Source: Oryzomonas sagensis (GTDB lineage Bacteria; Desulfobacterota; Desulfuromonadia; Geobacterales; Pseudopelobacteraceae). Taken from it: a stretch of DNA of 64,000 bases. Location of the stretch: assembly GCF_008802355.1 (NCBI RefSeq), contig NZ_VZRA01000001.1, positions 1,296,525-1,360,524 on the forward strand, read 5' to 3'. The notes below the pieces were generated by a model, which was not told the DNA's origin, ran no database searches, and saw only the letters and a program-made list of their open reading frames with translations. Of this stretch, positions 1 through 64,000 are shown one piece after another. Position numbers and translations under genes: made by a program. Each line of letters begins with the position of its first letter. Within the stretch, counting starts at the first letter, position 1.

Positions 1-2
1 TG

Positions 3-653
3 ATCGCCTGCCGTACCATCACGCGGCAGATGCAGACCTTTGTTACGGGGAGCGGCGCGGATGAGGCGCGCCGCCGCATGGCATACCGCGCCATCGCTTT
101 TGCCCATGCGCTGCGCCACCATCTGCGCGGATCGGACCCGCGGGAGGAGGTGGGCGCGCTGCTGACGGCCGAGGAGTTCGCCGCGCTCGAGGGGGCCGTC
201 AACAAACCGGATTTCCTGGTGCGCCGCATGGCCGCCGACCTGCGCGGCCTGGTCGGTGAGCGGGCGACCAACCCGCTCTTTGCCGCACGCATCGACGAAA
301 CCCTGACGAGTTTTGCCACCATTCTGGCCGGCTGCGAGAGGATCAAACAGACGCCGATCCCGTTCTCCTATACCCTGCTGATCCACCGTACGGCCTATCT
401 CTACTGCTTCATGCTCCCGTTCGGGCTGGTGGACTCCATCGGCTTCATGACGCCGTTCGTCGTCGGCTTGATCTCCTACACCTTTTTCGGGCTCGATGCG
501 TTGGGGGATGAGATTGCCGAGCCTTTCGGGACGTTGCCCAACGATCTGCCCCTGGCCGGGATCTGCCGCGGCATAGAAATCAGTATCCGTGAGGCGCTGG
601 GGGAAGAAGGGCTTCCCGAGGCGCTTAAGCCCGTTGATTTCTGCATCCTGTAG
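3..653 (+). CDS. Bestrophin-like anion channel family protein, 5' truncated
   Basis: C-terminal part of a bestrophin/UPF0187-type membrane protein, a family of anion channels. The frame is open from base 3, so the start lies outside the window. A soluble helical region is followed near residues 105-150 by a Pro-containing hydrophobic stretch (PIPFSYTLLIHRTAYLY) and a second one (FMLPFGLVDSIGFMTPF). The tail has the typical DALGDEIAEPFG and NDLPL motifs, which are the family signature. It ends at TAG 651-653, convergent with the moaE-like gene. Transport substrate is not visible from sequence. Confidence 0.85.
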   Translation: MACRTITRQMQTFVTGSGADEARRRMAYRAIAFAHALRHHLRGSDPREEVGALLTAEEFAALEGAVNKPDFLVRRMAADLRGLVGERATNPLFAARIDETLTSFATILAGCERIKQTPIPFSYTLLIHRTAYLYCFMLPFGLVDSIGFMTPFVVGLISYTFFGLDALGDEIAEPFGTLPNDLPLAGICRGIEISIREALGEEGLPEALKPVDFCIL

Positions 654-744
654 GCGCTGCCCTGAATTGCGGAGAGTGTGTTGAACTGCCGTGCCGCGAG
701 GCGCCTGGATGTCGCCCTGCCGGAGCGGTTCTGCCGGCGGCGTG

Positions 745-1125
745 TCAGCCGCAAACCTCGGTCTTGGCGATGGTCTTCATCTTCTTCAGCCGGCCTATGG
801 CCTGTTTGCAGGCTTCGAAGGCATCGCCGCTGTTGGGGGAACTGACGGCGGCAAGCGAGATAATGTCGCCGACGCGGAGCCGGCCGGTGCGTCGGATCAG
901 GAGGATATCTTCCAGGGCGAATTCCGCGGCCAGTTTGCCGGCCATGTCGCGCAGCTCCGCCTCGGTATCACCGTTTGTGGCATAGTCGATGTAGCTTGTG
1001 GTCCCGCCAACCCCTGCCATGGGCTTTACCACGGCATAATGGATAACGACCGACCCGGCCTTCTTCGTCGTTATCAAGTCATAAATCTGTGCAGGGTCAA
1101 TAGGGTCGGGTGTGATTCTAACCAT
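745..1125 (-). CDS. moaE: Divergent molybdopterin synthase catalytic subunit (MoaE-like)
   Basis: About 126 residues, near MoaE length (about 140-150). MoaE transfers sulfur to precursor Z in molybdenum cofactor synthesis. The C-terminal half keeps the family layout: a DILLIRRTGRLRVGD segment, an AFEAC helix and a Lys-rich tail (LKKMKTIAKTE) matching the active-site LK..PiWKkE region. The usual HR.G is RR.G here, the second HR is replaced by SPNSGD, and the N-terminal F.G.VR motif is absent. The start is set at the second Met because GGAG lies 6 nt before it; the upstream ATG has no SD. A role outside Moco synthesis is possible. Confidence 0.65.
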   Translation of the reverse strand: MVRITPDPIDPAQIYDLITTKKAGSVVIHYAVVKPMAGVGGTTSYIDYATNGDTEAELRDMAGKLAAEFALEDILLIRRTGRLRVGDIISLAAVSSPNSGDAFEACKQAIGRLKKMKTIAKTEVCG

Positions 1126-1208
1126 TCGTATCTCCATTTCTGTGATGTCATACGGATGATGGCTCGTCCGTATCTTTTTACGTGGTTCTTGATTGCAGCA
1201 CTGACGGT

Positions 1209-1925
1209 CTATAGCTCCATCTTTTGTTTTTGGAGCCGTTTGTAATAAAAATTCTGCCCGTACAGCACGGCGATGGGGTTGTGGCCGGTGACCCGGTCCT
1301 TGACCACCAAGGTGGTGACCGGCGCCTCCGAGCGCTTGTTGAAGAGCATGTCATGGCCGACGCACAGGCCGAGGATGATGTTCATGTCGGTCTCGAGCCG
1401 GTTGCAGATCTCGGCCTGGGCAATGGGGTTGCAGGCCGGCTCAAAGGTGCCGGGTCTGACCTTGTCCCTTTCCTCCAGCCCCAGTTCCCGTTTGTCGATG
1501 CTCCCCGCCTTGCAGCAGACGCTCAACGGTTCAAGCCCCTGGGCCTTCAGGATGGCCACGAGGCGGTCGGCTTCGTCCAGGAGGCCAATGCAGGTGGCAA
1601 TGCCGATCTTCGTGTATCCCATCAGTTTGGCAAAGGCGATGGTGTCCTCCACGCGGGTCCAGCGCGGCATGATCGTATCGCCGCCCTCCGCCCGCTGGTA
1701 GCAGAGCCCTTCCACACGCGCCGCCACCAGGGCGATGCGGGCCTCCTCACTGTCCCCCCGGTAGTCCTCGAACGCCTCCTTCACCACGTCGTCATAGGTG
1801 CCGGACGGGCAGTTGCCCGGTTTGGGCGGCGCGGTTGCCGGGTCGCCGCTCCAGCAGTTGGTGGTGCCGCACTTTTGCCATACGGCGCTGCACTTGGAAC
1901 ATGAGACCGGTGTTTCGTCTGACAT
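1209..1925 (-). CDS. DUF1847 family cysteine-rich protein
   Basis: 238-residue protein recognised as DUF1847-like, thought to bind metal. The N-terminus carries closely spaced Cys (CSKC, then C and C within 12 residues). Further Cys occur in ATCIGLLDEA, SVCCKAG and FEPACNPIAQA, and the body looks Rossmann-like. The ATG was chosen because GGGAGG lies 7 nt upstream; the longer frame adds 24 residues without an SD. It lies just downstream of the inverted-repeat element at 1985-2117 and upstream of the moaE-like gene on the same strand. Function is unknown. Confidence 0.75.
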   Translation of the reverse strand: MSDETPVSCSKCSAVWQKCGTTNCWSGDPATAPPKPGNCPSGTYDDVVKEAFEDYRGDSEEARIALVAARVEGLCYQRAEGGDTIMPRWTRVEDTIAFAKLMGYTKIGIATCIGLLDEADRLVAILKAQGLEPLSVCCKAGSIDKRELGLEERDKVRPGTFEPACNPIAQAEICNRLETDMNIILGLCVGHDMLFNKRSEAPVTTLVVKDRVTGHNPIAVLYGQNFYYKRLQKQKMEL

Positions 1926-1984
1926 GATAAACCTCCCGAATCTGAAATTGTATGAACCTAAAAATTCGCTGAAAATCCAAACCC

Positions 1985-2117
1985 GCCACGGAGGCACAGA
2001 GACACAGAGAAAACCAGGAGTAAGACAAGCAAAAAAGGTTCTTGATGATAGTATTATCGAAAAATAGTTTTTGTTTTTCTCTGTGAACCTCTGTGTCTCC
2101 GTGTCTCTGTGGCAGAT
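1985..2117. repeat. Dispersed inverted-repeat element, copy A
   Basis: About 133 bp whose two ends are imperfect inverted repeats. The left end reads GCCACGGAGGCACAGAGACA and the right end ends in GTCTCTGTGGCAGAT. The last 41 bases (2077-2117) are identical to 27558-27598, the right end of a second element between dapA and dapB; the interiors differ. No open frame is present. This looks like a genome-wide palindromic repeat that can fold into a long hairpin. Confidence 0.85.
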
Positions 2118-2156
2118 TTGAGGTTTTTCAGTGTTTTTGGGGATTGAGGTTGCGGG

Positions 2157-2693
2157 TCACCCCATGAACGCCACCAGCAGGAGCGGCGGCAGCGCCACCA
2201 CGCCCATGGCGAACAGGGCGTCGAGCCAGATGGCGGCTCCGGCCTGGCACAGGCGGATCAGTCCCACCGCCGGTACGAGCAGAAATTTCCCAAGGATGCC
2301 TACGTGGGGGCTGGTAACATCCTGCCAGAGCGCATCCCCGTCGCCGCTGCTGGGAAAGGCGTGCAGGGCCATGGAAAAGCTGAGCCAGGCCCCGGCAACC
2401 ACGGCAAGGTCCTTGAATTCAGCCGCCGCCGGGCTCGTGACGAGGAGGGATGTCAGCAGGCTGACCGCCAGGGCGGCCCCGGTGGAGACGAAGAATGGTG
2501 CGACCGCCACCATGATGTGCTGCACGGCGTATGCCGGCTGTTCGTGGAGCACATACCCCAATGGGTTGCCCAGGCGCAGGTAGCATACCTTCAGGACGCG
2601 GATGCCGAGCCGGCGGCAGGCCCAGGCATGGGCAAACTCGTGGGCCATAACGCCCGGAAAGGTAAGCAGGGAGACGATCAGCCGGACGGTCAC
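2157..2693 (-). CDS. Membrane metalloprotease-like protein (M50-type HExxH)
   Basis: 178 residues, strongly hydrophobic, with a GTG start. HEFAHAW near residue 18 is a zinc-binding HExxH motif inside the first membrane segment, as in site-2 proteases. HAFPSSGDGDAL near residue 112 resembles the second M50 motif (N/D.P..DG). About four membrane segments are visible. It follows the HDOD gene by 10 nt on the same strand, so the two are probably cotranscribed. It is shorter than typical RseP and has no PDZ domain; substrate unknown. Confidence 0.65.
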   Translation of the reverse strand: MTVRLIVSLLTFPGVMAHEFAHAWACRRLGIRVLKVCYLRLGNPLGYVLHEQPAYAVQHIMVAVAPFFVSTGAALAVSLLTSLLVTSPAAAEFKDLAVVAGAWLSFSMALHAFPSSGDGDALWQDVTSPHVGILGKFLLVPAVGLIRLCQAGAAIWLDALFAMGVVALPPLLLVAFMG

Positions 2694-2703
2694 GGGCGCC
2701 GCT

Positions 2704-3606
2704 TCACGTCGTGGTCATGGTGTTGAAGAGTTGGTTCACCTCGCGGAAGACCTCCACGTACTCATCGGACAACATGAAGAAGAAGTCTCCCAGGTTGTCG
2801 GGAAGGGGATGGCGCGACTGCTGCCTGAGCAGGTTCCAGGCGTATTCCTCGGACCGGTCCGGCTTGGTGGCCTGGGCCACGCTGTCCGAGATGGTGTAGG
2901 CCAGGCAGAAGAAGTCGGCCAGCGCGACGATGGCGGTCAAGAGCGGGTCTTCTATGGCCAGTTCGGAGGTGTGGTGGTGGGAGATGACATCGCAGTACAC
3001 CGGCGGGAAGTTCCAGCGCTGGGCCAGGCAGAGCCCCACCTCGCTGTGGGTGGTGCCGAAACACTCCAGCTCGGCGTCGTAGGTCGTGGAGCGGGTGTAG
3101 TTGATGTGGGCGAGCATCTCGCCGTATTCTTCCCTGAGGTAATGGCCGAAAAAAACCTTGCCGATGTCGTGGATGATGCCGACCATATAGGCCAGCTCGG
3201 TGTCGTTGTACCCCACCATGGCGGCGATGCGGCGGGACATGGAGCCGACGCTGAAGGAATGCATCCAGAAGATGTTCATGTCGAAGGGCTGCTCCGGCGC
3301 CTTGAAGCCGTCCACGAAATAACTGGTCAGAATCATCTCGCGTACGCTCCTGAAGCCGAGGTAGAGCAGGGCGCGTTTCACCGAGGTGATCTTGCTCCCC
3401 GGCATGTAGAGCGGCGAGTTCACCACCCGGATGACCCTCGCCGCCAGGACCTGGTCGGAAAGGATCAGGTCCGCGACCTCGTCCGGGTTGGACTCGTGAT
3501 CGTCCAGGAGCCTGATGACCCGTGAGACGATCACCGGGATGGTCGGCAGGTCGCTCACATCCTTGAACAGCTTGCGGGCCTTGATCATCATTGCTGCTTT
3601 GTCCAA
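2704..3606 (-). CDS. HDOD domain signalling protein
   Basis: 300 residues. An HDOD domain starts near residue 15 (LPTIPVIVSRVIRLL) and contains the typical VNSPLY and IHDIGKVFFGHY motifs. The HD pair and a downstream HHHT are retained, which many HDOD proteins lose. These are regulatory domains common in deltaproteobacteria. The start is placed at a TTG with AAGGA 7 nt upstream; ATGs five and six codons later and a longer frame are alternatives. It precedes the M50-like gene. Confidence 0.85.
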   Translation of the reverse strand: MDKAAMMIKARKLFKDVSDLPTIPVIVSRVIRLLDDHESNPDEVADLILSDQVLAARVIRVVNSPLYMPGSKITSVKRALLYLGFRSVREMILTSYFVDGFKAPEQPFDMNIFWMHSFSVGSMSRRIAAMVGYNDTELAYMVGIIHDIGKVFFGHYLREEYGEMLAHINYTRSTTYDAELECFGTTHSEVGLCLAQRWNFPPVYCDVISHHHTSELAIEDPLLTAIVALADFFCLAYTISDSVAQATKPDRSEEYAWNLLRQQSRHPLPDNLGDFFFMLSDEYVEVFREVNQLFNTMTTT

Positions 3607-3817
3607 GAGTCGTTCCTTTCGGTCTGCCGGTTGTGGGATGCCCTGAATCCGCGACGCCTCCATGCCGCCGGTCCGGAAGACCTCTGCCTTTGCGTTTGCA
3701 AAGTTTGCGACAATCAGGCGGAGGACCAGCCTGGTGAGTGGGCTGTTACGGCACGGCGGCGTGCGGGCCCCGGCTCTTCCGGACGCTGCGGCATTCCAGC
3801 ATCACGGATTCAGGACA

Positions 3818-5914
<2,097 letters not shown>

Positions 5915-5953
5915 TCAGCAATTTCAACGCCGCAGGCAAGAACCGGACGATTC

Positions 5954-6751
5954 ATGGAACAACAACAGCTTGCGGGCATCAGTCGATGGTTCGACGACTA
6001 TACCCGCACCTTTCTCGATACCGACCCGGAAGGGGTTGTAAATATGCGGCTCAAGATCGAACACACCCGCAAGGTATGTGCGGTCAGCGACATTCTGGCA
6101 ACCGGCGAAAGGCTTTCGGCAAGCGAGGCCCGCATTGCAGGGGCCATCGCCCTGCTGCACGACGTGGGCCGTTTCCCCCAGTACCGGCGCTGGCGCACCT
6201 TTCGCGACAGCCGGTCCGACAACCATGCCCGGCTCTCGGTGGAGGTCCTGCGGGAACACCACCTGCTGGACGGCCTTGATCCCGCCGAGCGCCTGCTGAT
6301 CGAGGAGGCGGTGCGTTTTCACAACCTTCTGGAACTGCCCCAACGGGTCAGTTCGCCGACCCGGCTCTTCATGAAACTGATCCGGGATGCGGACAAGCTG
6401 GATATCTGGCGCGTATTTCTCGAACTCTTCACGCTGCCAGAAGAGCGGCGGGCCTCCGCCGCCACCCTGGATTTACCCGATCTGCCGGGGTGCACGCCCG
6501 CCTGCCGGGACGCCTTTCTGGCCCACCAGGTCGTCAGACTGGACCTGTGCCGGGTCCTCAACGACTTCAAGCTCTTGCAGATCTCCTGGGCACTGGACCT
6601 TGGTTTTGCCTCGTCCTATCGCCTGCTGCTGGAGCGCGACTATATCGCTCGCCTGGCAGGCACCATCAATGGTAAACTGGATATCGGGGCAGCCATCGAA
6701 TATATTCGGCAAGAGGCCGCCCGGCGGGCGGAAAATTTTCAAACCCAGTGA
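5954..6751 (+). CDS. HD domain-containing phosphohydrolase
   Basis: 265 residues from the ATG at 5954; the longer frame would run into ligA on the other strand. An HD-type metal-binding core is visible: IEHTRKV, then LLHDVGRFPQYRRW, then RFHN and an IRDADKLDIW segment. This is the HD/PDEase-like hydrolase pattern acting on phosphate esters. The substrate cannot be told. The stop overlaps the upstream-most possible start of pdhA, so it may be cotranscribed with the dehydrogenase genes. Confidence 0.8.
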   Translation: MEQQQLAGISRWFDDYTRTFLDTDPEGVVNMRLKIEHTRKVCAVSDILATGERLSASEARIAGAIALLHDVGRFPQYRRWRTFRDSRSDNHARLSVEVLREHHLLDGLDPAERLLIEEAVRFHNLLELPQRVSSPTRLFMKLIRDADKLDIWRVFLELFTLPEERRASAATLDLPDLPGCTPACRDAFLAHQVVRLDLCRVLNDFKLLQISWALDLGFASSYRLLLERDYIARLAGTINGKLDIGAAIEYIRQEAARRAENFQTQ

Positions 6752-6768
6752 CCAACGCGGAGGCGATG

Positions 6769-7746
6769 ATGGAAACCAAACTACGCATGGTTTTGCCGGA
6801 TCAGGAGTTGCTGAGGCTCTACGAGCAGATGTTTCTTTCGCGGGAATTCGAGGAACATTGCGCCGAACAGTATACCAAGGGCAATATCACCGGTTTCCTG
6901 CACCTGTACAGCGGCCAGGAGGCCGTGGCGGTCGGGGCGACGGCCGGCCTGCACAAAGAGGACTATATCCTCTCGGCCTACCGTGAGCACGCCCAGGCCA
7001 TCGTACGGGGCGCCGACCCGAAGCGGGTCATGGCCGAACTGTTCGGCAAGGCCACCGGCCTCTGCAAGGGGAAGGGGGGCTCCATGCACCTCTTCGATCC
7101 CTCCCTGAATTTCATGGGAGGCTATGCCATCGTCGGCGGCCAGTTCCCCATCTCGGTCGGGCTGGCCTTCAGCGCCAAGTACCGGAACGAGGACCGCATC
7201 ACCGCCTGCTTCTTCGGCGACGGTGCGGTCAACCAGGGGACCTTCCACGAATCCCTCAACTGGGCTCAGTTGTGGGAGTTGCCGGTGCTCTTCATCTGCG
7301 AGAACAACTTCTATGGGATCGGCACCGAGGTGCACCGCTCCTCGGCCCTGGCCTCCATCCACCGCCGCACCTGCGGCTATGACATCCCCTCCGAAAAGGT
7401 CGACGGCATGGACGTGATCGCGGTCTACAAGGCGGTGAAGTACGCCGCCGAGAAGGTGCGGGAAACCGGTCGGCCTTACTTCATCGAGGCGGCCACCTAC
7501 CGTTTCCGGGGGCATTCCATGGCCGATCCGGGCAAATACCGTTCGGCGGCCGAGCACGAACTATGGAAATCCCGCGATCCCCTGCCCGGCTTTGCCAAGC
7601 GCCTGCTGGAGGAGGGGATCGCCACCCGCGCGGCCCTGGACGCCATCGAGGCGCGTTGCACGGTAAAGGTGGAGGAGGCGGTCACCTTCGCCGAAGAGTC
7701 GCCCTGGCCGGAGGATAGCGAGGTTCGGGAGGATATCTATGTCTGA
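6769..7746 (+). CDS. pdhA: Pyruvate dehydrogenase E1 component, alpha subunit
   Basis: 325 residues. Decarboxylates pyruvate with thiamine diphosphate together with the beta subunit. The ThDP motif is clear: GDGAVNQGTFHE at residue 150 followed about 28 residues later by ENN. GGSMHLFD and YRFRGHSMADPGKYR (phosphorylation-loop region) are typical of the family. The start is set at 6769 because GCGGAGG lies 5 nt upstream; a GTG at 6748 overlapping the previous stop is the alternative. It overlaps pdhB by 8 nt. An acetoin or other 2-oxoacid dehydrogenase role is possible. Confidence 0.9.
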   Translation: METKLRMVLPDQELLRLYEQMFLSREFEEHCAEQYTKGNITGFLHLYSGQEAVAVGATAGLHKEDYILSAYREHAQAIVRGADPKRVMAELFGKATGLCKGKGGSMHLFDPSLNFMGGYAIVGGQFPISVGLAFSAKYRNEDRITACFFGDGAVNQGTFHESLNWAQLWELPVLFICENNFYGIGTEVHRSSALASIHRRTCGYDIPSEKVDGMDVIAVYKAVKYAAEKVRETGRPYFIEAATYRFRGHSMADPGKYRSAAEHELWKSRDPLPGFAKRLLEEGIATRAALDAIEARCTVKVEEAVTFAEESPWPEDSEVREDIYV

Positions 7747-8725
7747 AATGACCTATCGTGATGCAATCAACCTGGCCCTCAAGGAAGAGATGCGCCGCGA
7801 CCCGTCCGTGGTGGTCCTGGGCGAGGATGTGGCGCTCTACGAGGGCTCCTTCAAGGTGACCCGCGGGCTTCTGTCCGAATTCGGCGAGGAGCGGGTCAAG
7901 GATACGCCCATCTCGGAGAATACCATCGTCGGTGTGGCCGTGGGGGCCGCCATGGGGGGCTTGCGCCCGGTGGCCGAGCTGATGACCGTCAACTTCGCCC
8001 TCCTGGCCATGGACCAGATCGTCAACCACATGACCAAGATCCATTACATGTTCGGCGGTCAGACTGTGGTGCCCATGACGATCCGCATGCCGGGCGGCGG
8101 GGGGAGCCAACTGGGCGCCCAGCATTCCCAGAGCCTGGAGACCTTTTTCATGCACTGCCCCGGCATGCGGGTGGCCTATCCCGCCACGCCGGCCGATGCC
8201 AAGGGGCTTCTGAAGAGCGCTATCCGGGACAACAACCCGGTCATTTTCCTGGAGCATGAACTGCTCTACAACAGCAAGGGGGAGGTGCCGGAAGATCCCG
8301 AGTTTCTGGTCCCCATCGGCAAGGCCGCCGTCAAGCGGCCGGGGGAACGGGTCACCATCGTGGCCTATGCCCGCATGACCGTGCTGGCCCTCCAGGCGGC
8401 CGAGGAGTTGGCCAAGGAGGGGATCTCCTGCGAGGTGGTGGACCTGCGCAGCCTGGCACCCCTGGACGACGATACCGTCATGGCCTCGGTGAAAAAGACC
8501 GGCCGGGCGGTGGTGGTGGAGGAGTGCTGGCGCACCTGCGGCCTGGGGGCCGAGATCGCCAGCCGGATCTTCGAGAACTGTTTCGATCTCCTCCAGGCGC
8601 CGGTCAGGCGCGTTTCGGGGCTGGACGTACCCATGCCCTACTCGCGCAAGATCGAGAAGCTCTGCATCCCCCAGGCGGAAACCATCGTCCAGGCCGTGAG
8701 GGATGTGGTGAACGGCCGTTATTGA
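7739..8725 (+). CDS. pdhB: Pyruvate dehydrogenase E1 component, beta subunit
   Basis: 328 residues, full length for E1beta. The N-terminus (YRDAINLALKEEM, then VVVLGEDVALYEGSF) and GGGGSQLGAQHSQSLE match the family. The C-terminal transketolase domain includes DLRSLAPLDDDT, EECWRTCGLGAEI and DVPMPYS. It starts inside pdhA and lies 46 nt before the E2 gene, giving the order E1alpha, E1beta, E2. Forms the alpha2beta2 decarboxylase with PdhA. Confidence 0.93.
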   Translation: MSEMTYRDAINLALKEEMRRDPSVVVLGEDVALYEGSFKVTRGLLSEFGEERVKDTPISENTIVGVAVGAAMGGLRPVAELMTVNFALLAMDQIVNHMTKIHYMFGGQTVVPMTIRMPGGGGSQLGAQHSQSLETFFMHCPGMRVAYPATPADAKGLLKSAIRDNNPVIFLEHELLYNSKGEVPEDPEFLVPIGKAAVKRPGERVTIVAYARMTVLALQAAEELAKEGISCEVVDLRSLAPLDDDTVMASVKKTGRAVVVEECWRTCGLGAEIASRIFENCFDLLQAPVRRVSGLDVPMPYSRKIEKLCIPQAETIVQAVRDVVNGRY

Positions 8726-8771
8726 AGGTAGCACTCTCCCACTCAGCGGGGAAAGAAGGGGGCACGTCTCT

Positions 8772-10055
8772 ATGGCACATGAAATCACCATGCCCAAACT
8801 GTCGGATACCATGACCGAGGGGAGCTTCATCGGTTGGCGCAAGAAGGTGGGCGAGCGGGTCGAGCGCGGCGAGGTGATCGCCGAGGTGGAAACCGACAAG
8901 GCGGTCATGGAACTGGAGGCGTTTGCCTCGGGTGTCCTGCTCAAAACCATGGCTAACGAGGGCGAAAACGTCCCGGTCGGCACGGTGCTCGGGGTGATCG
9001 GCGAACCGGGTGAACTGGCGGCCGGGACGGCAGTGCCTTCCCACACGGGAACAGCCGCCGTTGCGCCTCTTCCCGTGACACCGGCGGCACCGGAGCCACG
9101 GGATGCCGCGCCCCCGCCGCAGCCCGCGGCGCCGGCCTCCCCCGCGCCGACGGACCACGGCACGGACGACCATGAAAAGGCGTCCCCCCTGGTGCGCCGC
9201 ATGGCGCGGGAGATGGGCATCGATCTCTCCCTGGTGCGCGGCAGCGGCCCCGAGGGGAGAATTCTTCAGGAAGACCTGGCGGCACCGGCGGCACAACCGG
9301 CACAAGCCCCTGAGCCGCAGGCAGCCCCTGTTCCGCCCCTTGATTCGGCTTCTGTTTCCCCCGGCCCGCCGGAGGCCGCCCCGCCTGCCGGCCTGCCGGC
9401 TTCGAGCGCCATGCGCCAGGCCATTGCCGCCACGGTCAGCCGCTCCTGGCGGGAGATTCCCTTTTTCACCGCTACGGTGGAGGTGGGGATGGAGGCCTGC
9501 CGCGAGGTGGTGAGCGAGCTCAAGGGGAGCGACGGGTCGGTCGGCTACCATGCCCTGCTGCTCAAGGCCTGCGGCGTTGCCCTGCAAGGTTTTCCGCTGC
9601 TCTCGGCCGGCAGCGCCGACGGGCCGGTCAACATCAGCTTTGCCGTGGCGTTGCCGGACGGCCTTTTGATGCCGGTGGTCAGGGATTGCGCGCGCCTGGG
9701 GGCTGCGGAGATCGAGCGCGAGGCCGCCCGCCTGGCGGACAAGGCCAGAAGCGGACGGCTCACCTCCGAAGAGATGTCGGGTGGCGGCTTTTCCCTCTCC
9801 AACCTGGGCATGTACGGTGTGGACGAATTCGATGCCCTGATCGTGCCGGGGCAGGTCGCCATCCTGGCTGTGGGCGCAGTGGCCGAGCGGCCCGTGGTCA
9901 GAAACGGTCAGCTTTGTGTGGCCCCCACCATGCGGGTCACCCTGTCGAGCGACCACCGCGTGGTGGACGGCGCCTATGCCGCCAGGTTCCTGGCCGAATT
10001 GCGCCATGTTCTGGAACACCCGGTTTTGTTGCTGGCCGCCCATGGTTCGCCGTGA
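8772..10055 (+). CDS. pdhC: Dihydrolipoamide acetyltransferase (E2)
   Basis: 427 residues. A single N-terminal lipoyl domain carries the lipoylated Lys43 in ETDKAVMEL. A Pro/Ala linker follows, then a peripheral subunit-binding domain (SPLVRRMAREMGIDLSLV...GSGPEGRILQEDL), a second linker and the catalytic domain ending in SSDHRVVDGA, with His395 and Asp399. It moves acetyl groups to CoA. No E3 (lipoamide dehydrogenase) gene follows within the window, so the complex probably shares an E3 encoded elsewhere. Confidence 0.93.
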   Translation: MAHEITMPKLSDTMTEGSFIGWRKKVGERVERGEVIAEVETDKAVMELEAFASGVLLKTMANEGENVPVGTVLGVIGEPGELAAGTAVPSHTGTAAVAPLPVTPAAPEPRDAAPPPQPAAPASPAPTDHGTDDHEKASPLVRRMAREMGIDLSLVRGSGPEGRILQEDLAAPAAQPAQAPEPQAAPVPPLDSASVSPGPPEAAPPAGLPASSAMRQAIAATVSRSWREIPFFTATVEVGMEACREVVSELKGSDGSVGYHALLLKACGVALQGFPLLSAGSADGPVNISFAVALPDGLLMPVVRDCARLGAAEIEREAARLADKARSGRLTSEEMSGGGFSLSNLGMYGVDEFDALIVPGQVAILAVGAVAERPVVRNGQLCVAPTMRVTLSSDHRVVDGAYAARFLAELRHVLEHPVLLLAAHGSP

Positions 10056-10109
10056 CATACCCCCCGGCCATGGAGCATGATTCCCATTTCCCTTGTGCAG
10101 GAGACCCCC

Positions 10110-12527
10110 ATGTCATCCACCAAACTGCTCATACCTGCTGAAAAGCTCCGTTGGACGTGCGACCCCCATACCTTCGATTTCGAGACCACCGAAGATCTTC
10201 CCGACCTGGAAGACGCCATCGGCCAGGAACGGGCCCTGCGTTCGATCGAGTTTGGGCTCGGTATGCAGGGCACCGGCTTCAATCTCTACATCTCAGGCGA
10301 GACCGGCACCGGCAGGGCCTCGACCATCCGCAACATTCTCAGGAAACGGACCGCAAGCGAGCCCCAACCCTGCGACTGGTTGTATGTCCATAATTTCAAG
10401 GATCACGATGCGGCGGTATCCCTGTCGCTGCCGGCCGGCATGGGCAGCGAACTGGCCGCGGACATGAAGGAGTTGATCGAGGCCTTCAAGGAGGATATCC
10501 CCAAGGCATTGGAAAGCAGGGAGTACGAGAACCGTCGCGCCGAGATACTGGAAACCTATCAGGCCACCAATAGCGAACTGTTTCAGGTGCTTGAAAAGGA
10601 GTGCGGGAAACGCGGTTTTACCTTGCAGCGAACGGTCTCCGGGCTGGTTGTCGTCCCCCAGAAGGAGGGGCGCAACTACACCCAGGAGGAGTATGAGGGG
10701 CTGCCCCAGAAAAAGCGCGAAAAGCTGGAAAAGGACGGCAAGGAGCTGACGGAACGGTTGAACGAGGTGCTGCGTCAGGTCCGGGAAAGCGAAAAGGCGA
10801 CCAAGGATGCGCTCGCCCAGGCCGACCGCGAATTGGGCATGTCGTGCCTGGGGCATCGTCTCGACCCGCTGCGCCAGAAGTATGGCGAGTTTCCCAAGGT
10901 GTTGGCCTATCTGGAGGCGGTACAGGAGGATATCCTCAATAATCTCGAGGATTTCAAGCCCCAGGCGCCCCAGTCCCAGATCCCGGGGCTGAAGATGCCG
11001 CGCCAGGAGCCGACCTTTGAACGCTACGAGGTCAACGTGCTGGTGGACAATCGAGAGGCCAAGGGCGCGCCGGTTATCTTCGAGTCGAATCCCACCTACA
11101 ACAATCTCTTTGGCCGTATCGAGCACGTCATGCAGTACGGCGGGGTGGCGGTGACCGATTTCACCATGATCAGGTCCGGGGCGCTCCACCGGGCCAATGG
11201 CGGCTATCTGGTGATCGACGCCCGTGAGGTGCTGATCAACCCCTTTGTGTGGGACTCGCTCAAACGCTGCATCCGGACCGGCGAGATCAGGATCGAGGAC
11301 GTGCTGGAACAGTACCGCTTCATGACCATGGTATCCCTGAAGCCGGAGCCGGTGCCGCTCCAGACCAAGATCATCCTGGTGGGCACCCCCTGGATCTACT
11401 ACCTGCTGTTCCACCTGGACCCGGATTACCGCAAATTCTTCAAGGTCAAGGCCGAGTTCGACAGCCGGGTCGCCCGCACGCCGGAGATCATGCGGGATTA
11501 CGCCCTGTTCGTGGCCACCCACTGCCGGTGCGAAAAACTGCTGCATTTCGACCGGAGCGGCGTCGCCCGCCTGCTGGAGTACACCGCCCGCATGGTAGAA
11601 GACCAGGAAAAACTCTCCTCCCAGTTCATGGAGATCGCCGATTTTATCCGTGAGGCTGCTTTCTGGGCTCAGAAAGACGGCCATGCCATCGTGAACAGCG
11701 CCGATGTGCAGCGCGCCGCCGATGAAAAGCTCTACCGGGTGAACCGCATCGAAGAACGCCTGCAGGAGCTGTACGACGACGGCACCATCATGGTGGATAC
11801 GGACGGGGAGGTGGCCGGCCAGATCAACGGCCTGTCGGTGATGTCCCTCGGCGACCACACCTTTGGCCGTCCTTCGCGCATCACCGCCAGGGTCTACACC
11901 GGGCAGGCCGGCATGGTCAACGTGGAGCGGGAGGTCAAGCTCTCCGGCCCGATCCACGACAAGGGGGTCCTGATCCTGACCGGGTATCTGGGAGGGACCT
12001 TTGCCGCCAAGCATCCCCTGTCCCTCTCCGCTTCCATCTGTTTCGAACAGTCCTACGACGGCGTCGAGGGGGACAGCGCCTCCTCCACCGAGTTGTACGC
12101 CCTGCTGTCCGCCTTGTCCGGTGTCCCGATCAAACAGGGGATCGCGGTGACCGGCAGCGTCAACCAGCGGGGCGTCGTCCAGCCCATCGGCGGGGCCAAC
12201 TACAAGATCGAGGGCTTCTTTGCGGTCTGCAAGTCCAAGGGGCTGACCGGGCGGCAGGGGGTCCTGATCCCCAAGGCCAATGAACGGAATCTGATGTTGC
12301 ATGATGACGTGGTAGCCGCCGTTGCAGCGGGCCAGTTCCACATCTGGAGCGTGGAGACCATCGAGCAGGGGATCGAGATCCTGACCGGCATGCCCGCCGG
12401 AGTGCGGGCCAAGAACGGCGCCTTTCCCAAAGGGACGCTGTACCATCTGGTGGATGCCCGTCTGGGGCGGATGGCGGAGCTGTTGCAAAAACAAGAAGAA
12501 AAGGGTAAAAGAAAAACAAGAAAATGA
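10110..12527 (+). CDS. Lon-related AAA+ protease (peptidase S16 family)
   Basis: 805 residues from an ATG with GGAG 6-7 nt upstream. It belongs to the Lon-related group without the classical Lon N-domain. The P-loop is G63ETGTGRAST, with Arg in place of the usual Walker Lys, as often seen in this group. A coiled-coil insert (about 140-240) follows. The C-terminal S16 domain has the Ser-Lys dyad: S656 in GDSASS and K699 in NYKIEGFF, 43 residues apart as in E. coli Lon. Cytosolic ATP-dependent proteolysis is likely; substrates unknown. It follows the E2 gene by 54 nt. Confidence 0.88.
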   Translation: MSSTKLLIPAEKLRWTCDPHTFDFETTEDLPDLEDAIGQERALRSIEFGLGMQGTGFNLYISGETGTGRASTIRNILRKRTASEPQPCDWLYVHNFKDHDAAVSLSLPAGMGSELAADMKELIEAFKEDIPKALESREYENRRAEILETYQATNSELFQVLEKECGKRGFTLQRTVSGLVVVPQKEGRNYTQEEYEGLPQKKREKLEKDGKELTERLNEVLRQVRESEKATKDALAQADRELGMSCLGHRLDPLRQKYGEFPKVLAYLEAVQEDILNNLEDFKPQAPQSQIPGLKMPRQEPTFERYEVNVLVDNREAKGAPVIFESNPTYNNLFGRIEHVMQYGGVAVTDFTMIRSGALHRANGGYLVIDAREVLINPFVWDSLKRCIRTGEIRIEDVLEQYRFMTMVSLKPEPVPLQTKIILVGTPWIYYLLFHLDPDYRKFFKVKAEFDSRVARTPEIMRDYALFVATHCRCEKLLHFDRSGVARLLEYTARMVEDQEKLSSQFMEIADFIREAAFWAQKDGHAIVNSADVQRAADEKLYRVNRIEERLQELYDDGTIMVDTDGEVAGQINGLSVMSLGDHTFGRPSRITARVYTGQAGMVNVEREVKLSGPIHDKGVLILTGYLGGTFAAKHPLSLSASICFEQSYDGVEGDSASSTELYALLSALSGVPIKQGIAVTGSVNQRGVVQPIGGANYKIEGFFAVCKSKGLTGRQGVLIPKANERNLMLHDDVVAAVAAGQFHIWSVETIEQGIEILTGMPAGVRAKNGAFPKGTLYHLVDARLGRMAELLQKQEEKGKRKTRK

Positions 12528-12576
12528 GTCGGGTTGACCGGTCTGTGATTTAAGACTGTAAAGAGGGAGATTGGGT

Positions 12577-12987
12577 ATGGGAATCGCGTGGAGAGAGTCG
12601 CTGGCAATCGGCATACCGGAGATCGACAATCAGCATAAGGAGTTGCTTGCGCGTTTCGACAGCCTGCTCAAGGCCTGCGAGGCGGGCAAGGGGATGGATG
12701 AATTGCGGAGGCTTTTGGGGTTTCTCGATGACTATGTGATCAGCCACTTCAGCGACGAAGAGGGGATCCAGAGAAGCAGCAATTATCCCGCATATGCCGC
12801 CCACAAAAAAGAGCATGACGGATTCATCGCCCGGGTGAAGGCGGTCAAGGACGAGATAAAGTCAGAAGGGGTGGCCGTCCATCATGTGACGGAAACCAAC
12901 AACATGCTGCTCAAATGGCTGATCAACCACATCTCCAAGGTTGATGCGGAGTTGGGCAAGTACCTGCGGGCCACCAGGGCGCAATAG
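12577..12987 (+). CDS. Bacteriohemerythrin
   Basis: 136 residues, normal for single-domain bacteriohemerythrin, which binds O2 at a di-iron site. All ligand positions are visible: H in NQHKELL, H and E in SHFSDEE, two H in HKKEHDGF, and H and D in WLINHISKVD. AGAGGGAGA lies about 7 nt before the ATG; a TTG two codons earlier is less likely. Oxygen sensing or delivery is expected in a mainly anaerobic host. It stands alone between the Lon-related protease and convergent genes. Confidence 0.93.
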   Translation: MGIAWRESLAIGIPEIDNQHKELLARFDSLLKACEAGKGMDELRRLLGFLDDYVISHFSDEEGIQRSSNYPAYAAHKKEHDGFIARVKAVKDEIKSEGVAVHHVTETNNMLLKWLINHISKVDAELGKYLRATRAQ

Positions 12988-13046
12988 TGCGAACGGGGCG
13001 ATTGCTCCCGGGGCGGTAGGGATGGCTCCGTGCCTGTTCCCCGTTG

Positions 13047-13226
13047 TCAGTCGCAATCCTCCCGCCAGAGGCAGTTGTCCTGGCCGCACGTGACGGCTTT
13101 GCCGGAATCGAAGCACTGCTCGTTCCCTTCGGCCTGCTGGATGGCGCGTATCAGGTCGGCTTTTTTCATCCTGCCTGTCTTGATGTTGAGCTGTTTCGCC
13201 CGTTCCTTGATTTCATCAAGCTTCAT
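13047..13226 (-). CDS. SAP/Rho N-terminal-like small protein
   Basis: 59 residues. The N-terminal 35 residues form a SAP/Rho-N-like helix-extended-helix (MKLDEIKERAKQLNI, then MKKADLIRAIQQAEG). A four-Cys tail follows (CFDSGKAVTCGQDNCLWREDC). The start is at the ATG with GGGAGA 7 nt upstream; the open frame extends 97 codons further without support. SAP domains bind nucleic acid, and the Cys set may bind metal. This compact form is familiar from Geobacter-type genomes; function untested. Confidence 0.75.
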   Translation of the reverse strand: MKLDEIKERAKQLNIKTGRMKKADLIRAIQQAEGNEQCFDSGKAVTCGQDNCLWREDCD

Positions 13227-13322
13227 GCCGTGTTCTCCCATCATCTCGGTGATGACATCTCGTAAGATAATAACGCAGCTTGGTAAAATCTCCACAACGG
13301 TTGCGTAAAAAAACGCAAACAA

Positions 13323-13349
13323 AAAGGGCGGGCCAGTGGCCCGCCCTTT
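13323..13349 (-). terminator. Intrinsic terminator after purC
   Basis: Perfect 12-bp stem AAAGGGCGGGCC with a 3-nt loop. Reading leftwards it is followed by a T-rich tract (TTTTTGTTT). It sits 22 nt beyond the purC stop on the minus strand. Confidence 0.9.
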
Positions 13350-13371
13350 TGGCATGGTTTGAAAACGCAAG

Positions 13372-14262
13372 TTATGCGCGGATGCCGGCGATACGGAAGA
13401 GCGCCTCGCGGTACTTTTCGGCGGTCTTTTCAACGATCTCCGCCGGCAGGGGCGGGGCAGGGGCTGTTTTGCCCCAATCGAGGGTTTCCAGATAGTCCCG
13501 CAGGAATTGCTTGTCAAAGCTGGGCTGCTGGCCGCCCGGCTTGTAGAGGTCCTTGGGCCAGAAACGACTGGAGTCCGGGGTCAGGCACTCGTCGATGATG
13601 ATCAGTTCACCCTCATACACGCCGAACTCGAATTTGGTGTCGGCAATGATGATGCCCTTCTGGGCGGCCAAGTCACGGGCCCGGCTATAGATCCTGACGG
13701 TATAGTCGCGGGCCTGCTCCGCCAGTTCGCGGCCGCAGATTTCAGCCATCTTTTCGAAGGAGATGTTTTCGTCGTGGGTGCCCAGCTCCGCCTTGGTGGA
13801 AGGGGTGAAGATCGGCTCAGGCAACCGGTCCGACTCCTGGAGCCCGGCCGGAAGTTTGATGCCGCAGATAGAGCCGGTGTCCTTATAGGCTTTCCAGCCG
13901 GAGCCGGAAACATAACCGCGCACGATACACTCCGCAGGCAACGGTTTGGCCTTTTTCACCAGCATGGAGCGCCCCGCGAGCACATCGGCATAGGGCCGGC
14001 ACGCCGCCGGGTAATCGGCCACATCGGTGGAGATGATGTGGTTCTTGACAATGTCCTCCATCTGGCGGAACCAGAAGGCGGATATCTGGGTCAGCACGAA
14101 ACCTTTGTCCGGGATCGGTTCGTTCATGATTACGTCAAAGGCCGAGATACGGTCCGATGTGACCAACAACAGGGTGTCCCCCAAGTCATAGATGTCGCGT
14201 ACCTTGCCCCGGGCGATAAGATTCAGGGTGGGAAAATTGGTCTGCAGAACTGGTTGTGACAT
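13372..14262 (-). CDS. purC: Phosphoribosylaminoimidazole-succinocarboxamide synthase
   Basis: 296 residues, the longer type of SAICAR synthase. It joins CAIR and aspartate using ATP in purine synthesis. [13 protein letters not shown] (ATP-binding loop), [31 protein letters not shown] and [10 protein letters not shown] are diagnostic. The ATG has AGGAGAG upstream; an ATG eight codons earlier lacks one. It begins 10 nt after the stop of the PpiD-like gene and shares its promoter. Confidence 0.96.
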
Positions 14263-14272
14263 GATCTCTCTC

Positions 14273-15859
14273 CTATTTTTCAGCAATAAGCGTCTGGTTG
14301 ATCTCGATCTTGGCCTTGTTCCTGAGCCCCTTTACCCAGGCGGCCAGCGCTTCTTCCTGCTTCTTGGGCAGCATTTTCAGCTTGAGCTGCTGTTTGGTCT
14401 TGTCGAAGTCCGCTTTCGGGGCTTCGATGCGTTGCTTGAGGCGTGCCGCATACCAGCGGTTGCCGACCTTGAACGGTTCGTTGGTTACCGGCGCTGCCGC
14501 GGTCAGCTTGAAGGCCGCCTCCATCAGGTCGGGGGCGTTGCCGATCACCGGGATGTTGCCTTTGTCCGAGAAGCCGAACGTGCCGGTGGTCTGGGTCTTG
14601 AGCGCTCCTTTGGCGGCTAGCTTCCGGGCCGCGTCGGCAGCCTTTTTCTTGGCCAGTTCCACCGCCTTGGCGGCCTTGACCTTCACTTCCAAAGTCGCTC
14701 TGATCTCGCTGAGCGGCGGGACGACCGAGGCCTTGCGTTCCCTGGCCTTGATGATGTAAATGCCCTTAGGGGTTTCGACCGGGCCGCCCAATTCGCCCTC
14801 CTTGAGTTCAAAGGCCTTTTTGATAACGGCCGTCTCACCGGCCAGGGCGGCCACCGGGGCATTGGCGTCGAACAGCGGCGTTTCCTGCACCTTGAGGTTC
14901 AATTGTCCGGCGATCTGTTTCAGATCGTTCGACTTGGTATGTTTGTAGAGGGTGTCGGCCGCCAGTTCAAAGGCCTGCTTGGTGGCCTTCTGCCGAAGGG
15001 CGTCGGCCTTGACCCTGTCCTTTACCTCTTTGAGGGGCAGGATGCCGTCTTTGCCCTGCCAGCGGTCGATGTTCTTCTGGTAGAAGGTCTGAATCTCCTC
15101 TTCGGAGACCGTCAGCTTTGCGGCCTGGGCGGCCGGATCGAGCAGGATGTAGGAAAGGGCCGTTTTCTCTGGTGTCTTGAACTCGTTCTGGTTTCTCTGC
15201 AGATAGTCGTTGAGTTCCGCATCGGTCGGCTTCACCTCGGAGATCACCTCATTCGGCGCATAGGACACGTACTCCAGTTCGATCTTGTCGTTTTCCTTTT
15301 TGTACTGGGCCAGGGCTTCGTCGTCAGTGACCGTGGCCTTGTCCTTGATGGCCTGGCGGGTCTTGGAAAGCAGCAGTTCCTGCTTCTGTCCCTCCTCGAA
15401 GTCCTTGGGGGTCAGGCGGTTGCTCCGCAACAGCTGCTGGTACAGGTCGAAATTGAACTTTCCGTCTTTCTGGAAGGTCGGCAGGGCTTCAATGGAGTTG
15501 GCCACCTCTTCCTTGGATACCTTGATCCCCATGGACTTGGCTTCCTTGGCGATCAGGAAGTTGTCGATCAGGCTGTCCAGGGCCACCTTTTTCAGCCCCA
15601 GGGCCTTTTCCATGTCGGGGGTGATGGATTGGCCGTAGATCTGCTGGTAGATGTTGCGGATGCGCTGATAGGCGTTCTGGTATTCTTCCAGGGGAATCTT
15701 GGTGCCGTTGACCTTGGCCGCGTACCCCCCGCGCCCGCCGACACCCTCGCTCCCCTTGCCCCATACGAGGAACATGGTACCGATAAAGGAAAGCACGATG
15801 ACGACGAACACGATCTTGATGATGAAGGATTCCTTCTTCTTGCGGATGAAGTCCAGCAT
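14273..15859 (-). CDS. SurA/PpiD-like periplasmic peptidyl-prolyl isomerase
   Basis: 528 residues. A single N-terminal anchor ([22 protein letters not shown]) is followed by a SurA-N-like chaperone domain ([18 protein letters not shown], residues 50-200). A parvulin-like region follows (about 330-375, [24 protein letters not shown]), then a Lys/Ala-rich C-terminus. It resembles PpiD, an inner-membrane chaperone for exported proteins. It is first in a two-gene unit with purC and has a good promoter at 15931-15959. Confidence 0.88.
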
Positions 15860-15930
15860 GGCCGAAATACTCCTTGAATAGATTGGTTTTCGCGGATAAG
15901 TGCCCTAGTGGCGGAAGAAAAAGAAAACAA

Positions 15931-15959
15931 ATACTACTATACGTCCCACCCGAATGCAA
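15931..15959 (-). promoter_or_regulatory. Sigma70-type promoter of ppiD-like/purC unit
   Basis: On the minus strand, -35 TTGCAT and -10 TAGTAT are separated by 17 bp, about 70 nt before the start codon. Confidence 0.7.
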
Positions 15960-16076
15960 GATGCTTGTTTGGCTTCACGATCGGGCGGATGAGCCCTCTT
16001 TGCGGCGTTTGATTTGCGCCCGGACCTGTGGTAGGGTGAGCGATCAGATTCCGAATCCAAGCACGGGGATGTGGTA

Positions 16077-17105
16077 ATGGAACTCAGCTTTTCACGGCCC
16101 AACGCCGAAATCGACCAGTTGATCAACCGGCTGGTCGAGGCGGCCGGCGACATTCACCACGCCGAGATCACCCGCGAGATGATCCTGTCGACCCTCAAGA
16201 TCGGGCAGGAGGTCGATTACCCTGCGGATCTCAAGCTGATCAACCGCACGTTGCGCGAGATGCGGTTCACGGCCCGGGTTTTCGGCCCGTATCGCGGCCG
16301 CAAGAAGGTCACCATCTTCGGCTCGGCCCGTACCGGGCGGGATGAGGAGATGTACCGGAAATGCATCCGCTTCAGCCGCATCCTGGCGGATAACGGCTAC
16401 ATGATCATCACCGGGGGCGGCCCCGGTATCATGCAGGCCGGCAACGAGGGGGCGGGCAGCGAGAATTCTTTTGCCGTCAATATCCGGCTCCCCTTCGAAC
16501 AGCAGCCAAACCCGGTCATGTACCGCAACCCGCGCCTGATCACCTATAAATACTTCTTCAACCGCAAGGTCGCTTTCGTCAAGGAAGCCGACGCCATCGC
16601 CGTTTTCCCCGGCGGTTTCGGCACCCTGGACGAGGCCATGGAGGTCTTCACCCTGATCCAGACCGGCAAGACCTCGCCCAAACCGCTGATCCTGGTGGAC
16701 GACGAGGGTGGCTACTGGGAGCAGTTCTTTGCCTTTGTCAAACAGAGCCTGCTGGTGAAAGGCTTTATTTCCGGGGAGGATTTTTCCCTGTTCACCATCA
16801 CCAAGGACGAACAGGAAGCGGCAGAGGCCATTGAAACCTTTTACCGCATCTATCACTCCATGCGTTTCATCGACCACCGCCTCGTCATCCGGTTGAACAA
16901 GACGCTGGCCCCGGAACAGATCCGCACCCTTGAGGAAGAGTTCCCCGAGTTGCTCCAGGACGGCGAACATATCGTCTGCTGCGGGGCAATGCCCGAAGAG
17001 GCCGATCAGCCCGACCTGGTCGCCCTGCCGCGTATAACCATGAAGTTCAACCACCACCACTACGGCCTGCTGTTGGCCTTTATTCATCGGATAAACACCT
17101 TCTGA
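16077..17105 (+). CDS. LOG-family (TIGR00730-type) Rossmann protein
   Basis: 342 residues. The LOG/lysine decarboxylase-like fold is shown by VTIFGSARTGRDEEMY, IITGGGPGIMQAGNEGA and the catalytic PGGFGTLDEAMEVF motif. Short members release cytokinin-type bases from nucleotides; this longer version has extra N- and C-terminal domains as in the PpnN group that splits nucleotide monophosphates. That assignment is inference from size. The ATG at 16077 is preferred over a GTG two codons earlier, with GGGG about 9 nt upstream. Confidence 0.85.
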   Translation: MELSFSRPNAEIDQLINRLVEAAGDIHHAEITREMILSTLKIGQEVDYPADLKLINRTLREMRFTARVFGPYRGRKKVTIFGSARTGRDEEMYRKCIRFSRILADNGYMIITGGGPGIMQAGNEGAGSENSFAVNIRLPFEQQPNPVMYRNPRLITYKYFFNRKVAFVKEADAIAVFPGGFGTLDEAMEVFTLIQTGKTSPKPLILVDDEGGYWEQFFAFVKQSLLVKGFISGEDFSLFTITKDEQEAAEAIETFYRIYHSMRFIDHRLVIRLNKTLAPEQIRTLEEEFPELLQDGEHIVCCGAMPEEADQPDLVALPRITMKFNHHHYGLLLAFIHRINTF

Positions 17106-17137
17106 GCAAACGCTCTCATGGACGCGCCCGGCATTCG

Positions 17138-17167
17138 TTGACAAAGGCCGCCGATTGGCGGTATAGT
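17138..17167 (+). promoter_or_regulatory. Sigma70-type promoter of transpeptidase gene
   Basis: TTGACA, 18 bp, TATAGT, ending 38 nt before the start codon of the 17206 gene. Confidence 0.75.
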
Positions 17168-17205
17168 CTCATTATCTTACTCGGACTCTTTATTCCCGGA
17201 ACGCC

Positions 17206-18594
17206 ATGCAGGACCTTAAACATCTATCCAGAAAAAAGCAGTTTTCCGCCTTCCGGCTTTTCGGCTTCTATCGCAGCAACAGGAAAATCAAGGCATCTGG
17301 CGAACGCACGGTCTTGCGGCTACCCATCCCGGTAGGCAAACGTCGCGAACAGCTGAAGCATGTCCTCCTGTTTCTGGCCGTTGTACTGGCGCTGACGCCG
17401 GTTTGCGCCCTTGTGTACCAGAAGTCACCCCACGTGGTGCGGGCGGTGACGCTCTGGCTCCATTCCCACTCCACTCCCGACATCAAAGCGGCCGAGGCGG
17501 CCAAGCCCCCGGCCAGTGGCAGTTTTGAGTCTGCCGTGCGCCTGTTCGATACGGCGGTCGTGAACGATGGACAGCTCACGGCCCGCAGCGCGGGCGGCGA
17601 TACCCTGCACTACACCATCAAGGACGATTTGCAGAAGCGGGTTCACGATTTCATGGCCCAAAAGCAGGTGCCGTTCGGGGTGTTTGTGGCCATTGAACCG
17701 TCAACCGGCCGGATCCTTGCCATGACGTCCTATTCTGCCGTCGATCCCCAGTGGACGCAATCCGCGTTCTTCGACCTCTATCCCATGGCGTCGCTGTTCA
17801 AGATCATCATCGCTTCCGCCGCCCTGGAGAACAAGAAGATCACCCCCCAGACGGTGGTCGAGTTTCGGGGCGCCCCCTATTCGGAAAATCCCCGCTACTG
17901 GGATATCAACCCCAGGGGCAACAACAACCGCATGGATGTGGGCTATGCCATGGGCAAGTCCATCAACCCGGTCTACGGCCGGGTCGCCAACAATATCGTC
18001 GGCAAGGCGTCCGTCATGGAGTACGTGCATAAGTTCGGCTTTAACCAGGCGCTTTTCCCGGGCGTTCCGGTCAAGGCAAGCCGGGCCAGCGACCCCCAGC
18101 CGGGCCATGCCTTGATGTTGATGGGGGCAGGGCTCGACCACGAGGTCAAGATATCGCCCCTGCACGCGGCGGTGATCATGGGGGCCATCGCCAATCAGGG
18201 ACGGATGATGGCCCCGACCCTGACCGACAAGGTGGTCAGCGCCGCAGGAACGGAGAAGGATGGGCATAAGCCCCGTGAACTCCGTCGGCTCGTATCGCCC
18301 GAAACGGCGGCGTCCCTCACCCAGATGCTCTCCAATACCGTTACCCGCGGCACCTCCCGGCGCGCCTTCCATGATCGCCGGGGAAGGCCGATGCTGGCCG
18401 GGATCGATATCGCCGCCAAGACCGGTTCCATCGACGGGGTCTCACCCAAGGGACATTATTCCTGGTTTGCCGCCTACGCGCCGGCCCATGAACCGCGCAT
18501 AGCGCTGGTGGCGCTGGTCATTAACCAGGACCGGTGGAAGATCAAGTCTGCGCAGGTGGGGGAGCAGGCCCTGGAAGAGTTTTTCAGAAAATAG
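17206..18594 (+). CDS. Short penicillin-binding transpeptidase protein
   Basis: 462 residues with one membrane anchor (residues 52-70, HVLLFLAVVLALTPVCALVY) and a class B-type transpeptidase domain. All three penicillin-binding motifs are present: S196LFK, S252IN and K405TG. It lacks the PBP dimer domain of FtsI/PBP2 and the GT51 domain of PBP1, so it is a stand-alone D,D-transpeptidase-like enzyme with about 110 residues of linker. It acts in the periplasm on peptidoglycan. It is monocistronic from its own promoter and convergent with lpxH. Confidence 0.85.
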   Translation: MQDLKHLSRKKQFSAFRLFGFYRSNRKIKASGERTVLRLPIPVGKRREQLKHVLLFLAVVLALTPVCALVYQKSPHVVRAVTLWLHSHSTPDIKAAEAAKPPASGSFESAVRLFDTAVVNDGQLTARSAGGDTLHYTIKDDLQKRVHDFMAQKQVPFGVFVAIEPSTGRILAMTSYSAVDPQWTQSAFFDLYPMASLFKIIIASAALENKKITPQTVVEFRGAPYSENPRYWDINPRGNNNRMDVGYAMGKSINPVYGRVANNIVGKASVMEYVHKFGFNQALFPGVPVKASRASDPQPGHALMLMGAGLDHEVKISPLHAAVIMGAIANQGRMMAPTLTDKVVSAAGTEKDGHKPRELRRLVSPETAASLTQMLSNTVTRGTSRRAFHDRRGRPMLAGIDIAAKTGSIDGVSPKGHYSWFAAYAPAHEPRIALVALVINQDRWKIKSAQVGEQALEEFFRK

Positions 18595-18615
18595 GGTCCA
18601 GCCTCTTGGCGCGAT

Positions 18616-19338
18616 TTACGGCCGGTAGGTGAGCAGGTGCAACTCCCCGCCCCGCATCTCGCCGTAGGTGAACTGTTCCATCCAGTCCCCCAGGGAGAGG
18701 ACGGTAAAGGGTGGGGAGCCCAGTTCCTGGCGAAACGCCAGGTGGAAATGGCCGGTAACGAGCCCGTCGTACCCCTGCTGTTGCGCTGAGCGGGCGAAGG
18801 TGAGGATGATCTCCCGGTAGTTCCATCGTTTCCGTTTGGCCTGGTAGCCGGATTGGCTGGTGCGTTGCAGGCGTTCCTTGACCTTCAGCGCCAGGGATGG
18901 CGGAAAATGCCGGACGGCAGCGGCAATCAGGCGGTTGTGCAACAAGAAACGCAGCAGGCGGTAGCCCCGGTCTTCCCGGTTGATCTGGTCGCCGTGGCAG
19001 AGCAGGAGCCGCTTCCCCTGCACCGTCACGACAGCCGGCCCCCGGTGGATCTCGGCCTTGAGATGCCTGCTGAAGATCGTGCCCAGGTGGAAGTCGTGGT
19101 TGCCTTCGAAGTAGACGATGCGGCAACCGTTGCGGGTCAGGTCCAGAAGGGCCTCCAGCACGGCGTCGTACTGGCGGAATGGGTGGGAGGGGAAGCCGAC
19201 CCAGAAGTCAAACAGGTCGCCCATGATGAACAGGGTTTCCGTGTTCCCCTTCAGGGAATCGAGAAAACGGAGCAGCAAACGGTAATTCGGGTCCGTCGGC
19301 GCTTTCAGGTGGGCATCGGCCAGGAAGATGGTTCGCAT
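18616..19338 (-). CDS. lpxH: UDP-2,3-diacylglucosamine diphosphatase LpxH
   Basis: 240 residues, normal for LpxH, the calcineurin-fold enzyme giving lipid X in lipid A synthesis. Metal-site motifs in order: FLADAHL (D.H), GDLFDFWVGFPS, GNHDFHLG, CHGDQINREDRGYR and GHFH (usually GHTH). The ATG at 19338 begins directly at the first motif; the open frame extends 38 codons further into the neighbouring promoter region. It implies a Gram-negative outer membrane. Confidence 0.9.
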   Translation of the reverse strand: MRTIFLADAHLKAPTDPNYRLLLRFLDSLKGNTETLFIMGDLFDFWVGFPSHPFRQYDAVLEALLDLTRNGCRIVYFEGNHDFHLGTIFSRHLKAEIHRGPAVVTVQGKRLLLCHGDQINREDRGYRLLRFLLHNRLIAAAVRHFPPSLALKVKERLQRTSQSGYQAKRKRWNYREIILTFARSAQQQGYDGLVTGHFHLAFRQELGSPPFTVLSLGDWMEQFTYGEMRGGELHLLTYRP

Positions 19339-19396
19339 GCCGGGGATTGTGCTGTCACTTGCACGATATGTCAACAGGATAAGAGGATAAGGCGTC

Positions 19397-19852
19397 ATGG
19401 CTATTATACATAATGTGGAAATTGTCTGGGATGAACTGATGGACGCTTTCACCAGCGGGCAGAGCGACCGGGTATACTTTCTCGACCGCTATACCGGCGA
19501 GGTTTTCTTCATTCCGACCGCGTTGGAGGACGAGGATGTCTGGCAGCAGATGGATACCGGCCGGGATCGTTTTCTGGAGATTCCCCGCTTCGATTACGGC
19601 GTCGAACGGCAGCTCATGTCCGGTTTCGTCGGAGCCATCCAGGATCCGAGCCTGCGCAGCATACTCAACGGCTCCCTGGCCGGTAGAAAACCCTATGGCA
19701 ACATCAAGGAGATCCTCTCCTTCTTCCCCGAAGAGGAGGAACGGCTCGGGGCAATGAAGGACGATTTCCTTGCCAGCAGGGTCAAAACCTGGCTCGACGA
19801 AAACAATCTGTTCACGGTTGATTCGGAAACGCTGCTTTCATCGCGTATGTAA
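19397..19852 (+). CDS. UPF0158 family protein
   Basis: 151 residues matching the UPF0158 pattern: VYFLDRYTGEVFFIP near the start, FLEIPRFDYGVERQLMSGF in the middle and a C-terminal KTWLDENNL. Soluble, function unknown. GAGGATAAGG lies just upstream of the ATG. It is 11 nt ahead of the AI-2E-family exporter gene, so the two are probably an operon. Confidence 0.8.
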   Translation: MAIIHNVEIVWDELMDAFTSGQSDRVYFLDRYTGEVFFIPTALEDEDVWQQMDTGRDRFLEIPRFDYGVERQLMSGFVGAIQDPSLRSILNGSLAGRKPYGNIKEILSFFPEEEERLGAMKDDFLASRVKTWLDENNLFTVDSETLLSSRM

Positions 19853-19863
19853 GGAAGGCGGCC

Positions 19864-20925
19864 ATGGAACACCATACCGAGCACCAGAGTGTTCGCCGAA
19901 GCGATTATGGCCGGCTGATCGCCATCATCATGCTGCTCTGCCTGCTGGCCGCCGCCGGATACGCTCTTCAGCATACCATCTCCTGTTTTCTGCTCTCCTG
20001 GATAATCGCCTATCTCCTCGACCCGCTGCTCGTACAGGCCGAACGGCATGGTATGAAACGGCTCGTTGCCCTGGGGCTGCTCTACGTCGCCCTCGGTATC
20101 CTGATCGTTTTCTTCTTTGCCTTCATGCTCCCCAAGCTCACCATCAGCTGGAACGGTATCCTCGCCGAACTGCCCACCTATATCCAGAGGATCAAGCTGG
20201 ACGCCCTGGAATGGAAGTCACGGCTTCCCGACCGCTACGGCTCCGAGGAGATCCAGTGGCTTCTGGACAAAGTCTCGGCGAATGTGGATACGGCGGCTGA
20301 GAAGGCCGGCGCCTGGGTCTACGTCTTCGCCACGCGGATATTCTTCAACCTCTTCAATATCGTGCTCTCCCCGGTCCTGGTTTTTTTCATGCTCTACTAC
20401 AAGCAGACCATCATCGAAACCGCCTCCTCCTGGCTCCCGGAACAGCGCCGCGAGATGCTCCTCAGTATCGGCCGCGAGGTCAATACCAGTATCGGCGGGT
20501 ATCTGCGGGGGCAGGCCATTGTTTCCATCATCGTGGCGTTCCTGTCCCTGACGGCGCTGTTCATACTGGATATCCCGCACCCCATCATCAGCGGCATCTT
20601 TGCCGGGGCCGCTTCGGTGCTCCCCTTTATCGGGGTGTTTATCGCCGCATTGCCGGCACTGTTCTTCGCCTGGTTCAAATACCAGACCATGGCCAGCCTG
20701 GCCCAGGCCGCCGCCGCCTTCGGGGTCATCTACTTCTTGGAAGGGTACGTGATCAAGCCGCTGGTGTTCAGGGGGTCCATGAACCTTAATCCGCTGGTGA
20801 CCATCATCATGGTCATGGCCCTGGGCGAACTGCTCGGTTTCTGGGGTATCCTTTTGGCCCTGCCCATCGCCGCCGCCATAAAGATAACGTGGGGGCACCT
20901 GCATAACGGCGATTTCAGGGATTAA
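19864..20925 (+). CDS. AI-2E/PerM family membrane exporter
   Basis: 353 residues with about eight membrane segments. Typical motifs are [13 protein letters not shown] near the start, a cytoplasmic amphipathic region ([15 protein letters not shown]) and the C-terminal [20 protein letters not shown] with [17 protein letters not shown]. The family includes TqsA and PerM; some members act as Na+/H+ antiporters. The substrate here is unknown. It lies between UPF0158 and copA. Confidence 0.9.
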
Positions 20926-20999
20926 TTCTTACGAGACGTTCCGGCCCCCCCATTCGCCCTGATCAGGGATGGGGAACCGGACCTCTGGAAAGTCGGCCT

Positions 21000-23387
21000 A
21001 TGACTACGATCAGCATGAAAATCACCGGCATGTCCTGTGCCAATTGCGCCGCCCGGATCGAGAAGGAGATCGGAAAACAGCCCGGCGTCTCCGCGGCAAC
21101 CGTCAACTTTGCCATGGAAGAGTTGGTCGTCGGTTTCGATGAAGCTGTCGTTTCGCTGGAGGAGATCGCCGGCCGCGTCGAGAAACTGGGATACGGCGCG
21201 ATTCGCCCCGAACCGGCCGATGAGCTGACCTTCGGTGTTCAGGGCCTGCACTGCGCCTCCTGCGTCAACCGGCTGGAAAAGAAGTTGCTGGAAAACCCGG
21301 CCGTCACCGCCGCCATCGTCAACCTGGCGGCCGAAACCGGGTTTGTGCGTTTCGACCCGCACCAGCTCGGCAAGGCGGATATCTTTGCCATGGTTCACGA
21401 GGCCGGCTACACCCCGGTTGAGCTGCAGGGCGCCGAGGCCTCGGCCGACGATGCGCTCCGCCGGCAACGCAACTGGTTCCTCTTCTCCCTGGCCGCCTCG
21501 CTGCCGATCATGCTTACCATGGGTATCCATGACAATCGGGCCGTGATGCAGCTCAATCTGCTTTTGGCCACGGCGGTCCAGTTCTCGGCCGGCCTGACCT
21601 TTTACCGCGGCGCCTGGAGCGCCTTGAAAAACCGCAGCGCCAACATGGATGTCCTGGTGGCCCTGGGGACCTCGGCAGCCTATTTCTATTCGCTCCTGGC
21701 CTATGCCGGCCTGTTGGGCTCCCATCGGGAGGTGTTCTTCGAAACCTCGGCCATGCTTATCGCCTTCATCCGCCTGGGCAAGTACCTGGAGGCCCGGGCC
21801 CGGGGCAAGGCCGGCGAGGCGCTGAAGAAGCTGCTCCATCTCCAGGCCGATACGGCCCGCCTGGTGACGGAGGAGGGGGAGCGGGAGGTGCCGGCATCCC
21901 TGATCCGGGTGGGCGACGTGGTGCTGGTGCGGCCCGGCCAGGCGATCCCGGTGGACGGCGAGGTCATCGAGGGGAACGGCGCGGTGGACGAATCCATGGT
22001 GACCGGAGAATCCCTGCCGGTGGAAAAGAAGGCCGGCGACACGGTGACCGGGGCCACCATCAATAAAAACGGCGTCCTGCGGGTCCGGGCCACCCGTGTC
22101 GGGGAGGCTACCCTCCTTTCCCAGATCGTTCGCATGGTCCGGGAGGCCCAGGGGGACAAGGCCCCCATCCAGCGGTTCGCCGATGCCGTTTCCGGCTGGT
22201 TCGTGCCGGTGGTGCTCCTCCTTTCTCTTGCGACATTTTCCATCTGGTTCTATACCCTTCACGCAGGTTTCCTGGCGGCCTTCCGTTTTGCCATCGCCGT
22301 CGTGGTGATCGCCTGCCCCTGTGCCATGGGGCTTGCCACGCCGACCGCCATCATGGTGGGGAGCGGCGTGGCTCTGGCCCGGGGCATCCTCATCAAGAAG
22401 GGCTCGGCCCTGGAGGCCATCTCCCGCATGCAGGTGCTGCTGCTGGACAAAACCGGCACGCTGACCATCGGCACGCCGACCATGACCGACCTGGCGGCCG
22501 TGGCGGGGGTTGATCCGGCGCGGCTCTTGGAGTGCCTGATAACGGCCGAGATCCACTCGACCCACCCCCTGGCCCAGGCTGCGGTGCGGGCGGCCGAGGA
22601 GGCGGGCATCAAGCCGGGGGCGGCAACGGACTTCGAGGAGCGGGGAGGTTTCGGTATCACCTGCACCCACGAAGGGTTCCGCTTGGCGGTGGGCAACGAA
22701 CGGCTGATGGAGGAAGAGGGGATCGGCCTCAAGGCACTGGCGGATAAGGCCAGGGAACTGGCCGGGGCCGGCAAGTCGCTGATCTACGTAGCGGCCGGCA
22801 CGACCCTGGTGGGGGTAGCCGCCTTCGCCGACACGCTCAAGCCCGGTTCCGCCAAGGCGGTGGCCGAATTTCGGCGCATGGGCATCCAGACCTGCATGAT
22901 TACCGGCGACCACGCCGATGTAGCCGCGATTGTGGCCGGGCAGGCCGGTGTGGACAGCTTCGAGGCCAGTGTGCTGCCGGACCGCAAGCAGGAGGTGGTC
23001 AGGGAATACCAGCAGCGCGGTATGATCACCGGCATGGTGGGGGACGGCATCAACGACGCTCCGGCCCTGGCGCGGGCGGATATCGGCATTGCCATCGGCG
23101 GCGGCACGGACGTGGCCAAGGAAACCGGCGATATCGTCCTGATGCGCAACGACCTGACGGACGTGGTGCGGGCCATCGCCATCGGCCGGGCCACCCTGGC
23201 CAAGGTCAAGCAGAACCTGTTCTGGGCGCTGTTCTACAACATCCTCGGTATCCCGGTTGCGGCAGGCTTGCTCTCCCGTTACGGCATAGCCCTCAAGCCG
23301 GAGTACGCCGGCCTGGCCATGGCCTTTTCTTCGGTCTCGGTGGTGCTCAACTCCATCCTGTTGAAACGGGTGGAGCGGAGCCTGTGA
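21000..23387 (+). CDS. copA: Copper-exporting P1B-type ATPase
   Basis: 795 residues. Two N-terminal heavy-metal domains carry C13xxC16 (GMSCANC) and C85xxC88 (GLHCASC). Eight membrane segments follow, with the C439PC441 metal-site motif. Phosphorylation site D483[14 protein letters not shown] (HP locus) and [11 protein letters not shown] complete a full P1B-ATPase. CPC together with double CxxC points to Cu(I) export. The SD is weak (GGA 12-14 nt upstream). No CopZ or CueR-type gene is adjacent. Confidence 0.95.
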
Positions 23388-23412
23388 GGGGGCTGGCCCC
23401 GGAGGCGGGACG

Positions 23413-23691
23413 GTGTTGACCAAACTGGAAGAGATCGTCCTCGAATGGGTGTGCCTCGACTATGAGCGGGCGCCTGCCATCGTCGGCGAGGTCTCTTCCG
23501 CTCTTGGCCGTCAGGCCACCGACCGGGAGGTGTTCGGGGTGCTGCTGGCACACCTTGGGCGTGGTCTGGTGAAAGCCTATCTTTACGAAACAGAGTCGAG
23601 AGCGTTCAGGCAGCTTACCTGTCCTGCCGGCCATGACCCGGAAGAGGTGTGGTGGTATTGTACGGAAGCAGGGAAGAAAGCTCTTTTCTGA
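23413..23691 (+). CDS. Hypothetical protein, possible winged-helix fold
   Basis: 92 residues from a GTG with GGAGG 7 nt upstream, 25 nt after copA and probably cotranscribed. The sequence has alternating helices (LTKLEEIVLEWVCLDYER, then GRQATDREVFGVLLAHLGRG) and a C-terminal WWYCTEAGKKAL resembling the wing and end of a PadR/winged-helix domain. I do not recognise a named family. A link to copper response is only suggested by position. Confidence 0.65.
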   Translation: MLTKLEEIVLEWVCLDYERAPAIVGEVSSALGRQATDREVFGVLLAHLGRGLVKAYLYETESRAFRQLTCPAGHDPEEVWWYCTEAGKKALF

Positions 23692-23709
23692 GCCGCGACG
23701 GGATCATTC

Positions 23710-23825
23710 TTGAAGATCGTCGCATGCAGCGGCAGTCCCCGCAAAGAGGGTAATACCTCGCTGCTCATCAAGCATGTCTTCGCGGAATTGAGCCGTGGGG
23801 GATCGAGGCGATGCGCGACGGGGGA
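23710..23825 (+). pseudogene. Remnant of NADPH-dependent FMN reductase / flavodoxin-like gene
   Basis: The first 29 codons read LKIVACSGSPRKEGNTSLL and on to AELSR, the FMN-binding start of an iron-sulfur flavoprotein or FMN reductase, starting at TTG. The reading then shifts at a GTGGGGGATC run; the other frame continues briefly as GIEAMRD and stops. The remaining 170 or so codons of the family are absent. An intact relative is at 49281-49916 (MKVVAINGSPKKEGNTYH). The fragment abuts a palindrome and the convergent tpx gene. Confidence 0.7.
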
Positions 23826-23861
23826 CAAACACGGCGTGGCTGATGAAGAGGATGGGGGGAT

Positions 23862-23887
23862 GCGGGGCGATTCGCGAATCGCCCCGC
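23862..23887. terminator. Perfect 26-bp palindrome downstream of tpx
   Basis: GCGGGGCGATTCG followed directly by its reverse complement. It lies 16 nt past the tpx stop and after the flavoprotein remnant. It lacks a clear T tract on either side, so termination is possible but not certain. Confidence 0.5.
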
Positions 23888-23903
23888 CAAAACCGGAAAC
23901 AGC

Positions 23904-24419
23904 CTACAACAGCGCCTTGGCCGCAGCGATTGCGGCGGCGTAGTCCGGTTCGCTGGTCACCTCGGGAACGATCTGGACGTAGCGGACGATATCGTTGGCA
24001 TCCACCACGAAGACCGCCCTGGCAAGCAATACCAACTCTTCGATCAGAACGCCGTAGTTCTTGCCGAAGGAGCGGTTGCGGTAGTCGGACAGGGTGACCA
24101 CCCGGTCGATGCCCGCTGCGCCGCACCAGCGTTTCTGGGCAAAGGGGAGGTCCTGGCTGACGGTCAGCACCACCACGTTGCCCGGCAGGCCGGCTGCCTC
24201 CTGGTTGAAACGGCGGGTTTCCGTGTCGCACACCGGAGTGTCCAGTGAAGGCACGGCGCTGATGATCTTTATCTTGCCGGCGTAGGTTCCCAGGGTGGTT
24301 GCCGCCAGTCCGTTGTCCGCCACGGTAAAATCGGGTGCCTTGTCCCCGACCTTGATCTCCGGTCCGACCAGGGTCATGGGGTTCCCTTTGAAGGTGATGA
24401 TGCCTTTGCGTTCGCTCAT
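23904..24419 (-). CDS. tpx: Thiol peroxidase Tpx
   Basis: 171 residues, full length for the atypical 2-Cys peroxiredoxin Tpx, which reduces H2O2 and organic peroxides using thioredoxin. The peroxidatic Cys is in [15 protein letters not shown] and the resolving Cys in [28 protein letters not shown] is a typical N-terminus. Cytoplasmic. It is convergent with the flavoprotein remnant and upstream of the Nudix gene stop on the same strand. Confidence 0.94.
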
Positions 24420-24498
24420 GGACGTGTCCTCCTGAAATTAGCTGCGTATCTTTTCGGACAATTTTACTCCGTAACCGGGAAAATGCAACCCTCCCCCG

Positions 24499-25077
24499 TC
24501 AAAACAAGCCATGCATCTTTAGAAACTGCATCACCAGCCGATAGGTAATGCCCCATAGCACCGGCTTGTCGGGCTGCGGCAGGCGAATGGCCGGGGTCTC
24601 CACCGGTCGGCCGCGAAAATGGACCTGAGCGGTGATGTGTCGCCGCTGGTCGGCAAGGTCGGCCAGATTGACCCAAAAGGCGTCCCGCGATTCGTGGTTG
24701 ATGGTGACTGCCGGGAGGGCGCCGCTGAAACCGTAGGCGAAACAGGCGATCCTGACCGGCAGGTGCGCGCCGGCGATATCGCCCAGTCTGCCCAAATGGC
24801 GGGCAGCAGCCAAGTCGATGGCCGCCTCCTCGCGGGTTTCCCGCTCGGCGGCCTGGCGCAGTGTCTCCCCCGGCTCGACCCGTCCCCCGGGAAATGCCAG
24901 GTTGCCGGACCAGGGGTCGCGCTCGTCGGTTGCCCGCTCCAGGAACAGCAGATGGAGGCCGGCGGACCGTTCAACCAGAACCATGGCCACCGCTGCGGGG
25001 CTGCGTCCGTCGTCGGGCGCTTCGTCGTGCTGCAACCGGGAAATGGTTGCGCAGATGGTATCAAAGGTGAGGGTCAT
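24499..25077 (-). CDS. Nudix hydrolase, CoA pyrophosphatase-like
   Basis: 192 residues. A complete Nudix box, GGRVEPGETLRQAAERET followed by REEAAID, carries the Mg2+-binding Glu. Preceding WSGNLAFPGG resembles the CoA/acyl-CoA pyrophosphatase (NudL/UPF0035) group, although the full UPF0035 signature is not present. The start is set at Met33 of the open frame, where the family begins; the longer frame runs into the lysA promoter region. It is divergent from lysA. Confidence 0.82.
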   Translation of the reverse strand: MTLTFDTICATISRLQHDEAPDDGRSPAAVAMVLVERSAGLHLLFLERATDERDPWSGNLAFPGGRVEPGETLRQAAERETREEAAIDLAAARHLGRLGDIAGAHLPVRIACFAYGFSGALPAVTINHESRDAFWVNLADLADQRRHITAQVHFRGRPVETPAIRLPQPDKPVLWGITYRLVMQFLKMHGLF

Positions 25078-25189
25078 ACAGGAACCTGCCACATGTTTTG
25101 TTTTACGGAACTGTAAACGGCAATGGGGAGGGAAGTCAAAACCATTTTCCCGTGAGCCGGAGTAGGGGACCAAAGTAATCCCATACTTT

Positions 25190-25218
25190 TTGACTTTTCA
25201 GGTCCCCCATGTTATAAA
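25190..25218 (+). promoter_or_regulatory. Sigma70-type promoter of the lysine cluster
   Basis: TTGACT, 17 bp, TATAAA, in an AT-rich stretch 75 nt before lysA. This is one of the best promoter matches in the window. No lysine riboswitch is recognisable in the leader. Confidence 0.8.
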
Positions 25219-25292
25219 TATCCACTTTTTCCTCAAATTATTGTCTGAAATATTTACGAAATCATTATATAGTTCATACAGGGAGGCATGCA

Positions 25293-26546
25293 ATGAACCA
25301 CTTTCAGTACAAAGCCAACGAACTCTATGCGGAAGACGTGCGGCTCGCGGATATCGTCGCCAAGGTCGGCTCGCCGGTCTACGTCTATTCCCACGCCACC
25401 TTGGAACGGCACTTCAAGGCCTTTGACGGTGCTTTCGCCTCGGTGCCCCACACCGTCTGCTACTCGGTCAAGGCCAACTCCACCCAGTCGGTGCTCAAAA
25501 CCTTCATCAATCTCGGCGGCGGTGTGGATATCGTCTCCGGCGGCGAACTGTACCGGGCGCTCAAGGCGGGTGCCGATCCGAAAAAGGTGGTATACTCCGG
25601 CGTGGGCAAGAAGGACGAGGAGATCGAATACGCCCTGAATGCCGGCATCCTGATGTTCAACGTGGAATCGGAGCAGGAGTTGACCAGGATCAGCGAGATC
25701 GCCTCCCGCCTGGGGAAAAAGGCCGGCATCGCCATCCGGGTCAACCCGGACGTGGACCCCGGCACCCATCCCTACATCACCACCGGCCTGAAAAACGCCA
25801 AATTCGGCATTACCATCGACCGGGCGTTGGAGGAGTATAAACGCGCCGCCGGCCTGCCGGGCATCGAGGTGATCGGCATCGACATGCACATCGGCTCCCA
25901 GTTGACCAAGGTCAACCCCTTCGTCGATTCCATCGAGAAGCTGAAGATCATGATCGGCAAGCTGAAGGAGATGGGTATCAACCTGCAGTACTTCGACTGC
26001 GGCGGCGGCCTGGGCATCCAGTACAACAACGAGGAACCGCCCCTGCCGGCCGACTACGGCAAGGAGATCATCGCCGCCACGAAGGATCTGGGCCTGCACC
26101 TGGTGTTCGAGCCGGGCCGCAACATCGTCGGCAATGCCGGCATCCTGGTTGCCCGCTGCCTCTACACCAAGGCGCGGGACGAGAAGAACTTCATCATGAT
26201 CGACGCCGGGATGAACGACTTGGCGCGCCCGGCCCTGTACGGCTCCTTCCATAGCGTGCAGGCGCTGAAAAAGGATCAGGACGGCCTGATCACCGCCGAC
26301 ATCGTCGGGCCGATCTGCGAGTCGGGCGACTTCCTGGTCAAGGAGCGGGAGGTGCCGATGTTCAAGCAGGGCGACCTGATGGCCTTCATGTCGGCCGGTG
26401 CCTACGGTTTTGCCATGAGCAGTTCCTACAACAGCCGCCCCCGCGTGGCCGAGGTGATGGTCAAGGGAGGCGCATTCGAGATTATCCGCGAGCGCGAGAC
26501 GATCGAAGACCTGGTCAAGGGCGAGAAGGTCGCCACGTTCCTATAA
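25293..26546 (+). CDS. lysA: Diaminopimelate decarboxylase
   Basis: 417 residues, full length. Converts meso-diaminopimelate to lysine using PLP. PLP-binding Lys60 lies in YSVKANST; GGGVDIVSGGELYRAL, the HIGSQ motif, GGGLGI and the C-terminal CESGDFL and GAYGFAMSS motifs are diagnostic. GGGAGG lies 6 nt before the ATG. It is first in the cluster lysA-dapA-dapB-(diguanylate cyclase)-dapL, an order in which the last pathway step leads. Confidence 0.97.
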   Translation: MNHFQYKANELYAEDVRLADIVAKVGSPVYVYSHATLERHFKAFDGAFASVPHTVCYSVKANSTQSVLKTFINLGGGVDIVSGGELYRALKAGADPKKVVYSGVGKKDEEIEYALNAGILMFNVESEQELTRISEIASRLGKKAGIAIRVNPDVDPGTHPYITTGLKNAKFGITIDRALEEYKRAAGLPGIEVIGIDMHIGSQLTKVNPFVDSIEKLKIMIGKLKEMGINLQYFDCGGGLGIQYNNEEPPLPADYGKEIIAATKDLGLHLVFEPGRNIVGNAGILVARCLYTKARDEKNFIMIDAGMNDLARPALYGSFHSVQALKKDQDGLITADIVGPICESGDFLVKEREVPMFKQGDLMAFMSAGAYGFAMSSSYNSRPRVAEVMVKGGAFEIIRERETIEDLVKGEKVATFL

Positions 26547-26585
26547 TTGAAATAACAATATTCCACCCGCAAGGAGGGAAAGGGT

Positions 26586-27458
26586 ATGTTTAGAGGCAGC
26601 ATTGTCGCCATCGTGACGCCATTCAAAAACGGTGCGGTTGACGAAGAAAAATTGCGTGAACTGGTGGAATTCCAGATTGCGGGCGGCACCGATGCCATCG
26701 TGCCCTGCGGCACTACCGGTGAGTCGTCCACCCTGGATTACGAAGAGCACGACCGGGTGATCGAGATCGTCGTGCAGCAGGTGGGCAAGCGGGTCCCGGT
26801 CATCGCCGGCACCGGCTCCAATTCGACCCGCGAGGCGATCGAGATGACGGCCCATGCCAAGAAACTCGGCGCCGACGGCGCCCTGCTGGTGACCCCCTAC
26901 TACAATAAGCCGACCCAGGAAGGGCTTTATCGCCACTACACGGCCGTTGCCGATGCCGTCGAACTCCCGCTGGTCCTCTACAACGTGCCCGGCCGCACCG
27001 GCGTGAACCTGCTGCCCGAGACCGTGGCCCGTCTGGCGCCCCACAGGAATATCGTTGCTGTCAAGGAGGCCACCGGCTCCCTGCAACAGGCGTCCGAGAT
27101 CCTGGCCCTGTGCGGCGGCCAGATCGATGTGCTCTCCGGCGACGACTTCATCACCTTCCCGTTGATGGCCTGCGGCGGCAAGGGGGTCATCTCGGTGACC
27201 GCCAACATCATGCCCGCTGAGGTGGCGGCCTTGGTGGACGCCTTCGAGGCCGGCAACATGGATGAGGCCCGCCGACTGCACCTGAAACTGCTCAAGATCA
27301 ACAACGCCATGTTCCTGGAGAGCAACCCGATCCCGGTGAAGACCGCCCTGGGGCTGATGGGCAAGTGCAGCGACGAGATGCGCCTGCCGCTCTGCCCCAT
27401 GGGCGAGGCCAACAAGGCCAAGCTTGCTGCCATCATGAAAGAGTACAACTTGATTTAA
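26586..27458 (+). CDS. dapA: 4-hydroxy-tetrahydrodipicolinate synthase
   Basis: 290 residues, full length. Condenses pyruvate and aspartate semialdehyde, the first lysine-specific step. Schiff-base Lys160 is in VAVKEATGS; CGTTGESSTL, YYNKPTQEGLY and YNVPGRTGVN are classic. GGAGG precedes the ATG, 39 nt after lysA. A repeat element separates it from dapB. Confidence 0.97.
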   Translation: MFRGSIVAIVTPFKNGAVDEEKLRELVEFQIAGGTDAIVPCGTTGESSTLDYEEHDRVIEIVVQQVGKRVPVIAGTGSNSTREAIEMTAHAKKLGADGALLVTPYYNKPTQEGLYRHYTAVADAVELPLVLYNVPGRTGVNLLPETVARLAPHRNIVAVKEATGSLQQASEILALCGGQIDVLSGDDFITFPLMACGGKGVISVTANIMPAEVAALVDAFEAGNMDEARRLHLKLLKINNAMFLESNPIPVKTALGLMGKCSDEMRLPLCPMGEANKAKLAAIMKEYNLI

Positions 27459-27467
27459 CTTCATAAC

Positions 27468-27598
27468 CTGCCACAGAGACGCAGAGAAAGGCAGGAGAGA
27501 AACAAAAGCATAAATCCGGGATTCAGGTTCACCCCTCTCTGCTTCCTGCTTTTGCCGTTCTCTGTGAACCTCTGTGTCTCCGTGTCTCTGTGGCAGAT
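27468..27598. repeat. Dispersed inverted-repeat element, copy B
   Basis: About 131 bp filling the gap between dapA and dapB. The left end CTGCCACAGAGACGCAGAG mirrors the right end CCGTGTCTCTGTGGCAG. The 41 bases 27558-27598 are identical to 2077-2117 of copy A, in the same orientation. It starts 10 nt after dapA stops and ends 14 nt before dapB starts, so it lies inside the likely operon transcript and would form a long hairpin in the mRNA. Confidence 0.87.
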
Positions 27599-27612
27599 GT
27601 AAGGAATCTACC

Positions 27613-28416
27613 ATGATCAATATCGCCGTTTGCGGCGCTGCCGGACGTATGGGACAGCGCATCATCAATTCCATTGTCGAAACCGAAGGGGTCCGGTTCT
27701 CCGGCGCGCTGGAGCGTCCGGGGCACCCTCTGGTAGGCCAGGATGTGGGCCTGATCGCCGGTTGCGGCGAGCTTGGAGTCGCGGTTTCCGATGACCTGAA
27801 CGGCGTGATCGCCGCCTGCGACGTGCTGATTGACTTTACCGCGCCCAAGGTCTCCCTCAAGAACCTGGAGGCCTGCGGCCTGCAAAAGAAAGCCATCGTG
27901 ATCGGCTCCACCGGTTTTACCCCCGAGGAGCGCGCCCTGGCTGCGGAACTGGCCAAGACCACCCCGGTGGTGCTGGCGCCCAACATGTCGGTGGGAGTCA
28001 ACGTCTGCTTCAAGATTCTCAAGGACATCGCCGCAACCCTGGGAGACGATTTCGACGTGGAGATCGTCGAGGCGCACCACCGCCTGAAAAAGGACGCCCC
28101 TTCCGGCACGGCCGTGCGCATGGGCGAGGTGGTGGCCGAGGCCCTGGGCCGCGATTACAACAAGGTGGCCAACTTCCATCGCGAGGGGATCACCGGCGAG
28201 CGCACCCGGGAAGAGATCGGCATGCAGACCATCCGCGGCGGCGACATCATCGGCGAGCACACGGTCTACTTCATCGGCATGGGTGAGCGTATCGAACTGT
28301 CCCACCGGGCCATGACCCGCGACATGTTTTCCCGCGGTTCGGTCCGCGCCGCCAAGTGGGTCGTATCCCAGAAGCCGGGCCTGTACGATATGCAGGATGT
28401 CCTGGGGCTGCGATAG
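27613..28416 (+). CDS. dapB: 4-hydroxy-tetrahydrodipicolinate reductase
   Basis: 267 residues, full length. Reduces dihydrodipicolinate with NAD(P)H. GAAGRMGQRII is the nucleotide-binding loop, EAHHRLKKDAPSGTA holds the catalytic His and Lys, and IGEHTVYFIG is conserved. AAGGA lies 7 nt before the ATG; the upstream extension of the frame reads through the repeat element and was rejected. Confidence 0.97.
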   Translation: MINIAVCGAAGRMGQRIINSIVETEGVRFSGALERPGHPLVGQDVGLIAGCGELGVAVSDDLNGVIAACDVLIDFTAPKVSLKNLEACGLQKKAIVIGSTGFTPEERALAAELAKTTPVVLAPNMSVGVNVCFKILKDIAATLGDDFDVEIVEAHHRLKKDAPSGTAVRMGEVVAEALGRDYNKVANFHREGITGERTREEIGMQTIRGGDIIGEHTVYFIGMGERIELSHRAMTRDMFSRGSVRAAKWVVSQKPGLYDMQDVLGLR

Positions 28417-28474
28417 CCTCGAACAGAACTCAGCGGCCACGTCACGCCATTAAAAACGGGGAGCTTTTTGACCA

Positions 28475-30067
28475 ATGAATGCCGGGGTTCCGTTCAGGCG
28501 ACACAGTATCACCGTGAGGATGACCGTGGCGGTTTGCACCTTCGTCATCCTGTTCTCGTCGCTTATGGCGGTCGCCTCCCTGTACTATTTCAAACAGGAA
28601 CTCAAGGAAACCATCTCCAACCAGCAGATGACCCTGCTGACCGTCGTGGCTCAGGGCATCGACCAAAAACTGACGTCCGCCCAAAAGACGGTTGTCGAGG
28701 CGTCCCGTGACGTCACCCCCGGCATGGTTGCCGACCCGGATGCGGCGCAACGGTTTCTCGATAGTCTGCACAGCGTCAAGAGCCTCTTCGACAACGGCAT
28801 CTACCTCTTCTCGAAGGACGGGCGGATCATCGCAGAATCGCCTTTTCTTCCCGGCCGGCGGGGCAAGGACATCTCTTTCCGGCAGTTCTACCGACAAACC
28901 ATCGCCACGGGAAAACCGACTATCTCCACCCCTTTCATCTCGACCCACTCCCCCGGGACCCCGGCGCTCAACATCACCGCCCCGGTGCGGGATAAGAACG
29001 GCGCCCTGATCGCCATCCTGGGGGGCAGCATAAACCTGTTGCAGGACAACTTCCTGGGGGATTTGTCCCATACCCGCATCGCGCAGAACGGGTATCTCTT
29101 CCTGGTGTCCGGCGACCGGACCGTCATCATGCACCCGGACAGGTCGAGGATCATATCCACCAAGATCGCACCGGGCGCCAACAAGCTCTTGGACAAGGCG
29201 CTGGACGGCTTTGAGGGGGTGGCGGAAAACACCACCTCCCGTGGTGTGCACGTCCTGTCGTCCTTCAAACGCCTCCAAGCCACCGACTGGGTCGTGGGAG
29301 GGGAATATCCGCTGAACGAAGCCTACCAGTCGATCTACCGGCTGGAGAGATATTTTGCCGTGGCGGTGGTGCTCAGCGCTGTCCTGATCATCCTGATCAT
29401 CAGGCTGATCATGGGCAGCTACACCAACGCCCTGGTGCGCTTCGCCGAGCACGTCGGGCAAATCTCATCAAAGATCGGCGCGGACCGGCTGTTCAAGCTC
29501 GAGAGCAAAGACGAGGTCGGGTTCGTCGTGCAGGCCTTCAACGCCATGGTCGAGGACCAGGACAAGAAGAACGAGGAGTTGTTCTACATCAGTACCCACG
29601 ACGCCCTTTCGGGACTCTACAACCGCGCCTATTTCGACGATCAGATGGACCGTCTCTCCGCCGGCCGCATCGCCCCGATCTCCGTGGTGATGGCGGACAT
29701 CGACGACCTCAAGGTCTTTAACGACAGGCACGGCCATGCGGCCGGAGACGTGCTGATCACGACCGTCGCCATGATCCTGCTGGAATCGTTCCGGGCCGAA
29801 GACGTGGTGGCCCGCATCGGCGGCGACGAATTTGCCATCCTGCTGCCGGGCGTGGATGCCGTCCATGCGGAGATTGCCTTGAAACGGGTCCGGAGCGTGG
29901 CTGACAAGTATGCTGCCCAGGCAAACGGCCTCACCTTGACCATCTCCCTGGGGCGCGCCACGGTTGAGAACCCGGCCAAGCTGGATGAAGCCCTGCAACT
30001 GGCCGACCAGCAGATGTACCTGGACAAGGTGAGCCGCAAGCTGGTGGAAAAGGAATCGAAACTGTAG
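28475..30067 (+). CDS. Diguanylate cyclase with periplasmic Cache-type sensor
   Basis: 530 residues. Two membrane segments (about residues 16-38 and 290-310) flank a periplasmic double-Cache-like sensor ([38 protein letters not shown]). A HAMP-like linker follows, then a GGDEF domain with active [11 protein letters not shown] and the substrate loop [14 protein letters not shown]. No RxxD inhibitory site is seen before GGDEF. It makes c-di-GMP in response to an external ligand. It sits between dapB and dapL, 58 and 46 nt from its neighbours. The SD (GGGGAG) is 11 nt from the ATG. Confidence 0.93.
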
Positions 30068-30113
30068 CTTCGTTACGCTATATTCAGACATTTCAAGGAG
30101 GATTGAAGCACCA

Positions 30114-31346
30114 ATGGCAAAAATCAACGACAACTACCTGAAACTCAAAGCAGGCTACCTGTTCCCGGAGATCGGCCGCCGCGTGCGCGCCTTTAGCGAG
30201 GCCAACCCGAGCGCCAGGATCATCCGTCTGGGCATCGGCGACGTCACCCGCCCCCTGGCCCCGGCCGTGATCAAGGCCTTCCACGACGCCGTGGACGACC
30301 TGGCGACCACCGACAAATTCGCCGGCTACGGCCCGGAGCAGGGCTACGATTGGCTGATCAACGCCATCATCGAAAAATCCTATAAGCCGCTGGGGGTCAG
30401 TCTCAAGACGGATGAGATGTTCATCTCCGACGGCTCCAAGTGCGACTGCGCCAACATTCTGGACATCTTCGCCCTGGACAACGTGGTGGCCATCGGCGAC
30501 CCGGTCTACCCGGTCTACAACGACACCAACGTCATGATCGGCCGCACCGGCGAGGCCGACGACAAGGGGTACTACAAGAACATCGTCTACCTGCCGTGCA
30601 ACGAGGCCAACGGCTTCATCCCGGCCCTGCCGGACCGGAAGGTGGACATCATCTACCTCTGCTTCCCCAACAACCCGACCGGCGTGGTGGCGTCCAGGGA
30701 CGAGTTGAAGAAGTGGGTCGATTACGCCCTGGCCAACGACGCGGTGATCTTCTACGACGCCGCCTATGAGGCCTTTATCACCGATTCCGCCATCCCCCAT
30801 TCCATCTACGAGATCGAAGGGGCCAAGAAGTGCGCCATCGAGTTCCGCTCCTTCTCCAAGACCGCCGGGTTCACCGGCGTGCGCTGCGGGTTGGTGGTGG
30901 TGCCGGAAGAGGTCATGGGCACCACCCCGGCCGGCGAGCGGTACAGTTTCAACAAGCTCTGGCTGCGCCGCACCACCACCAAGTTCAACGGCGCCTCCTA
31001 CCCGGTGCAGCGGGCCGCCGCGGCGGTCTACAGCGACGAGGGGTGGCCCCAGGTCCGGGAGACCATCGACTACTACATGGAGAACGCCCGCATCATCCGC
31101 GAGGGACTGGCGGAAGCGGGGCTCACGGTCTACGGCGGGGTCAACGCCCCCTACATCTGGCTCAAGGTGCCGGCCGGCATGACCAGTTGGGACTTCTTCG
31201 ACAAGCTCCTGCACGAGGCCAACGTGGTCGGGACGCCCGGCTCCGGTTTCGGCCCCAGCGGGGAAGGGTTCTTCCGGTTGTCGGCCTTCGGGAACAGAGA
31301 CAACGTCATTGAGGCGGTGGAGAGGATCAAGAAGAATTTGAAGTAG
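30114..31346 (+). CDS. dapL: LL-diaminopimelate aminotransferase DapL
   Basis: 410 residues, full length. Converts tetrahydrodipicolinate directly to LL-diaminopimelate, bypassing DapD, DapC and DapE. PLP Lys249 lies in [34 protein letters not shown] and FPNNPTGVV are diagnostic of DapL rather than other class I transaminases. AGGAGG lies 12 nt upstream of the ATG. Last gene of the lysine cluster; a strong terminator follows. Confidence 0.96.
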
Positions 31347-31352
31347 GATTGA

Positions 31353-31380
31353 GGAAGGGCAGCCGATCGGCTGCCCTTCC
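31353..31380 (+). terminator. Terminator after dapL
   Basis: Perfect 28-bp palindrome built on GGAAGGGCAGCCGA, 6 nt after the dapL stop, followed by TTC. The long GC stem supports termination although the T tract is short. Confidence 0.75.
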
Positions 31381-31465
31381 TTCTAGATTTAAGTATATTT
31401 TTTGTCATCAATTCCGAGGACATACATACAGTGCTTCTGAAACGACTATTTCGACGCACCAACCG

Positions 31466-31495
31466 TTGACAAAAACACCGCAACCGTGCCATAAA
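31466..31495 (+). promoter_or_regulatory. Promoter of DUF445 leader
   Basis: TTGACA, 18 bp, CATAAA. Expected transcription start near 31502, only about 9 nt before the terminator hairpin at 31511. Confidence 0.65.
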
Positions 31496-31510
31496 ATAAA
31501 CCGGTAAGGG

Positions 31511-31547
31511 AAAACCGCTTCTGCCTGATGAAGCGGTTTTTGTTTTT
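31511..31547 (+). terminator. Promoter-proximal intrinsic terminator (leader attenuator or tiny RNA)
   Basis: Stem AAAACCGCTT / AAGCGGTTTT with a 10-nt loop, followed by TTTTTGTTTTT. It lies directly downstream of the promoter at 31466 and 38 nt before the DUF445 start codon, so most transcripts may end at about 46 nt unless terminated read-through is allowed. Confidence 0.8.
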
Positions 31548-31585
31548 CCCTGGATGATCCTGTAAAAAATTTTTGGAGATAGTGT

Positions 31586-32848
31586 GTGGACAACAGAAAA
31601 CGACTACTGATCAGAAACAAGACAATCGCCACGGGATTGATGATTGGTGCGGCCCTGCTGTTTGTTGTGGCTCGCTTGCACAAGGGGCAGGGGGCCTGGG
31701 AGTGGGCCGCCGCCTTTGCGGAGGCGGCCATGGTCGGCGCATTGGCGGACTGGTTTGCCGTGGTGGCGCTGTTCCGCCACCCCCTGGGGGTGCCCATACC
31801 CCATACGGCCATCATCAAGAACAAGAAGGCAGTCATTGCCGGGAACCTGGCCGGCTTTATCCGCGACAAGTTCCTGGCCACCGATACCCTGATCGCCAGG
31901 CTGCGGGAGTACAACCCGGCCGGGCATCTTGCCGTGTACCTCATGTCCAGGGATAATGCCGCCGGCCTGGCCAAGGGGGTGACCCGCGTACTGGCCGACT
32001 CCCTGGATTTTATCCATGACGAGCGGGTGCAGCGGTTGTTGCGGGCCGCCCTGGGCAATCGGCTGGAAAGCTTCGACCTCTCCACTGCCGCCGGGGGGAT
32101 GCTCGATGCCCTCAGAAAGGACAACCGCCATCAGATCGTGCTCGACGACCTGTTGCGCCGCTGCGCCGCGTGGCTGGCGACCGACGAGGCGCAGACCGGG
32201 CTGGCCAACGCCATCGATACCCTGTGTACGAAAGAATATCCGCTCCTGAGCGCCTTCATCCCCAATCGGGACCAGTTCGCCAAAGGGGTGGGGGAAAAGG
32301 TCGCGCACCGGATCAACGCATTTATCCAGGAGGTTAATGCCGATCCGTGCCATGAGGTCCGGTACCGGTTCGATACCACCGTGACCGAGTTCATTGCCCG
32401 GCTGAAATCCGACCCGGCACTGCGCGCCAAGGTCGAGACGATCAAGGGTGAGGTCGTCCATAACCAGGCCATAGCCGATTACGCCCGGAGCATCGGCAGC
32501 GATCTGAAGAGTTGGCTGAGCGACGACCTGCACCGGCCCGAGTCACAGGTGCAGGAGAAGATCGGGGCGGTGGTTGCGGGCATCGGCGCGACCCTGTCCC
32601 ACAATGGGGAGTTGCAGGAGTCGTTGAACGCATACCTGGAACGGTTGCTGCTGCACCACGGAGATACCCTGCGGAGCGCGGTTGCCGGGCATATCTCCGG
32701 CACCATGCAACAGTGGGAAAGCGCTGACTATACCAACGAGATCGAACTGAGCATCGGCTCCGACCTGCAGTTTATCAGGATGAACGGCACCCTGGTGGGC
32801 GGCATGATCGGCCTGCTGCTGCACGCCGTTTCCCTGCTGCTCGGGTAG
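31586..32848 (+). CDS. DUF445 family membrane-associated protein (YjiN-like)
   Basis: 420 residues from a GTG with GGAG 7 nt upstream. The N-terminus has a hydrophobic segment (ATGLMIGAALLFVVARLH) and the DUF445 signature EAAMVGALADWFAVVALFRHPLG with IPHTAIIKNKK. A long helical middle follows, and a C-terminal membrane anchor (GTLVGGMIGLLLHAVSLLLG). Function unknown; related to E. coli YjiN. Expression may depend on read-through of the leader terminator just upstream. Confidence 0.9.
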   Translation: MDNRKRLLIRNKTIATGLMIGAALLFVVARLHKGQGAWEWAAAFAEAAMVGALADWFAVVALFRHPLGVPIPHTAIIKNKKAVIAGNLAGFIRDKFLATDTLIARLREYNPAGHLAVYLMSRDNAAGLAKGVTRVLADSLDFIHDERVQRLLRAALGNRLESFDLSTAAGGMLDALRKDNRHQIVLDDLLRRCAAWLATDEAQTGLANAIDTLCTKEYPLLSAFIPNRDQFAKGVGEKVAHRINAFIQEVNADPCHEVRYRFDTTVTEFIARLKSDPALRAKVETIKGEVVHNQAIADYARSIGSDLKSWLSDDLHRPESQVQEKIGAVVAGIGATLSHNGELQESLNAYLERLLLHHGDTLRSAVAGHISGTMQQWESADYTNEIELSIGSDLQFIRMNGTLVGGMIGLLLHAVSLLLG

Positions 32849-32885
32849 CACCTCTCCCTATTTCAGCCAGTGCCACGGGGGCCCT

Positions 32886-33407
32886 ATGAAGATACAAACA
32901 GTGACGCCGGAAACCCGGCCCAAGGTCTATGCCCTGTTGCGCCGCGCCTTTCCCGGCAGCGACTACGAAGCCGCGCTGGTAGAGAAACTCCACGGGAATG
33001 GCCGGGCCCTGCACGAGTGGGTCTGCATCCATACCAACAAGGTCATCGCCTATATCGCCTTTTCCCCTGCCTATCACGGCAATGAGGTCTGCGGCCTGCA
33101 CCTGGCGCCCATGGCCGTGGCCCCCGATTTTCAAAGGCAGGGGGTGGGCACGGAACTGCTCCGGTTTGCCCTGCGCCAGGAGGCGATCAAAAGCCAGCCC
33201 CTGTTTGTCCTGGGCGAGCCGGGCTATTACAGCCGGTTCGGCTTTGAGCCGTGCCGCACGCCCCTCTGTCCGTTCGATGCCGATAACGCCCATTTCCTGG
33301 GCATGCGAAACAGTACTGCCGACAGCTTTGTGGTGGGTTACGAACCTGAGTTCAAACCGGCTGCCACACCGCCCCGCCCCCGGGGGAAGAAGCGACGGGC
33401 AAGGTAA
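32886..33407 (+). CDS. GNAT family N-acetyltransferase (YhbS-like)
   Basis: 173 residues. A GNAT acyl-CoA motif is visible at VAPDFQRQGVGTELL, preceded by GLHLAPMAV and followed by LGEPGYYSRFGFEPC, the pattern of the YhbS group. The C-terminus is a basic tail (PRPRGKKRRAR). It is 37 nt downstream of the DUF445 gene and may share its transcript. Acceptor unknown. Confidence 0.88.
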   Translation: MKIQTVTPETRPKVYALLRRAFPGSDYEAALVEKLHGNGRALHEWVCIHTNKVIAYIAFSPAYHGNEVCGLHLAPMAVAPDFQRQGVGTELLRFALRQEAIKSQPLFVLGEPGYYSRFGFEPCRTPLCPFDADNAHFLGMRNSTADSFVVGYEPEFKPAATPPRPRGKKRRAR

Positions 33408-33432
33408 ATAGCGGGAGATAGGCTCCTGGGGA

Positions 33433-34281
33433 TCAGGGGAGGGGATTCAGGAGGCGAACATCGCGGCGGGGAACCGGGTACTCGATCTTCTTGTCCCGGA
33501 AGGTTTCTAGTACGGCTTGGTAGATCGCCGCCTGGGTGGGAACAAAATCTTCAACCTTCACCCACGGCTTGATCGCCAAGGCGATGGACGATTCATTGAG
33601 GGCGGCTATGCCGACAACAGGGGCAGGTTCCCGTAAGACGGAGGCATTTTGCTGCAGGATGGTGTTCACCAGTGAGAGCGCCAGGGCGATGTCCGCACCG
33701 TACCCTACGGCCGCCGTCAGATCGAGCTGGCGGATCGTGCCGTAGTTGTGGAGGATCTCCCCCACGATCTTCCGGTTGGGGACGATGACGAGGGAATTGT
33801 CCGTATGCAGCAGCGTGGTGGAGAACAGGGCTATGTCGGTTACCTGGCCGTAGACCCCGAGGAGTTCAATATAATCGCCGATGGTGAACGGTTTCGAAAA
33901 GATGATCGTCAATCCGGCCACCAGGTTCCCGAGGAGCCCCTGCATGGCAAGGCTGACGCCGACCCCGGCCACGCCGATCCCGGCTATGAGCGGCGTGATC
34001 TGCACCCCCATCTGGCCAAGGGACATGATCCCTATGAGTGCTATGATCAGGAGCTTCACAACCTTGACGATGAGATTGCTCACCGGCTCGTCATACGCCC
34101 TTGACTTCAGCCAGCGATGGATGAGGTTGCCGACCCAGCGGGCGATAAACACACCGATGCCCATGAGGACGATGGCGGTGAGGATCTGCATCCCGTGATC
34201 GACAAAATAGAAGATTACCTTTTCGGTCAGTTCCGGTGAGGTTGCCGCGGCTGCCTTTTTTACCAGTGCGCTGTCTGCCAT
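33433..34281 (-). CDS. Small-conductance mechanosensitive channel (MscS family)
   Basis: 282 residues, standard MscS length, with three N-terminal membrane segments. The pore helix TM3 is GVAGVGVSLAMQGLLGNLVAGL, and the beta domain begins FSKPFTIGDYIELLGVYGQV with IVPNRKIVGEILHNYG. Opens under membrane tension to release solutes. No clear SD precedes the ATG. It is convergent with the GNAT gene and divergent from the small 34467 gene. Confidence 0.94.
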   Translation of the reverse strand: MADSALVKKAAAATSPELTEKVIFYFVDHGMQILTAIVLMGIGVFIARWVGNLIHRWLKSRAYDEPVSNLIVKVVKLLIIALIGIMSLGQMGVQITPLIAGIGVAGVGVSLAMQGLLGNLVAGLTIIFSKPFTIGDYIELLGVYGQVTDIALFSTTLLHTDNSLVIVPNRKIVGEILHNYGTIRQLDLTAAVGYGADIALALSLVNTILQQNASVLREPAPVVGIAALNESSIALAIKPWVKVEDFVPTQAAIYQAVLETFRDKKIEYPVPRRDVRLLNPLP

Positions 34282-34466
34282 GAAAAAAGGGTATCATGGG
34301 ATGGGGCGGCACGCAAGGGACTCCGGGGAATAACGTGCTGAATACATGCAGCATGGCGATTGATGGTGGAAGTTCTGCGTGCGATAGTGCATACTGACAG
34401 AGTAGATTCCGCGCGGGGCATCGCCTGACTGGAGACGCGCATATTAATCCTGCTGGAGTGCAACGG

Positions 34467-34682
34467 ATGAAAGTGGATCTGGACGTGATGAAAAACCTGC
34501 TGAGCAAGCGGGGTGATGAGATCGAAAAAAGTGTTGCCGGCACCGGCTATCTGGTAAAGACCGTCATGGGCGTCGGCACCTTTCTGCTCGATAACGAAGG
34601 GGATATCGACCTCCTGACCGCCAAGCAGAAGGCCACGTTCGAAAGATTCCTCCTGCCGCTGTTGGAGGAACCGCCCCGTTAG
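34467..34682 (+). CDS. Small hypothetical protein
   Basis: 71 residues, MKVDLDVMKNLLSKRGDEIE at the start, then a hydrophobic-leaning centre (GTGYLVKTVMGVGTFLL) and a C-terminal helix ending LLPLLEEPPR. GGAG lies 8 nt before the ATG. A terminator follows at once, supporting a real gene. No family recognised. Confidence 0.65.
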   Translation: MKVDLDVMKNLLSKRGDEIEKSVAGTGYLVKTVMGVGTFLLDNEGDIDLLTAKQKATFERFLLPLLEEPPR

Positions 34683-34721
34683 CCGCTCGTGCACCTCACA
34701 ACAGAGCAGACCCGACGACAG

Positions 34722-34741
34722 AGGCGGCCCATCGGCCGCCT
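34722..34741 (+). terminator. Terminator after the 34467 gene
   Basis: Stem AGGCGGCC with loop CATC, 40 nt after the stop, followed by TCCGTTTCTTT. A member of the recurrent GGCGGCC/GGCCGCC hairpin set. Confidence 0.7.
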
Positions 34742-34852
34742 TCCGTTTCTTTCGGCGGCATGGGCCGACGAGACGCATGCCCTTGGATAAAAGCGCACCG
34801 GCGGCAAAGAAGATCGAACAAGCTTTAAAAAATACCGACTGAAGGTGAAACT

Positions 34853-35032
34853 ATGAGTATATTCAACCTGTGGAACCCCGAGAAAGTGTGCCGTACCCGT
34901 ATGATCAGCAAGGATTTTTTCGAGTGCAAGGTGAAACGGCCCGACCCCGAATTCTGCGAGCATTCTCTCCGCATGGGGGGAAGCTACATCTGCAACCACC
35001 TGGATCGCCTCGAATTCTCCAACAGGAAATAG
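34853..35032 (+). CDS. Small cysteine-containing protein, 59 residues
   Basis: Open frame of 60 codons starting MSIFNLWNPEKVCRTRM and ending RLEFSNRK, with AAGG about 8 nt before the ATG. Four Cys (positions 13, 25, 36 and 48) are spaced 11-12 apart, with His near the last two, suggesting a small metal-binding or disulfide fold. Codon use matches neighbours. A 21-codon frame (34780-34845, MPLDKSAPAAKKIEQ...) ends just upstream and might be translated too. No family recognised. Confidence 0.6.
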   Translation: MSIFNLWNPEKVCRTRMISKDFFECKVKRPDPEFCEHSLRMGGSYICNHLDRLEFSNRK

Positions 35033-35131
35033 CAGGCGCCTGTGCCGCTTCTGACGGCGCTTTCCGGGGAAGCGGCGATATGCCGGCCTGAAATCGCCTG
35101 AACACCGTCCCGCGGCGATCGAGGAAACCTT

Positions 35132-36022
35132 ATGGGGATTTCGAAACACCCTTCCGTCGTGACCATGCCGAAGGCCGAGAGGCCGTACCCCACCATCCTC
35201 TCTTTCCTGAGCGGGAGATTCCCCACGATCTCCCGGGAAATTTGGGAAGGGAGGATCAGGGAGGGCAAGGTCCTCGACGAGGGGGGGCAGTGCATAACCC
35301 TGGACACGGAATACGCCCCCTTGCGGCGCATCTTCTATTTTCGCGAGGTCGGCGCTGAACCGTCCATCCCCTTTAGCGAAAAGATCCTGTTTCAGGACAA
35401 CCAGATCCTGGTCGCCTGCAAACCCCATTTTCTTCCCGTAACCCCTGGCGGACGGTATGTCGATGAATGCCTGTTGAACCGCCTGCGCACCAGCACCGGG
35501 ATCGAGGAGTTGGCGCCGCTGCACCGCATAGACCGGGAAACAGCCGGTTTGGTGCTCTTTTCCGTCAACCGGGGGAGCAGGGGAATCTACGGTCAGCTCT
35601 TCATGGATGGCCGTGTTGAAAAGACCTATCAGGCTCTCGCGGCGTGTCGGCCGCTTCAGGAACCGGGAGCGTGGGACGTGGCGAACAGAATCGAGCGGGG
35701 AGAGCCGTGGTTCAGGATGAAGGCCGTACCCGGCGTTGCCAATGCCCGATCCACCATCCATCTGGTGGAGGTCAGGGGGGCGCTGGCCCGTTTTGTCCTG
35801 CACCCCCACACCGGCAAGACCCATCAGTTGCGGCTCCACATGAGCGGTCTCGGCTTCGGGATACTGAACGACCGGTACTACCCCGAGTTGCAGGCCGAGC
35901 GAGAGGATAACTTCGCAACCCCGCTCCAGCTTGTCGCTCAAAGGCTGCGCTTCAGGGACCCCCTCAGCGGCCGGGCCCGGGAATTTGTCTCCGAACGTAC
36001 GCTGTTGTGGCAGCCCGCGTGA
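35132..36022 (+). CDS. RluA-family pseudouridine synthase
   Basis: 296 residues. The catalytic motif LHRIDRETAGLVLFS carries the active Asp. GKTHQLRLHMSGLGFGILNDRYYP is the conserved C-terminal part. The N-terminus (SGRFPTISREIWEGRIREG) resembles an S4-like RNA-binding segment. It converts uridine to pseudouridine in rRNA or tRNA; the exact site cannot be told. GAGGAAA precedes the ATG. Confidence 0.92.
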   Translation: MGISKHPSVVTMPKAERPYPTILSFLSGRFPTISREIWEGRIREGKVLDEGGQCITLDTEYAPLRRIFYFREVGAEPSIPFSEKILFQDNQILVACKPHFLPVTPGGRYVDECLLNRLRTSTGIEELAPLHRIDRETAGLVLFSVNRGSRGIYGQLFMDGRVEKTYQALAACRPLQEPGAWDVANRIERGEPWFRMKAVPGVANARSTIHLVEVRGALARFVLHPHTGKTHQLRLHMSGLGFGILNDRYYPELQAEREDNFATPLQLVAQRLRFRDPLSGRAREFVSERTLLWQPA

Positions 36023-36034
36023 CTGGCGAATAAT

Positions 36035-36063
36035 TTGCTCAGAAAGCGGTACCATGGTATAGT
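36035..36063 (+). promoter_or_regulatory. Promoter of dbpA leader
   Basis: TTGCTC, 17 bp, TATAGT. Expected transcription start near 36070, about 7 nt before the terminator hairpin. Confidence 0.7.
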
Positions 36064-36076
36064 TGCAGCGCGTCTG

Positions 36077-36108
36077 AACCACAGGGACAACCAACCTGTG
36101 GTTTTTTT
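36077..36108 (+). terminator. Promoter-proximal intrinsic terminator upstream of dbpA
   Basis: Stem AACCACAGG / CCTGTGGTT, 9-nt loop, followed by seven T. It could end the RluA transcript, but it also lies directly downstream of the promoter at 36035 and 28 nt before the dbpA ATG, so it can act as a leader attenuator. Confidence 0.85.
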
Positions 36109-36135
36109 GTGGACGCAGAACGGGAGCGCAGCGCC

Positions 36136-37527
36136 ATGAACCCCACAGCATTTTCATCACTCCACCTGAGAGCCCCGCTGCTCAAAAACCTGGTCTCCCT
36201 CGGCTATGCCGAGATGACGCCGGTTCAAGCCCATAGCCTGCCGCTCATCCTGGCCGGCAAGGACGTGATCGCCAAGGCCAAGACCGGCAGCGGCAAGACC
36301 GCGGCCTTCGGCATCGGCCTGTTGACCCGCCTGGACGCTGCATCCTTCCGGGTACAGGCGCTGGTGCTCTGCCCGACCCGCGAACTTGCCGACCAGGTCG
36401 GCAAGGAGCTGCGGCGCATCGCCCGCTTTACCGACAACATCAAGATTCTCACGGTGTGCGGCGGCGTTCCCTTCGGTCCCCAGCTCACCTCCCTGGAACA
36501 TGGGGCCCACGTGGTGGTCGGCACCCCCGGCCGCCTGCTGGACCATCTGCGCCGCGGCAGTCTCGATCTCTCCGCCCTGCACACCCTGGTGCTGGATGAG
36601 GCGGATCGCATGCTCGACATGGGTTTTCAGGAGGACATCAGCGCCCTGATCGCCGCCGCCCCGCCCAAGCGGCAGACCCTGCTCTTTTCCGCCACCTACC
36701 CGGAGTCCATTGCCGCCATGAGTGGGGCGATCCAGCACGAACCGGTGGAGGTCAGTGTGGACGAGGCCCATGACGAGGGGGCTATCGAACAGGTCGTCTA
36801 CGAGGTGGACCACGAGCAGCGGACCGAGGCGGTGGCGCGCATTCTCGGCCATTATCGGCCGGAGTCGGCTCTGATCTTCTGCAACACCAAGGTGGAGTGC
36901 CAGGAAGTGGCCGATGCCCTGATCAGCCGGGGTTTTGCGGCCCTAGCTATCCACGGCGACCTGGAGCAGCGGGAGCGGGATCAGGTGCTGATCTGTTTTG
37001 CCAACCGGAGCGCCTCGGTGCTGGTGGCTACCGATGTGGCCGCCCGCGGGCTGGATATCAAGGAGTTGCCGGCGGTGATCAATTACGAACTGTCCCGCAA
37101 CCCGGAGATCCATACCCACCGTATCGGCCGCACCGGTCGCGCTGGGGAGCAGGGGCTGGCAATAAGCCTGGCGACCCCCCGGGAAAGCCGGGTGGTCGCC
37201 GCCATCGAAGATGTCTTGGGGAGCACGATCACCCGCGGCGATCTTGCCGCCCTGACCCCGGCGTCGGGCAGGCCGCCGGGCCCCCCCATGGTGACGCTCT
37301 GCATCGACGGCGGCCGCAAGAACAAGTTGCGCCCCGGGGATGTCCTGGGTGCCCTGACCGGCGAGGGGGGGATCGCCGGGAGCGAGGTCGGCAGGATCGA
37401 TGTCCTGGACTTTCACACCTATGTGGCGATCATGCGGCACAGCGTCGATCGGGCCGTGGCCTGCCTGGGGGGCAACAGGATCAAGGGGCGCTTCTTCAAG
37501 GCCCGGAAACTGCGCCTGCCTTTCTGA
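36136..37527 (+). CDS. dbpA: DEAD-box ATP-dependent RNA helicase DbpA
   Basis: 463 residues, like E. coli DbpA. Q motif (LGYAEMTPVQ), Walker A (AKTGSGKTAAF), DEAD (VLDEADRMLDMGF), SAT (FSATYP) and HRIGRTGR are present. The C-terminal DbpA RNA-binding domain (VTLCIDGGRKNKLRPGDVL) targets hairpin 92 of 23S rRNA, so a role in large-subunit assembly is expected. GGAG lies about 10 nt before the chosen ATG; an in-frame ATG nine codons earlier sits just behind the leader terminator. Confidence 0.94.
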   Translation: MNPTAFSSLHLRAPLLKNLVSLGYAEMTPVQAHSLPLILAGKDVIAKAKTGSGKTAAFGIGLLTRLDAASFRVQALVLCPTRELADQVGKELRRIARFTDNIKILTVCGGVPFGPQLTSLEHGAHVVVGTPGRLLDHLRRGSLDLSALHTLVLDEADRMLDMGFQEDISALIAAAPPKRQTLLFSATYPESIAAMSGAIQHEPVEVSVDEAHDEGAIEQVVYEVDHEQRTEAVARILGHYRPESALIFCNTKVECQEVADALISRGFAALAIHGDLEQRERDQVLICFANRSASVLVATDVAARGLDIKELPAVINYELSRNPEIHTHRIGRTGRAGEQGLAISLATPRESRVVAAIEDVLGSTITRGDLAALTPASGRPPGPPMVTLCIDGGRKNKLRPGDVLGALTGEGGIAGSEVGRIDVLDFHTYVAIMRHSVDRAVACLGGNRIKGRFFKARKLRLPF

Positions 37528-37670
37528 AATCCACCGCAGGGCCGTGGGGCGAGCCGCTTTGCTGTATGGCGGTAATAAAAAAATGCCTCTGCCTTCAATG
37601 AGTGGTATAGTGTGCCTGACCGACTCTGTCGGAGAGGCGCCATAACCATACGCGACAAGGAGAAACAGCC

Positions 37671-37778
37671 ATGAGCAAAGGTGTGGACAGTAGGAAGGAA
37701 ACAAAAAAAGAACCGGCTAAAACCCTGAAGGAAAAAAGGGCTGAAAAGAAGATCAAAAAGGCTGAGAAGAACCAATAG
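37671..37778 (+). CDS. Tiny lysine-rich protein, 35 residues
   Basis: Sequence starts MSKGVDSRKETKKEPAK and ends IKKAEKNQ; 13 of 35 residues are Lys and almost none are hydrophobic. AGGAGA lies 8 nt before the ATG and a terminator follows 28 nt after the stop, so it looks like a complete short gene. A TATAGT-like -10 at about 37607 may serve it. Likely a soluble, disordered nucleic-acid- or ribosome-associated peptide; this is inference. Confidence 0.65.
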   Translation: MSKGVDSRKETKKEPAKTLKEKRAEKKIKKAEKNQ

Positions 37779-37806
37779 GGCAGACTTCCTGGGATGGGAA
37801 AATCGA

Positions 37807-37834
37807 CGAAAGGCGGCCAAGCGGCCGCCTTTCG
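37807..37834 (+). terminator. Terminator after the lysine-rich mini-gene
   Basis: Perfect 12-bp stem CGAAAGGCGGCC with loop AAGC, followed by TATTTC. Shares the GGCGGCC core with other terminators in the window. Confidence 0.85.
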
Positions 37835-38077
37835 TATTTCCGGGGGAGATGCCGAACCCGGGAAGCGCCCCCGCCCTTCACCAGCATCGATGGGTTTGCA
37901 GAAGGGTGCGGTGTGAAATGCCGAGTGTGCCCCCTTGCGGATTGCCGCGATTCACGTGATGGACATCACAACATTTGCATCTGCTCCCATGTTATGGTAA
38001 TCACTGGAGTGCCGCACTCAGCCCGGATAATCGCCCGGGCCCTGCGATCAACTGCCTGCACCCTGCAAAGGTCTACC

Positions 38078-39412
38078 GTGCGTCTTTTTTGTTGCATCAT
38101 TTCATGCTGCCTGTTTTTTTCTGCATCGCCCCTGTTCGCATCGGATGAGATTCTGGATTACGGCCGTATCGCCACCATCGATCTTCTCATGGAACGGGCC
38201 ATTTCCAGCAATCTCATCGCCGGCGGCGTCGTGGTGATCGGCAACCACAATGGTATCCTCTCCAGTACCGCCCGCGGACGGCTGAACGCCCGGCCTGATG
38301 CGCCGTTGCTCGACGGGCAGACCATCTTCGATCTTGCCTCCCTGACCAAGGTAATCGCAACCGCGCCGGCGGTGATGAAACTGCTGGATGAGGGGCGCAT
38401 CTCCCTGCTGGACCCCCTCACCCTCTGGTTTCCCGAATTCAAGGGATCCGAACTTGAAAACGTCACAATCATCCATCTGCTGACCCATACTTCGGGACTC
38501 GCGGATTTCGATATGAGTACGGACGAGGCCATGAAAACAGCCGTCATCAGGGCGGCGGCGGAGAAAAACCGGCCCCGGCCGGGCAGCAGTTTCCATTATG
38601 CCGATATCAACTTCATTCTGCTGGGTGAGCTCGTCCACCGGGTTTCAGGCAGGACCTTGGACGCCTTCTGCCGCGAAGAGATCTACACGCCGCTTGCCGT
38701 CCCCGAGACCATGTTTTTGCCCGCACCGAATCTCGCAAGCCGGATCGCCCCCACGCTGGGCGGTGACGGCGGCACCGTGCAGGACCGGAACGCGCGGCGC
38801 CTCGGCAGTGTTGCGGGCCATGCCGGCCTGTTCAGCTCTGCCCGGGATCTCGCCCGGTTTGCCCGCCTGATGCTGGCCGGGGGGGCGCTTGACGGCAAGC
38901 GCATCCTGTCCGAACAGGCGGTGAAGCAGATGACCACCCCGTTTTCCTGCCGCAACGGCACGGTGGTGCGCGGCTTGGGCTGGGACATGAATTCTCCCTT
39001 TTCGGCGCCGAAGGGGAAATTGTTTTCAGATGCCTCCTTCGGCCATACCGGTTACAGCGGTTCTTCCATCTGGATCGACCCGAAACAGGACCTGTTCGTG
39101 GTTCTCCTGACAAACCGCCTGGATTACCGGCACATCAGACAGTTCAACAAGCTGCGCAGCGACATCTCCACCATTGCCGTGGCGGAGTTCCGCACATCGG
39201 GCGATGAACGGGGTCCGGCGGCAACGCCGGAGCTTGCAAGAATCTCCTCGGACCTGCACCAGAAGGTGGCGGTCGGGAAGGCCCCGGTCGTTGCACACCG
39301 CATCAGGCTGGTAGCGGCGGTATCCAAGCACACCAAGGCGTATCGTCAGTACGCCAAAAAGGGCGGCAAGAATCATCGTCACAAATCCTATGGCCGGACC
39401 CGCCGGGCGTGA
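38078..39412 (+). CDS. Secreted beta-lactamase-fold serine hydrolase (class C-like)
   Basis: 444 residues from a GTG with AAAGG 6 nt upstream; this start gives a clean signal peptide (VRLFCCIISCCLFFSASPLFA, cleavage before SDE). The beta-lactamase/esterase fold is shown by S88LTK91, Y174AD and a late GHTGYSG. The C-terminus is a basic extension (KHTKAYRQYAKKGGKNHRHK). Likely periplasmic esterase, D-aminopeptidase or peptidoglycan-related hydrolase; a beta-lactamase role is not implied. The frame opens 55 codons earlier but that part lacks an SD. Confidence 0.88.
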   Translation: MRLFCCIISCCLFFSASPLFASDEILDYGRIATIDLLMERAISSNLIAGGVVVIGNHNGILSSTARGRLNARPDAPLLDGQTIFDLASLTKVIATAPAVMKLLDEGRISLLDPLTLWFPEFKGSELENVTIIHLLTHTSGLADFDMSTDEAMKTAVIRAAAEKNRPRPGSSFHYADINFILLGELVHRVSGRTLDAFCREEIYTPLAVPETMFLPAPNLASRIAPTLGGDGGTVQDRNARRLGSVAGHAGLFSSARDLARFARLMLAGGALDGKRILSEQAVKQMTTPFSCRNGTVVRGLGWDMNSPFSAPKGKLFSDASFGHTGYSGSSIWIDPKQDLFVVLLTNRLDYRHIRQFNKLRSDISTIAVAEFRTSGDERGPAATPELARISSDLHQKVAVGKAPVVAHRIRLVAAVSKHTKAYRQYAKKGGKNHRHKSYGRTRRA

Positions 39413-39470
39413 ATCACCGAAGGGCCGATTCCCATGCTGCATAGGGAGAACGGTTGACACCGGAATAGAC

Positions 39471-39496
39471 AAAGGGCGACCGCTTGGCCGCCCTTT
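39471..39496 (+). terminator. Terminator after serine hydrolase gene
   Basis: Stem AAAGGGCG / CGCCCTTT with a 10-nt partly paired loop (ACCGCTTGGC), followed by GTCTGTT. About 58 nt past the stop. Confidence 0.75.
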
Positions 39497-39846
39497 GTCT
39501 GTTCCGCGTTGCGCGAACGGTTACGTTCATGCCGGCGCCGCGCCGATTCCGCGTCCTGTACATCGGCGGCATTGTTGTTCCCTGCGGCGTCAATAGCCTG
39601 GGGGAGACCTAAAGCGACGGAACACGCCCGGCAACTCCGGGATGCCCCCGCTCGGCAGGATAGCCTTGGGGCGACATCAAGATGCGCCCATTGCAGTGCC
39701 CTCCCTTTTGTGCTATTCCCAGAGCAGGAAACGCTTGGGCATTTCATACGCGCCGGCATGGGGCGGTCCCTCGCCGATACGGGGTTCCGATGCTCCTGCC
39801 GGTTGCATTTCCGGGGCGCAGCGCCCCGGTGCGGGAGTCTTGTTGG
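39497..39846. other. 350-bp stretch with no convincing gene
   Basis: Between the serine hydrolase terminator and the YgjV-like gene. Several frames are open on both strands, but none has an SD with family-like sequence; translations are rich in Ser, Cys and Arg. A tight hairpin CCGGGGCGC-A-GCGCCCCGG lies at 39811-39829. It may hold a structured RNA, a decayed gene or a dispersed element. Confidence 0.6.
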
Positions 39847-40377
39847 GTGGAACTGTTTTCGATGGCCCAGTGCGTCGGGTATGGCGCCTTTGTTTTGGGG
39901 GTGACGGCCTTTTTCCAGAAGATCGATCATCGCCTGAAATTCTTCAACGCCGCCGAATGCCTCGCTTATGCGGTGCATTTCATGCTTTTGGGTAATTTCC
40001 CCGGTGCGGCCAGCGCCCTGATATCGAGCGCGCGCTCGTTTCTCGCCATAAAGATCCGCTCGCCGCTCCTGGCCGTGGCGATAATCGGCCTCAACATCGC
40101 CGTCGGACTCACCCTCGCCAAGAGCTGGGTCGGCTGGTTTCCCGTGGGCGCATCGAGTATGGCCACCTTGGCGGTCTTCACCATGCGGGGGATCCCCATG
40201 AGGCTGGCTTTGCTGGTCAGCACGTTTCTCTGGCTGGCCAACAACATCATCTGCGGCTCCATTGGCGGTACGCTGCTGGAAACCGTCATCGCCATCGTCA
40301 ACGGCTCGACCATGTTCCGTATTCTCAGGTCGCCCGAACGGAGATTGTCTCGGGGATTTCCCGGAGCGGAAGATTGA
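39847..40377 (+). CDS. YgjV-like inner membrane protein
   Basis: 176 residues from a GTG; an ATG five codons later is equally possible. Four to five membrane segments, with the family-like FSMAQCVGYGAFVLGV, NAAECLAYAVHFMLLG (with GAASALISSAR) and FLWLANNIICGSIGGTLLE. Function unknown. SD evidence is weak: GGGAG lies 9-10 nt from the GTG. It ends 153 nt before the PBP1A start. Confidence 0.7.
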   Translation: MELFSMAQCVGYGAFVLGVTAFFQKIDHRLKFFNAAECLAYAVHFMLLGNFPGAASALISSARSFLAIKIRSPLLAVAIIGLNIAVGLTLAKSWVGWFPVGASSMATLAVFTMRGIPMRLALLVSTFLWLANNIICGSIGGTLLETVIAIVNGSTMFRILRSPERRLSRGFPGAED

Positions 40378-40530
40378 GAGGGACGGGCAGAATGACATAA
40401 TGGTGGGTAAGTGCCCTTTTCCCCTTGACGTCCGCCGAAATATGTAGGAATACGAGGCAGGCTTGGCGAAGGCGACGCTAGGACGAAAACCGATGGATTA
40501 CCGTGCGATTACGCATTAGGACTGAATACC

Positions 40531-42531
40531 TTGAATATCCTCAGATACACTTGTGGTAAATGGCTGCTGTATCCCGTGCTTCTGGCTGTTTCCCTGCTTC
40601 TGACCCAGGTCGCCCCGGCGTCTGCCCAGGGCAATTTTGCCAACTACCCCCCGCTGCTACCCGACTATACGTCCATCAAGATTTTCGACAACCAGGGGAG
40701 GTATGTCGGCCGGCTCCTGCCGGAGAAGCGGTACTGGGCCTCCATCGACCGCATCCCTTCCTTTCTGCAAAAGGCGGTGGTTGCCGTTGAAGACGCCCGC
40801 TTTTACGAGCATGGGGGGATCGATATCCGCGGCATCGCCCGGGCCTTGGTGAAGGACGTGGTCAAGGGGAAGATGGTCGAGGGGGGCTCGACCATCACCC
40901 AACAGTTGATCAAGAATAAATACCTCTCCGGTGCCAAGACCATCGAGCGCAAGCTCGATGAAGCCCGCATGGCCATTGATTTTGAAAAGAAATATACCAA
41001 AAAGCAGATACTGGAGATGTATTTCAACGAGATCTATTACGGGAACGGGGCCTGGGGAATTGTCCAGGCTGCCCGCATCTATTTCGACAAAAACCCGGAG
41101 GAGTTGACCGATGCGGAGTGCGCCCTCTTGGCCGGTGTGCCGAAGAACCCGGGGCGTTATAATCCACTGGGGAAAGCGGCCAGCGTCACGCGGCGGCGGG
41201 ACGTTGTTCTCAAACGGATGGTGGAGTTGAGCATCATCACCCCCCGGCAGCAACAACGGCTGAGGACCCAGCGGGTCACCTTCATGCGCTCCGGACAGGC
41301 CTTACAGTATGTGGCCCATGTCCGGGCCAAGCTGATCGAGCGGTACGGTGCCGAGATCATTGAGCAGGGGGGGCTGGAGGTGACCGCGGCTCTGGATCTG
41401 AACCTGCAGAAACAGGCGGAGCTGGCGCTGGCCGAGGGGGTAAAACGCATTTCTCCCCGCATGCAGGGGGCTCTGGTGTGTCTTGATCCCGCCACGGGCG
41501 ATGTGCTGGCCGCCGTGGGGGGCGTGGGCGTTACCAAAGGGTCCTATAATCGCGCCTTTTCCGCCAAGCGTCAGCCTGGGTCGGCCATCAAGCCGCTGAT
41601 CTATGCCGCAGCCCTGGAAAAGGGGATTACCGCCGGCAGCATCTGGAACGATACGCCGGTGGCCTACGACCGGGGCAATAATCAAGTCTGGAAACCGCAG
41701 AACTATGGGAGGGAGCGGTATGGTGATCTTTCCCTGAGGCGCGCCCTGGCATATTCCAACAATGTCATCACGGTAAAGGTGCTTGAGGCCATCGGGGTCC
41801 CGTATTTTACCGATTTCGCCGGAAAAATGGGGCTGCCGTTACGGGCGCAGAACGGCCTCTCCCTGGCCCTGGGAACGGATGAAGTCTCCCTGAACGACCT
41901 GGTCCAGGCGTACACGCCTCTGGCCACCGGGGGCATGCGCTCCGAAGGTCGGACCATTATCCGGATCTATGACCACAGGCGCCGTGCCTGGACGGAAAAT
42001 CCTCCGATAGTCACCCCGGTCCTGGCACCTGCCACCGCTTTCGTCACCACCCAGATGCTGAAGGACGTCATGACCTATGGCACCGCAAAGTCGCTCAGGC
42101 GGTTCAGCCAACAACACCCGGCCGCCGGGAAGACCGGGACCACCGACGACTACCGGGATGCCTGGTTCGTCGGCTATACCCCCCAGGTGATAACCGGCGT
42201 CTGGGTCGGCTATGACAAACCCCGGCCGGGGGGGAAGGGCTTTAGCGGAGGTGCGGCCGCAGCCCCCATCTGGGAGCGGTTCATGCGCCGGGCTGTGGCA
42301 GGGAAGCCTGCCGTGGATTTTCCCAAGCCGGATACGGTGGTTTCCGTTACCATAGACCCCACCACGGGCTATCTGGCAACGGCGGAGTGCCCGAAGAAAC
42401 ACGACGAATTCTATATCGCCGGGACCGAGCCCACCCGCTACTGCCCCAAGCATGGCGGAGGTGCGGCTATGCCCGTACCGGTCCCGCCATCGCCACCGCC
42501 ACCGCCGGCGGCACAGGATGGTATATTATGA
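40531..42531 (+). CDS. mrcA: Penicillin-binding protein 1A, bifunctional
   Basis: 666 residues from a TTG. A short N-terminal anchor/signal (LLYPVLLAVSLLLTQVAPASA) is followed by a GT51 glycosyltransferase (VEDARFYEHGG with Glu87, GGSTITQQLIKN) and a transpeptidase with S351AIK, S409NN and K534TG. It polymerises and cross-links peptidoglycan in the periplasm. The C-terminus ends in a Pro-rich tail (PVPVPPSPPPPPAA). It lacks the OB insert of larger PBP1A. TAGGA lies 9 nt upstream of the TTG. Confidence 0.93.
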   Translation: MNILRYTCGKWLLYPVLLAVSLLLTQVAPASAQGNFANYPPLLPDYTSIKIFDNQGRYVGRLLPEKRYWASIDRIPSFLQKAVVAVEDARFYEHGGIDIRGIARALVKDVVKGKMVEGGSTITQQLIKNKYLSGAKTIERKLDEARMAIDFEKKYTKKQILEMYFNEIYYGNGAWGIVQAARIYFDKNPEELTDAECALLAGVPKNPGRYNPLGKAASVTRRRDVVLKRMVELSIITPRQQQRLRTQRVTFMRSGQALQYVAHVRAKLIERYGAEIIEQGGLEVTAALDLNLQKQAELALAEGVKRISPRMQGALVCLDPATGDVLAAVGGVGVTKGSYNRAFSAKRQPGSAIKPLIYAAALEKGITAGSIWNDTPVAYDRGNNQVWKPQNYGRERYGDLSLRRALAYSNNVITVKVLEAIGVPYFTDFAGKMGLPLRAQNGLSLALGTDEVSLNDLVQAYTPLATGGMRSEGRTIIRIYDHRRRAWTENPPIVTPVLAPATAFVTTQMLKDVMTYGTAKSLRRFSQQHPAAGKTGTTDDYRDAWFVGYTPQVITGVWVGYDKPRPGGKGFSGGAAAAPIWERFMRRAVAGKPAVDFPKPDTVVSVTIDPTTGYLATAECPKKHDEFYIAGTEPTRYCPKHGGGAAMPVPVPPSPPPPPAAQDGIL

Positions 42532-42580
42532 TTCATAAAGAGTCCCAACATTCATCACCGCGGTAAAAAGGAGAAGGAAT

Positions 42581-43444
42581 ATGGCACAGTACGGTTTTCT
42601 CGGTCTCGGTATCATGGGTAACGCCATGGCGGCCAACCTGGTGCGGGCCGGTTTCCAGGTCATGGTCTGGAATCGCAACCCGGCCAAATGCGCCCCCCTG
42701 GTGGCCCTGGGCGCGCGCCAGGGGGGGAGCCCCCGGGAGGTGGCCACTGCCTGCGACATCACCTTTGCCATGCTCGCCGATCCCGCCGCCGCCTCGGAGG
42801 TCTGCTTCGGCCCCAAAGGGGTGTTGGAGGGGATCGGCGGCGGGCGCGGCTACATCGACATGTCCACCGTGGACGACGCGACCGCCCGCACCATCGCCGG
42901 GGCGGTGGCCGAACGGGGCGGGCGTTTCCTCGAGGCCCCGGTTTCCGGCACGAAGAAACCGGCCGAAGACGGGACCCTGGTCATCCTGGCGGCGGGCGAC
43001 CGGGCGCTCTACGACGAGGCCGCCCCGGCCCTGGACACGATGGGGAAAAAACGTATGTACCTGGGGACCGTCGGCCAGGGGGCGCGCATGAAGCTGGTGG
43101 TAAACGCGATCATGGGCGGGATGGTGACGGCCCTCTGCGAGGGGGTGGCCCTTGGCCAGAAGGGGGGGCTCGACGGTGCCGAGATCCTGGAAGCCCTCGA
43201 TGCCGGTGCCCTCGCCAACCCGCTCTTCAGGGGCAAGGGGCCGATGTTGTTGCAGGGTGAATACCCCACCAGTTTTCCGCTCAAGCACATGCAGAAGGAC
43301 CTGCGCCTCGCCGTGGCCCTGGGGGATGAACTGGGGCAGCCGCTCCACTGCATCGCCGCGGTCAACGAGACCTTCAAGCGGGCCCGCATGGCGGGCCACG
43401 CCGACGAGGATCTTGCCGCGGTCTTCCAGGTCGTCAAACAGTAG
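42581..43444 (+). CDS. 3-hydroxyisobutyrate dehydrogenase-like NAD(P)-dependent reductase
   Basis: 287 residues. GLGIMGNAMAANLVRAGF is the dinucleotide-binding loop, APVSGTKKPAEDG the substrate-binding motif, and KLVVNAIMGG holds the catalytic Lys. This beta-hydroxyacid dehydrogenase group includes Geobacter succinic semialdehyde / glyoxylate reductases. The WNRNPAKC segment after the second strand suggests NADPH preference; inference. GGAGAAGGA precedes the ATG. Confidence 0.88.
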   Translation: MAQYGFLGLGIMGNAMAANLVRAGFQVMVWNRNPAKCAPLVALGARQGGSPREVATACDITFAMLADPAAASEVCFGPKGVLEGIGGGRGYIDMSTVDDATARTIAGAVAERGGRFLEAPVSGTKKPAEDGTLVILAAGDRALYDEAAPALDTMGKKRMYLGTVGQGARMKLVVNAIMGGMVTALCEGVALGQKGGLDGAEILEALDAGALANPLFRGKGPMLLQGEYPTSFPLKHMQKDLRLAVALGDELGQPLHCIAAVNETFKRARMAGHADEDLAAVFQVVKQ

Positions 43445-43574
43445 GGCGCTGCGGTCAGGGACGCGGTATGGGAGAGGACGTTGTCATGAAACAGGGGCCG
43501 TGTGCCACATGGGAAGCGGAAGCGGCAGTGACGCTTCCGCCCCTTGCGGACGGATGGGCAGCGGGGCGCATGAG

Positions 43575-44069
43575 ATGAAATTCACCCTCCTGACCCATTT
43601 CAAGGAGTTCGAAAAACCCTCCAATACCGGCAAACTGGTGCTGGAAGTCCTGGGAGACGCGGCCGAGCAGGTCCGCTGGGACCGCCTGAACCCGCCCGCC
43701 GGACTCGTGGAGGAGATCGAGGCGGGCGGGGTGGCGCTGGTCTATCCCGGCGCACCGGACGAAAATGACGACGATTTGACCGGTATCGACCACTTCGTCC
43801 TTATCGACGGCACCTGGCACGAGGCCCGCAAGATCCACCAGCGTAGCCCCTATCTCCTGAAGCTCCGCCGGGTCTGTCTCAAACCGACCGGGAAGTCCCT
43901 CTACAACCTCAGGAAGAACCAGAAGGAGGCCTGCCTCTGTACCGCAGAGTGCGTAATGGAGATTCTGCGCAGCACAGGAAGAAACGAGGAGGCGGAGCGC
44001 CTGCGGGAACGTTTCCTGGCATTCATCAGGCCCCCGGGCGTCATGCGGGGAGCGGTGCCGGGACACTGA
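43575..44069 (+). CDS. DTW domain protein (tRNA acp3U transferase-like)
   Basis: 164 residues. The DTW signature is DGTWHEARKIHQRSPYL near residue 78; TNTG-like PSNTGKLV near the start and YNLRKNQKEACLCTAECVMEIL fit the family (TapT-type), which adds aminocarboxypropyl groups to tRNA uridine from SAM. The usual N-terminal Cys cluster is absent, so this is a short form. Start at the ATG with GGGG 9 nt upstream; an ATG seven codons earlier is possible. Confidence 0.8.
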   Translation: MKFTLLTHFKEFEKPSNTGKLVLEVLGDAAEQVRWDRLNPPAGLVEEIEAGGVALVYPGAPDENDDDLTGIDHFVLIDGTWHEARKIHQRSPYLLKLRRVCLKPTGKSLYNLRKNQKEACLCTAECVMEILRSTGRNEEAERLRERFLAFIRPPGVMRGAVPGH

Positions 44070-44079
44070 GGCGAAAAAA

Positions 44080-44484
44080 TCACTTCCCCATTTGCCTCTT
44101 ACCGCCTCGGAGGGCATCGACGCTCCAGATTCCCCCACCCTGGGTGGCGATGAACAGGAACACAAAGCAATAGATCACCGCCAGTTCGCCATTGTTCTGA
44201 ATCGGCAGCAGCGCCTTTGTCCCGTGCGCCATCCAGTATGCCACGGCCATCTGGCCGCTGGTGACGAAGGCCGCCCAACGGGTGAAGAGCCCGACCATGA
44301 CCAGAATACCCCCAATCAGCTCGATCGGGCCGGCGACGTAGGTAATGAATGCGGGGGCTCCCGGCGGCATCGGGATCGGGAGACCGAACAGCTTCTGGAC
44401 GCCGTGCCAGAGAAAGAGAAACCCGACGACGATCCGCATCAGGGCGTAACACTGGGAATTGTAGGCCGACATGAATGGTTTCAT
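44080..44484 (-). CDS. DoxX family membrane protein
   Basis: 134 residues with four membrane segments. ALMRIVVGFLFLWHGVQKLFG, GPIELIGGILVMVGLFTRWAAF and a C-terminal FVFLFIATQGGG are typical of DoxX/DoxD-like proteins. The ATG has a perfect AGGAGG 8 nt upstream. Start lies 34 nt after the VOC gene on the same strand, likely an operon. Role in redox or thiosulfate metabolism is known for some relatives only. Confidence 0.9.
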   Translation of the reverse strand: MKPFMSAYNSQCYALMRIVVGFLFLWHGVQKLFGLPIPMPPGAPAFITYVAGPIELIGGILVMVGLFTRWAAFVTSGQMAVAYWMAHGTKALLPIQNNGELAVIYCFVFLFIATQGGGIWSVDALRGGKRQMGK

Positions 44485-44518
44485 GGTGCCACCTCCTGTG
44501 GTTTGTGACCGTGCCGGT

Positions 44519-44989
44519 TCATTTCGCGGCAAAGAGGGCCTTGGCACGCGCCCCGATCTCTTCCGGCGTCACGTCTTCCGTATGCGTGGCAACTGACCAT
44601 TTGTGCCCGAACGGATCGGCGACCGTGCCCATGCGGTCCCCCCAGAACTGGTCCGCAACCGGCATCAGCAACTCGGCGCCGGCCGCAACCGCACGGTTTA
44701 CGACGGCGTCCACATCCGCCACATAGAGTACGATGGATACGGTAGTGCCCCCCCTGGTCTGCGGACTGAGGGCATTCCACTCGGGGCATTCATCGCACAG
44801 CATGATCGGCGAATCGCCAATCATGATTTCGGCATGCATCAATTTGCCGTCCGGGGTTGGCAGACGCATGCACTCCGTGGCGCCGAATGCTTCTTTATAG
44901 AATTCTATGGCCTTGGCGGCATCGGTGATAACCAGATAGGGGGTAGCCGTGTGATAGCCGGCCGGGATCGGCTTTGCCGTGGTGCTCAT
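44519..44989 (-). CDS. VOC/glyoxalase-fold protein (PhnB-like)
   Basis: 156 residues. TPYLVITDAAKAIEFYKEAF begins a PhnB-like VOC domain, followed by HAEIMIGDSPIMLCDE, GGTTVSIVLYVADVDAVV and DQFWGDRMGTVADPFGHKW. This group is related to glyoxalase and bleomycin-resistance proteins; the reaction is unknown. AAAGGAG precedes the ATG. It leads the two-gene unit with DoxX. Confidence 0.9.
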   Translation of the reverse strand: MSTTAKPIPAGYHTATPYLVITDAAKAIEFYKEAFGATECMRLPTPDGKLMHAEIMIGDSPIMLCDECPEWNALSPQTRGGTTVSIVLYVADVDAVVNRAVAAGAELLMPVADQFWGDRMGTVADPFGHKWSVATHTEDVTPEEIGARAKALFAAK

Positions 44990-45304
44990 GATGCTTCTCC
45001 TTTCCGTGGCGTAACGCTAACTCGGGTGTCTCTCCACCATGGGGGCCTTTTGCCTATGAGACCATTTTAGTCCCTTGGCGGAAAAAGGCAATACGCCGCT
45101 TTACAGCGTGTCAACCGGCTGGGGCAAGCAAGAAAAACCGGGCCACAACCGGCTTTGCCCCTGGAACATTGCCGGTCAACTCGTTATCCGTGACGCTCGC
45201 GACCGCATGATGACGGTTGTAATTTTGGGGTTCATAACCCATACTCCTGACTTCGCATACCGCCCACATCCCCTGACCGGGAAAAAGTAAGGATATCAGC
45301 CGAC
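44990..45304. other. Divergent intergenic region VOC / yaeQ
   Basis: 315 bp between divergent genes. GGGGCAAG at about 45121 can pair with CTTTGCCCC at about 45154, with CCGG repeats around them, giving a possible leader hairpin. No gene with an SD was seen. Promoters for both flanking genes must lie here but no strong match stands out. Confidence 0.5.
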
Positions 45305-45847
45305 ATGGCACTGCCGTCAAAAGTTTACAAAGCATCCCTGCAACTCTCGGATATCGACCATGGCGTCTATGAAACCTTGCTGGCGACGGTCGCCCAGCAT
45401 CCCTCCGAAACCGAGGAGCGGCTTGTGGCCCGGCTGCTGGCCTACGCGATCTTCCACGAACCGGAGCTGACGTTCACCAAGGGAATCAGCGCCACCGACG
45501 AACCGGACCTTTGGGTGAAACGGGGCGACGACAGGGTCAGGCTCTGGGTCGAGGTCGGCCTGCCGGAGCCGGATCGCATCATCAAGGCGAGCCGCCACTC
45601 GGAACGGGTCGCCCTGCTGGCCTGCGGCAGGCAGCTCGCCACGTGGGATCAACAGCAGTTGCCCAAGTTGGAGAAGGTCGCCAACCTCATCGTCATCAGC
45701 ATCGATCCGGCAATCATTGCCAGGCTGGCAGCGCAGTTGGAACGCTCCATCACCTGGTCGGTCACCATAACCGAAGGCACGCTCTATCTGACCTGCGGCG
45801 AAGAAACGCTGGAAAGCCCCATCCAGGTAAAGATGGGCAGCCGCTGA
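45305..45847 (+). CDS. yaeQ: YaeQ family protein
   Basis: 180 residues, full length. The start MALPSKVYKASLQLSDID, then ERLVARLLAYAIFHEPELTFTKG and DEPDLWVKRGDDRVRLWVEVGLP, match YaeQ, a PD-(D/E)xK nuclease-like fold; the acidic/Lys positions (E in PEL, D in EPDLW) are retained. Function unsettled. AAGGA lies about 10 nt before the ATG. It is followed by DUF1456, a common kind of housekeeping neighbourhood. Confidence 0.92.
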   Translation: MALPSKVYKASLQLSDIDHGVYETLLATVAQHPSETEERLVARLLAYAIFHEPELTFTKGISATDEPDLWVKRGDDRVRLWVEVGLPEPDRIIKASRHSERVALLACGRQLATWDQQQLPKLEKVANLIVISIDPAIIARLAAQLERSITWSVTITEGTLYLTCGEETLESPIQVKMGSR

Positions 45848-45927
45848 GCCCTGCGGGCGGGACCAGCTGTGTCCCCCTCCGCAAATGCGGTAGCCATAGC
45901 CACGATTACAGTCACGAAGGGAACGCC

Positions 45928-46401
45928 ATGACCAATAACGATCTTCTCCGCAGCCTGCGCTACGCCCTGAAATTGAATGGCGAAACCATCGCCGAATTGT
46001 GTACGGTGGGCGGGCATGACCTCAAGCCCATAGATGTGTTGAAACTACTTAAAAAAGAAGAAGAAACCGGCTTTGCGGCCTGCGACGACGCGGTGATGGG
46101 GGCCTTTCTGGACGGCCTGATCGTCTCACGGCGAGGCGTGCAGGAGCCGAAACCGGGCGTAGCCAAGGCACCGGACGCGGCGTTGAACAATAACCTTATC
46201 CTGCGGAAACTCAGGATCGCGCTGGAGCTGAACGAGGAGGGGATGCTCGCGGTCCTGGCAAAGGCCGGGGTCCAGCTCTCGAAGTCCGAATTGTCCGCCA
46301 TGTTTCGGGCAAAGGGACATAGGAACTACAAGGCCTGCGGCGACCAATTCCTCCGCAACTTCATCCGGGGATTGACGCTTGGCGGGGGGAACACAGAGTA
46401 G
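45928..46401 (+). CDS. DUF1456 family protein (YehS-like)
   Basis: 157 residues made of two similar halves: NNDLLRSLRYALKLNGETIAEL and NNNLILRKLRIALELNEEGML, each followed by a Lys-rich acidic helix (LKKEEETGF, MFRAKGHRNYK). This duplicated helical layout is the DUF1456/YehS signature. AAGGGA lies 5-6 nt before the ATG. Function unknown. Confidence 0.92.
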   Translation: MTNNDLLRSLRYALKLNGETIAELCTVGGHDLKPIDVLKLLKKEEETGFAACDDAVMGAFLDGLIVSRRGVQEPKPGVAKAPDAALNNNLILRKLRIALELNEEGMLAVLAKAGVQLSKSELSAMFRAKGHRNYKACGDQFLRNFIRGLTLGGGNTE

Positions 46402-46510
46402 GAAGCGGCGTTTGCCCGAGATTTTGAGGGGACGGCCCGCTTTATGGAATGCGGCCCGCCCCCTTTTTTATGCTTGTTTTTTACCGAAACCAGAGGAGAG
46501 TTATGACCCC

Positions 46511-46993
46511 ATGACGAAGGAACAGATGATTCAGGAGATAATCGCACGGCTCTCCGCCGATCTTGCGGTGCTCTCCACCGCCGCGCGGACGGCCCATGAG
46601 GCGGCCACCCACGAGGAATGCCTCCCCGACAACAAGTACGATACCACCGCCCTGGAGGCATCCTACATCGCCCAGGGGCAGGCCAACCGTGCCCAGGAGA
46701 TCAGGATCGCCCTGGAGAGCTACCGGACCCTGACGCTGCATGGTTTCGACGACGATACGCCGATCCGGCTGACGGCCCTGGTTACCCTTGAAAGTGCCCA
46801 GGGGGAGGTGCGGCGGCTTTTCCTCGGCCCCCAGGCCGGAGGCATGAAGGTCGCGGATCGTGACGGGGAGATCATGGTCATCACCCCCCGTTCCCCCCTG
46901 GGGCGCTCCCTGGTGGGGCTGAAAACCGGCGATGAGGTGCAGGTGGGAGAGGCTGCGGCGGCCCGGTCCTTTACCGTTGTTGAAGTCTGTTGA
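46511..46993 (+). CDS. GreA/GreB-like elongation factor
   Basis: 160 residues. An N-terminal helical hairpin (LSADLAVLSTAARTAHEAAT, then DNKYDTTALEASYIAQGQANR) is followed by an FKBP-like C-terminal domain (VTLESAQGEVRRLFLGP, ITPRSPLGRSLVGLKTGDEV), the layout of Gre-related factors that act at the RNA polymerase channel. The acidic tip of true GreA is not obvious, so cleavage activity is uncertain. GAGGAGAG lies about 11 nt before the ATG. Confidence 0.65.
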   Translation: MTKEQMIQEIIARLSADLAVLSTAARTAHEAATHEECLPDNKYDTTALEASYIAQGQANRAQEIRIALESYRTLTLHGFDDDTPIRLTALVTLESAQGEVRRLFLGPQAGGMKVADRDGEIMVITPRSPLGRSLVGLKTGDEVQVGEAAAARSFTVVEVC

Positions 46994-47098
46994 TGCGGCC
47001 CGTGCCGGTGTGCGGTCCCGCTCGGTAGTGTCCGCCGGAACTGCCGGATCGGGATTTTCTGATATACTTGAAGCATGAAACATGCACGAGGTGACGCC

Positions 47099-47611
47099 AT
47101 GACGGAAGCATCTATAACCAGCGAGGATACCCCTCGCATCCGCGAGATGGAGATCGACGATTTCCCCGAGGTATTCCATATCGGCGAGGAGGTGTTCACC
47201 GTCGAATACTCCCAGAGCCTCTACCGCACCTGGGACGAATTCGAGATTACCACCCACTTCAACCTGGACAACGACCTCTGCCTGGTGGCCGAACTGGGAG
47301 GCCGCATCGCCGGTTTTGCCCTGGGGACCACGGTCAAGAAGCATAACTCCCCCTGGAAGTACGGATACCTGGTCTGGCTTGGGGTCCGGCGGGACATCCA
47401 GAAGGGGAGCGTGGGGAGCCGCTTGTTCCATGAGATCAGGCGCCGCATGGTGGAGCAGGGGGTGCGGATGATCATCATCGATACCTCGGCGGATAACCTG
47501 GCCGCCATCAATTTTTTCAAGAAACAGGGCTTCGGAGATATCCAGGAACACGTCTACATGTCCCTCAACCTGACGCGCAAGACCAGGAAAAAAACGGTGA
47601 AGAAACCATGA
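47099..47611 (+). CDS. GNAT family N-acetyltransferase (RimI-like)
   Basis: 170 residues. IREMEIDDFPEVFHIGEEVF begins the domain; the acyl-CoA loop region is WLGVRRDIQKGSVGSRLF and the C-terminal DTSADNLAAINFFKKQGF motif is classic. The ATG at 47099 has AGGTG 5 nt upstream; an earlier ATG at 47075 adds eight residues. The stop overlaps the start of the M20 peptidase by 4 nt (ATGA), so the two are translationally coupled. Confidence 0.88.
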   Translation: MTEASITSEDTPRIREMEIDDFPEVFHIGEEVFTVEYSQSLYRTWDEFEITTHFNLDNDLCLVAELGGRIAGFALGTTVKKHNSPWKYGYLVWLGVRRDIQKGSVGSRLFHEIRRRMVEQGVRMIIIDTSADNLAAINFFKKQGFGDIQEHVYMSLNLTRKTRKKTVKKP

Positions 47612-48738
47612 TCGCCCGCCTTGATGAGGTCTGGAGGGCCATTGATCCGGTGCGGCTGCGCAGGACCCTGCTCGATATGCTTGATATCTACTCCCCCTCC
47701 GGCAAGGAAGAGGATATCCAGCTCTATCTGGAGGACATCCTCTCCCGTTCCGGGTTCCGCGTGGAACGCCAGGAGGTGGAGCATGAGCGGTATAACCTGC
47801 GGGTCACCATGGGGAGCGGCGAACCGGAACTCTATCTGGTCGGGCATGTGGATACGGTCCCGGCCTGGGATCTGGAGGAATTCGAGGCGCATGAAGAGGG
47901 AAACCTCATCCGCGGTCTGGGGAGCGCCGATATGAAGGGGGGCTGCGCCGCCATGGTGGAGGCGTGGCTGGCCCTGGCCGACGCCCTGAAACCGGAGGAA
48001 CGGCCGTCCCTGGGCTTGCTGCTGGTGGTGGGGGAGGAAGAGAACGGTGACGGCAGCGCCGTCTTTCTGGAACGATACCGCCCTCCCTGGGTGGTGATCG
48101 GCGAGCCGACCGGACTGGCGGCCTGCTTCGCCCATTACGGCTACCTGGAGGCGGGGTTCGTCACCCGCGGCCTGCGGAGCCATTCGTCGCTGCCCGAACT
48201 GGGGAACAACGCCGTGGAGTCCATGCTGCGCCTGTTGCTCCACCTGGGCAAGGCCCAGCTCTTCGACCGGGAGCGGGGGGAGATCGTCTACTCGATCCGT
48301 GAGCTGAGTTCGTCCCGGGCCGGTTTTGTCGTCCCGGACCGCTGCGAGGCCTGGATCGATCTGCACCTGCCGCCCGATATGGACCCGGCCGTCCTGCAGG
48401 AGTCGATCCGCAGCATCGCCACCGATGCGGGACGCTTCATCCCGAAGCTCAACATGGAGTTGAGCTTCGACTTCTCCTCGCCCGGCTACGACTTGGGCAA
48501 CGACAGCCGGCCGGCCCGGTTGGTGGAGGAAATATATGCCCGCCTGGGGCGCACACCCGACTTGAGCGCCTTCCGCTCCCACTCGGACGGCAACCTGTTC
48601 CATGCGGCCGGTACCTGTCCCATCATCCTGGGGCCCGGCTTCCTGGAAAACGCCCATACGCCCGATGAGCAAGTCCTCTTCCACGAGGTGGCGGAGGCCG
48701 CCCGCATCTATGCCGCCCTGGGCCTGGGGATGGGCTGA
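47608..48738 (+). CDS. M20 family metallopeptidase (ArgE/DapE-like)
   Basis: 376 residues. Metal-site motifs: GHVDTVPAWD, GSADMKGGCAAMVE (bridging Asp), GEEENGDGS (catalytic Glu pair) and a late HSDGNLFH. The dimerisation domain starts near HSSLPELGNNA. Family members remove acyl or peptide groups from amino acids; the coupled GNAT gene suggests an acetylation-deacetylation pair. DapE activity is not needed because DapL is present. Confidence 0.9.
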   Translation: MIARLDEVWRAIDPVRLRRTLLDMLDIYSPSGKEEDIQLYLEDILSRSGFRVERQEVEHERYNLRVTMGSGEPELYLVGHVDTVPAWDLEEFEAHEEGNLIRGLGSADMKGGCAAMVEAWLALADALKPEERPSLGLLLVVGEEENGDGSAVFLERYRPPWVVIGEPTGLAACFAHYGYLEAGFVTRGLRSHSSLPELGNNAVESMLRLLLHLGKAQLFDRERGEIVYSIRELSSSRAGFVVPDRCEAWIDLHLPPDMDPAVLQESIRSIATDAGRFIPKLNMELSFDFSSPGYDLGNDSRPARLVEEIYARLGRTPDLSAFRSHSDGNLFHAAGTCPIILGPGFLENAHTPDEQVLFHEVAEAARIYAALGLGMG

Positions 48739-48778
48739 TCCGAAACCAGCCTGGAGGACGGTGCCGGCAGAAGCATGA

Positions 48779-49126
48779 TCACTGCAGGTATTCTTTGGCC
48801 CAGGCGCACATCCGATCGAGGATGGGGATGATGGTTGTGCCCTTTGGGGTGAGGGAGTACTCCACCTTGGGCGGCACCTGGGGGTAGACCTCCCGGTGCA
48901 CCAGGCCGTCGGTCTCCAACTCCCGCAACTGCTGGGTGAGCATCTTTCTCGTGGTCCCGGAGAATTGCCGCTGCAAATCGGAAAAGCGCATGGTCCGTTG
49001 CGACAGGTGCCAGAGTATGGAAGCCTTCCATTTGCCGCCGACCACGGCCAGTGTGGCATCGATACCGCATTTGTATTCCTTCTCCCGATACACCATCCGC
49101 TCCCCTTTCTCTCCGTTCTCTTGCAT
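48779..49126 (-). CDS. HxlR-type transcriptional regulator
   Basis: 115 residues with the HxlR winged helix: CGIDATLAVVGGKWKASILWHL, MRFSDLQRQFSGTTRKMLTQQL and VEYSLTPKGTTIIPIL. The conserved N-terminal Cys near residue 20, a redox or aldehyde sensor in several HxlR proteins, is present. GGAGGT precedes the first ATG by 4 nt; an ATG ten codons later with GGGGAG is an alternative. Divergent from the FMN reductase gene, with two palindromes between them. Confidence 0.9.
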   Translation of the reverse strand: MQENGEKGERMVYREKEYKCGIDATLAVVGGKWKASILWHLSQRTMRFSDLQRQFSGTTRKMLTQQLRELETDGLVHREVYPQVPPKVEYSLTPKGTTIIPILDRMCAWAKEYLQ

Positions 49127-49158
49127 GGGACCTCCAATGCTTCTTATGTTACAAAAAA

Positions 49159-49171
49159 GGTACTACGTACC
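49159..49171. promoter_or_regulatory. Candidate HxlR operator 1
   Basis: GGTAC-TAC-GTACC, perfect 5-bp arms, 33 nt upstream of the hxlR start. Inference from position and symmetry. Confidence 0.5.
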
Positions 49172-49185
49172 TAAATAGTCCGTTA

Positions 49186-49215
49186 TTGACGAATAGATAC
49201 CTATGGTAGAATATA
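49186..49215 (+). promoter_or_regulatory. Promoter of FMN reductase operon, with candidate operator 2
   Basis: TTGACG, 18 bp, AATATA (TAGAAT at 15 bp is an alternative -10). A second palindrome, TACC-TAT-GGTA at 49198-49208, lies inside the spacer, where a bound repressor would block polymerase. It resembles operator 1. Confidence 0.55.
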
Positions 49216-49280
49216 GCGCACATGTTTGAAAAATTGAAGCGCGAATGTAAAACCCACCGCGAAAACAGGAGGACGGATCG

Positions 49281-49916
49281 ATGAAAGTAGTCGCCATTAA
49301 CGGCAGTCCCAAAAAAGAGGGCAACACCTATCATGCCATCAGGATGGTTGCCGCCGAGCTTGAAAAGGCCGGCATAGAAACCGAGATCGTCCACATTGGC
49401 AACAAGGCGATTCAAGGCTGCATCGCCTGCGGTCAGTGTGCCAAGAACAGGAACGAGCGCTGCGTCCTGCCTGGCGACGAGGTCAATAACGCTCTCCAGA
49501 AGATGAAGCAGGCGGATGGGATCATCTTGGGGACTCCCGTCCATTATGCTGCCATCGGTGGCACCATGAAGTCGTTTCTGGACCGGGCCTTTTATGTCGC
49601 CGGCTCCAACGGCGGGATGCTGCGGCACAAGGTCGGCGCAGCAGTGGTCGCGGTGCGGCGCTCCGGCGGCGTGCCCACATTCGATCAACTGAACAATTTT
49701 CTGCACTATGCCGAGATGCTGGTACCGAGCTCCAATTACTGGAACGTCATCCATGGCACCCAGCCGGGAGAGGTCGCACAGGATGAAGAGGGGGTACAGA
49801 TCATGCGCATGCTGGGGAAAAACATGGCATGGCTGCTGAAACTGGCGGAACACGGCAAGGGGGCGGTTGCGGAGCCTGAGGCGGAACCCAAGACCTTCAT
49901 GAATTTCATCCACTAA
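49281..49916 (+). CDS. NADPH-dependent FMN reductase / iron-sulfur flavoprotein family
   Basis: 211 residues. The flavodoxin-like phosphate loop is MKVVAINGSPKKEGNTYH. A close Cys pair, GCIACGQCAKNRNERC, may hold an Fe-S centre as in ISF proteins. GTPVHYAAIGGTMKSFLDR binds FMN. Perfect AGGAGG upstream of the ATG. First gene of a two-gene unit with a monooxygenase, divergent from hxlR, suggesting quinone or electrophile detoxification. Confidence 0.9.
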   Translation: MKVVAINGSPKKEGNTYHAIRMVAAELEKAGIETEIVHIGNKAIQGCIACGQCAKNRNERCVLPGDEVNNALQKMKQADGIILGTPVHYAAIGGTMKSFLDRAFYVAGSNGGMLRHKVGAAVVAVRRSGGVPTFDQLNNFLHYAEMLVPSSNYWNVIHGTQPGEVAQDEEGVQIMRMLGKNMAWLLKLAEHGKGAVAEPEAEPKTFMNFIH

Positions 49917-49980
49917 ATTGTACGGCATGTAAAGATGCTTCCCATGACTCCATGAAAAACGAAACGAGAAAGGACTCCCT

Positions 49981-50274
49981 ATGTCGAGAGTAACCGTTGT
50001 TGCCAGACTGTTGGCACGAAAAGAGGCGGCCGATGCCGTCAAGGCCGAGCTCCTCAAGCTGCTTGCACCGACCAGAAACGAAGAGGGGTGCGTCGAGTAC
50101 CGGCTGCACCAGGATAATGACGACCCGGCGCTGTTCTTCTTCTACGAGACGTGGGAGAGCGATGCCTGCCTGGGGAAACACAAGGAGACGACCCATTACC
50201 GGAACAGCTTCGGCGCCATAGAGGGCATGATCCGGGAACGGTCCGTGAACAGGTTGACCATGATTGAGGCGTGA
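49981..50274 (+). CDS. Quinol monooxygenase-like ABM domain protein
   Basis: 97 residues with the antibiotic-biosynthesis-monooxygenase fold: VTVVARLLARKEAADAVK, EEGCVEYRLHQDNDDPALFF, YETWES and the His pair in TTHYRNSF. Related to YgiN, which oxidises quinols. AAAGGA lies 6 nt before the ATG. It follows the FMN reductase by 64 nt, a pairing typical of quinone redox response under HxlR control. Confidence 0.88.
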   Translation: MSRVTVVARLLARKEAADAVKAELLKLLAPTRNEEGCVEYRLHQDNDDPALFFFYETWESDACLGKHKETTHYRNSFGAIEGMIRERSVNRLTMIEA

Positions 50275-50332
50275 TGGTGCGTCGGCGGTTCGGGACCTGC
50301 TCCTCTGCCGGCAATTGGGGGCAGAACACAAG

Positions 50333-50368
50333 AATACAAAAGGCGGCCGATCGGTCGCCTTTTGTATT
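50333..50368. terminator. Long bidirectional terminator
   Basis: 18-bp arms starting AATACAAAAGGCGGCCGA with one G-U pair. A-rich on the left and T-rich on the right, so it can work for both strands; it closes the FMN reductase operon. Confidence 0.85.
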
Positions 50369-50667
50369 TATCAACGCTTTGACCTGAAACGGCACGACTG
50401 CATCGCTCTTCGCGAGCAGTATCTGGGGTTCGGGTGTTGGAGGCTGAAGGGGCGCAGGGGGAGTGTGGCCAAGGGGGATTCGTGCCGCGATGGGATAGAT
50501 ATGCTGTGTTCCGCTGGCGTGTAGATTAGGGGAGGGGCGCACATCGCAGCGGTCTATCCGCTGCGTCTAACCGAATCGGCAAAGGTGCTGGTCTGCGTTG
50601 AATTCCTTCAGCAATGGCTCGACCGCTGATGGCTTGCACCGCACCGCATCGATTCTTGCGCCCGGAT
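50369..50667. other. 299-bp gap without a clear gene
   Basis: Between the operon terminator and the 51-residue gene. An 8-bp hairpin CGCAGCGG/CCGCTGCG lies at 50545-50565. Open frames lack SD sequences and family-like content. It probably includes the 3' region of the minus-strand mini-gene. Confidence 0.5.
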
Positions 50668-50823
50668 TTAAGCTGTTTCTTCCTCGACAGGGGCCTCTTC
50701 GCCGTTTTCGTCGGTTGGGGGGCTGTTCTTGGCCGCCAGCTTGCGTTGCAGCTTTTCCTCGTTCTTTTTCTTCCGCTCCAGTTCCTTCTGCTTTTTCTGA
50801 AACTGAAAATTGGGCTTGGCCAT
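50668..50823 (-). CDS. Small charged protein, 51 residues
   Basis: Starts MAKPNFQFQKKQKELERKKK, continues as a Lys/Arg/Glu-rich helix (NEEKLQRKLAAK) and ends in an acidic tail (EEAPVEEETA). GGGAG lies 7 nt before the ATG. Such small basic-acidic proteins recur in Geobacter-type genomes. It lies downstream of the csp terminator on the same strand and may be expressed by read-through. Function unknown; coiled-coil or RNA-binding is possible. Confidence 0.7.
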   Translation of the reverse strand: MAKPNFQFQKKQKELERKKKNEEKLQRKLAAKNSPPTDENGEEAPVEEETA

Positions 50824-50856
50824 TGTGTTGCTCCCTAACTAGTTGGTTTTAAATAA

Positions 50857-50885
50857 AAAAGCCCCGAGTATCCCCCGGGGCTTTT
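50857..50885 (-). terminator. Terminator after the cold shock gene
   Basis: Stem AAAAGCCCC / GGGGCTTTT. On the minus strand it is followed by a T tract (TTTTTTATTT). 20 nt after the csp stop. Confidence 0.88.
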
Positions 50886-50905
50886 GAGGCCAATTACGGC
50901 GTTTT

Positions 50906-51106
50906 TCAGGCTCTGTTTACGTTCGCGGCCTGAAGCCCTTTCGGACCCTTGGTAATTTCAAACGTTACGCTATCTCCTTCAGCAAGGGATTTGAAGCCGT
51001 TGCCCTCGATTGCGGAAAAATGACAAAAAACATCTTCGCCATTTTCCTGCTCAATAAAACCAAACCCCTTGCTGTCATTAAACCATTTTACTGTTCCGTT
51101 TACCAT
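50906..51106 (-). CDS. Cold shock domain protein
   Basis: 66 residues, standard CspA-family size. RNP1 is KGFGFIEQ and RNP2 is [22 protein letters not shown] is the usual start. A nucleic-acid chaperone and antiterminator. The frame is open further upstream but that part is the untranslated leader. AGGAGA lies about 10 nt before the ATG. Promoter and 5' hairpin are described separately. Confidence 0.95.
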
Positions 51107-51140
51107 TTTCTTACGTTCTCCTGATGCTGCTTTTAAATTT

Positions 51141-51161
51141 CGTCTGGAAACATTCCAGACG
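51141..51161 (-). promoter_or_regulatory. Hairpin at the 5' end of the csp transcript
   Basis: Perfect 9-bp stem CGTCTGGAA / TTCCAGACG with a 3-nt loop. The predicted transcription start is near 51162, so the mRNA would begin with this stem-loop. Confidence 0.65.
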
Positions 51162-51168
51162 TAGTGTG

Positions 51169-51198
51169 AGCCTACCAGCTTTGAATGGCGCAAGTCAA
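51169..51198 (-). promoter_or_regulatory. Promoter of cold shock gene
   Basis: TTGACT, 18 bp, TAGGCT on the minus strand, about 62 nt before the start codon. Confidence 0.7.
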
Positions 51199-51509
51199 GC
51201 TAAAAATAAGGACATAGGGTGGGGGGAATAATATAACTATTGGAATGAGTGCCTTGAAAAAATAAATACAATCATGATGTCATGGTGTGAATATTATGTA
51301 TTGATTGCGTTACATCCTTTTATGAGCCAGGATTATACTGAATTTATAGTATTCAATTACCACTAAATATTGCAAATAATCATTGCTAACATACGGTTTG
51401 TGACGTAAAGTATAAAAATATAATTCTATTTGAATGGACGATAGTCGTGATGGGGGCGGGCCGGAAATGGTAATTTCACTCATTTCTCACAAGAAAGCGA
51501 TATGACACT
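51199..51509. other. AT-rich intergenic stretch
   Basis: About 310 bp upstream of both csp and the DUF3553 gene, with far lower GC than its surroundings (runs such as AATAATATAACTATT and GTATAAAAATATAATTC). No gene seen. Several -10-like hexamers occur. It may be a promoter and UP-element region or a remnant of acquired DNA. Confidence 0.6.
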
Positions 51510-51764
51510 ATGGTAATCAAAGTCGGCAACATTGTAAGCCACACAGGCGCACTTGAATGGGGCGCCGGCAAGGTTATGGAAATCACATCCTCCTCGGCGA
51601 TGATCCAGTTCAGCGATGGCAAAAACAGAAAAATCGCCGTATCCCACTTTACCACCCTGCAACCGGCCGCTCCGGGCTCCTTTTTGCCCCCTCCCGAAGT
51701 ACCTGCCGTGATGAAGGCCGCCCGAGCCGCCAAGGTGCCCAAGGCAGCCAAAAAGAAGCTGTAA
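51510..51764 (+). CDS. DUF3553 family protein
   Basis: 84 residues. KVGNIVSHTGALEWGAGKV and IQFSDGKNRKIAVSHF match DUF3553, a small beta-barrel (CarD/SH3-like) domain. The C-terminus is a basic Ala/Lys tail (KAARAAKVPKAAKKKL), suggesting nucleic-acid binding. The SD is weak. A very strong hairpin follows the stop. Confidence 0.8.
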   Translation: MVIKVGNIVSHTGALEWGAGKVMEITSSSAMIQFSDGKNRKIAVSHFTTLQPAAPGSFLPPPEVPAVMKAARAAKVPKAAKKKL

Positions 51765-51782
51765 AACCACCAGGAAAACCTG

Positions 51783-51829
51783 CAACGACGACGGGCACCT
51801 TATCGATGATAAGGTGCCCGTCGTCGTTG
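51783..51829. terminator. 22-bp perfect hairpin after DUF3553 gene
   Basis: 22-bp arms starting CAACGACGACGGGCACCTTA with a GAT loop, 19 nt after the stop. No T tract, but the stem is exceptionally stable; it could terminate, block exonucleases or be processed. Confidence 0.75.
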
Positions 51830-51981
51830 TATCGTGCGAACATACTCCTCCGTACCATGTTTCCGTTTCCGGAAACAAGCCTTGGCACTTCAAAATAACA
51901 GGATATAATCAGATAAACGATGCGATGCAACTCGGGAAGGCTTGCAGTCGGGGTCCCGAGGCGCATCCACAGGAGGGCACC

Positions 51982-53064
51982 ATGTCAGATACAACCATTC
52001 GGGACCGCGGGGCGGGCGCCATCATGGGCGCCTTTATCGGCGATGCACTGGGGCTGGGGCCGCACTGGTATTACGACCTTGCCGAACTGCGCCATGACTA
52101 CGGCGAATGGATCAGCGGCTATACCGACCCCCGGCCCGGCCGCTACCACGACGGGTGCAAGGCGGGCCAACTCTCCCAGGCCGGTTTCATCCTCAGACTG
52201 CTGGTCACATCGTTGGTGGAACGGGGTGGGTACGACGAGGCCGATTTCTGCCGTCGCATGGATAAGGAGCTGCTGCCGCTCCTGGATGGCACCCCCATGA
52301 GCGGGCCGGGGGGCTACACCAGCCAGTCGATCCGCGAATTGTGGCGGCGGCGCGTGGAGCAGAAACTGCCCTGGGGCGAGACCGGCGGGCATGCCGACAC
52401 AACGGAAGCCATCGAACGCACCCTGGCCCTGGGGGTACGGTATGCCCTGGACCCCGCCCGACTGGCCGGCGCCATCACCGGCAATGCCGTCCTGACCCAG
52501 TCGGACGATACGGTGGTGTCCATGACCGTGGCCTATGGTGCGGTGCTGGGGCAGGTGGTGCAGGGGCACGCCCTGGATGCCCGGCTATCGGGCAGGTTGA
52601 TGAAGCTGGTGCATGACGGGGCGCTCCCCTTCCACGCCGTTACCGGCGACAACCTGCAACCTCCCCGGCCCGGCGATCCCGATCCGCCCCGGGCCGGGAG
52701 GTTCGCCTCCCCCGACGCCCTGCTGACCCCGTCGTACATGGCGAGTGCGGCCGCCGACCCTGATATCCGTATCGAACCCGCCTGGAAGGTGTCCATCGTC
52801 TACGGCATGCCCTGTGCGATCTACCACCAATTGCCCGCGGCCTACTATCTGGCTGCCCGTTTTCACGACGATTTCGAATCGGCCCTGCTGCATGCCGTCA
52901 ACGGGGGAGGGCAGAATCAGGCACGGGCCATCCTGACCGGAGCCCTGGTGGGCGCCCAGGTCGGCCTTTCCCGGATACCGCGGCGCTTCCTGGACGGTCT
53001 CGATGACTCCGCCGCCCTCTGCCGGCTGGCCGCCGATCTGGCTGCGGGTGTTGGTAAGCCATAA
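51982..53064 (+). CDS. ADP-ribosylglycohydrolase-fold protein with altered metal site
   Basis: 360 residues. The N-terminal GAIMGAFIGDALGLG and the late AVNGGGQNQARAILTGALVG show the DraG/ARH fold. In active enzymes the late motif reads GGDTDT, whose Asp bind Mg2+; here the four positions are Q-N-Q-A. The early TDDT motif appears as YHDGC, and an SDDT occurs later. Either the metal site is lost or substrates differ, as in J1-crystallin-like members. AGGAGG precedes the ATG. No DraT partner is nearby; the hydrolase-OsmC gene follows by 28 nt. Confidence 0.85.
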   Translation: MSDTTIRDRGAGAIMGAFIGDALGLGPHWYYDLAELRHDYGEWISGYTDPRPGRYHDGCKAGQLSQAGFILRLLVTSLVERGGYDEADFCRRMDKELLPLLDGTPMSGPGGYTSQSIRELWRRRVEQKLPWGETGGHADTTEAIERTLALGVRYALDPARLAGAITGNAVLTQSDDTVVSMTVAYGAVLGQVVQGHALDARLSGRLMKLVHDGALPFHAVTGDNLQPPRPGDPDPPRAGRFASPDALLTPSYMASAAADPDIRIEPAWKVSIVYGMPCAIYHQLPAAYYLAARFHDDFESALLHAVNGGGQNQARAILTGALVGAQVGLSRIPRRFLDGLDDSAALCRLAADLAAGVGKP

Positions 53065-53092
53065 CGCCGCAGGAAAACATGAGGTGATAGTG

Positions 53093-54325
53093 ATGAACAC
53101 CAAGAGGATTGCCTTTCCCAATAGCCGGGGGGAGCTGCTTGCCGCCCGGCTGGAACTCCCCGAGGACGAACGGCCCCTGGCCTACGCCCTGTTTGCCCAC
53201 TGCTTCACCTGCTCCAAGGATCTCACGGCGGCGGTGCACATCTCCCGCGCCCTGAGCAGCCGGCGCATCGCCGTGTTGCGTTTCGACTTCACCGGCCTGG
53301 GGGAGAGCGAGGGGGAGTTCGCCGCCACAACCTTCTCCTCCGAGGTGAGCGACCTGGTGGCGGCGGCCCGTTTCCTGGAACAGGAGTATGAGGCCCCCCG
53401 GCTGCTCATCGGCCATTCCCTGGGGGGGGCGGCCGTGCTGGCGGCGGTGGCGGAGATCCCCTCGACCGTGGCCGTGGTCACCATCGCCGCCCCGTTTCAT
53501 CCCGACCATGTGCGGGGCTTGCTGGGAGAGGCGGCGGAACGGGTCGAGGAGACCGGACAGGGAACCGTCACCCTCGAGGGCCGCACGTTCACCATTCGCA
53601 AGAGCCTGCTGGACGACCTGGCTGCCCATCGGCCGGAGGATACGTTGCGCCGGCTCAATGCGGCGCTGCTGGTGATGCACTCGCCCCGGGACCACGTGGT
53701 GGGGATCGACAACGCCACCGACATCTATCGGACAGCCCCACACCCCAAGAGCTTCGTCTCCCTCGATTCGGCCGACCACCTGCTGTCCGATAGCCGGGAC
53801 TCCCGCTACGCCGGCGGGATCATCGCCGCCTGGGCCGGCCGCTACCTGGGGATATCCGAAACGCCGGGCCCCCACCCTATCCCCCCGGAGGCGATCGACA
53901 ACCGTGTGTCGGCCCGCACCGGGGCGGGGGGATTTCGCACCGAGCTGTTTGCCAACGGTTTTCCCCTGCTGGCCGACGAGCCGGTGGAGGACGGCGGGGG
54001 CAACGAGGGCCCCTCCCCGTACGACTACCTGCTGGTCGCCCTCGGCGCCTGTACCGGGATGACGCTCCAGGTGTATGCCCGCAGCAAGGGATGGCCGCTG
54101 GAAGAGGTTGTGGTGCGGCTCTCGCACCGCAAGGTCCACGCCGAAGATTGCCGTGACTGTGATGAGAAGGAACGCCGGATGGATACGTTCGAGCGGGAGT
54201 TGGAACTGCATGGTGGGCTGGACGAGGCACAGCGGCAACGCTTGCTGGAGATCGCCGGGCGGTGCCCGGTGCACCGCACCTTGACGGCAGGGGTGCGGGT
54301 CGTGACCACCCTGCGGCCGGTCTGA
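53093..54325 (+). CDS. Alpha/beta hydrolase-OsmC fusion protein
   Basis: 410 residues. Residues 1-255 are an alpha/beta hydrolase with nucleophile motif GHSLGGAAV, oxyanion region AHCFTCSKD and catalytic His in DSADHLL. Residues 270-410 are an OsmC/Ohr-like domain with redox Cys in LGACTGMTLQVYA and GRCPVHRTL. OsmC domains reduce organic peroxides, so the fusion may both hydrolyse and reduce lipid-derived esters or peroxides. GAGGTG lies 6 nt before the ATG. Probably cotranscribed with the ADP-ribosylglycohydrolase-like gene. Confidence 0.92.
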   Translation: MNTKRIAFPNSRGELLAARLELPEDERPLAYALFAHCFTCSKDLTAAVHISRALSSRRIAVLRFDFTGLGESEGEFAATTFSSEVSDLVAAARFLEQEYEAPRLLIGHSLGGAAVLAAVAEIPSTVAVVTIAAPFHPDHVRGLLGEAAERVEETGQGTVTLEGRTFTIRKSLLDDLAAHRPEDTLRRLNAALLVMHSPRDHVVGIDNATDIYRTAPHPKSFVSLDSADHLLSDSRDSRYAGGIIAAWAGRYLGISETPGPHPIPPEAIDNRVSARTGAGGFRTELFANGFPLLADEPVEDGGGNEGPSPYDYLLVALGACTGMTLQVYARSKGWPLEEVVVRLSHRKVHAEDCRDCDEKERRMDTFERELELHGGLDEAQRQRLLEIAGRCPVHRTLTAGVRVVTTLRPV

Positions 54326-54367
54326 GGCGCCGCCGGCTTACGCTCGGAACCGGTGGCCGATACCAAA

Positions 54368-54401
54368 GGGCCGGACTGCCGTTTTACTTGCAGTCCGGCC
54401 C
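54368..54401. terminator. Terminator between convergent genes
   Basis: 12-bp perfect stem GGGCCGGACTGC with a 10-nt loop, between the hydrolase-OsmC gene and the riboswitch-controlled gene. Usable from both sides. Confidence 0.75.
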
Positions 54402-54418
54402 CATGCGGTTGCGGTCCG

Positions 54419-54712
54419 TTAGTCCCTGTGGTGTTTGTCTTTATGCTCGTGCTTCTTGTAGTGTTTCTTGTAGTGTCCTTTGTGTTTGCCCCAGTCGTGC
54501 CGTTCTCCCCGTTCGTGGGTGATGACGCGTTCCCGCTCCACAACGACCGTGCGGGGGGCAAGGGGCGGTGGCGGCGGTGCGCCGACCTGCACCCGCACGT
54601 TGGGGGTGTTGACATCCACACCCACCGCCACGTCGGCCGCGCCGGCCACGGTTGCCATCGTCATTGCCCCGGCCACTGCCCCGATGATTGCTTTCATGCC
54701 ATACCTGTTCAT
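54419..54712 (-). CDS. Exported His/Lys-rich small protein under riboswitch control
   Basis: 97 residues. Signal peptide MNRYGMKAIIGAVAGAMTMA with cleavage likely after VAGA. The mature part has a short beta-like segment (VAVGVDVNTPNVRVQVG), a Pro run, then VVVERERVITHERGE and a tail very rich in His and Lys (HKGHYKKHYKKHEHKDKHH). It has no heme CxxCH. Periplasmic or extracellular; the tail could bind metal or polyanions. AAAGGA lies 8 nt before the ATG. The leader carries a GEMM-I riboswitch and terminator, so a cyclic dinucleotide controls expression. Confidence 0.75.
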   Translation of the reverse strand: MNRYGMKAIIGAVAGAMTMATVAGAADVAVGVDVNTPNVRVQVGAPPPPPLAPRTVVVERERVITHERGERHDWGKHKGHYKKHYKKHEHKDKHHRD

Positions 54713-54764
54713 GTTCGTTTCCTTTCGTGATTGGATCTGCCGTGGGTTTCCGGCGTCCCGGCAC

Positions 54765-54876
54765 GAAAAAAGCCGGGACGCCGAATATGGTGATAGTTCG
54801 GCATCCCGGCTGTCTCGGTGAGACCCTATGGGCTTTCCGTCCCACCCTCGCGGGTGGTTTAGTCTTATCGCGTATC
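54765..54876 (-). promoter_or_regulatory. GEMM-I (cGAMP/c-di-GMP) riboswitch with intrinsic terminator
   Basis: Read on the minus strand, the aptamer spans 54876-54792: GATA (P1), AAGACTAAACC, a stem CCACCC-GCGA-GGGTGG with a GNRA loop, GGACGGAAAGCC, then GGTCTCACCGAGAC, AGCCGGGATGCCG and TATC (P1). This is the GEMM-I layout. The base equivalent to G20 of the c-di-GMP-sensing aptamer is A (54863), as in Geobacter 3',3'-cGAMP-sensing variants. AGCCGGGATGCCGAA also forms the 5' arm of a 15-bp terminator (54771-54811) followed by six T. Ligand binding should hide this arm and switch the gene on. Confidence 0.9.
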
Positions 54877-54901
54877 TGCTGCCTGATGTTGAAACAGCGG
54901 C

Positions 54902-54930
54902 ATTATAGAGGACAAATCTGCCCGCGTCAA
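54902..54930 (-). promoter_or_regulatory. Promoter of riboswitch transcript
   Basis: On the minus strand TTGACG, 17 bp, TATAAT, a near-consensus sigma70 promoter. Predicted start near 54895, about 19 nt before the aptamer. Confidence 0.85.
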
Positions 54931-54987
54931 CCATCACGGGAGCCCGTCCCGCGGCCGTCCGCTCTTCCGTGCCCCTGCTGTCCCTCG

Positions 54988-55170
54988 TCAGGCTGCCTTG
55001 GCGATCAGGTGCCCCAGGAGCCCGTTGAGGATCGCCTCCTGTTCCCGCAAATCCGCTCGCCACTCACGATTGTCGGTTTTGCTCCTCTCCGTCTTAAGGT
55101 CGGAGAGGTAGGATTCCAGCGCATCTACCAAGACGATCCGTTCCTTTTCCGTCAATTCGAGGACTGACAT
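54988..55170 (-). CDS. Small hypothetical protein, 60 residues
   Basis: Starts MSVLELTEKERIVLVDALES and continues as helix-rich sequence (YLSDLKTERSKTDNREWRA, LREQEAILNGLLGHLIAKAA). AAGGGGG lies about 7 nt before the ATG. Likely a two-helix soluble protein; no family recognised. It lies upstream of the riboswitch promoter on the same strand, with no terminator seen between them. Confidence 0.65.
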   Translation of the reverse strand: MSVLELTEKERIVLVDALESYLSDLKTERSKTDNREWRADLREQEAILNGLLGHLIAKAA

Positions 55171-55424
55171 GATGCTGCCCCCTTTCTGCTGCCCGATCCC
55201 CCTGCCGGGCCGGACAACGTTCCACCACGTACTACTGCCCCTTTTATATTTTATGCCCCCGCCTGGAGGTGGTCAATGCCGTTGGCGGGGGACAAGGGGG
55301 GGCGGACACCGCTGATTCCATGCTATAATTATGGTGTAGTCTCCACGGCCGTCAGCATTCCGCCGGGGTGGATATCTGCCCGGAGGGTGGGGTGAAGGGC
55401 CGCTTGGCGAAAGGGGTGGTTGAA

Positions 55425-55796
55425 ATGTTGGAAGGATTCGAAGTGAGCGCGGAAACGGTCAAGGCCCATATGCATGACGCAGTTCTGCCGGTCTTCGTCA
55501 ATATACGCCATCATCAGGATTGGGATAGCGGCCTCTTCAAAGCCAGGGGGGCGTTGCGCATACCCGATGACGAGGTGGAACGGCATCTCGATGAGATTCC
55601 CCATGACCGTACGGTGGTGGTGTACTCAAGCTGCCCGGGGGATGAGGCGAGTGTGCGGGCGGCTCAGGTTCTCAGGCAGCATGGCTGGGACGATGTCCAC
55701 CCTCTGGCGGGCGGCTTCAATGCCTATCTCCAGGCCGGGCTTCCGGTCGAGGGTATCGGCGGGAACGTCCCGGCAACGAAGATCATGCTGCTCTAA
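55425..55796 (+). CDS. Rhodanese-like domain protein
   Basis: 123 residues. A single rhodanese domain: VFVNIRHHQDWDSG, a RGALRIPDDEVE strand, active Cys70 in VVVYSSCPGDEASVRAA, and LAGGFNAYLQAGLPVE. The active loop CPGDEAS has the CxxxxxS/T length of rhodanese-type sulfurtransferases. GGGGTG lies 6 nt before the chosen ATG; a GTG two codons earlier is possible. Confidence 0.85.
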   Translation: MLEGFEVSAETVKAHMHDAVLPVFVNIRHHQDWDSGLFKARGALRIPDDEVERHLDEIPHDRTVVVYSSCPGDEASVRAAQVLRQHGWDDVHPLAGGFNAYLQAGLPVEGIGGNVPATKIMLL

Positions 55797-55850
55797 GGTC
55801 CCGGAGGCCCCTTCGACGGGGATTCACGGAGGGGGATGAACGACGTGTTC

Positions 55851-55880
55851 CGCACCGGCGGCCGTTTGGCCGCCGGTGCG
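55851..55880. terminator. Terminator after rhodanese gene
   Basis: 13-bp perfect stem CGCACCGGCGGCC with loop GTTT. Lies between convergent rhodanese and thioesterase genes. Confidence 0.7.
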
Positions 55881-55913
55881 TGTCCCGGATGGTGGCAATG
55901 GTAGGGAGCGGGC

Positions 55914-56399
55914 TCATTTTTTCAGGGTGATGCAGAGGCACTCCCCTTCGGCGTAGACCGTTTCTCCGCTGCAGAGGCGGCCATGCACCATTATCTTGCG
56001 CCCTTCGGCGGAGATGACCCGGCTTTCGAGCGTGACGACCTGTTGCAGGGGCAGCAGATTGCGGAAGCTGACGTTCAGGTTGCCGACTACGATCGAATAC
56101 CCCGCGGCCCAGGCGGCCAGTCCCAGTACCTCGTCGAACACTGCGGCCATGGAGCCGCCGTGGGCATGTCCCGGAGGGCCTTCGGTCTCGGGGCCGAACC
56201 AGATGCGGGCCTTCAATTGTTGCTCTCCGTCACGGTAATAGCGCACCCGGAAACGGTTGCCGTCCGGTTCGCCGGAGACGAAGCGCAGGGATTCCCCCAC
56301 CAGCGCCGGGGCATCGAAATCGCTCCAGCCGGTTTCACCGCTCAGGTCCACCGGCGGGCAGAGGGTCGTACAAACTTTTTTTGCAGTGGTTTCGGTCAC
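55914..56399 (-). CDS. Hotdog-fold thioesterase (PaaI/THEM4-like)
   Basis: 161 residues. GPPGHAHGGSMAAVFDEVLG is the hotdog catalytic helix with the HGG motif; VVGNLNVSFRNLLPL and VTLESRVISAEGRKIMVHG form the sheet. Such proteins cleave acyl-CoA thioesters. Neighbouring genes do not reveal the substrate. The gene starts with MTETTAKKVC. Confidence 0.87.
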   Translation of the reverse strand: MTETTAKKVCTTLCPPVDLSGETGWSDFDAPALVGESLRFVSGEPDGNRFRVRYYRDGEQQLKARIWFGPETEGPPGHAHGGSMAAVFDEVLGLAAWAAGYSIVVGNLNVSFRNLLPLQQVVTLESRVISAEGRKIMVHGRLCSGETVYAEGECLCITLKK

Positions 56400-56510
56400 G
56401 GATGTTTTCCTCCAAAAGAGCGCCGCCAGGCGGTGGCGGCAGGATGATACGTCATACTAGCAGACTCCGGCAGGGCAATAAAGGGCTTCGGGGCGGTGCC
56501 GGCGGGCGAC

Positions 56511-56532
56511 AAGGCGGCCGGTCGGGCCGCCT
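56511..56532 (-). terminator. Terminator after ychJ-like gene
   Basis: 9-bp stem AAGGCGGCC with a short loop, 28 nt after the stop on the minus strand; T-rich TTGTCGCC follows. Confidence 0.65.
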
Positions 56533-56559
56533 TCAGGCGTTGGAGCTGGTGGGGAACCA

Positions 56560-57042
56560 TCACTTCCCGCAGCATTTCTTGTATTTGAGGCCGCTGCCGC
56601 AGGTGCAGGGATCGTTGCGGCCGATCTTGACGACGGTGATCGGTTTCGGCTTCACCATGGCCCCCTCGGTGAAGTACCATTTTCCGCTTTTGCGTTTGAA
56701 CTGGCCGCACTCGTGATGTTCGCGGGCAACGCCCTTGTCCTTGAATCGCGCCACGAATTCCACCTGGCCGATGCTGTCTTCCTGGCCACCCTTGTCGGTG
56801 GCGATGATGTCAAGCCCCAGCCATTCGGAATTCTGTGCCCATTCCCTGGTGCCGGCATGGTCGTAGCCCTGGCGATGGTCGGGGTGGGTGCTTTCGAAGA
56901 TGAAATCCATCTGCGCGCCGACATAGGCCGAATAGCGGGCTCTCATGAGTTGTTCCGCCGTTTCGGCGGGGCGGACTCCGTTGATGACCGGTTCGCAACA
57001 ATCGGAATAGGCAATGCCGCTTCCGCAGGGGCAGCTGTTCAT
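56560..57042 (-). CDS. YchJ family protein with two SEC-C motifs
   Basis: 160 residues. N-terminal SEC-C motif [13 protein letters not shown] and C-terminal [13 protein letters not shown], each a zinc-binding CxCx8CC as in SecA. The NTF2-like centre has [20 protein letters not shown] and EWLGLDI, the UPF0225/YchJ signature. AAGGAG lies 8-9 nt before the ATG; the open frame extends 23 codons further without an SD. Cytoplasmic, possibly ribosome- or translocon-associated. Confidence 0.92.
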
Positions 57043-57263
57043 GTCTGGTTCTCCTTGATGATGGTAATTGGTTGATCCACTTGGGTGCCATAGAACCGGC
57101 CCATTTGTCAAATGGTAACTGAAGTGGCCACCTGTACGCCATTGCCGGCATCGGATTTCCGGCGCCTGTGCCTTGTGAAGCCTGTTATGGCGCCTTTTGC
57201 CGATTCGGCGTGCCAGGAGGGAGCTAACTTGGCAAAAAAGAGGCTGAAAAGACCAGTATCACG

Positions 57264-57291
57264 TTGACGACTGATCTTTGGGAGTGATATT
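57264..57291 (+). promoter_or_regulatory. Candidate promoter of ABC transporter operon
   Basis: TTGACG, 16 bp, GATATT, about 82 nt before the GTG start. No T-box or tryptophan leader peptide is visible in the leader. Confidence 0.5.
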
Positions 57292-57373
57292 CTCGCCACC
57301 CGATTATTGTGAAATAGCCGTTGTCGTGTGTGGTGGTACGTTTGGATTTGACTATCAGATCAGGAGGTGTTCG

Positions 57374-58369
57374 GTGAAAAAGAAACTCTGTGCGTTGCTG
57401 GTGTTCCTTGCAGTCTCTCTTATGGTGGCGGCTCCGCTCTTTGCGGCAAACCCGCCGAAAAAGGTCCTCATCGGGATATCCAAGATCGTGGCCCATCCCG
57501 CCCTCGATGCCGTTGAAAAAGGTATCAAGGACGAGCTTGCCGCTGCGAAGATCGCCGCGGAGTACGACCAGCAGAATGCCAATGGCGATATCGGCACTGC
57601 GTCGTCAATCTCCAACAAGTTCAAGTCGGAAAAGGTGACCCTGGCGGTGGGGATCGCCACGCCCACGGCCCAGTCGCTGGTGAATACCCTGAAGGGGACC
57701 CCGGTCGTCTTCTCGGCGGTAACCGACCCGGTGAAGGCCGGTTTGGTGGCCTCTCTGAAAAAGGGGGGCAAGACGGTTACCGGCGTGTCGGATATGACCC
57801 CGGTGAAACAGCAGATTCAACTGCTGCTCAAGATCAAGAAGATCAAACGTCTTGGCCATATCTACACCAGTTCCGAGGAAAACGCCGTGGTGCTGGCCGG
57901 TGTCGTAAAGCAGGCCTGCAAGGAGTTGGGGATCGAATACGTGGAGACGACGGTGTCCAAGTCGTCCGAGGTGAAAGAGGCTACCCAGGCGATCATCCGC
58001 AGGGTGGATGCGCTGTACATCAGCACCGACAACACGGTCGTATCGGCCATGAGCGCCGTCGCCGACGTGGCCGTGAAGAACAGAGTGCCGATCATGTCGG
58101 CTGACCCGAGTTCGGCTGAAAAATATGCCGTCCTGGCCGCCTGGGGGTTCGACTATTACAAAGTTGGGCGTGCCACCGGCAAGATGATCGTCGAGATCCT
58201 CAAGGGCAAGAAGCCGGAGCAGATGCCGACGCGTTTTATGACCAAGACCTCGGATGTCGACCTCTTGGTCAATCTTGATGTGGCCAGGAAACTCGGTCTG
58301 ACCGTGCCGAAGGATATCGTCAAGAGCGCCAACAGGGTCGTGGAAAACGGCAAGCTGACCAAAAAGTAG
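57374..58369 (+). CDS. ABC transporter substrate-binding protein (TrpX-like)
   Basis: 331 residues from a GTG with AGGAGGT upstream. Signal peptide (KLCALLVFLAVSLMVAAPLFA) then a type 1 periplasmic-binding fold of the PF04392 group: IGISKIVAHPALDAVEKGI, QQNANGDIGTASSISNKF, TGVSDMTPVKQQI and GFDYYKVGRATGKM. Relatives bind aromatic amino acids or other small molecules; the ligand here is unknown. First gene of a three-gene ABC operon. Confidence 0.88.
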   Translation: MKKKLCALLVFLAVSLMVAAPLFAANPPKKVLIGISKIVAHPALDAVEKGIKDELAAAKIAAEYDQQNANGDIGTASSISNKFKSEKVTLAVGIATPTAQSLVNTLKGTPVVFSAVTDPVKAGLVASLKKGGKTVTGVSDMTPVKQQIQLLLKIKKIKRLGHIYTSSEENAVVLAGVVKQACKELGIEYVETTVSKSSEVKEATQAIIRRVDALYISTDNTVVSAMSAVADVAVKNRVPIMSADPSSAEKYAVLAAWGFDYYKVGRATGKMIVEILKGKKPEQMPTRFMTKTSDVDLLVNLDVARKLGLTVPKDIVKSANRVVENGKLTKK

Positions 58370-58381
58370 AATTTTTTCCCC

Positions 58382-58405
58382 GCCGGGCGGCCGAGGCCGC
58401 CCGGC
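58382..58405 (+). terminator. Intra-operon hairpin between binding protein and permease
   Basis: 11-bp perfect stem GCCGGGCGGCC with a 2-nt loop, followed by ATTATTTTAT, 12 nt after the binding-protein stop. It likely lowers downstream expression or stabilises the upstream mRNA. Confidence 0.7.
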
Positions 58406-58438
58406 ATTATTTTATCACGAAGGGTACACGGCATTGCT

Positions 58439-59347
58439 ATGATCGAAGGTATTCTGGTAGAAGGCCTGATTTACGGAATTATGGTCCTGGGGGTATTCAT
58501 CACCTTCAGGATCCTGGATTTTCCCGACTTGACGGTGGACGGCTCGTTCCCCCTGGGAGCAGCCCTGATGGTGCAGTGCATCCTGCTCGACGTGAACCTC
58601 TGGTTGGCGCTGCTGGTCGCATTTGTCGGCGGGATGCTGGCGGGCATGGTCACGGCGCTGATCCACAACCACCTCCGGGTGCCCAACCTCCTGGCCGGCA
58701 TCCTGACCATGACCATGCTGTACTCCGTTAATATCCGCATCCTGGGCAACCGGGCCAATGTGCCGGTCCTGGAGCATGAAACCATTCTGACCAAGGTTTC
58801 CGAGCGCTTTTCGGGCCTTATCCCGGATGAGTACATCCTGCTCCTGTTTTTCATCGTGGTCGCCATCGTGATCAAGATACTGATCGACCTGTTCTTCCGC
58901 ACCGACCTGGGCATGACCCTGGGGGCCATGGGCAATAATGAACAGATGGTCATCTCCCAGGGGGTTGACCCCAAAACCCTGAAAACCATCGGCGTGGGGC
59001 TGTCCAACGGCCTGGTGGCCCTATCCGGCGCCTTTGCGGCCCAGTACCTCGGGTTTGCCGATGTGGGCTTGGGGCAGGGGATCATTGTCTCGGGTTTGGC
59101 TTCGGTCATGATCGGCGAATTTCTGGTCATGAAGAGCAACCGCATCGGCGTTCTGACCCTCTGCGCCATCCTGGGTTCGATACTTTTCCACGCGGTGTTG
59201 TATTTGGGCAGGTATTACGGCTATGTCATCCATATGACGCCCAATGACCTGAATCTGATCAAGGGCATCCTGATCATCATACTGCTGGTCCTGACCCAGG
59301 CCAAAAAACTGAAGAAGGTCGCCATCAAGGCGGTGGTGGAAAAATGA
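58439..59347 (+). CDS. ABC transporter permease (TrpY-like)
   Basis: 302 residues with about eight or nine membrane segments. FPDLTVDGSFPLGAALMVQ, NHLRVPNLLAGILTMTMLYS and GLSNGLVALSGAFAAQYLGF are the conserved parts of the permease partner of PF04392 binding proteins. The ATG follows the attenuating hairpin by 33 nt and the stop overlaps the ATPase start by 4 nt. Confidence 0.9.
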   Translation: MIEGILVEGLIYGIMVLGVFITFRILDFPDLTVDGSFPLGAALMVQCILLDVNLWLALLVAFVGGMLAGMVTALIHNHLRVPNLLAGILTMTMLYSVNIRILGNRANVPVLEHETILTKVSERFSGLIPDEYILLLFFIVVAIVIKILIDLFFRTDLGMTLGAMGNNEQMVISQGVDPKTLKTIGVGLSNGLVALSGAFAAQYLGFADVGLGQGIIVSGLASVMIGEFLVMKSNRIGVLTLCAILGSILFHAVLYLGRYYGYVIHMTPNDLNLIKGILIIILLVLTQAKKLKKVAIKAVVEK

Positions 59348-60138
59348 TCGAGCTCAAGAATGTGTCCATGCTTTTTAATCCCGGCACGGTGAATGAAAAC
59401 CTGGCCATCAGCGCTATCAACCTGAAGGTCAAGGAAGGGGATTTCATCACCGTTATCGGCAGCAACGGCGCCGGGAAGTCCACGCTCTTCAACCTCATAG
59501 CCGGTACCATCATCCCGAGCCAGGGCGCCATCCTGGCAAACGACAGGGATATCACGCGGGAGCCCGAGTATCGGCGCGCCCGGTACATCGGCAGGATATT
59601 CCAGAACCCGCTTCTCGGCACGGCCTCCAACATGAGCCTGGAGGATAACATGATGATCACCTACCGGAAGGGGTTCAAGTGGCTGAAACGGAGCCTGAAC
59701 AACAAGATGCGGGAGTTCTTCCGGTCGGAACTGGTCCAGTTGGAGATGGGGCTGGAGGACCGGATGAAGGAAAATCTCGCCATGTTTTCCGGCGGGCAGC
59801 GGCAGGCCCTGACCCTGCTGATGATGGTCCTCTCCAAGCCCGAGCTGATCCTGCTGGATGAGCATACCGCGGCGCTCGACCCCAAAAATGCCGAGATCGT
59901 CCTGGAATTGACCAACAAGTTCATCAAGGAATACAACCTCACCTCAATGATGATCACCCACAACATGAGCCATGCCATCGAGTTCGGTAACCGTCTGCTG
60001 ATGATGGACAAGGGAGAGATTATCTTCGATGTGGAGGGTGAAGCGAAACGGGAACTGACGGTGGAGAAGCTGATCGAGAAGTTCCACGAGATTCGCCATG
60101 CCTCTTTTGGGGACGATAAGGCGCTTCTCTCCCCGTGA
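59344..60138 (+). CDS. ABC transporter ATP-binding protein (TrpZ-like)
   Basis: 264 residues. Walker A GSNGAGKSTLFN, signature FSGGQRQALTL, Walker B PELILLDEHTAALDP and switch His in MITHNMSHA are all intact. Hydrolyses ATP on the cytoplasmic face to drive the permease encoded just upstream. Translationally coupled through ATGA. Confidence 0.93.
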   Translation: MIELKNVSMLFNPGTVNENLAISAINLKVKEGDFITVIGSNGAGKSTLFNLIAGTIIPSQGAILANDRDITREPEYRRARYIGRIFQNPLLGTASNMSLEDNMMITYRKGFKWLKRSLNNKMREFFRSELVQLEMGLEDRMKENLAMFSGGQRQALTLLMMVLSKPELILLDEHTAALDPKNAEIVLELTNKFIKEYNLTSMMITHNMSHAIEFGNRLLMMDKGEIIFDVEGEAKRELTVEKLIEKFHEIRHASFGDDKALLSP

Positions 60139-60280
60139 ACGCACAGGCCAGCGGTTTCCTGCTGCGGCCGCAATTCTTTTTCTTCACACGGTTGCGCCCC
60201 TGAAATTATGTGGTAGCATTAAAAACAGTTAAGTATGCTTGGTATTCCCGCTGGCTATGCAGCAAGAGGGGGCGGATATC

Positions 60281-60562
60281 ATGGGCGAAAAGAGGACCAG
60301 CCATAGGGTGGGGTGCTTCACAAAATGCTTCCTGTACCACGATGGGGCGACGTACGGATGTATCCTCGAAAATCTCTCGTTCTCCGGCGCCCTGATCAAG
60401 ATGGGCCGTCCGCTGCCGGATCGGCTGCGGCAGGGGGACCGCTGCAGTCTGGTGTTGTGCGGAGACCCGGTCATTTCCCCCGGGGAATATAACAGCACGA
60501 TCGCCCGCTTGAACTTCCCCAGGGTCGGCCTCCACTTCCAGGAACGGGAAGGGGAGGCATGA
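60281..60562 (+). CDS. PilZ domain protein (c-di-GMP receptor)
   Basis: 93 residues, a stand-alone PilZ domain. The c-di-GMP-binding motifs are R-TSH-R near the N-terminus and NLSFSG (D/NxSxxG) about 25 residues later. A strand-rich core continues to ARLNFPRVGLHF. GGGGG lies about 9 nt before the chosen ATG; an earlier ATG at 60257 is possible. A terminator follows. Its target process is not shown by neighbours. Confidence 0.85.
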   Translation: MGEKRTSHRVGCFTKCFLYHDGATYGCILENLSFSGALIKMGRPLPDRLRQGDRCSLVLCGDPVISPGEYNSTIARLNFPRVGLHFQEREGEA

Positions 60563-60581
60563 TCGGCATGCTGCAGCGGCG

Positions 60582-60616
60582 AAGGCCGGCTCCCCGGGTG
60601 GGGTGCCGGCCTTTTT
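60582..60616 (+). terminator. Terminator after PilZ gene
   Basis: 9-bp stem AAGGCCGGC / GCCGGCCTT with a GC-rich loop, followed by TTTTTG. Confidence 0.88.
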
Positions 60617-60661
60617 GCGCCAGCTCCATTCTGCGGGTCTGCTGCATCGGCCGTCAGACTC

Positions 60662-61450
60662 TTAGAAACATGCCCGGACCACGCCTCCGTCAACCCGCAG
60701 GGCCGCGCCATTGGTGGCGGACGAGAGGGTGCTGCACACGTAGACGGCCAGATTGGCAACCTCTTCCGGGGTCGCGAAGCGCTTAAGGAGCGAGGCCGGG
60801 CGCACGGTTTGGAAAAACTCCTTTTCGAAATCGGCGAAGGATTTTCCGCCGCTCAGTTTCGCTACGAAACCATCCACGCCTGCCGTGTGGGTCGGGCCCG
60901 GCAGGATCGCGTTGACCGTAACCCGCGTGCCGGCACACGTCTCGGCAAGACCGCGCGAAACCGCCAGTTGGGCGGTCTTGGTCATTCCGTAATGGATCAT
61001 CTCGGCGGGAATCTGGATGCCGCTCTCGCTGCTGATGAAGAGGACTCGCCCCCAATTCTGCTCCTTCATGCCCGGGAGATACGCCCTGGCGAGACGGATG
61101 CCGCTCAATACGTTGACCTCGAAAAAACGCCGCCACTCTTCGTCGGAAATCTCCTCGAAAGGCTTTGGTTCGTAGATTCCCAGGTTGTTCACCAGGATAT
61201 CCAACGAGGGCACCTGCTGGCGTAGCCTGTCAACCTCTCCGGCTTGGGAGAGGTCGCCGTTGAAACCTTCCACCGACGCATTCGGCAGGGCGCTTTTGAT
61301 CCGTTCCCGTGCCGCGGCCAGGGAGTCGTCGTCGCGCCCGTTGATGACCACGCGGGCCCCTTCCCGCGCCAGGGCTGTGGCTATGGCAAGGCCGATCCCC
61401 TTGGTTGAGCCGGAGACGAGCGCCTTTTTACCGTTGAGTTGCAAGTCCAT
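60662..61450 (-). CDS. Short-chain dehydrogenase/reductase (SDR)
   Basis: 262 residues, classical SDR. Nucleotide-binding GSTKGIGLAIA, NNLGIYEP, and the catalytic Ser-Tyr-Lys (ISSES, then YGMTK) are present. The Arg in NGRDDD after strand two suggests NADPH use; inference. C-terminal GAALRVDGGVV is typical of the FabG-like group. AAGGAG lies 8 nt before the ATG. Substrate unknown. Confidence 0.9.
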   Translation of the reverse strand: MDLQLNGKKALVSGSTKGIGLAIATALAREGARVVINGRDDDSLAAARERIKSALPNASVEGFNGDLSQAGEVDRLRQQVPSLDILVNNLGIYEPKPFEEISDEEWRRFFEVNVLSGIRLARAYLPGMKEQNWGRVLFISSESGIQIPAEMIHYGMTKTAQLAVSRGLAETCAGTRVTVNAILPGPTHTAGVDGFVAKLSGGKSFADFEKEFFQTVRPASLLKRFATPEEVANLAVYVCSTLSSATNGAALRVDGGVVRACF

Positions 61451-61664
61451 GAGATATCTCCTTGTACTGATGTGGTTGTCGTGCAACGCTGACTTGAGAG
61501 GCCGGATGGCCTTTGAAAGAAGTCTATCACGATGACGAAAAAATCAAGTAGCTGCCGGAAGGGCGCAGGGGGATACGGAAAGGCGCCCGGAAATAGGGGT
61601 TGTGTCTCCGGAAATTTCCTAGTAGGCTTGCGGTGCAGCTAGAATAACACCCGGAGAGGACCCT

Positions 61665-61901
61665 ATGACAAAGGCCGATAAGGCGCTGCTGGTGGCGGCA
61701 TTGACGCCGGAAGAGACACGCTGGGCGACGGAGCTCGCCGACAAGTTGCCCGGTGAGGTGGATCTGACGTTTGAGGAGGCCAAGATTCTGACCAGAATCC
61801 CGATTGACAGGTGGCCGAAGAGGCTCCTGGCCAAGGTGAGGGATGTGATCGACTTCGGTGATTTCATCAGCGACGATGCGGAGAGGGAAGAGTCCCCATG
61901 A
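61665..61901 (+). CDS. Small hypothetical protein, 78 residues
   Basis: Starts MTKADKALLVAALTPEETRW; acidic C-terminus (DVIDFGDFISDDAEREESP). GGAGAGGA lies about 4-6 nt before the ATG and a terminator follows within 35 nt, supporting a real gene. Helical, soluble; no family recognised. Confidence 0.65.
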   Translation: MTKADKALLVAALTPEETRWATELADKLPGEVDLTFEEAKILTRIPIDRWPKRLLAKVRDVIDFGDFISDDAEREESP

Positions 61902-61935
61902 CCCTCCCCGAAGATTTCTAAAAGGCGGGACAAAC

Positions 61936-61978
61936 AACGGGTGCGGACTGCGTGCGGAACACGGCCGCCGCACCCGTT
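61936..61978. terminator. Terminator between convergent genes
   Basis: 11-bp stem AACGGGTGCGG / CCGCACCCGTT, followed by TT on the plus strand and T-rich on the minus. Serves the 78-residue gene and the FKBP gene. Confidence 0.8.
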
Positions 61979-61994
61979 TTCGGTTGAAGGCGGC

Positions 61995-62657
61995 TTACTT
62001 CGTCACGCCGAGCAGTTCTATCTCGAAGACCAGCGCTGCGTTGGCCGGAATGGGGCCGGCACCCCGTTCACCGTAGGCGGTTGCCGCCGGACAGACCAGT
62101 TTGGCCTTGCCGCCCGTTTTCATCATCTGCACCCCTTCGGTCCAGCAGGCGATTACCCCGCTGAGGGGAAACTCGGCAGGCTCGCCGCGTTTGTAGGAAC
62201 TGTCGAACTCCGTCCCGTCGATCAGCGTGCCGCGATAATGTACCTTGACCTTGTCGCTGGCTGCCGGGGAAACGCCATTACCTTCCTTCAAGGGCTGGTA
62301 GACTATGCCCGTCTTGGTCGTGACCGCTCCCTTTTCCTTGGCCGCCTTGGCGAGGAATTCCTGAGCTGCGGCAGCCTGCTTCTCTCCCAGGGCGTTGCGG
62401 CGTGCGGTGGCCAGTTCCTGGGTCTTCTTCTGATAGACATTCACATCCACGAGGGGTTTTGCCCCGGTGATGCCGTCCGCCAGCCCCTGCTTCACCAGAT
62501 CGAGTTCTGCCGGGGTGAGGTTGAATACGGACAGTTGGCGGGCGACAATGAGGCCAATGGCATACATGGTCTTTTGTTCTTCGGTTTGCGGAGCTTCGGC
62601 AGCAAAAGCCGGGAGAGCAATCAGGGTGACAAGTACGGCCAAGAATAATCTGCGCAT
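61995..62657 (-). CDS. FKBP-type peptidyl-prolyl isomerase, exported (FkpA/Mip-like)
   Basis: 220 residues. Signal peptide MRRLFLAVLVTLIALPAFAA; helical dimerisation domain (YAIGLIVARQLSVFNLTP to about residue 115); FKBP domain with VKVHYRGTLIDGTEFDSSYK, GVIACWTEGVQMMKTGGKA and PANAALVFEIELL. A periplasmic folding helper. AAAGGA lies 6 nt before the chosen ATG; the upstream part of the frame covers the promoter. Confidence 0.93.
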   Translation of the reverse strand: MRRLFLAVLVTLIALPAFAAEAPQTEEQKTMYAIGLIVARQLSVFNLTPAELDLVKQGLADGITGAKPLVDVNVYQKKTQELATARRNALGEKQAAAAQEFLAKAAKEKGAVTTKTGIVYQPLKEGNGVSPAASDKVKVHYRGTLIDGTEFDSSYKRGEPAEFPLSGVIACWTEGVQMMKTGGKAKLVCPAATAYGERGAGPIPANAALVFEIELLGVTK

Positions 62658-62695
62658 GTTTTTCCTTTCGACGCTCGTGGATTTAAAGAAATTAC

Positions 62696-62723
62696 ATCTT
62701 AGCAGAATTGACGGCTGAGACAA
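62696..62723 (-). promoter_or_regulatory. Candidate promoter of FKBP gene
   Basis: TTGTCT, 16 bp, TAAGAT on the minus strand, about 39 nt before the start codon. Confidence 0.5.
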
Positions 62724-63066
62724 CAAATAGATGCACTCCGGCGCGCTCTTGGGCAAAACCGTAATTCTCATGGGATGTGACCGTGGCGGGGGTGTTCACC
62801 TTTCTTGCTTTTTTCGGCTGTCGACTATATGATTCCCCCACTGCGTATACGAAACGAGGGTCCCCTTCTCCTCTGGTGGAGCAACAAGCGCCGCGCCGCA
62901 AGGATTAGTGGGAGCAGAGCTGCGGAGGTCTGCCGATAAGGCCGCCCGTAAGGAGCCGGGCGCCACCGGTCGGCGCACGGAACCAGACGTTGTGTGATGT
63001 CGCCAGTTGCAGAAGGTGCAATACCATATGGCCGGCTTTGATCGGCCTGCTCCCAAGGATTGATGA
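62724..63066. other. Divergent intergenic region with long HDOD leader
   Basis: 343 bp with no clear gene. A promoter-like TTGCTT-17-TATGAT at 62805-62833 points to the HDOD gene, leaving a leader of about 225 nt. The leader holds several possible GC-rich hairpins, such as GCGCC-ACCGGTC-GGCGC around 62963-62979. It does not match a riboswitch class I recognise. Confidence 0.5.
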
Positions 63067-63912
63067 ATGCCTATTTCGCTGACGATCCGGCGGCTTCTGT
63101 CGATACAGCCTGTTGATCTGCCGGTCTTCCATCCCATAGCCCTCAAACTGATCCATCTGCTCTCCGATTGCAATTTCACCATCGATGAACTGGCGAGCAC
63201 CGCCAACGACGACCAGGCCCTTGCCGGCCAGATCCTGAATATGGCGAATTCGTCCAGTTACAGTGGGCGGGTCAAGGTGGAAACGATCAAGGATGCCCTT
63301 ATCCGGCTGGGGGCGCATCACGTTTCCAACTTGGCCATGGCGGCCTCCCAGGCGGCGCTCCACGCCTCGCACAACGGTACGGTCAATGCCATCATGCAGG
63401 AGTTGTGGCTCCACTCCCACGGCTGCGCCGTCGGCTGCCGCTGGGTGGCCATGAACACCGGTCACCGCGGCTTGGCGGAGCAGGCCTATCTGGCGGGTTT
63501 GCTCCACGATGTGGGCAAGTTGTATCTGATCAAGGCCCTGGAGCGGATAACCAACACAGGGGTTGCCCTGGCCGCGCTGGAGCGGGAGCTGTTGTTGGAA
63601 ATTTTCGGCGAATTGCATGTGGAACAGGGAACCCGCCTGATGGAGCATTGGAGCATGCCCGCCGTCTACCGTGCTGCCGTTGACAAACATTCCGGCGAGC
63701 ATTTTGATCCCGATGATATGGTTCTTGTTATTGTCCGGCTTGTGAACGCGGCTACCAGAACCTGCGGCTTAAGTCTGGGCGCCGGACCGGACCGGCCGCT
63801 TGTGGAATTCCCCGAGGCGGCCCGGCTCGGCATGAGCGAACAGCAGTTTACAGAGCTTGGGAAGGTGCTGGAAGCGTCCCGCAGTGTGTCTTTCCTGCCT
63901 GCTCCGGCATGA
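63067..63912 (+). CDS. HDOD domain signalling protein
   Basis: 281 residues. HDOD domain from about residue 15 (QPVDLPVFHPIALKLIHLL) with NMANSSSYSG and LAGLLHDVGKLYLI; the HD pair is retained. HVEQGTRLMEHWSMPA is the typical downstream His region. Regulatory; in related bacteria HDOD proteins modulate motility, stress and surface behaviour. The SD is CAAGGA 2-3 nt from the ATG region, so it is weak. Confidence 0.88.
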   Translation: MPISLTIRRLLSIQPVDLPVFHPIALKLIHLLSDCNFTIDELASTANDDQALAGQILNMANSSSYSGRVKVETIKDALIRLGAHHVSNLAMAASQAALHASHNGTVNAIMQELWLHSHGCAVGCRWVAMNTGHRGLAEQAYLAGLLHDVGKLYLIKALERITNTGVALAALERELLLEIFGELHVEQGTRLMEHWSMPAVYRAAVDKHSGEHFDPDDMVLVIVRLVNAATRTCGLSLGAGPDRPLVEFPEAARLGMSEQQFTELGKVLEASRSVSFLPAPA

Positions 63913-63962
63913 TGTGCCGGCAGCTGCATCGGCGATTTCCCGCTCTTTCGGAGTAAGGTGCC

Positions 63963-64000
63963 ATGACGAAAAATCTGAAAACGGCGTGCCTTCTGGCGCT
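63963..64000 (+). CDS. Start of a truncated, probably exported protein
   Basis: Twelve codons before the window ends: MTKNLKTACLLA. The Lys followed by a hydrophobic run suggests the start of a signal peptide. AAGGTG lies close upstream. Product cannot be named. Confidence 0.5.
   Translation, partial: MTKNLKTACLLA

Follow-up and report, generated by a model that had tools for sequence, protein, structure and literature searches.

A predicted cGAMP-type GEMM-Ib riboswitch preceding the gene for a small, putatively secreted protein in Oryzomonas sagensis

The 64,000-nucleotide stretch of Oryzomonas sagensis DNA analyzed here, referred to below as the window, carries on its minus strand a GEMM-Ib riboswitch that is very likely selective for 3',3'-cGAMP and very likely switches on the transcription of a single gene, encoding a 97-aa protein. 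Judged from its sequence, the switch adds a further case to the established GEMM-Ib (3',3'-cGAMP) class, with a predicted ligand that is probably cGAMP. The switch type is thus known, and its repeated pairing with the family of the 97-aa protein may be new. The host is apparently an iron reducer from paddy soil; O. sagensis Red100 is described in PMC7285026 as one of three iron-reducing isolates. The features of the locus are as follows.

54902..54930, minus strand: sigma-70-type promoter, with TTGACG at 54930-54925, a 17-base spacer, and TATAAT at 54907-54902
54873..54876, minus strand: P1 5' strand GATA, pairing with 54795-54792
54797..54873, minus strand: GEMM-I (c-di-GMP-I) aptamer, RF01051, from Rfam cmscan
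54863, minus strand: ligand-selective base A, at RF01051 model position 11, equivalent to Vc2 G20
54801, minus strand: C equivalent to Vc2 C92, within the terminator 5' arm and invariant in alignment A2
54792..54795, minus strand: P1 3' strand TATC, partner of 54873-54876
54766..54811, minus strand: intrinsic terminator, with arm AGCCGGGATGCCGAA at 54811-54797, apical part CTATCACCATA, arm TTCGGCGTCCCGGCT at 54785-54771, and a T run at 54771-54766
54419..54712, minus strand: controlled gene, encoding the 97-aa protein, with a signal-peptide-like start and rich in proline and in His/Lys

Aptamer and expression platform

The first-pass annotation had proposed a GEMM-I aptamer with A at the base aligned to G20, preceded by a minus-strand promoter, and had named an Rfam covariance search as the check. 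When this search was run with cmscan on the whole 64-kb window, RF01051 was the sole Rfam match above the gathering score, at 54873..54797 (minus), with 44.8 bits against a gathering score of 35 (E 1.6e-5, model positions 1-87 of 87), which supports the proposed aptamer. A covariance model built from the aptamer's own kin (R1, made from 26 A20 aptamers with that of the window included) gave it 108.3 bits. For numbering, we take RF01051 model position 11 to be Vc2 G20 and 54801 to be Vc2 C92, so that the C at 54801 is presumably the ligand-pairing base, as C92 is in Vc2. The covariance alignment places an A (54863) at position 20, in agreement with the first-pass annotation. A misset alignment at this base was considered and rejected, since the covariance alignment and the flanking pairs C12-G37 and U13-G36, invariant in A2, fix its place. 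In fold and covariance match the aptamer is like the Vc2-type c-di-GMP-I aptamers of RF01051, whereas it differs from them at position 20, where A replaces G, and at the P2 foot, where C12-G37 and U13-G36 stand in place of the G-C and C-G of the RF01051 consensus. In the same alignment, P2 carries a GCGA (GNRA) loop, which in a GEMM-Ib aptamer would dock into P3.

Alignment A2 holds 26 of 31 aptamers in 25 distinct rows; the 5 G20 aptamers were left out, so A2 is no test of base 20. The core bases are invariant across these 26 A20 aptamers. Paired cells make up 94.7% of A2, compared to 92.3% in shuffles (0 of 500 reached the observed value) and 33.7 to 43.5% when the partners were slid. Compensatory changes were found at 6 of 25 pairs, compared to a shuffle mean of 2.5, with 2 of 500 shuffles getting to 6. 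Two of the four P1 pairs have such changes, and the P1 variants include GATA/TATC and GGTA/TACC, among others, with 85% of the cells paired. The window pair G41-A70 is nonstandard, a point against the preferred reading. P3 did not appear when the window RNA was folded by energy only, and the aptamer therefore rests on the covariance evidence.

The promoter at 54930-54902 agrees with the consensus at 11 of 12 positions, which confirms the TTGACG-17-TATAAT arrangement of the first-pass annotation. Promoter-like sites numbered 2 in the 1001 bases scanned, with a shuffle mean of 0.3, and TTGAC was seen by eye in all 12 of the upstream stretches of aptamers that were examined, as presence only and regardless of spacing. 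Further upstream on the minus strand there is a 60-codon open reading frame (55170-54988) with a promoter-like site at 55276-55248 and no Pfam match.

The aptamer 3' strand, 54811-54797, doubles as the 5' arm of the terminator. The terminator region of the window folds with -29.7 kcal/mol, and folding of the full window RNA gives the terminator as the structure of lowest energy. The 142-nt RNA has a fold z-score of -4.3, with 0 of 200 shuffles equally stable. The hairpin is missing from the list of a simple terminator scan with a loop limit of 8; its apical part, at 11 bases, is probably too long for that limit. As the RNA grows, its minimum-energy fold changes over to the terminator at a length of about 118 to 128 nt. 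The same architecture recurs: a terminator hairpin built from the aptamer 3' strand was found for 27 of 29 A20 aptamers, at -18.8 to -35.3 kcal/mol, when the RNA was folded up to the first T run. The two set aside were L020, where the 80 nt searched contain no T run, and L013, where the script settled on an early T run that was not the right one. The C92-equivalent is paired within the terminator in 25 of the 27 and unpaired in L023 and L030.

Because the terminator shares the aptamer 3' strand, the two folds are mutually exclusive, and the ligand should permit transcription. This computation, together with the same competition between aptamer and terminator in the cGAMP-responsive pilM ON switch of G. 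metallireducens (PMC9262584), supports the ON-type transcriptional control that had been proposed at the outset. RNA polymerase would start near 54895 and make the aptamer, in which cGAMP, if present, would be held by A20 (54863) and C92 (54801). Bound cGAMP would keep the 3' strand in the aptamer, the terminator would not form, and the 97-aa protein, presumably secreted, would be made. In the ligand-free RNA, 54811-54797 would pair with 54785-54771 and transcription would stop at the T run.

The closest known systems are the Geobacter GEMM-Ib switches (pgcA/GSU1761 and Gmet_0970/pilM), with which the window switch shares A20, the C92-equivalent, the overlapping terminator, the ON logic, and the GNRA loop on P2. 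As in the pilM switch, there is a U-G pair at the P2 foot (U15-G38 in pilM, PMC9262584); the same paper gives C75 as the pilM counterpart of C92. In contrast to the Geobacter switches, which precede a cytochrome or pilus gene, the target in the window is a 97-aa protein lacking a haem motif, and the ligand of the window switch is predicted.

The controlled gene and the targets of A20 aptamers

After its signal-like start, the 97-aa protein reads VGVDVxTPNVRVQVGxPxPPPPP, followed by VERERVI and a His/Lys tail; the supposed mature part of 72 residues contains 9 His. It has no Pfam or NCBIfam match at E values up to 0.1, and 18 members of its family (alignment A1) gave only weak matches to these libraries, 1 to 3 members each, with a best E of 0.0082. 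The predicted structure has a mean pLDDT of 57.5 and a single helix at residues 3-19, the rest being without predicted structure; in this model the helix would fit a signal peptide.

Homologues of the family were found in 43 of the 97 genomes searched, with that of the window included. Among the best 30 of 46 matches (L021 to L050, the window's being L021), a GEMM-I match is present at 12 loci and lies directly before the gene at 11; at the other, L031, it precedes a 311-aa open reading frame that ends 59 bases upstream of the homologue. The remaining 18 of the 30, for one of which (L045) the upstream DNA lay outside the scan, have no GEMM-I match, which, like the position at L031, weighs against the preferred reading. 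A scan of named genomes added L081, L089, and L095 with both switch and gene, the L081 aptamer being identical to that of L028. The switch therefore stands directly before a family gene at 14 distinct loci in four or more genera (g1, g6, g8, and g13), and all 14 aptamers have A20. Among the matches listed, neither the titles and abstract beginnings on Oryzomonas nor those on GEMM or cGAMP report the locus, and the word riboswitch does not occur in the Oryzomonas paper PMC7285026. The link between this unnamed, putatively secreted family, present in at least four genera, and a kind of switch associated with cGAMP gives a functional lead for the family. Downstream, at 54368-54402, a GC-rich hairpin lies between the riboswitch-controlled gene and a convergent alpha/beta-hydrolase-OsmC gene (53003-54325) and is possibly a shared transcription end; its coordinates were counted by eye, and it is absent from the terminator scan list.

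The genome (3,609,742 bases in 18 contigs) contains at least 20 GEMM-I aptamers, 15 with A20 and 5 with G20, a minimum because 150 of 278 first-look candidates were scored. The 15 A20 aptamers belong to 12 transcription units, of which three have a tandem pair (L010/L013, L014/L012, and L017/L015). Their first genes, from a survey of up to six reading frames per locus, are listed below.

97-aa protein of the window; 117-aa and 380-aa proteins, both without a Pfam match
A pair of fn3/Big-domain paralogues, one of them running off a contig end; the scan covered the complete copy
L,D-transpeptidase-SPOR protein, followed downstream by another transpeptidase
PT-repeat protein; PMT-type glycosyltransferase; fn3 protein; DUF4382 protein; beta-barrel protein

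Apart from L006, which has no clear target, the G20 aptamers of the genome precede genes for CheW, a CheY-like receiver, a C39-peptidase-like protein, and an fn3 protein. The last of these (L003, 1501-1576) has a GEMM-Ib-like backbone with G20 and an altered core, GACAGAAAATCC. The one before the CheY-like gene (L004, 1501-1580) lacks a T run in the next 80 nt, and from its 3' end, GTAAGA, the C92-equivalent is apparently T. At L020 (1501-1575), where an A20 aptamer likewise has no T run within 80 nt, the stem may control translation or may have decayed.

The first-pass annotation had also placed the switch in the control of extracellular electron transfer, which these targets do not support. 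It is unlikely that the switch governs this process and that the small protein helps electrons to leave the cell. cGAMP switches do govern metal-reduction-linked genes in Geobacter sulfurreducens (PMC6456294), and the Oryzomonas type strains are iron reducing (PMC7285026). However, CXXCH is absent from the 97-aa protein (54712-54419), which has no known domain and does not read as the cytochrome, pilus, or other electron transfer protein expected of an exoelectrogenesis regulon, and no multihaem gene opens any A20 unit: a first gene with more than one CXXCH was found in 0 of the 12, with the L011 gene running off a contig end and the L020 target ambiguous. Multihaem genes nevertheless exist in the genome, which has 41 matches to PF09699. 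One of these, C2:467015 (+), is some 350 bases away from the L005 switch, but the two are on opposite strands, so that it is not the target of this switch. Electron transfer as the default reading was therefore rejected on the gene content of the A20 units, and an A20 riboswitch alone does not imply electron transfer genes.

It is possible, although we propose it only tentatively, that in Oryzomonas the cGAMP regulon has the cell surface as its site of action and involves no cytochromes, and that the 97-aa family is a new, dedicated cGAMP-induced surface factor, which would, for instance, bind mineral, metal, or matrix. The members of such a regulon would be the L,D-transpeptidase lipoprotein operon, the fn3/Big-domain secreted proteins, the DUF4382 lipoprotein, the beta-barrel protein, glycosyltransferases, and the small cationic His-rich secreted protein. 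By description alone, the transpeptidase operon recalls GSU0181-0183 of G. sulfurreducens (PMC6456294), which according to the same paper is down 16-fold without gacA.

Ligand preference

With A at 54863, the window aptamer lacks the G at position 20 that marks GEMM-Ia. By computation, it has the features of GEMM-Ib, namely, A at position 20, a C as the C92-equivalent, and an ON-type platform that shares the 3' strand. In the Gmet_0970 aptamer, changing A20 to G flips the selectivity from cGAMP to c-di-GMP (PMC6456294). In a survey of 141 genomes of the order, including that of O. sagensis, the backbone NCTMAACCNNNNGYRANNNNGGGRCGGAAAGCC was found with A at 857 sites, spread over 123 genomes, and with G at 13 sites, in 12 genomes; C or T did not occur. 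The reversed control pattern gave 0 matches, and the pattern is strict, finding 12 of the 15 A20 aptamers of the O. sagensis genome.

We also examined whether the genome encodes a candidate source of cGAMP. There are 24 GGDEF matches, from which 17 distinct proteins were classed by the motif GHxxG[D/S], with 6 of the 24 loci left unclassed by it. Three of the 17 (L061, L062, and L065) have the Hypr-type serine, the place of which we took from PleD and which agrees with the alignment to 6d9m. This serine marks Hypr enzymes (PMC8835794). L062 combines a receiver-like N terminus with a GGDEF domain, and its closest solved chain is 6d9m, with 231 bits compared to 152 for the next and with the serine aligned. 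The 6d9m chain, an endolysin fusion, is taken to be the GacA GGDEF construct of PMC6456294. The genome thus encodes a GacA-like Hypr GGDEF protein, by its sequence a candidate cGAMP synthase.

A20 by itself does not exclude c-di-GMP as the ligand. According to PMC9262584, position 20 contributes to selectivity but does not act as a hard filter, and an A-type aptamer in PMC9481103 is reported to have gained affinity for cGAMP while its affinity for c-di-GMP fell perhaps only slightly. For the switch upstream of omcST, sensing of both dinucleotides is reported (PMC6456294), which speaks against exclusivity for cGAMP. A relaxed ON switch that answers c-di-GMP, or both c-di-GMP and cGAMP, in the cell would draw on the first and last of these precedents and on position 34 (54840), which is A in the window and in L030, the remaining 12 of the 14 orthologous aptamers having G there. 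This position is A in all 5 G20 aptamers of the genome, which counts against the cGAMP reading. However, the 15 A20 aptamers of the genome have A in 7 and G in 8, so A34 is no marker of the G20 type. The near fixation of A in the backbone (857 sites, compared to 13 with G), the candidate synthase, and the roughly 1200-fold cGAMP selectivity reported for the pgcA switch (PMC6456294) likewise stand against a relaxed switch, which we consider quite improbable. The idea of a plain terminator or decayed aptamer free of ligand control, in favor of which folding of the full RNA yields the terminator as the lowest-energy structure, is hardly credible in view of the invariant core bases in 26 aligned aptamers, the compensatory changes in A2 pairs, and the retention of the arrangement in at least four genera.

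A20G exceptions and tandem arrangements

A selective cGAMP switch remains our preferred reading for the window, and the sites in the order at which position 20 differs form a second lead. The 13 natural A-to-G exceptions in the GEMM-Ib backbone (L118 to L130) occur in 12 of the 141 genomes. The near-fixed A with these exceptions makes single-base ligand switching testable in nature. They are the more surprising lead of this analysis, and the link to the unnamed secreted family is its useful part.

Tandem riboswitches that act as Boolean gates are described in PMC9481103. The window switch belongs to the same aptamer family, and the O. sagensis genome has three A20 tandems, whereas the window switch itself is single. 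At five loci in other genera, L121, L122, L123, and L124 (genus g17) and L127 (genus g19), an A20 aptamer is followed by a G20 aptamer before one gene. These tandems lie at about 1270-1580 in gene orientation, and each aptamer is followed, as seen by eye, by a GC-rich terminator-like hairpin and a T run. With each aptamer having its own terminator before a single gene, the arrangement predicts a cGAMP-AND-c-di-GMP gate at the five loci. The genes at L121 to L123 are closely similar, so these loci are not independent. Table 2 of PMC9481103 contains no A20/G20 pair. Two other arrangements occur among the exceptions: at L118/L119, A20 and G20 switches lie about 1 kb apart before different genes, and at L129/L130, two G20 aptamers stand in tandem.
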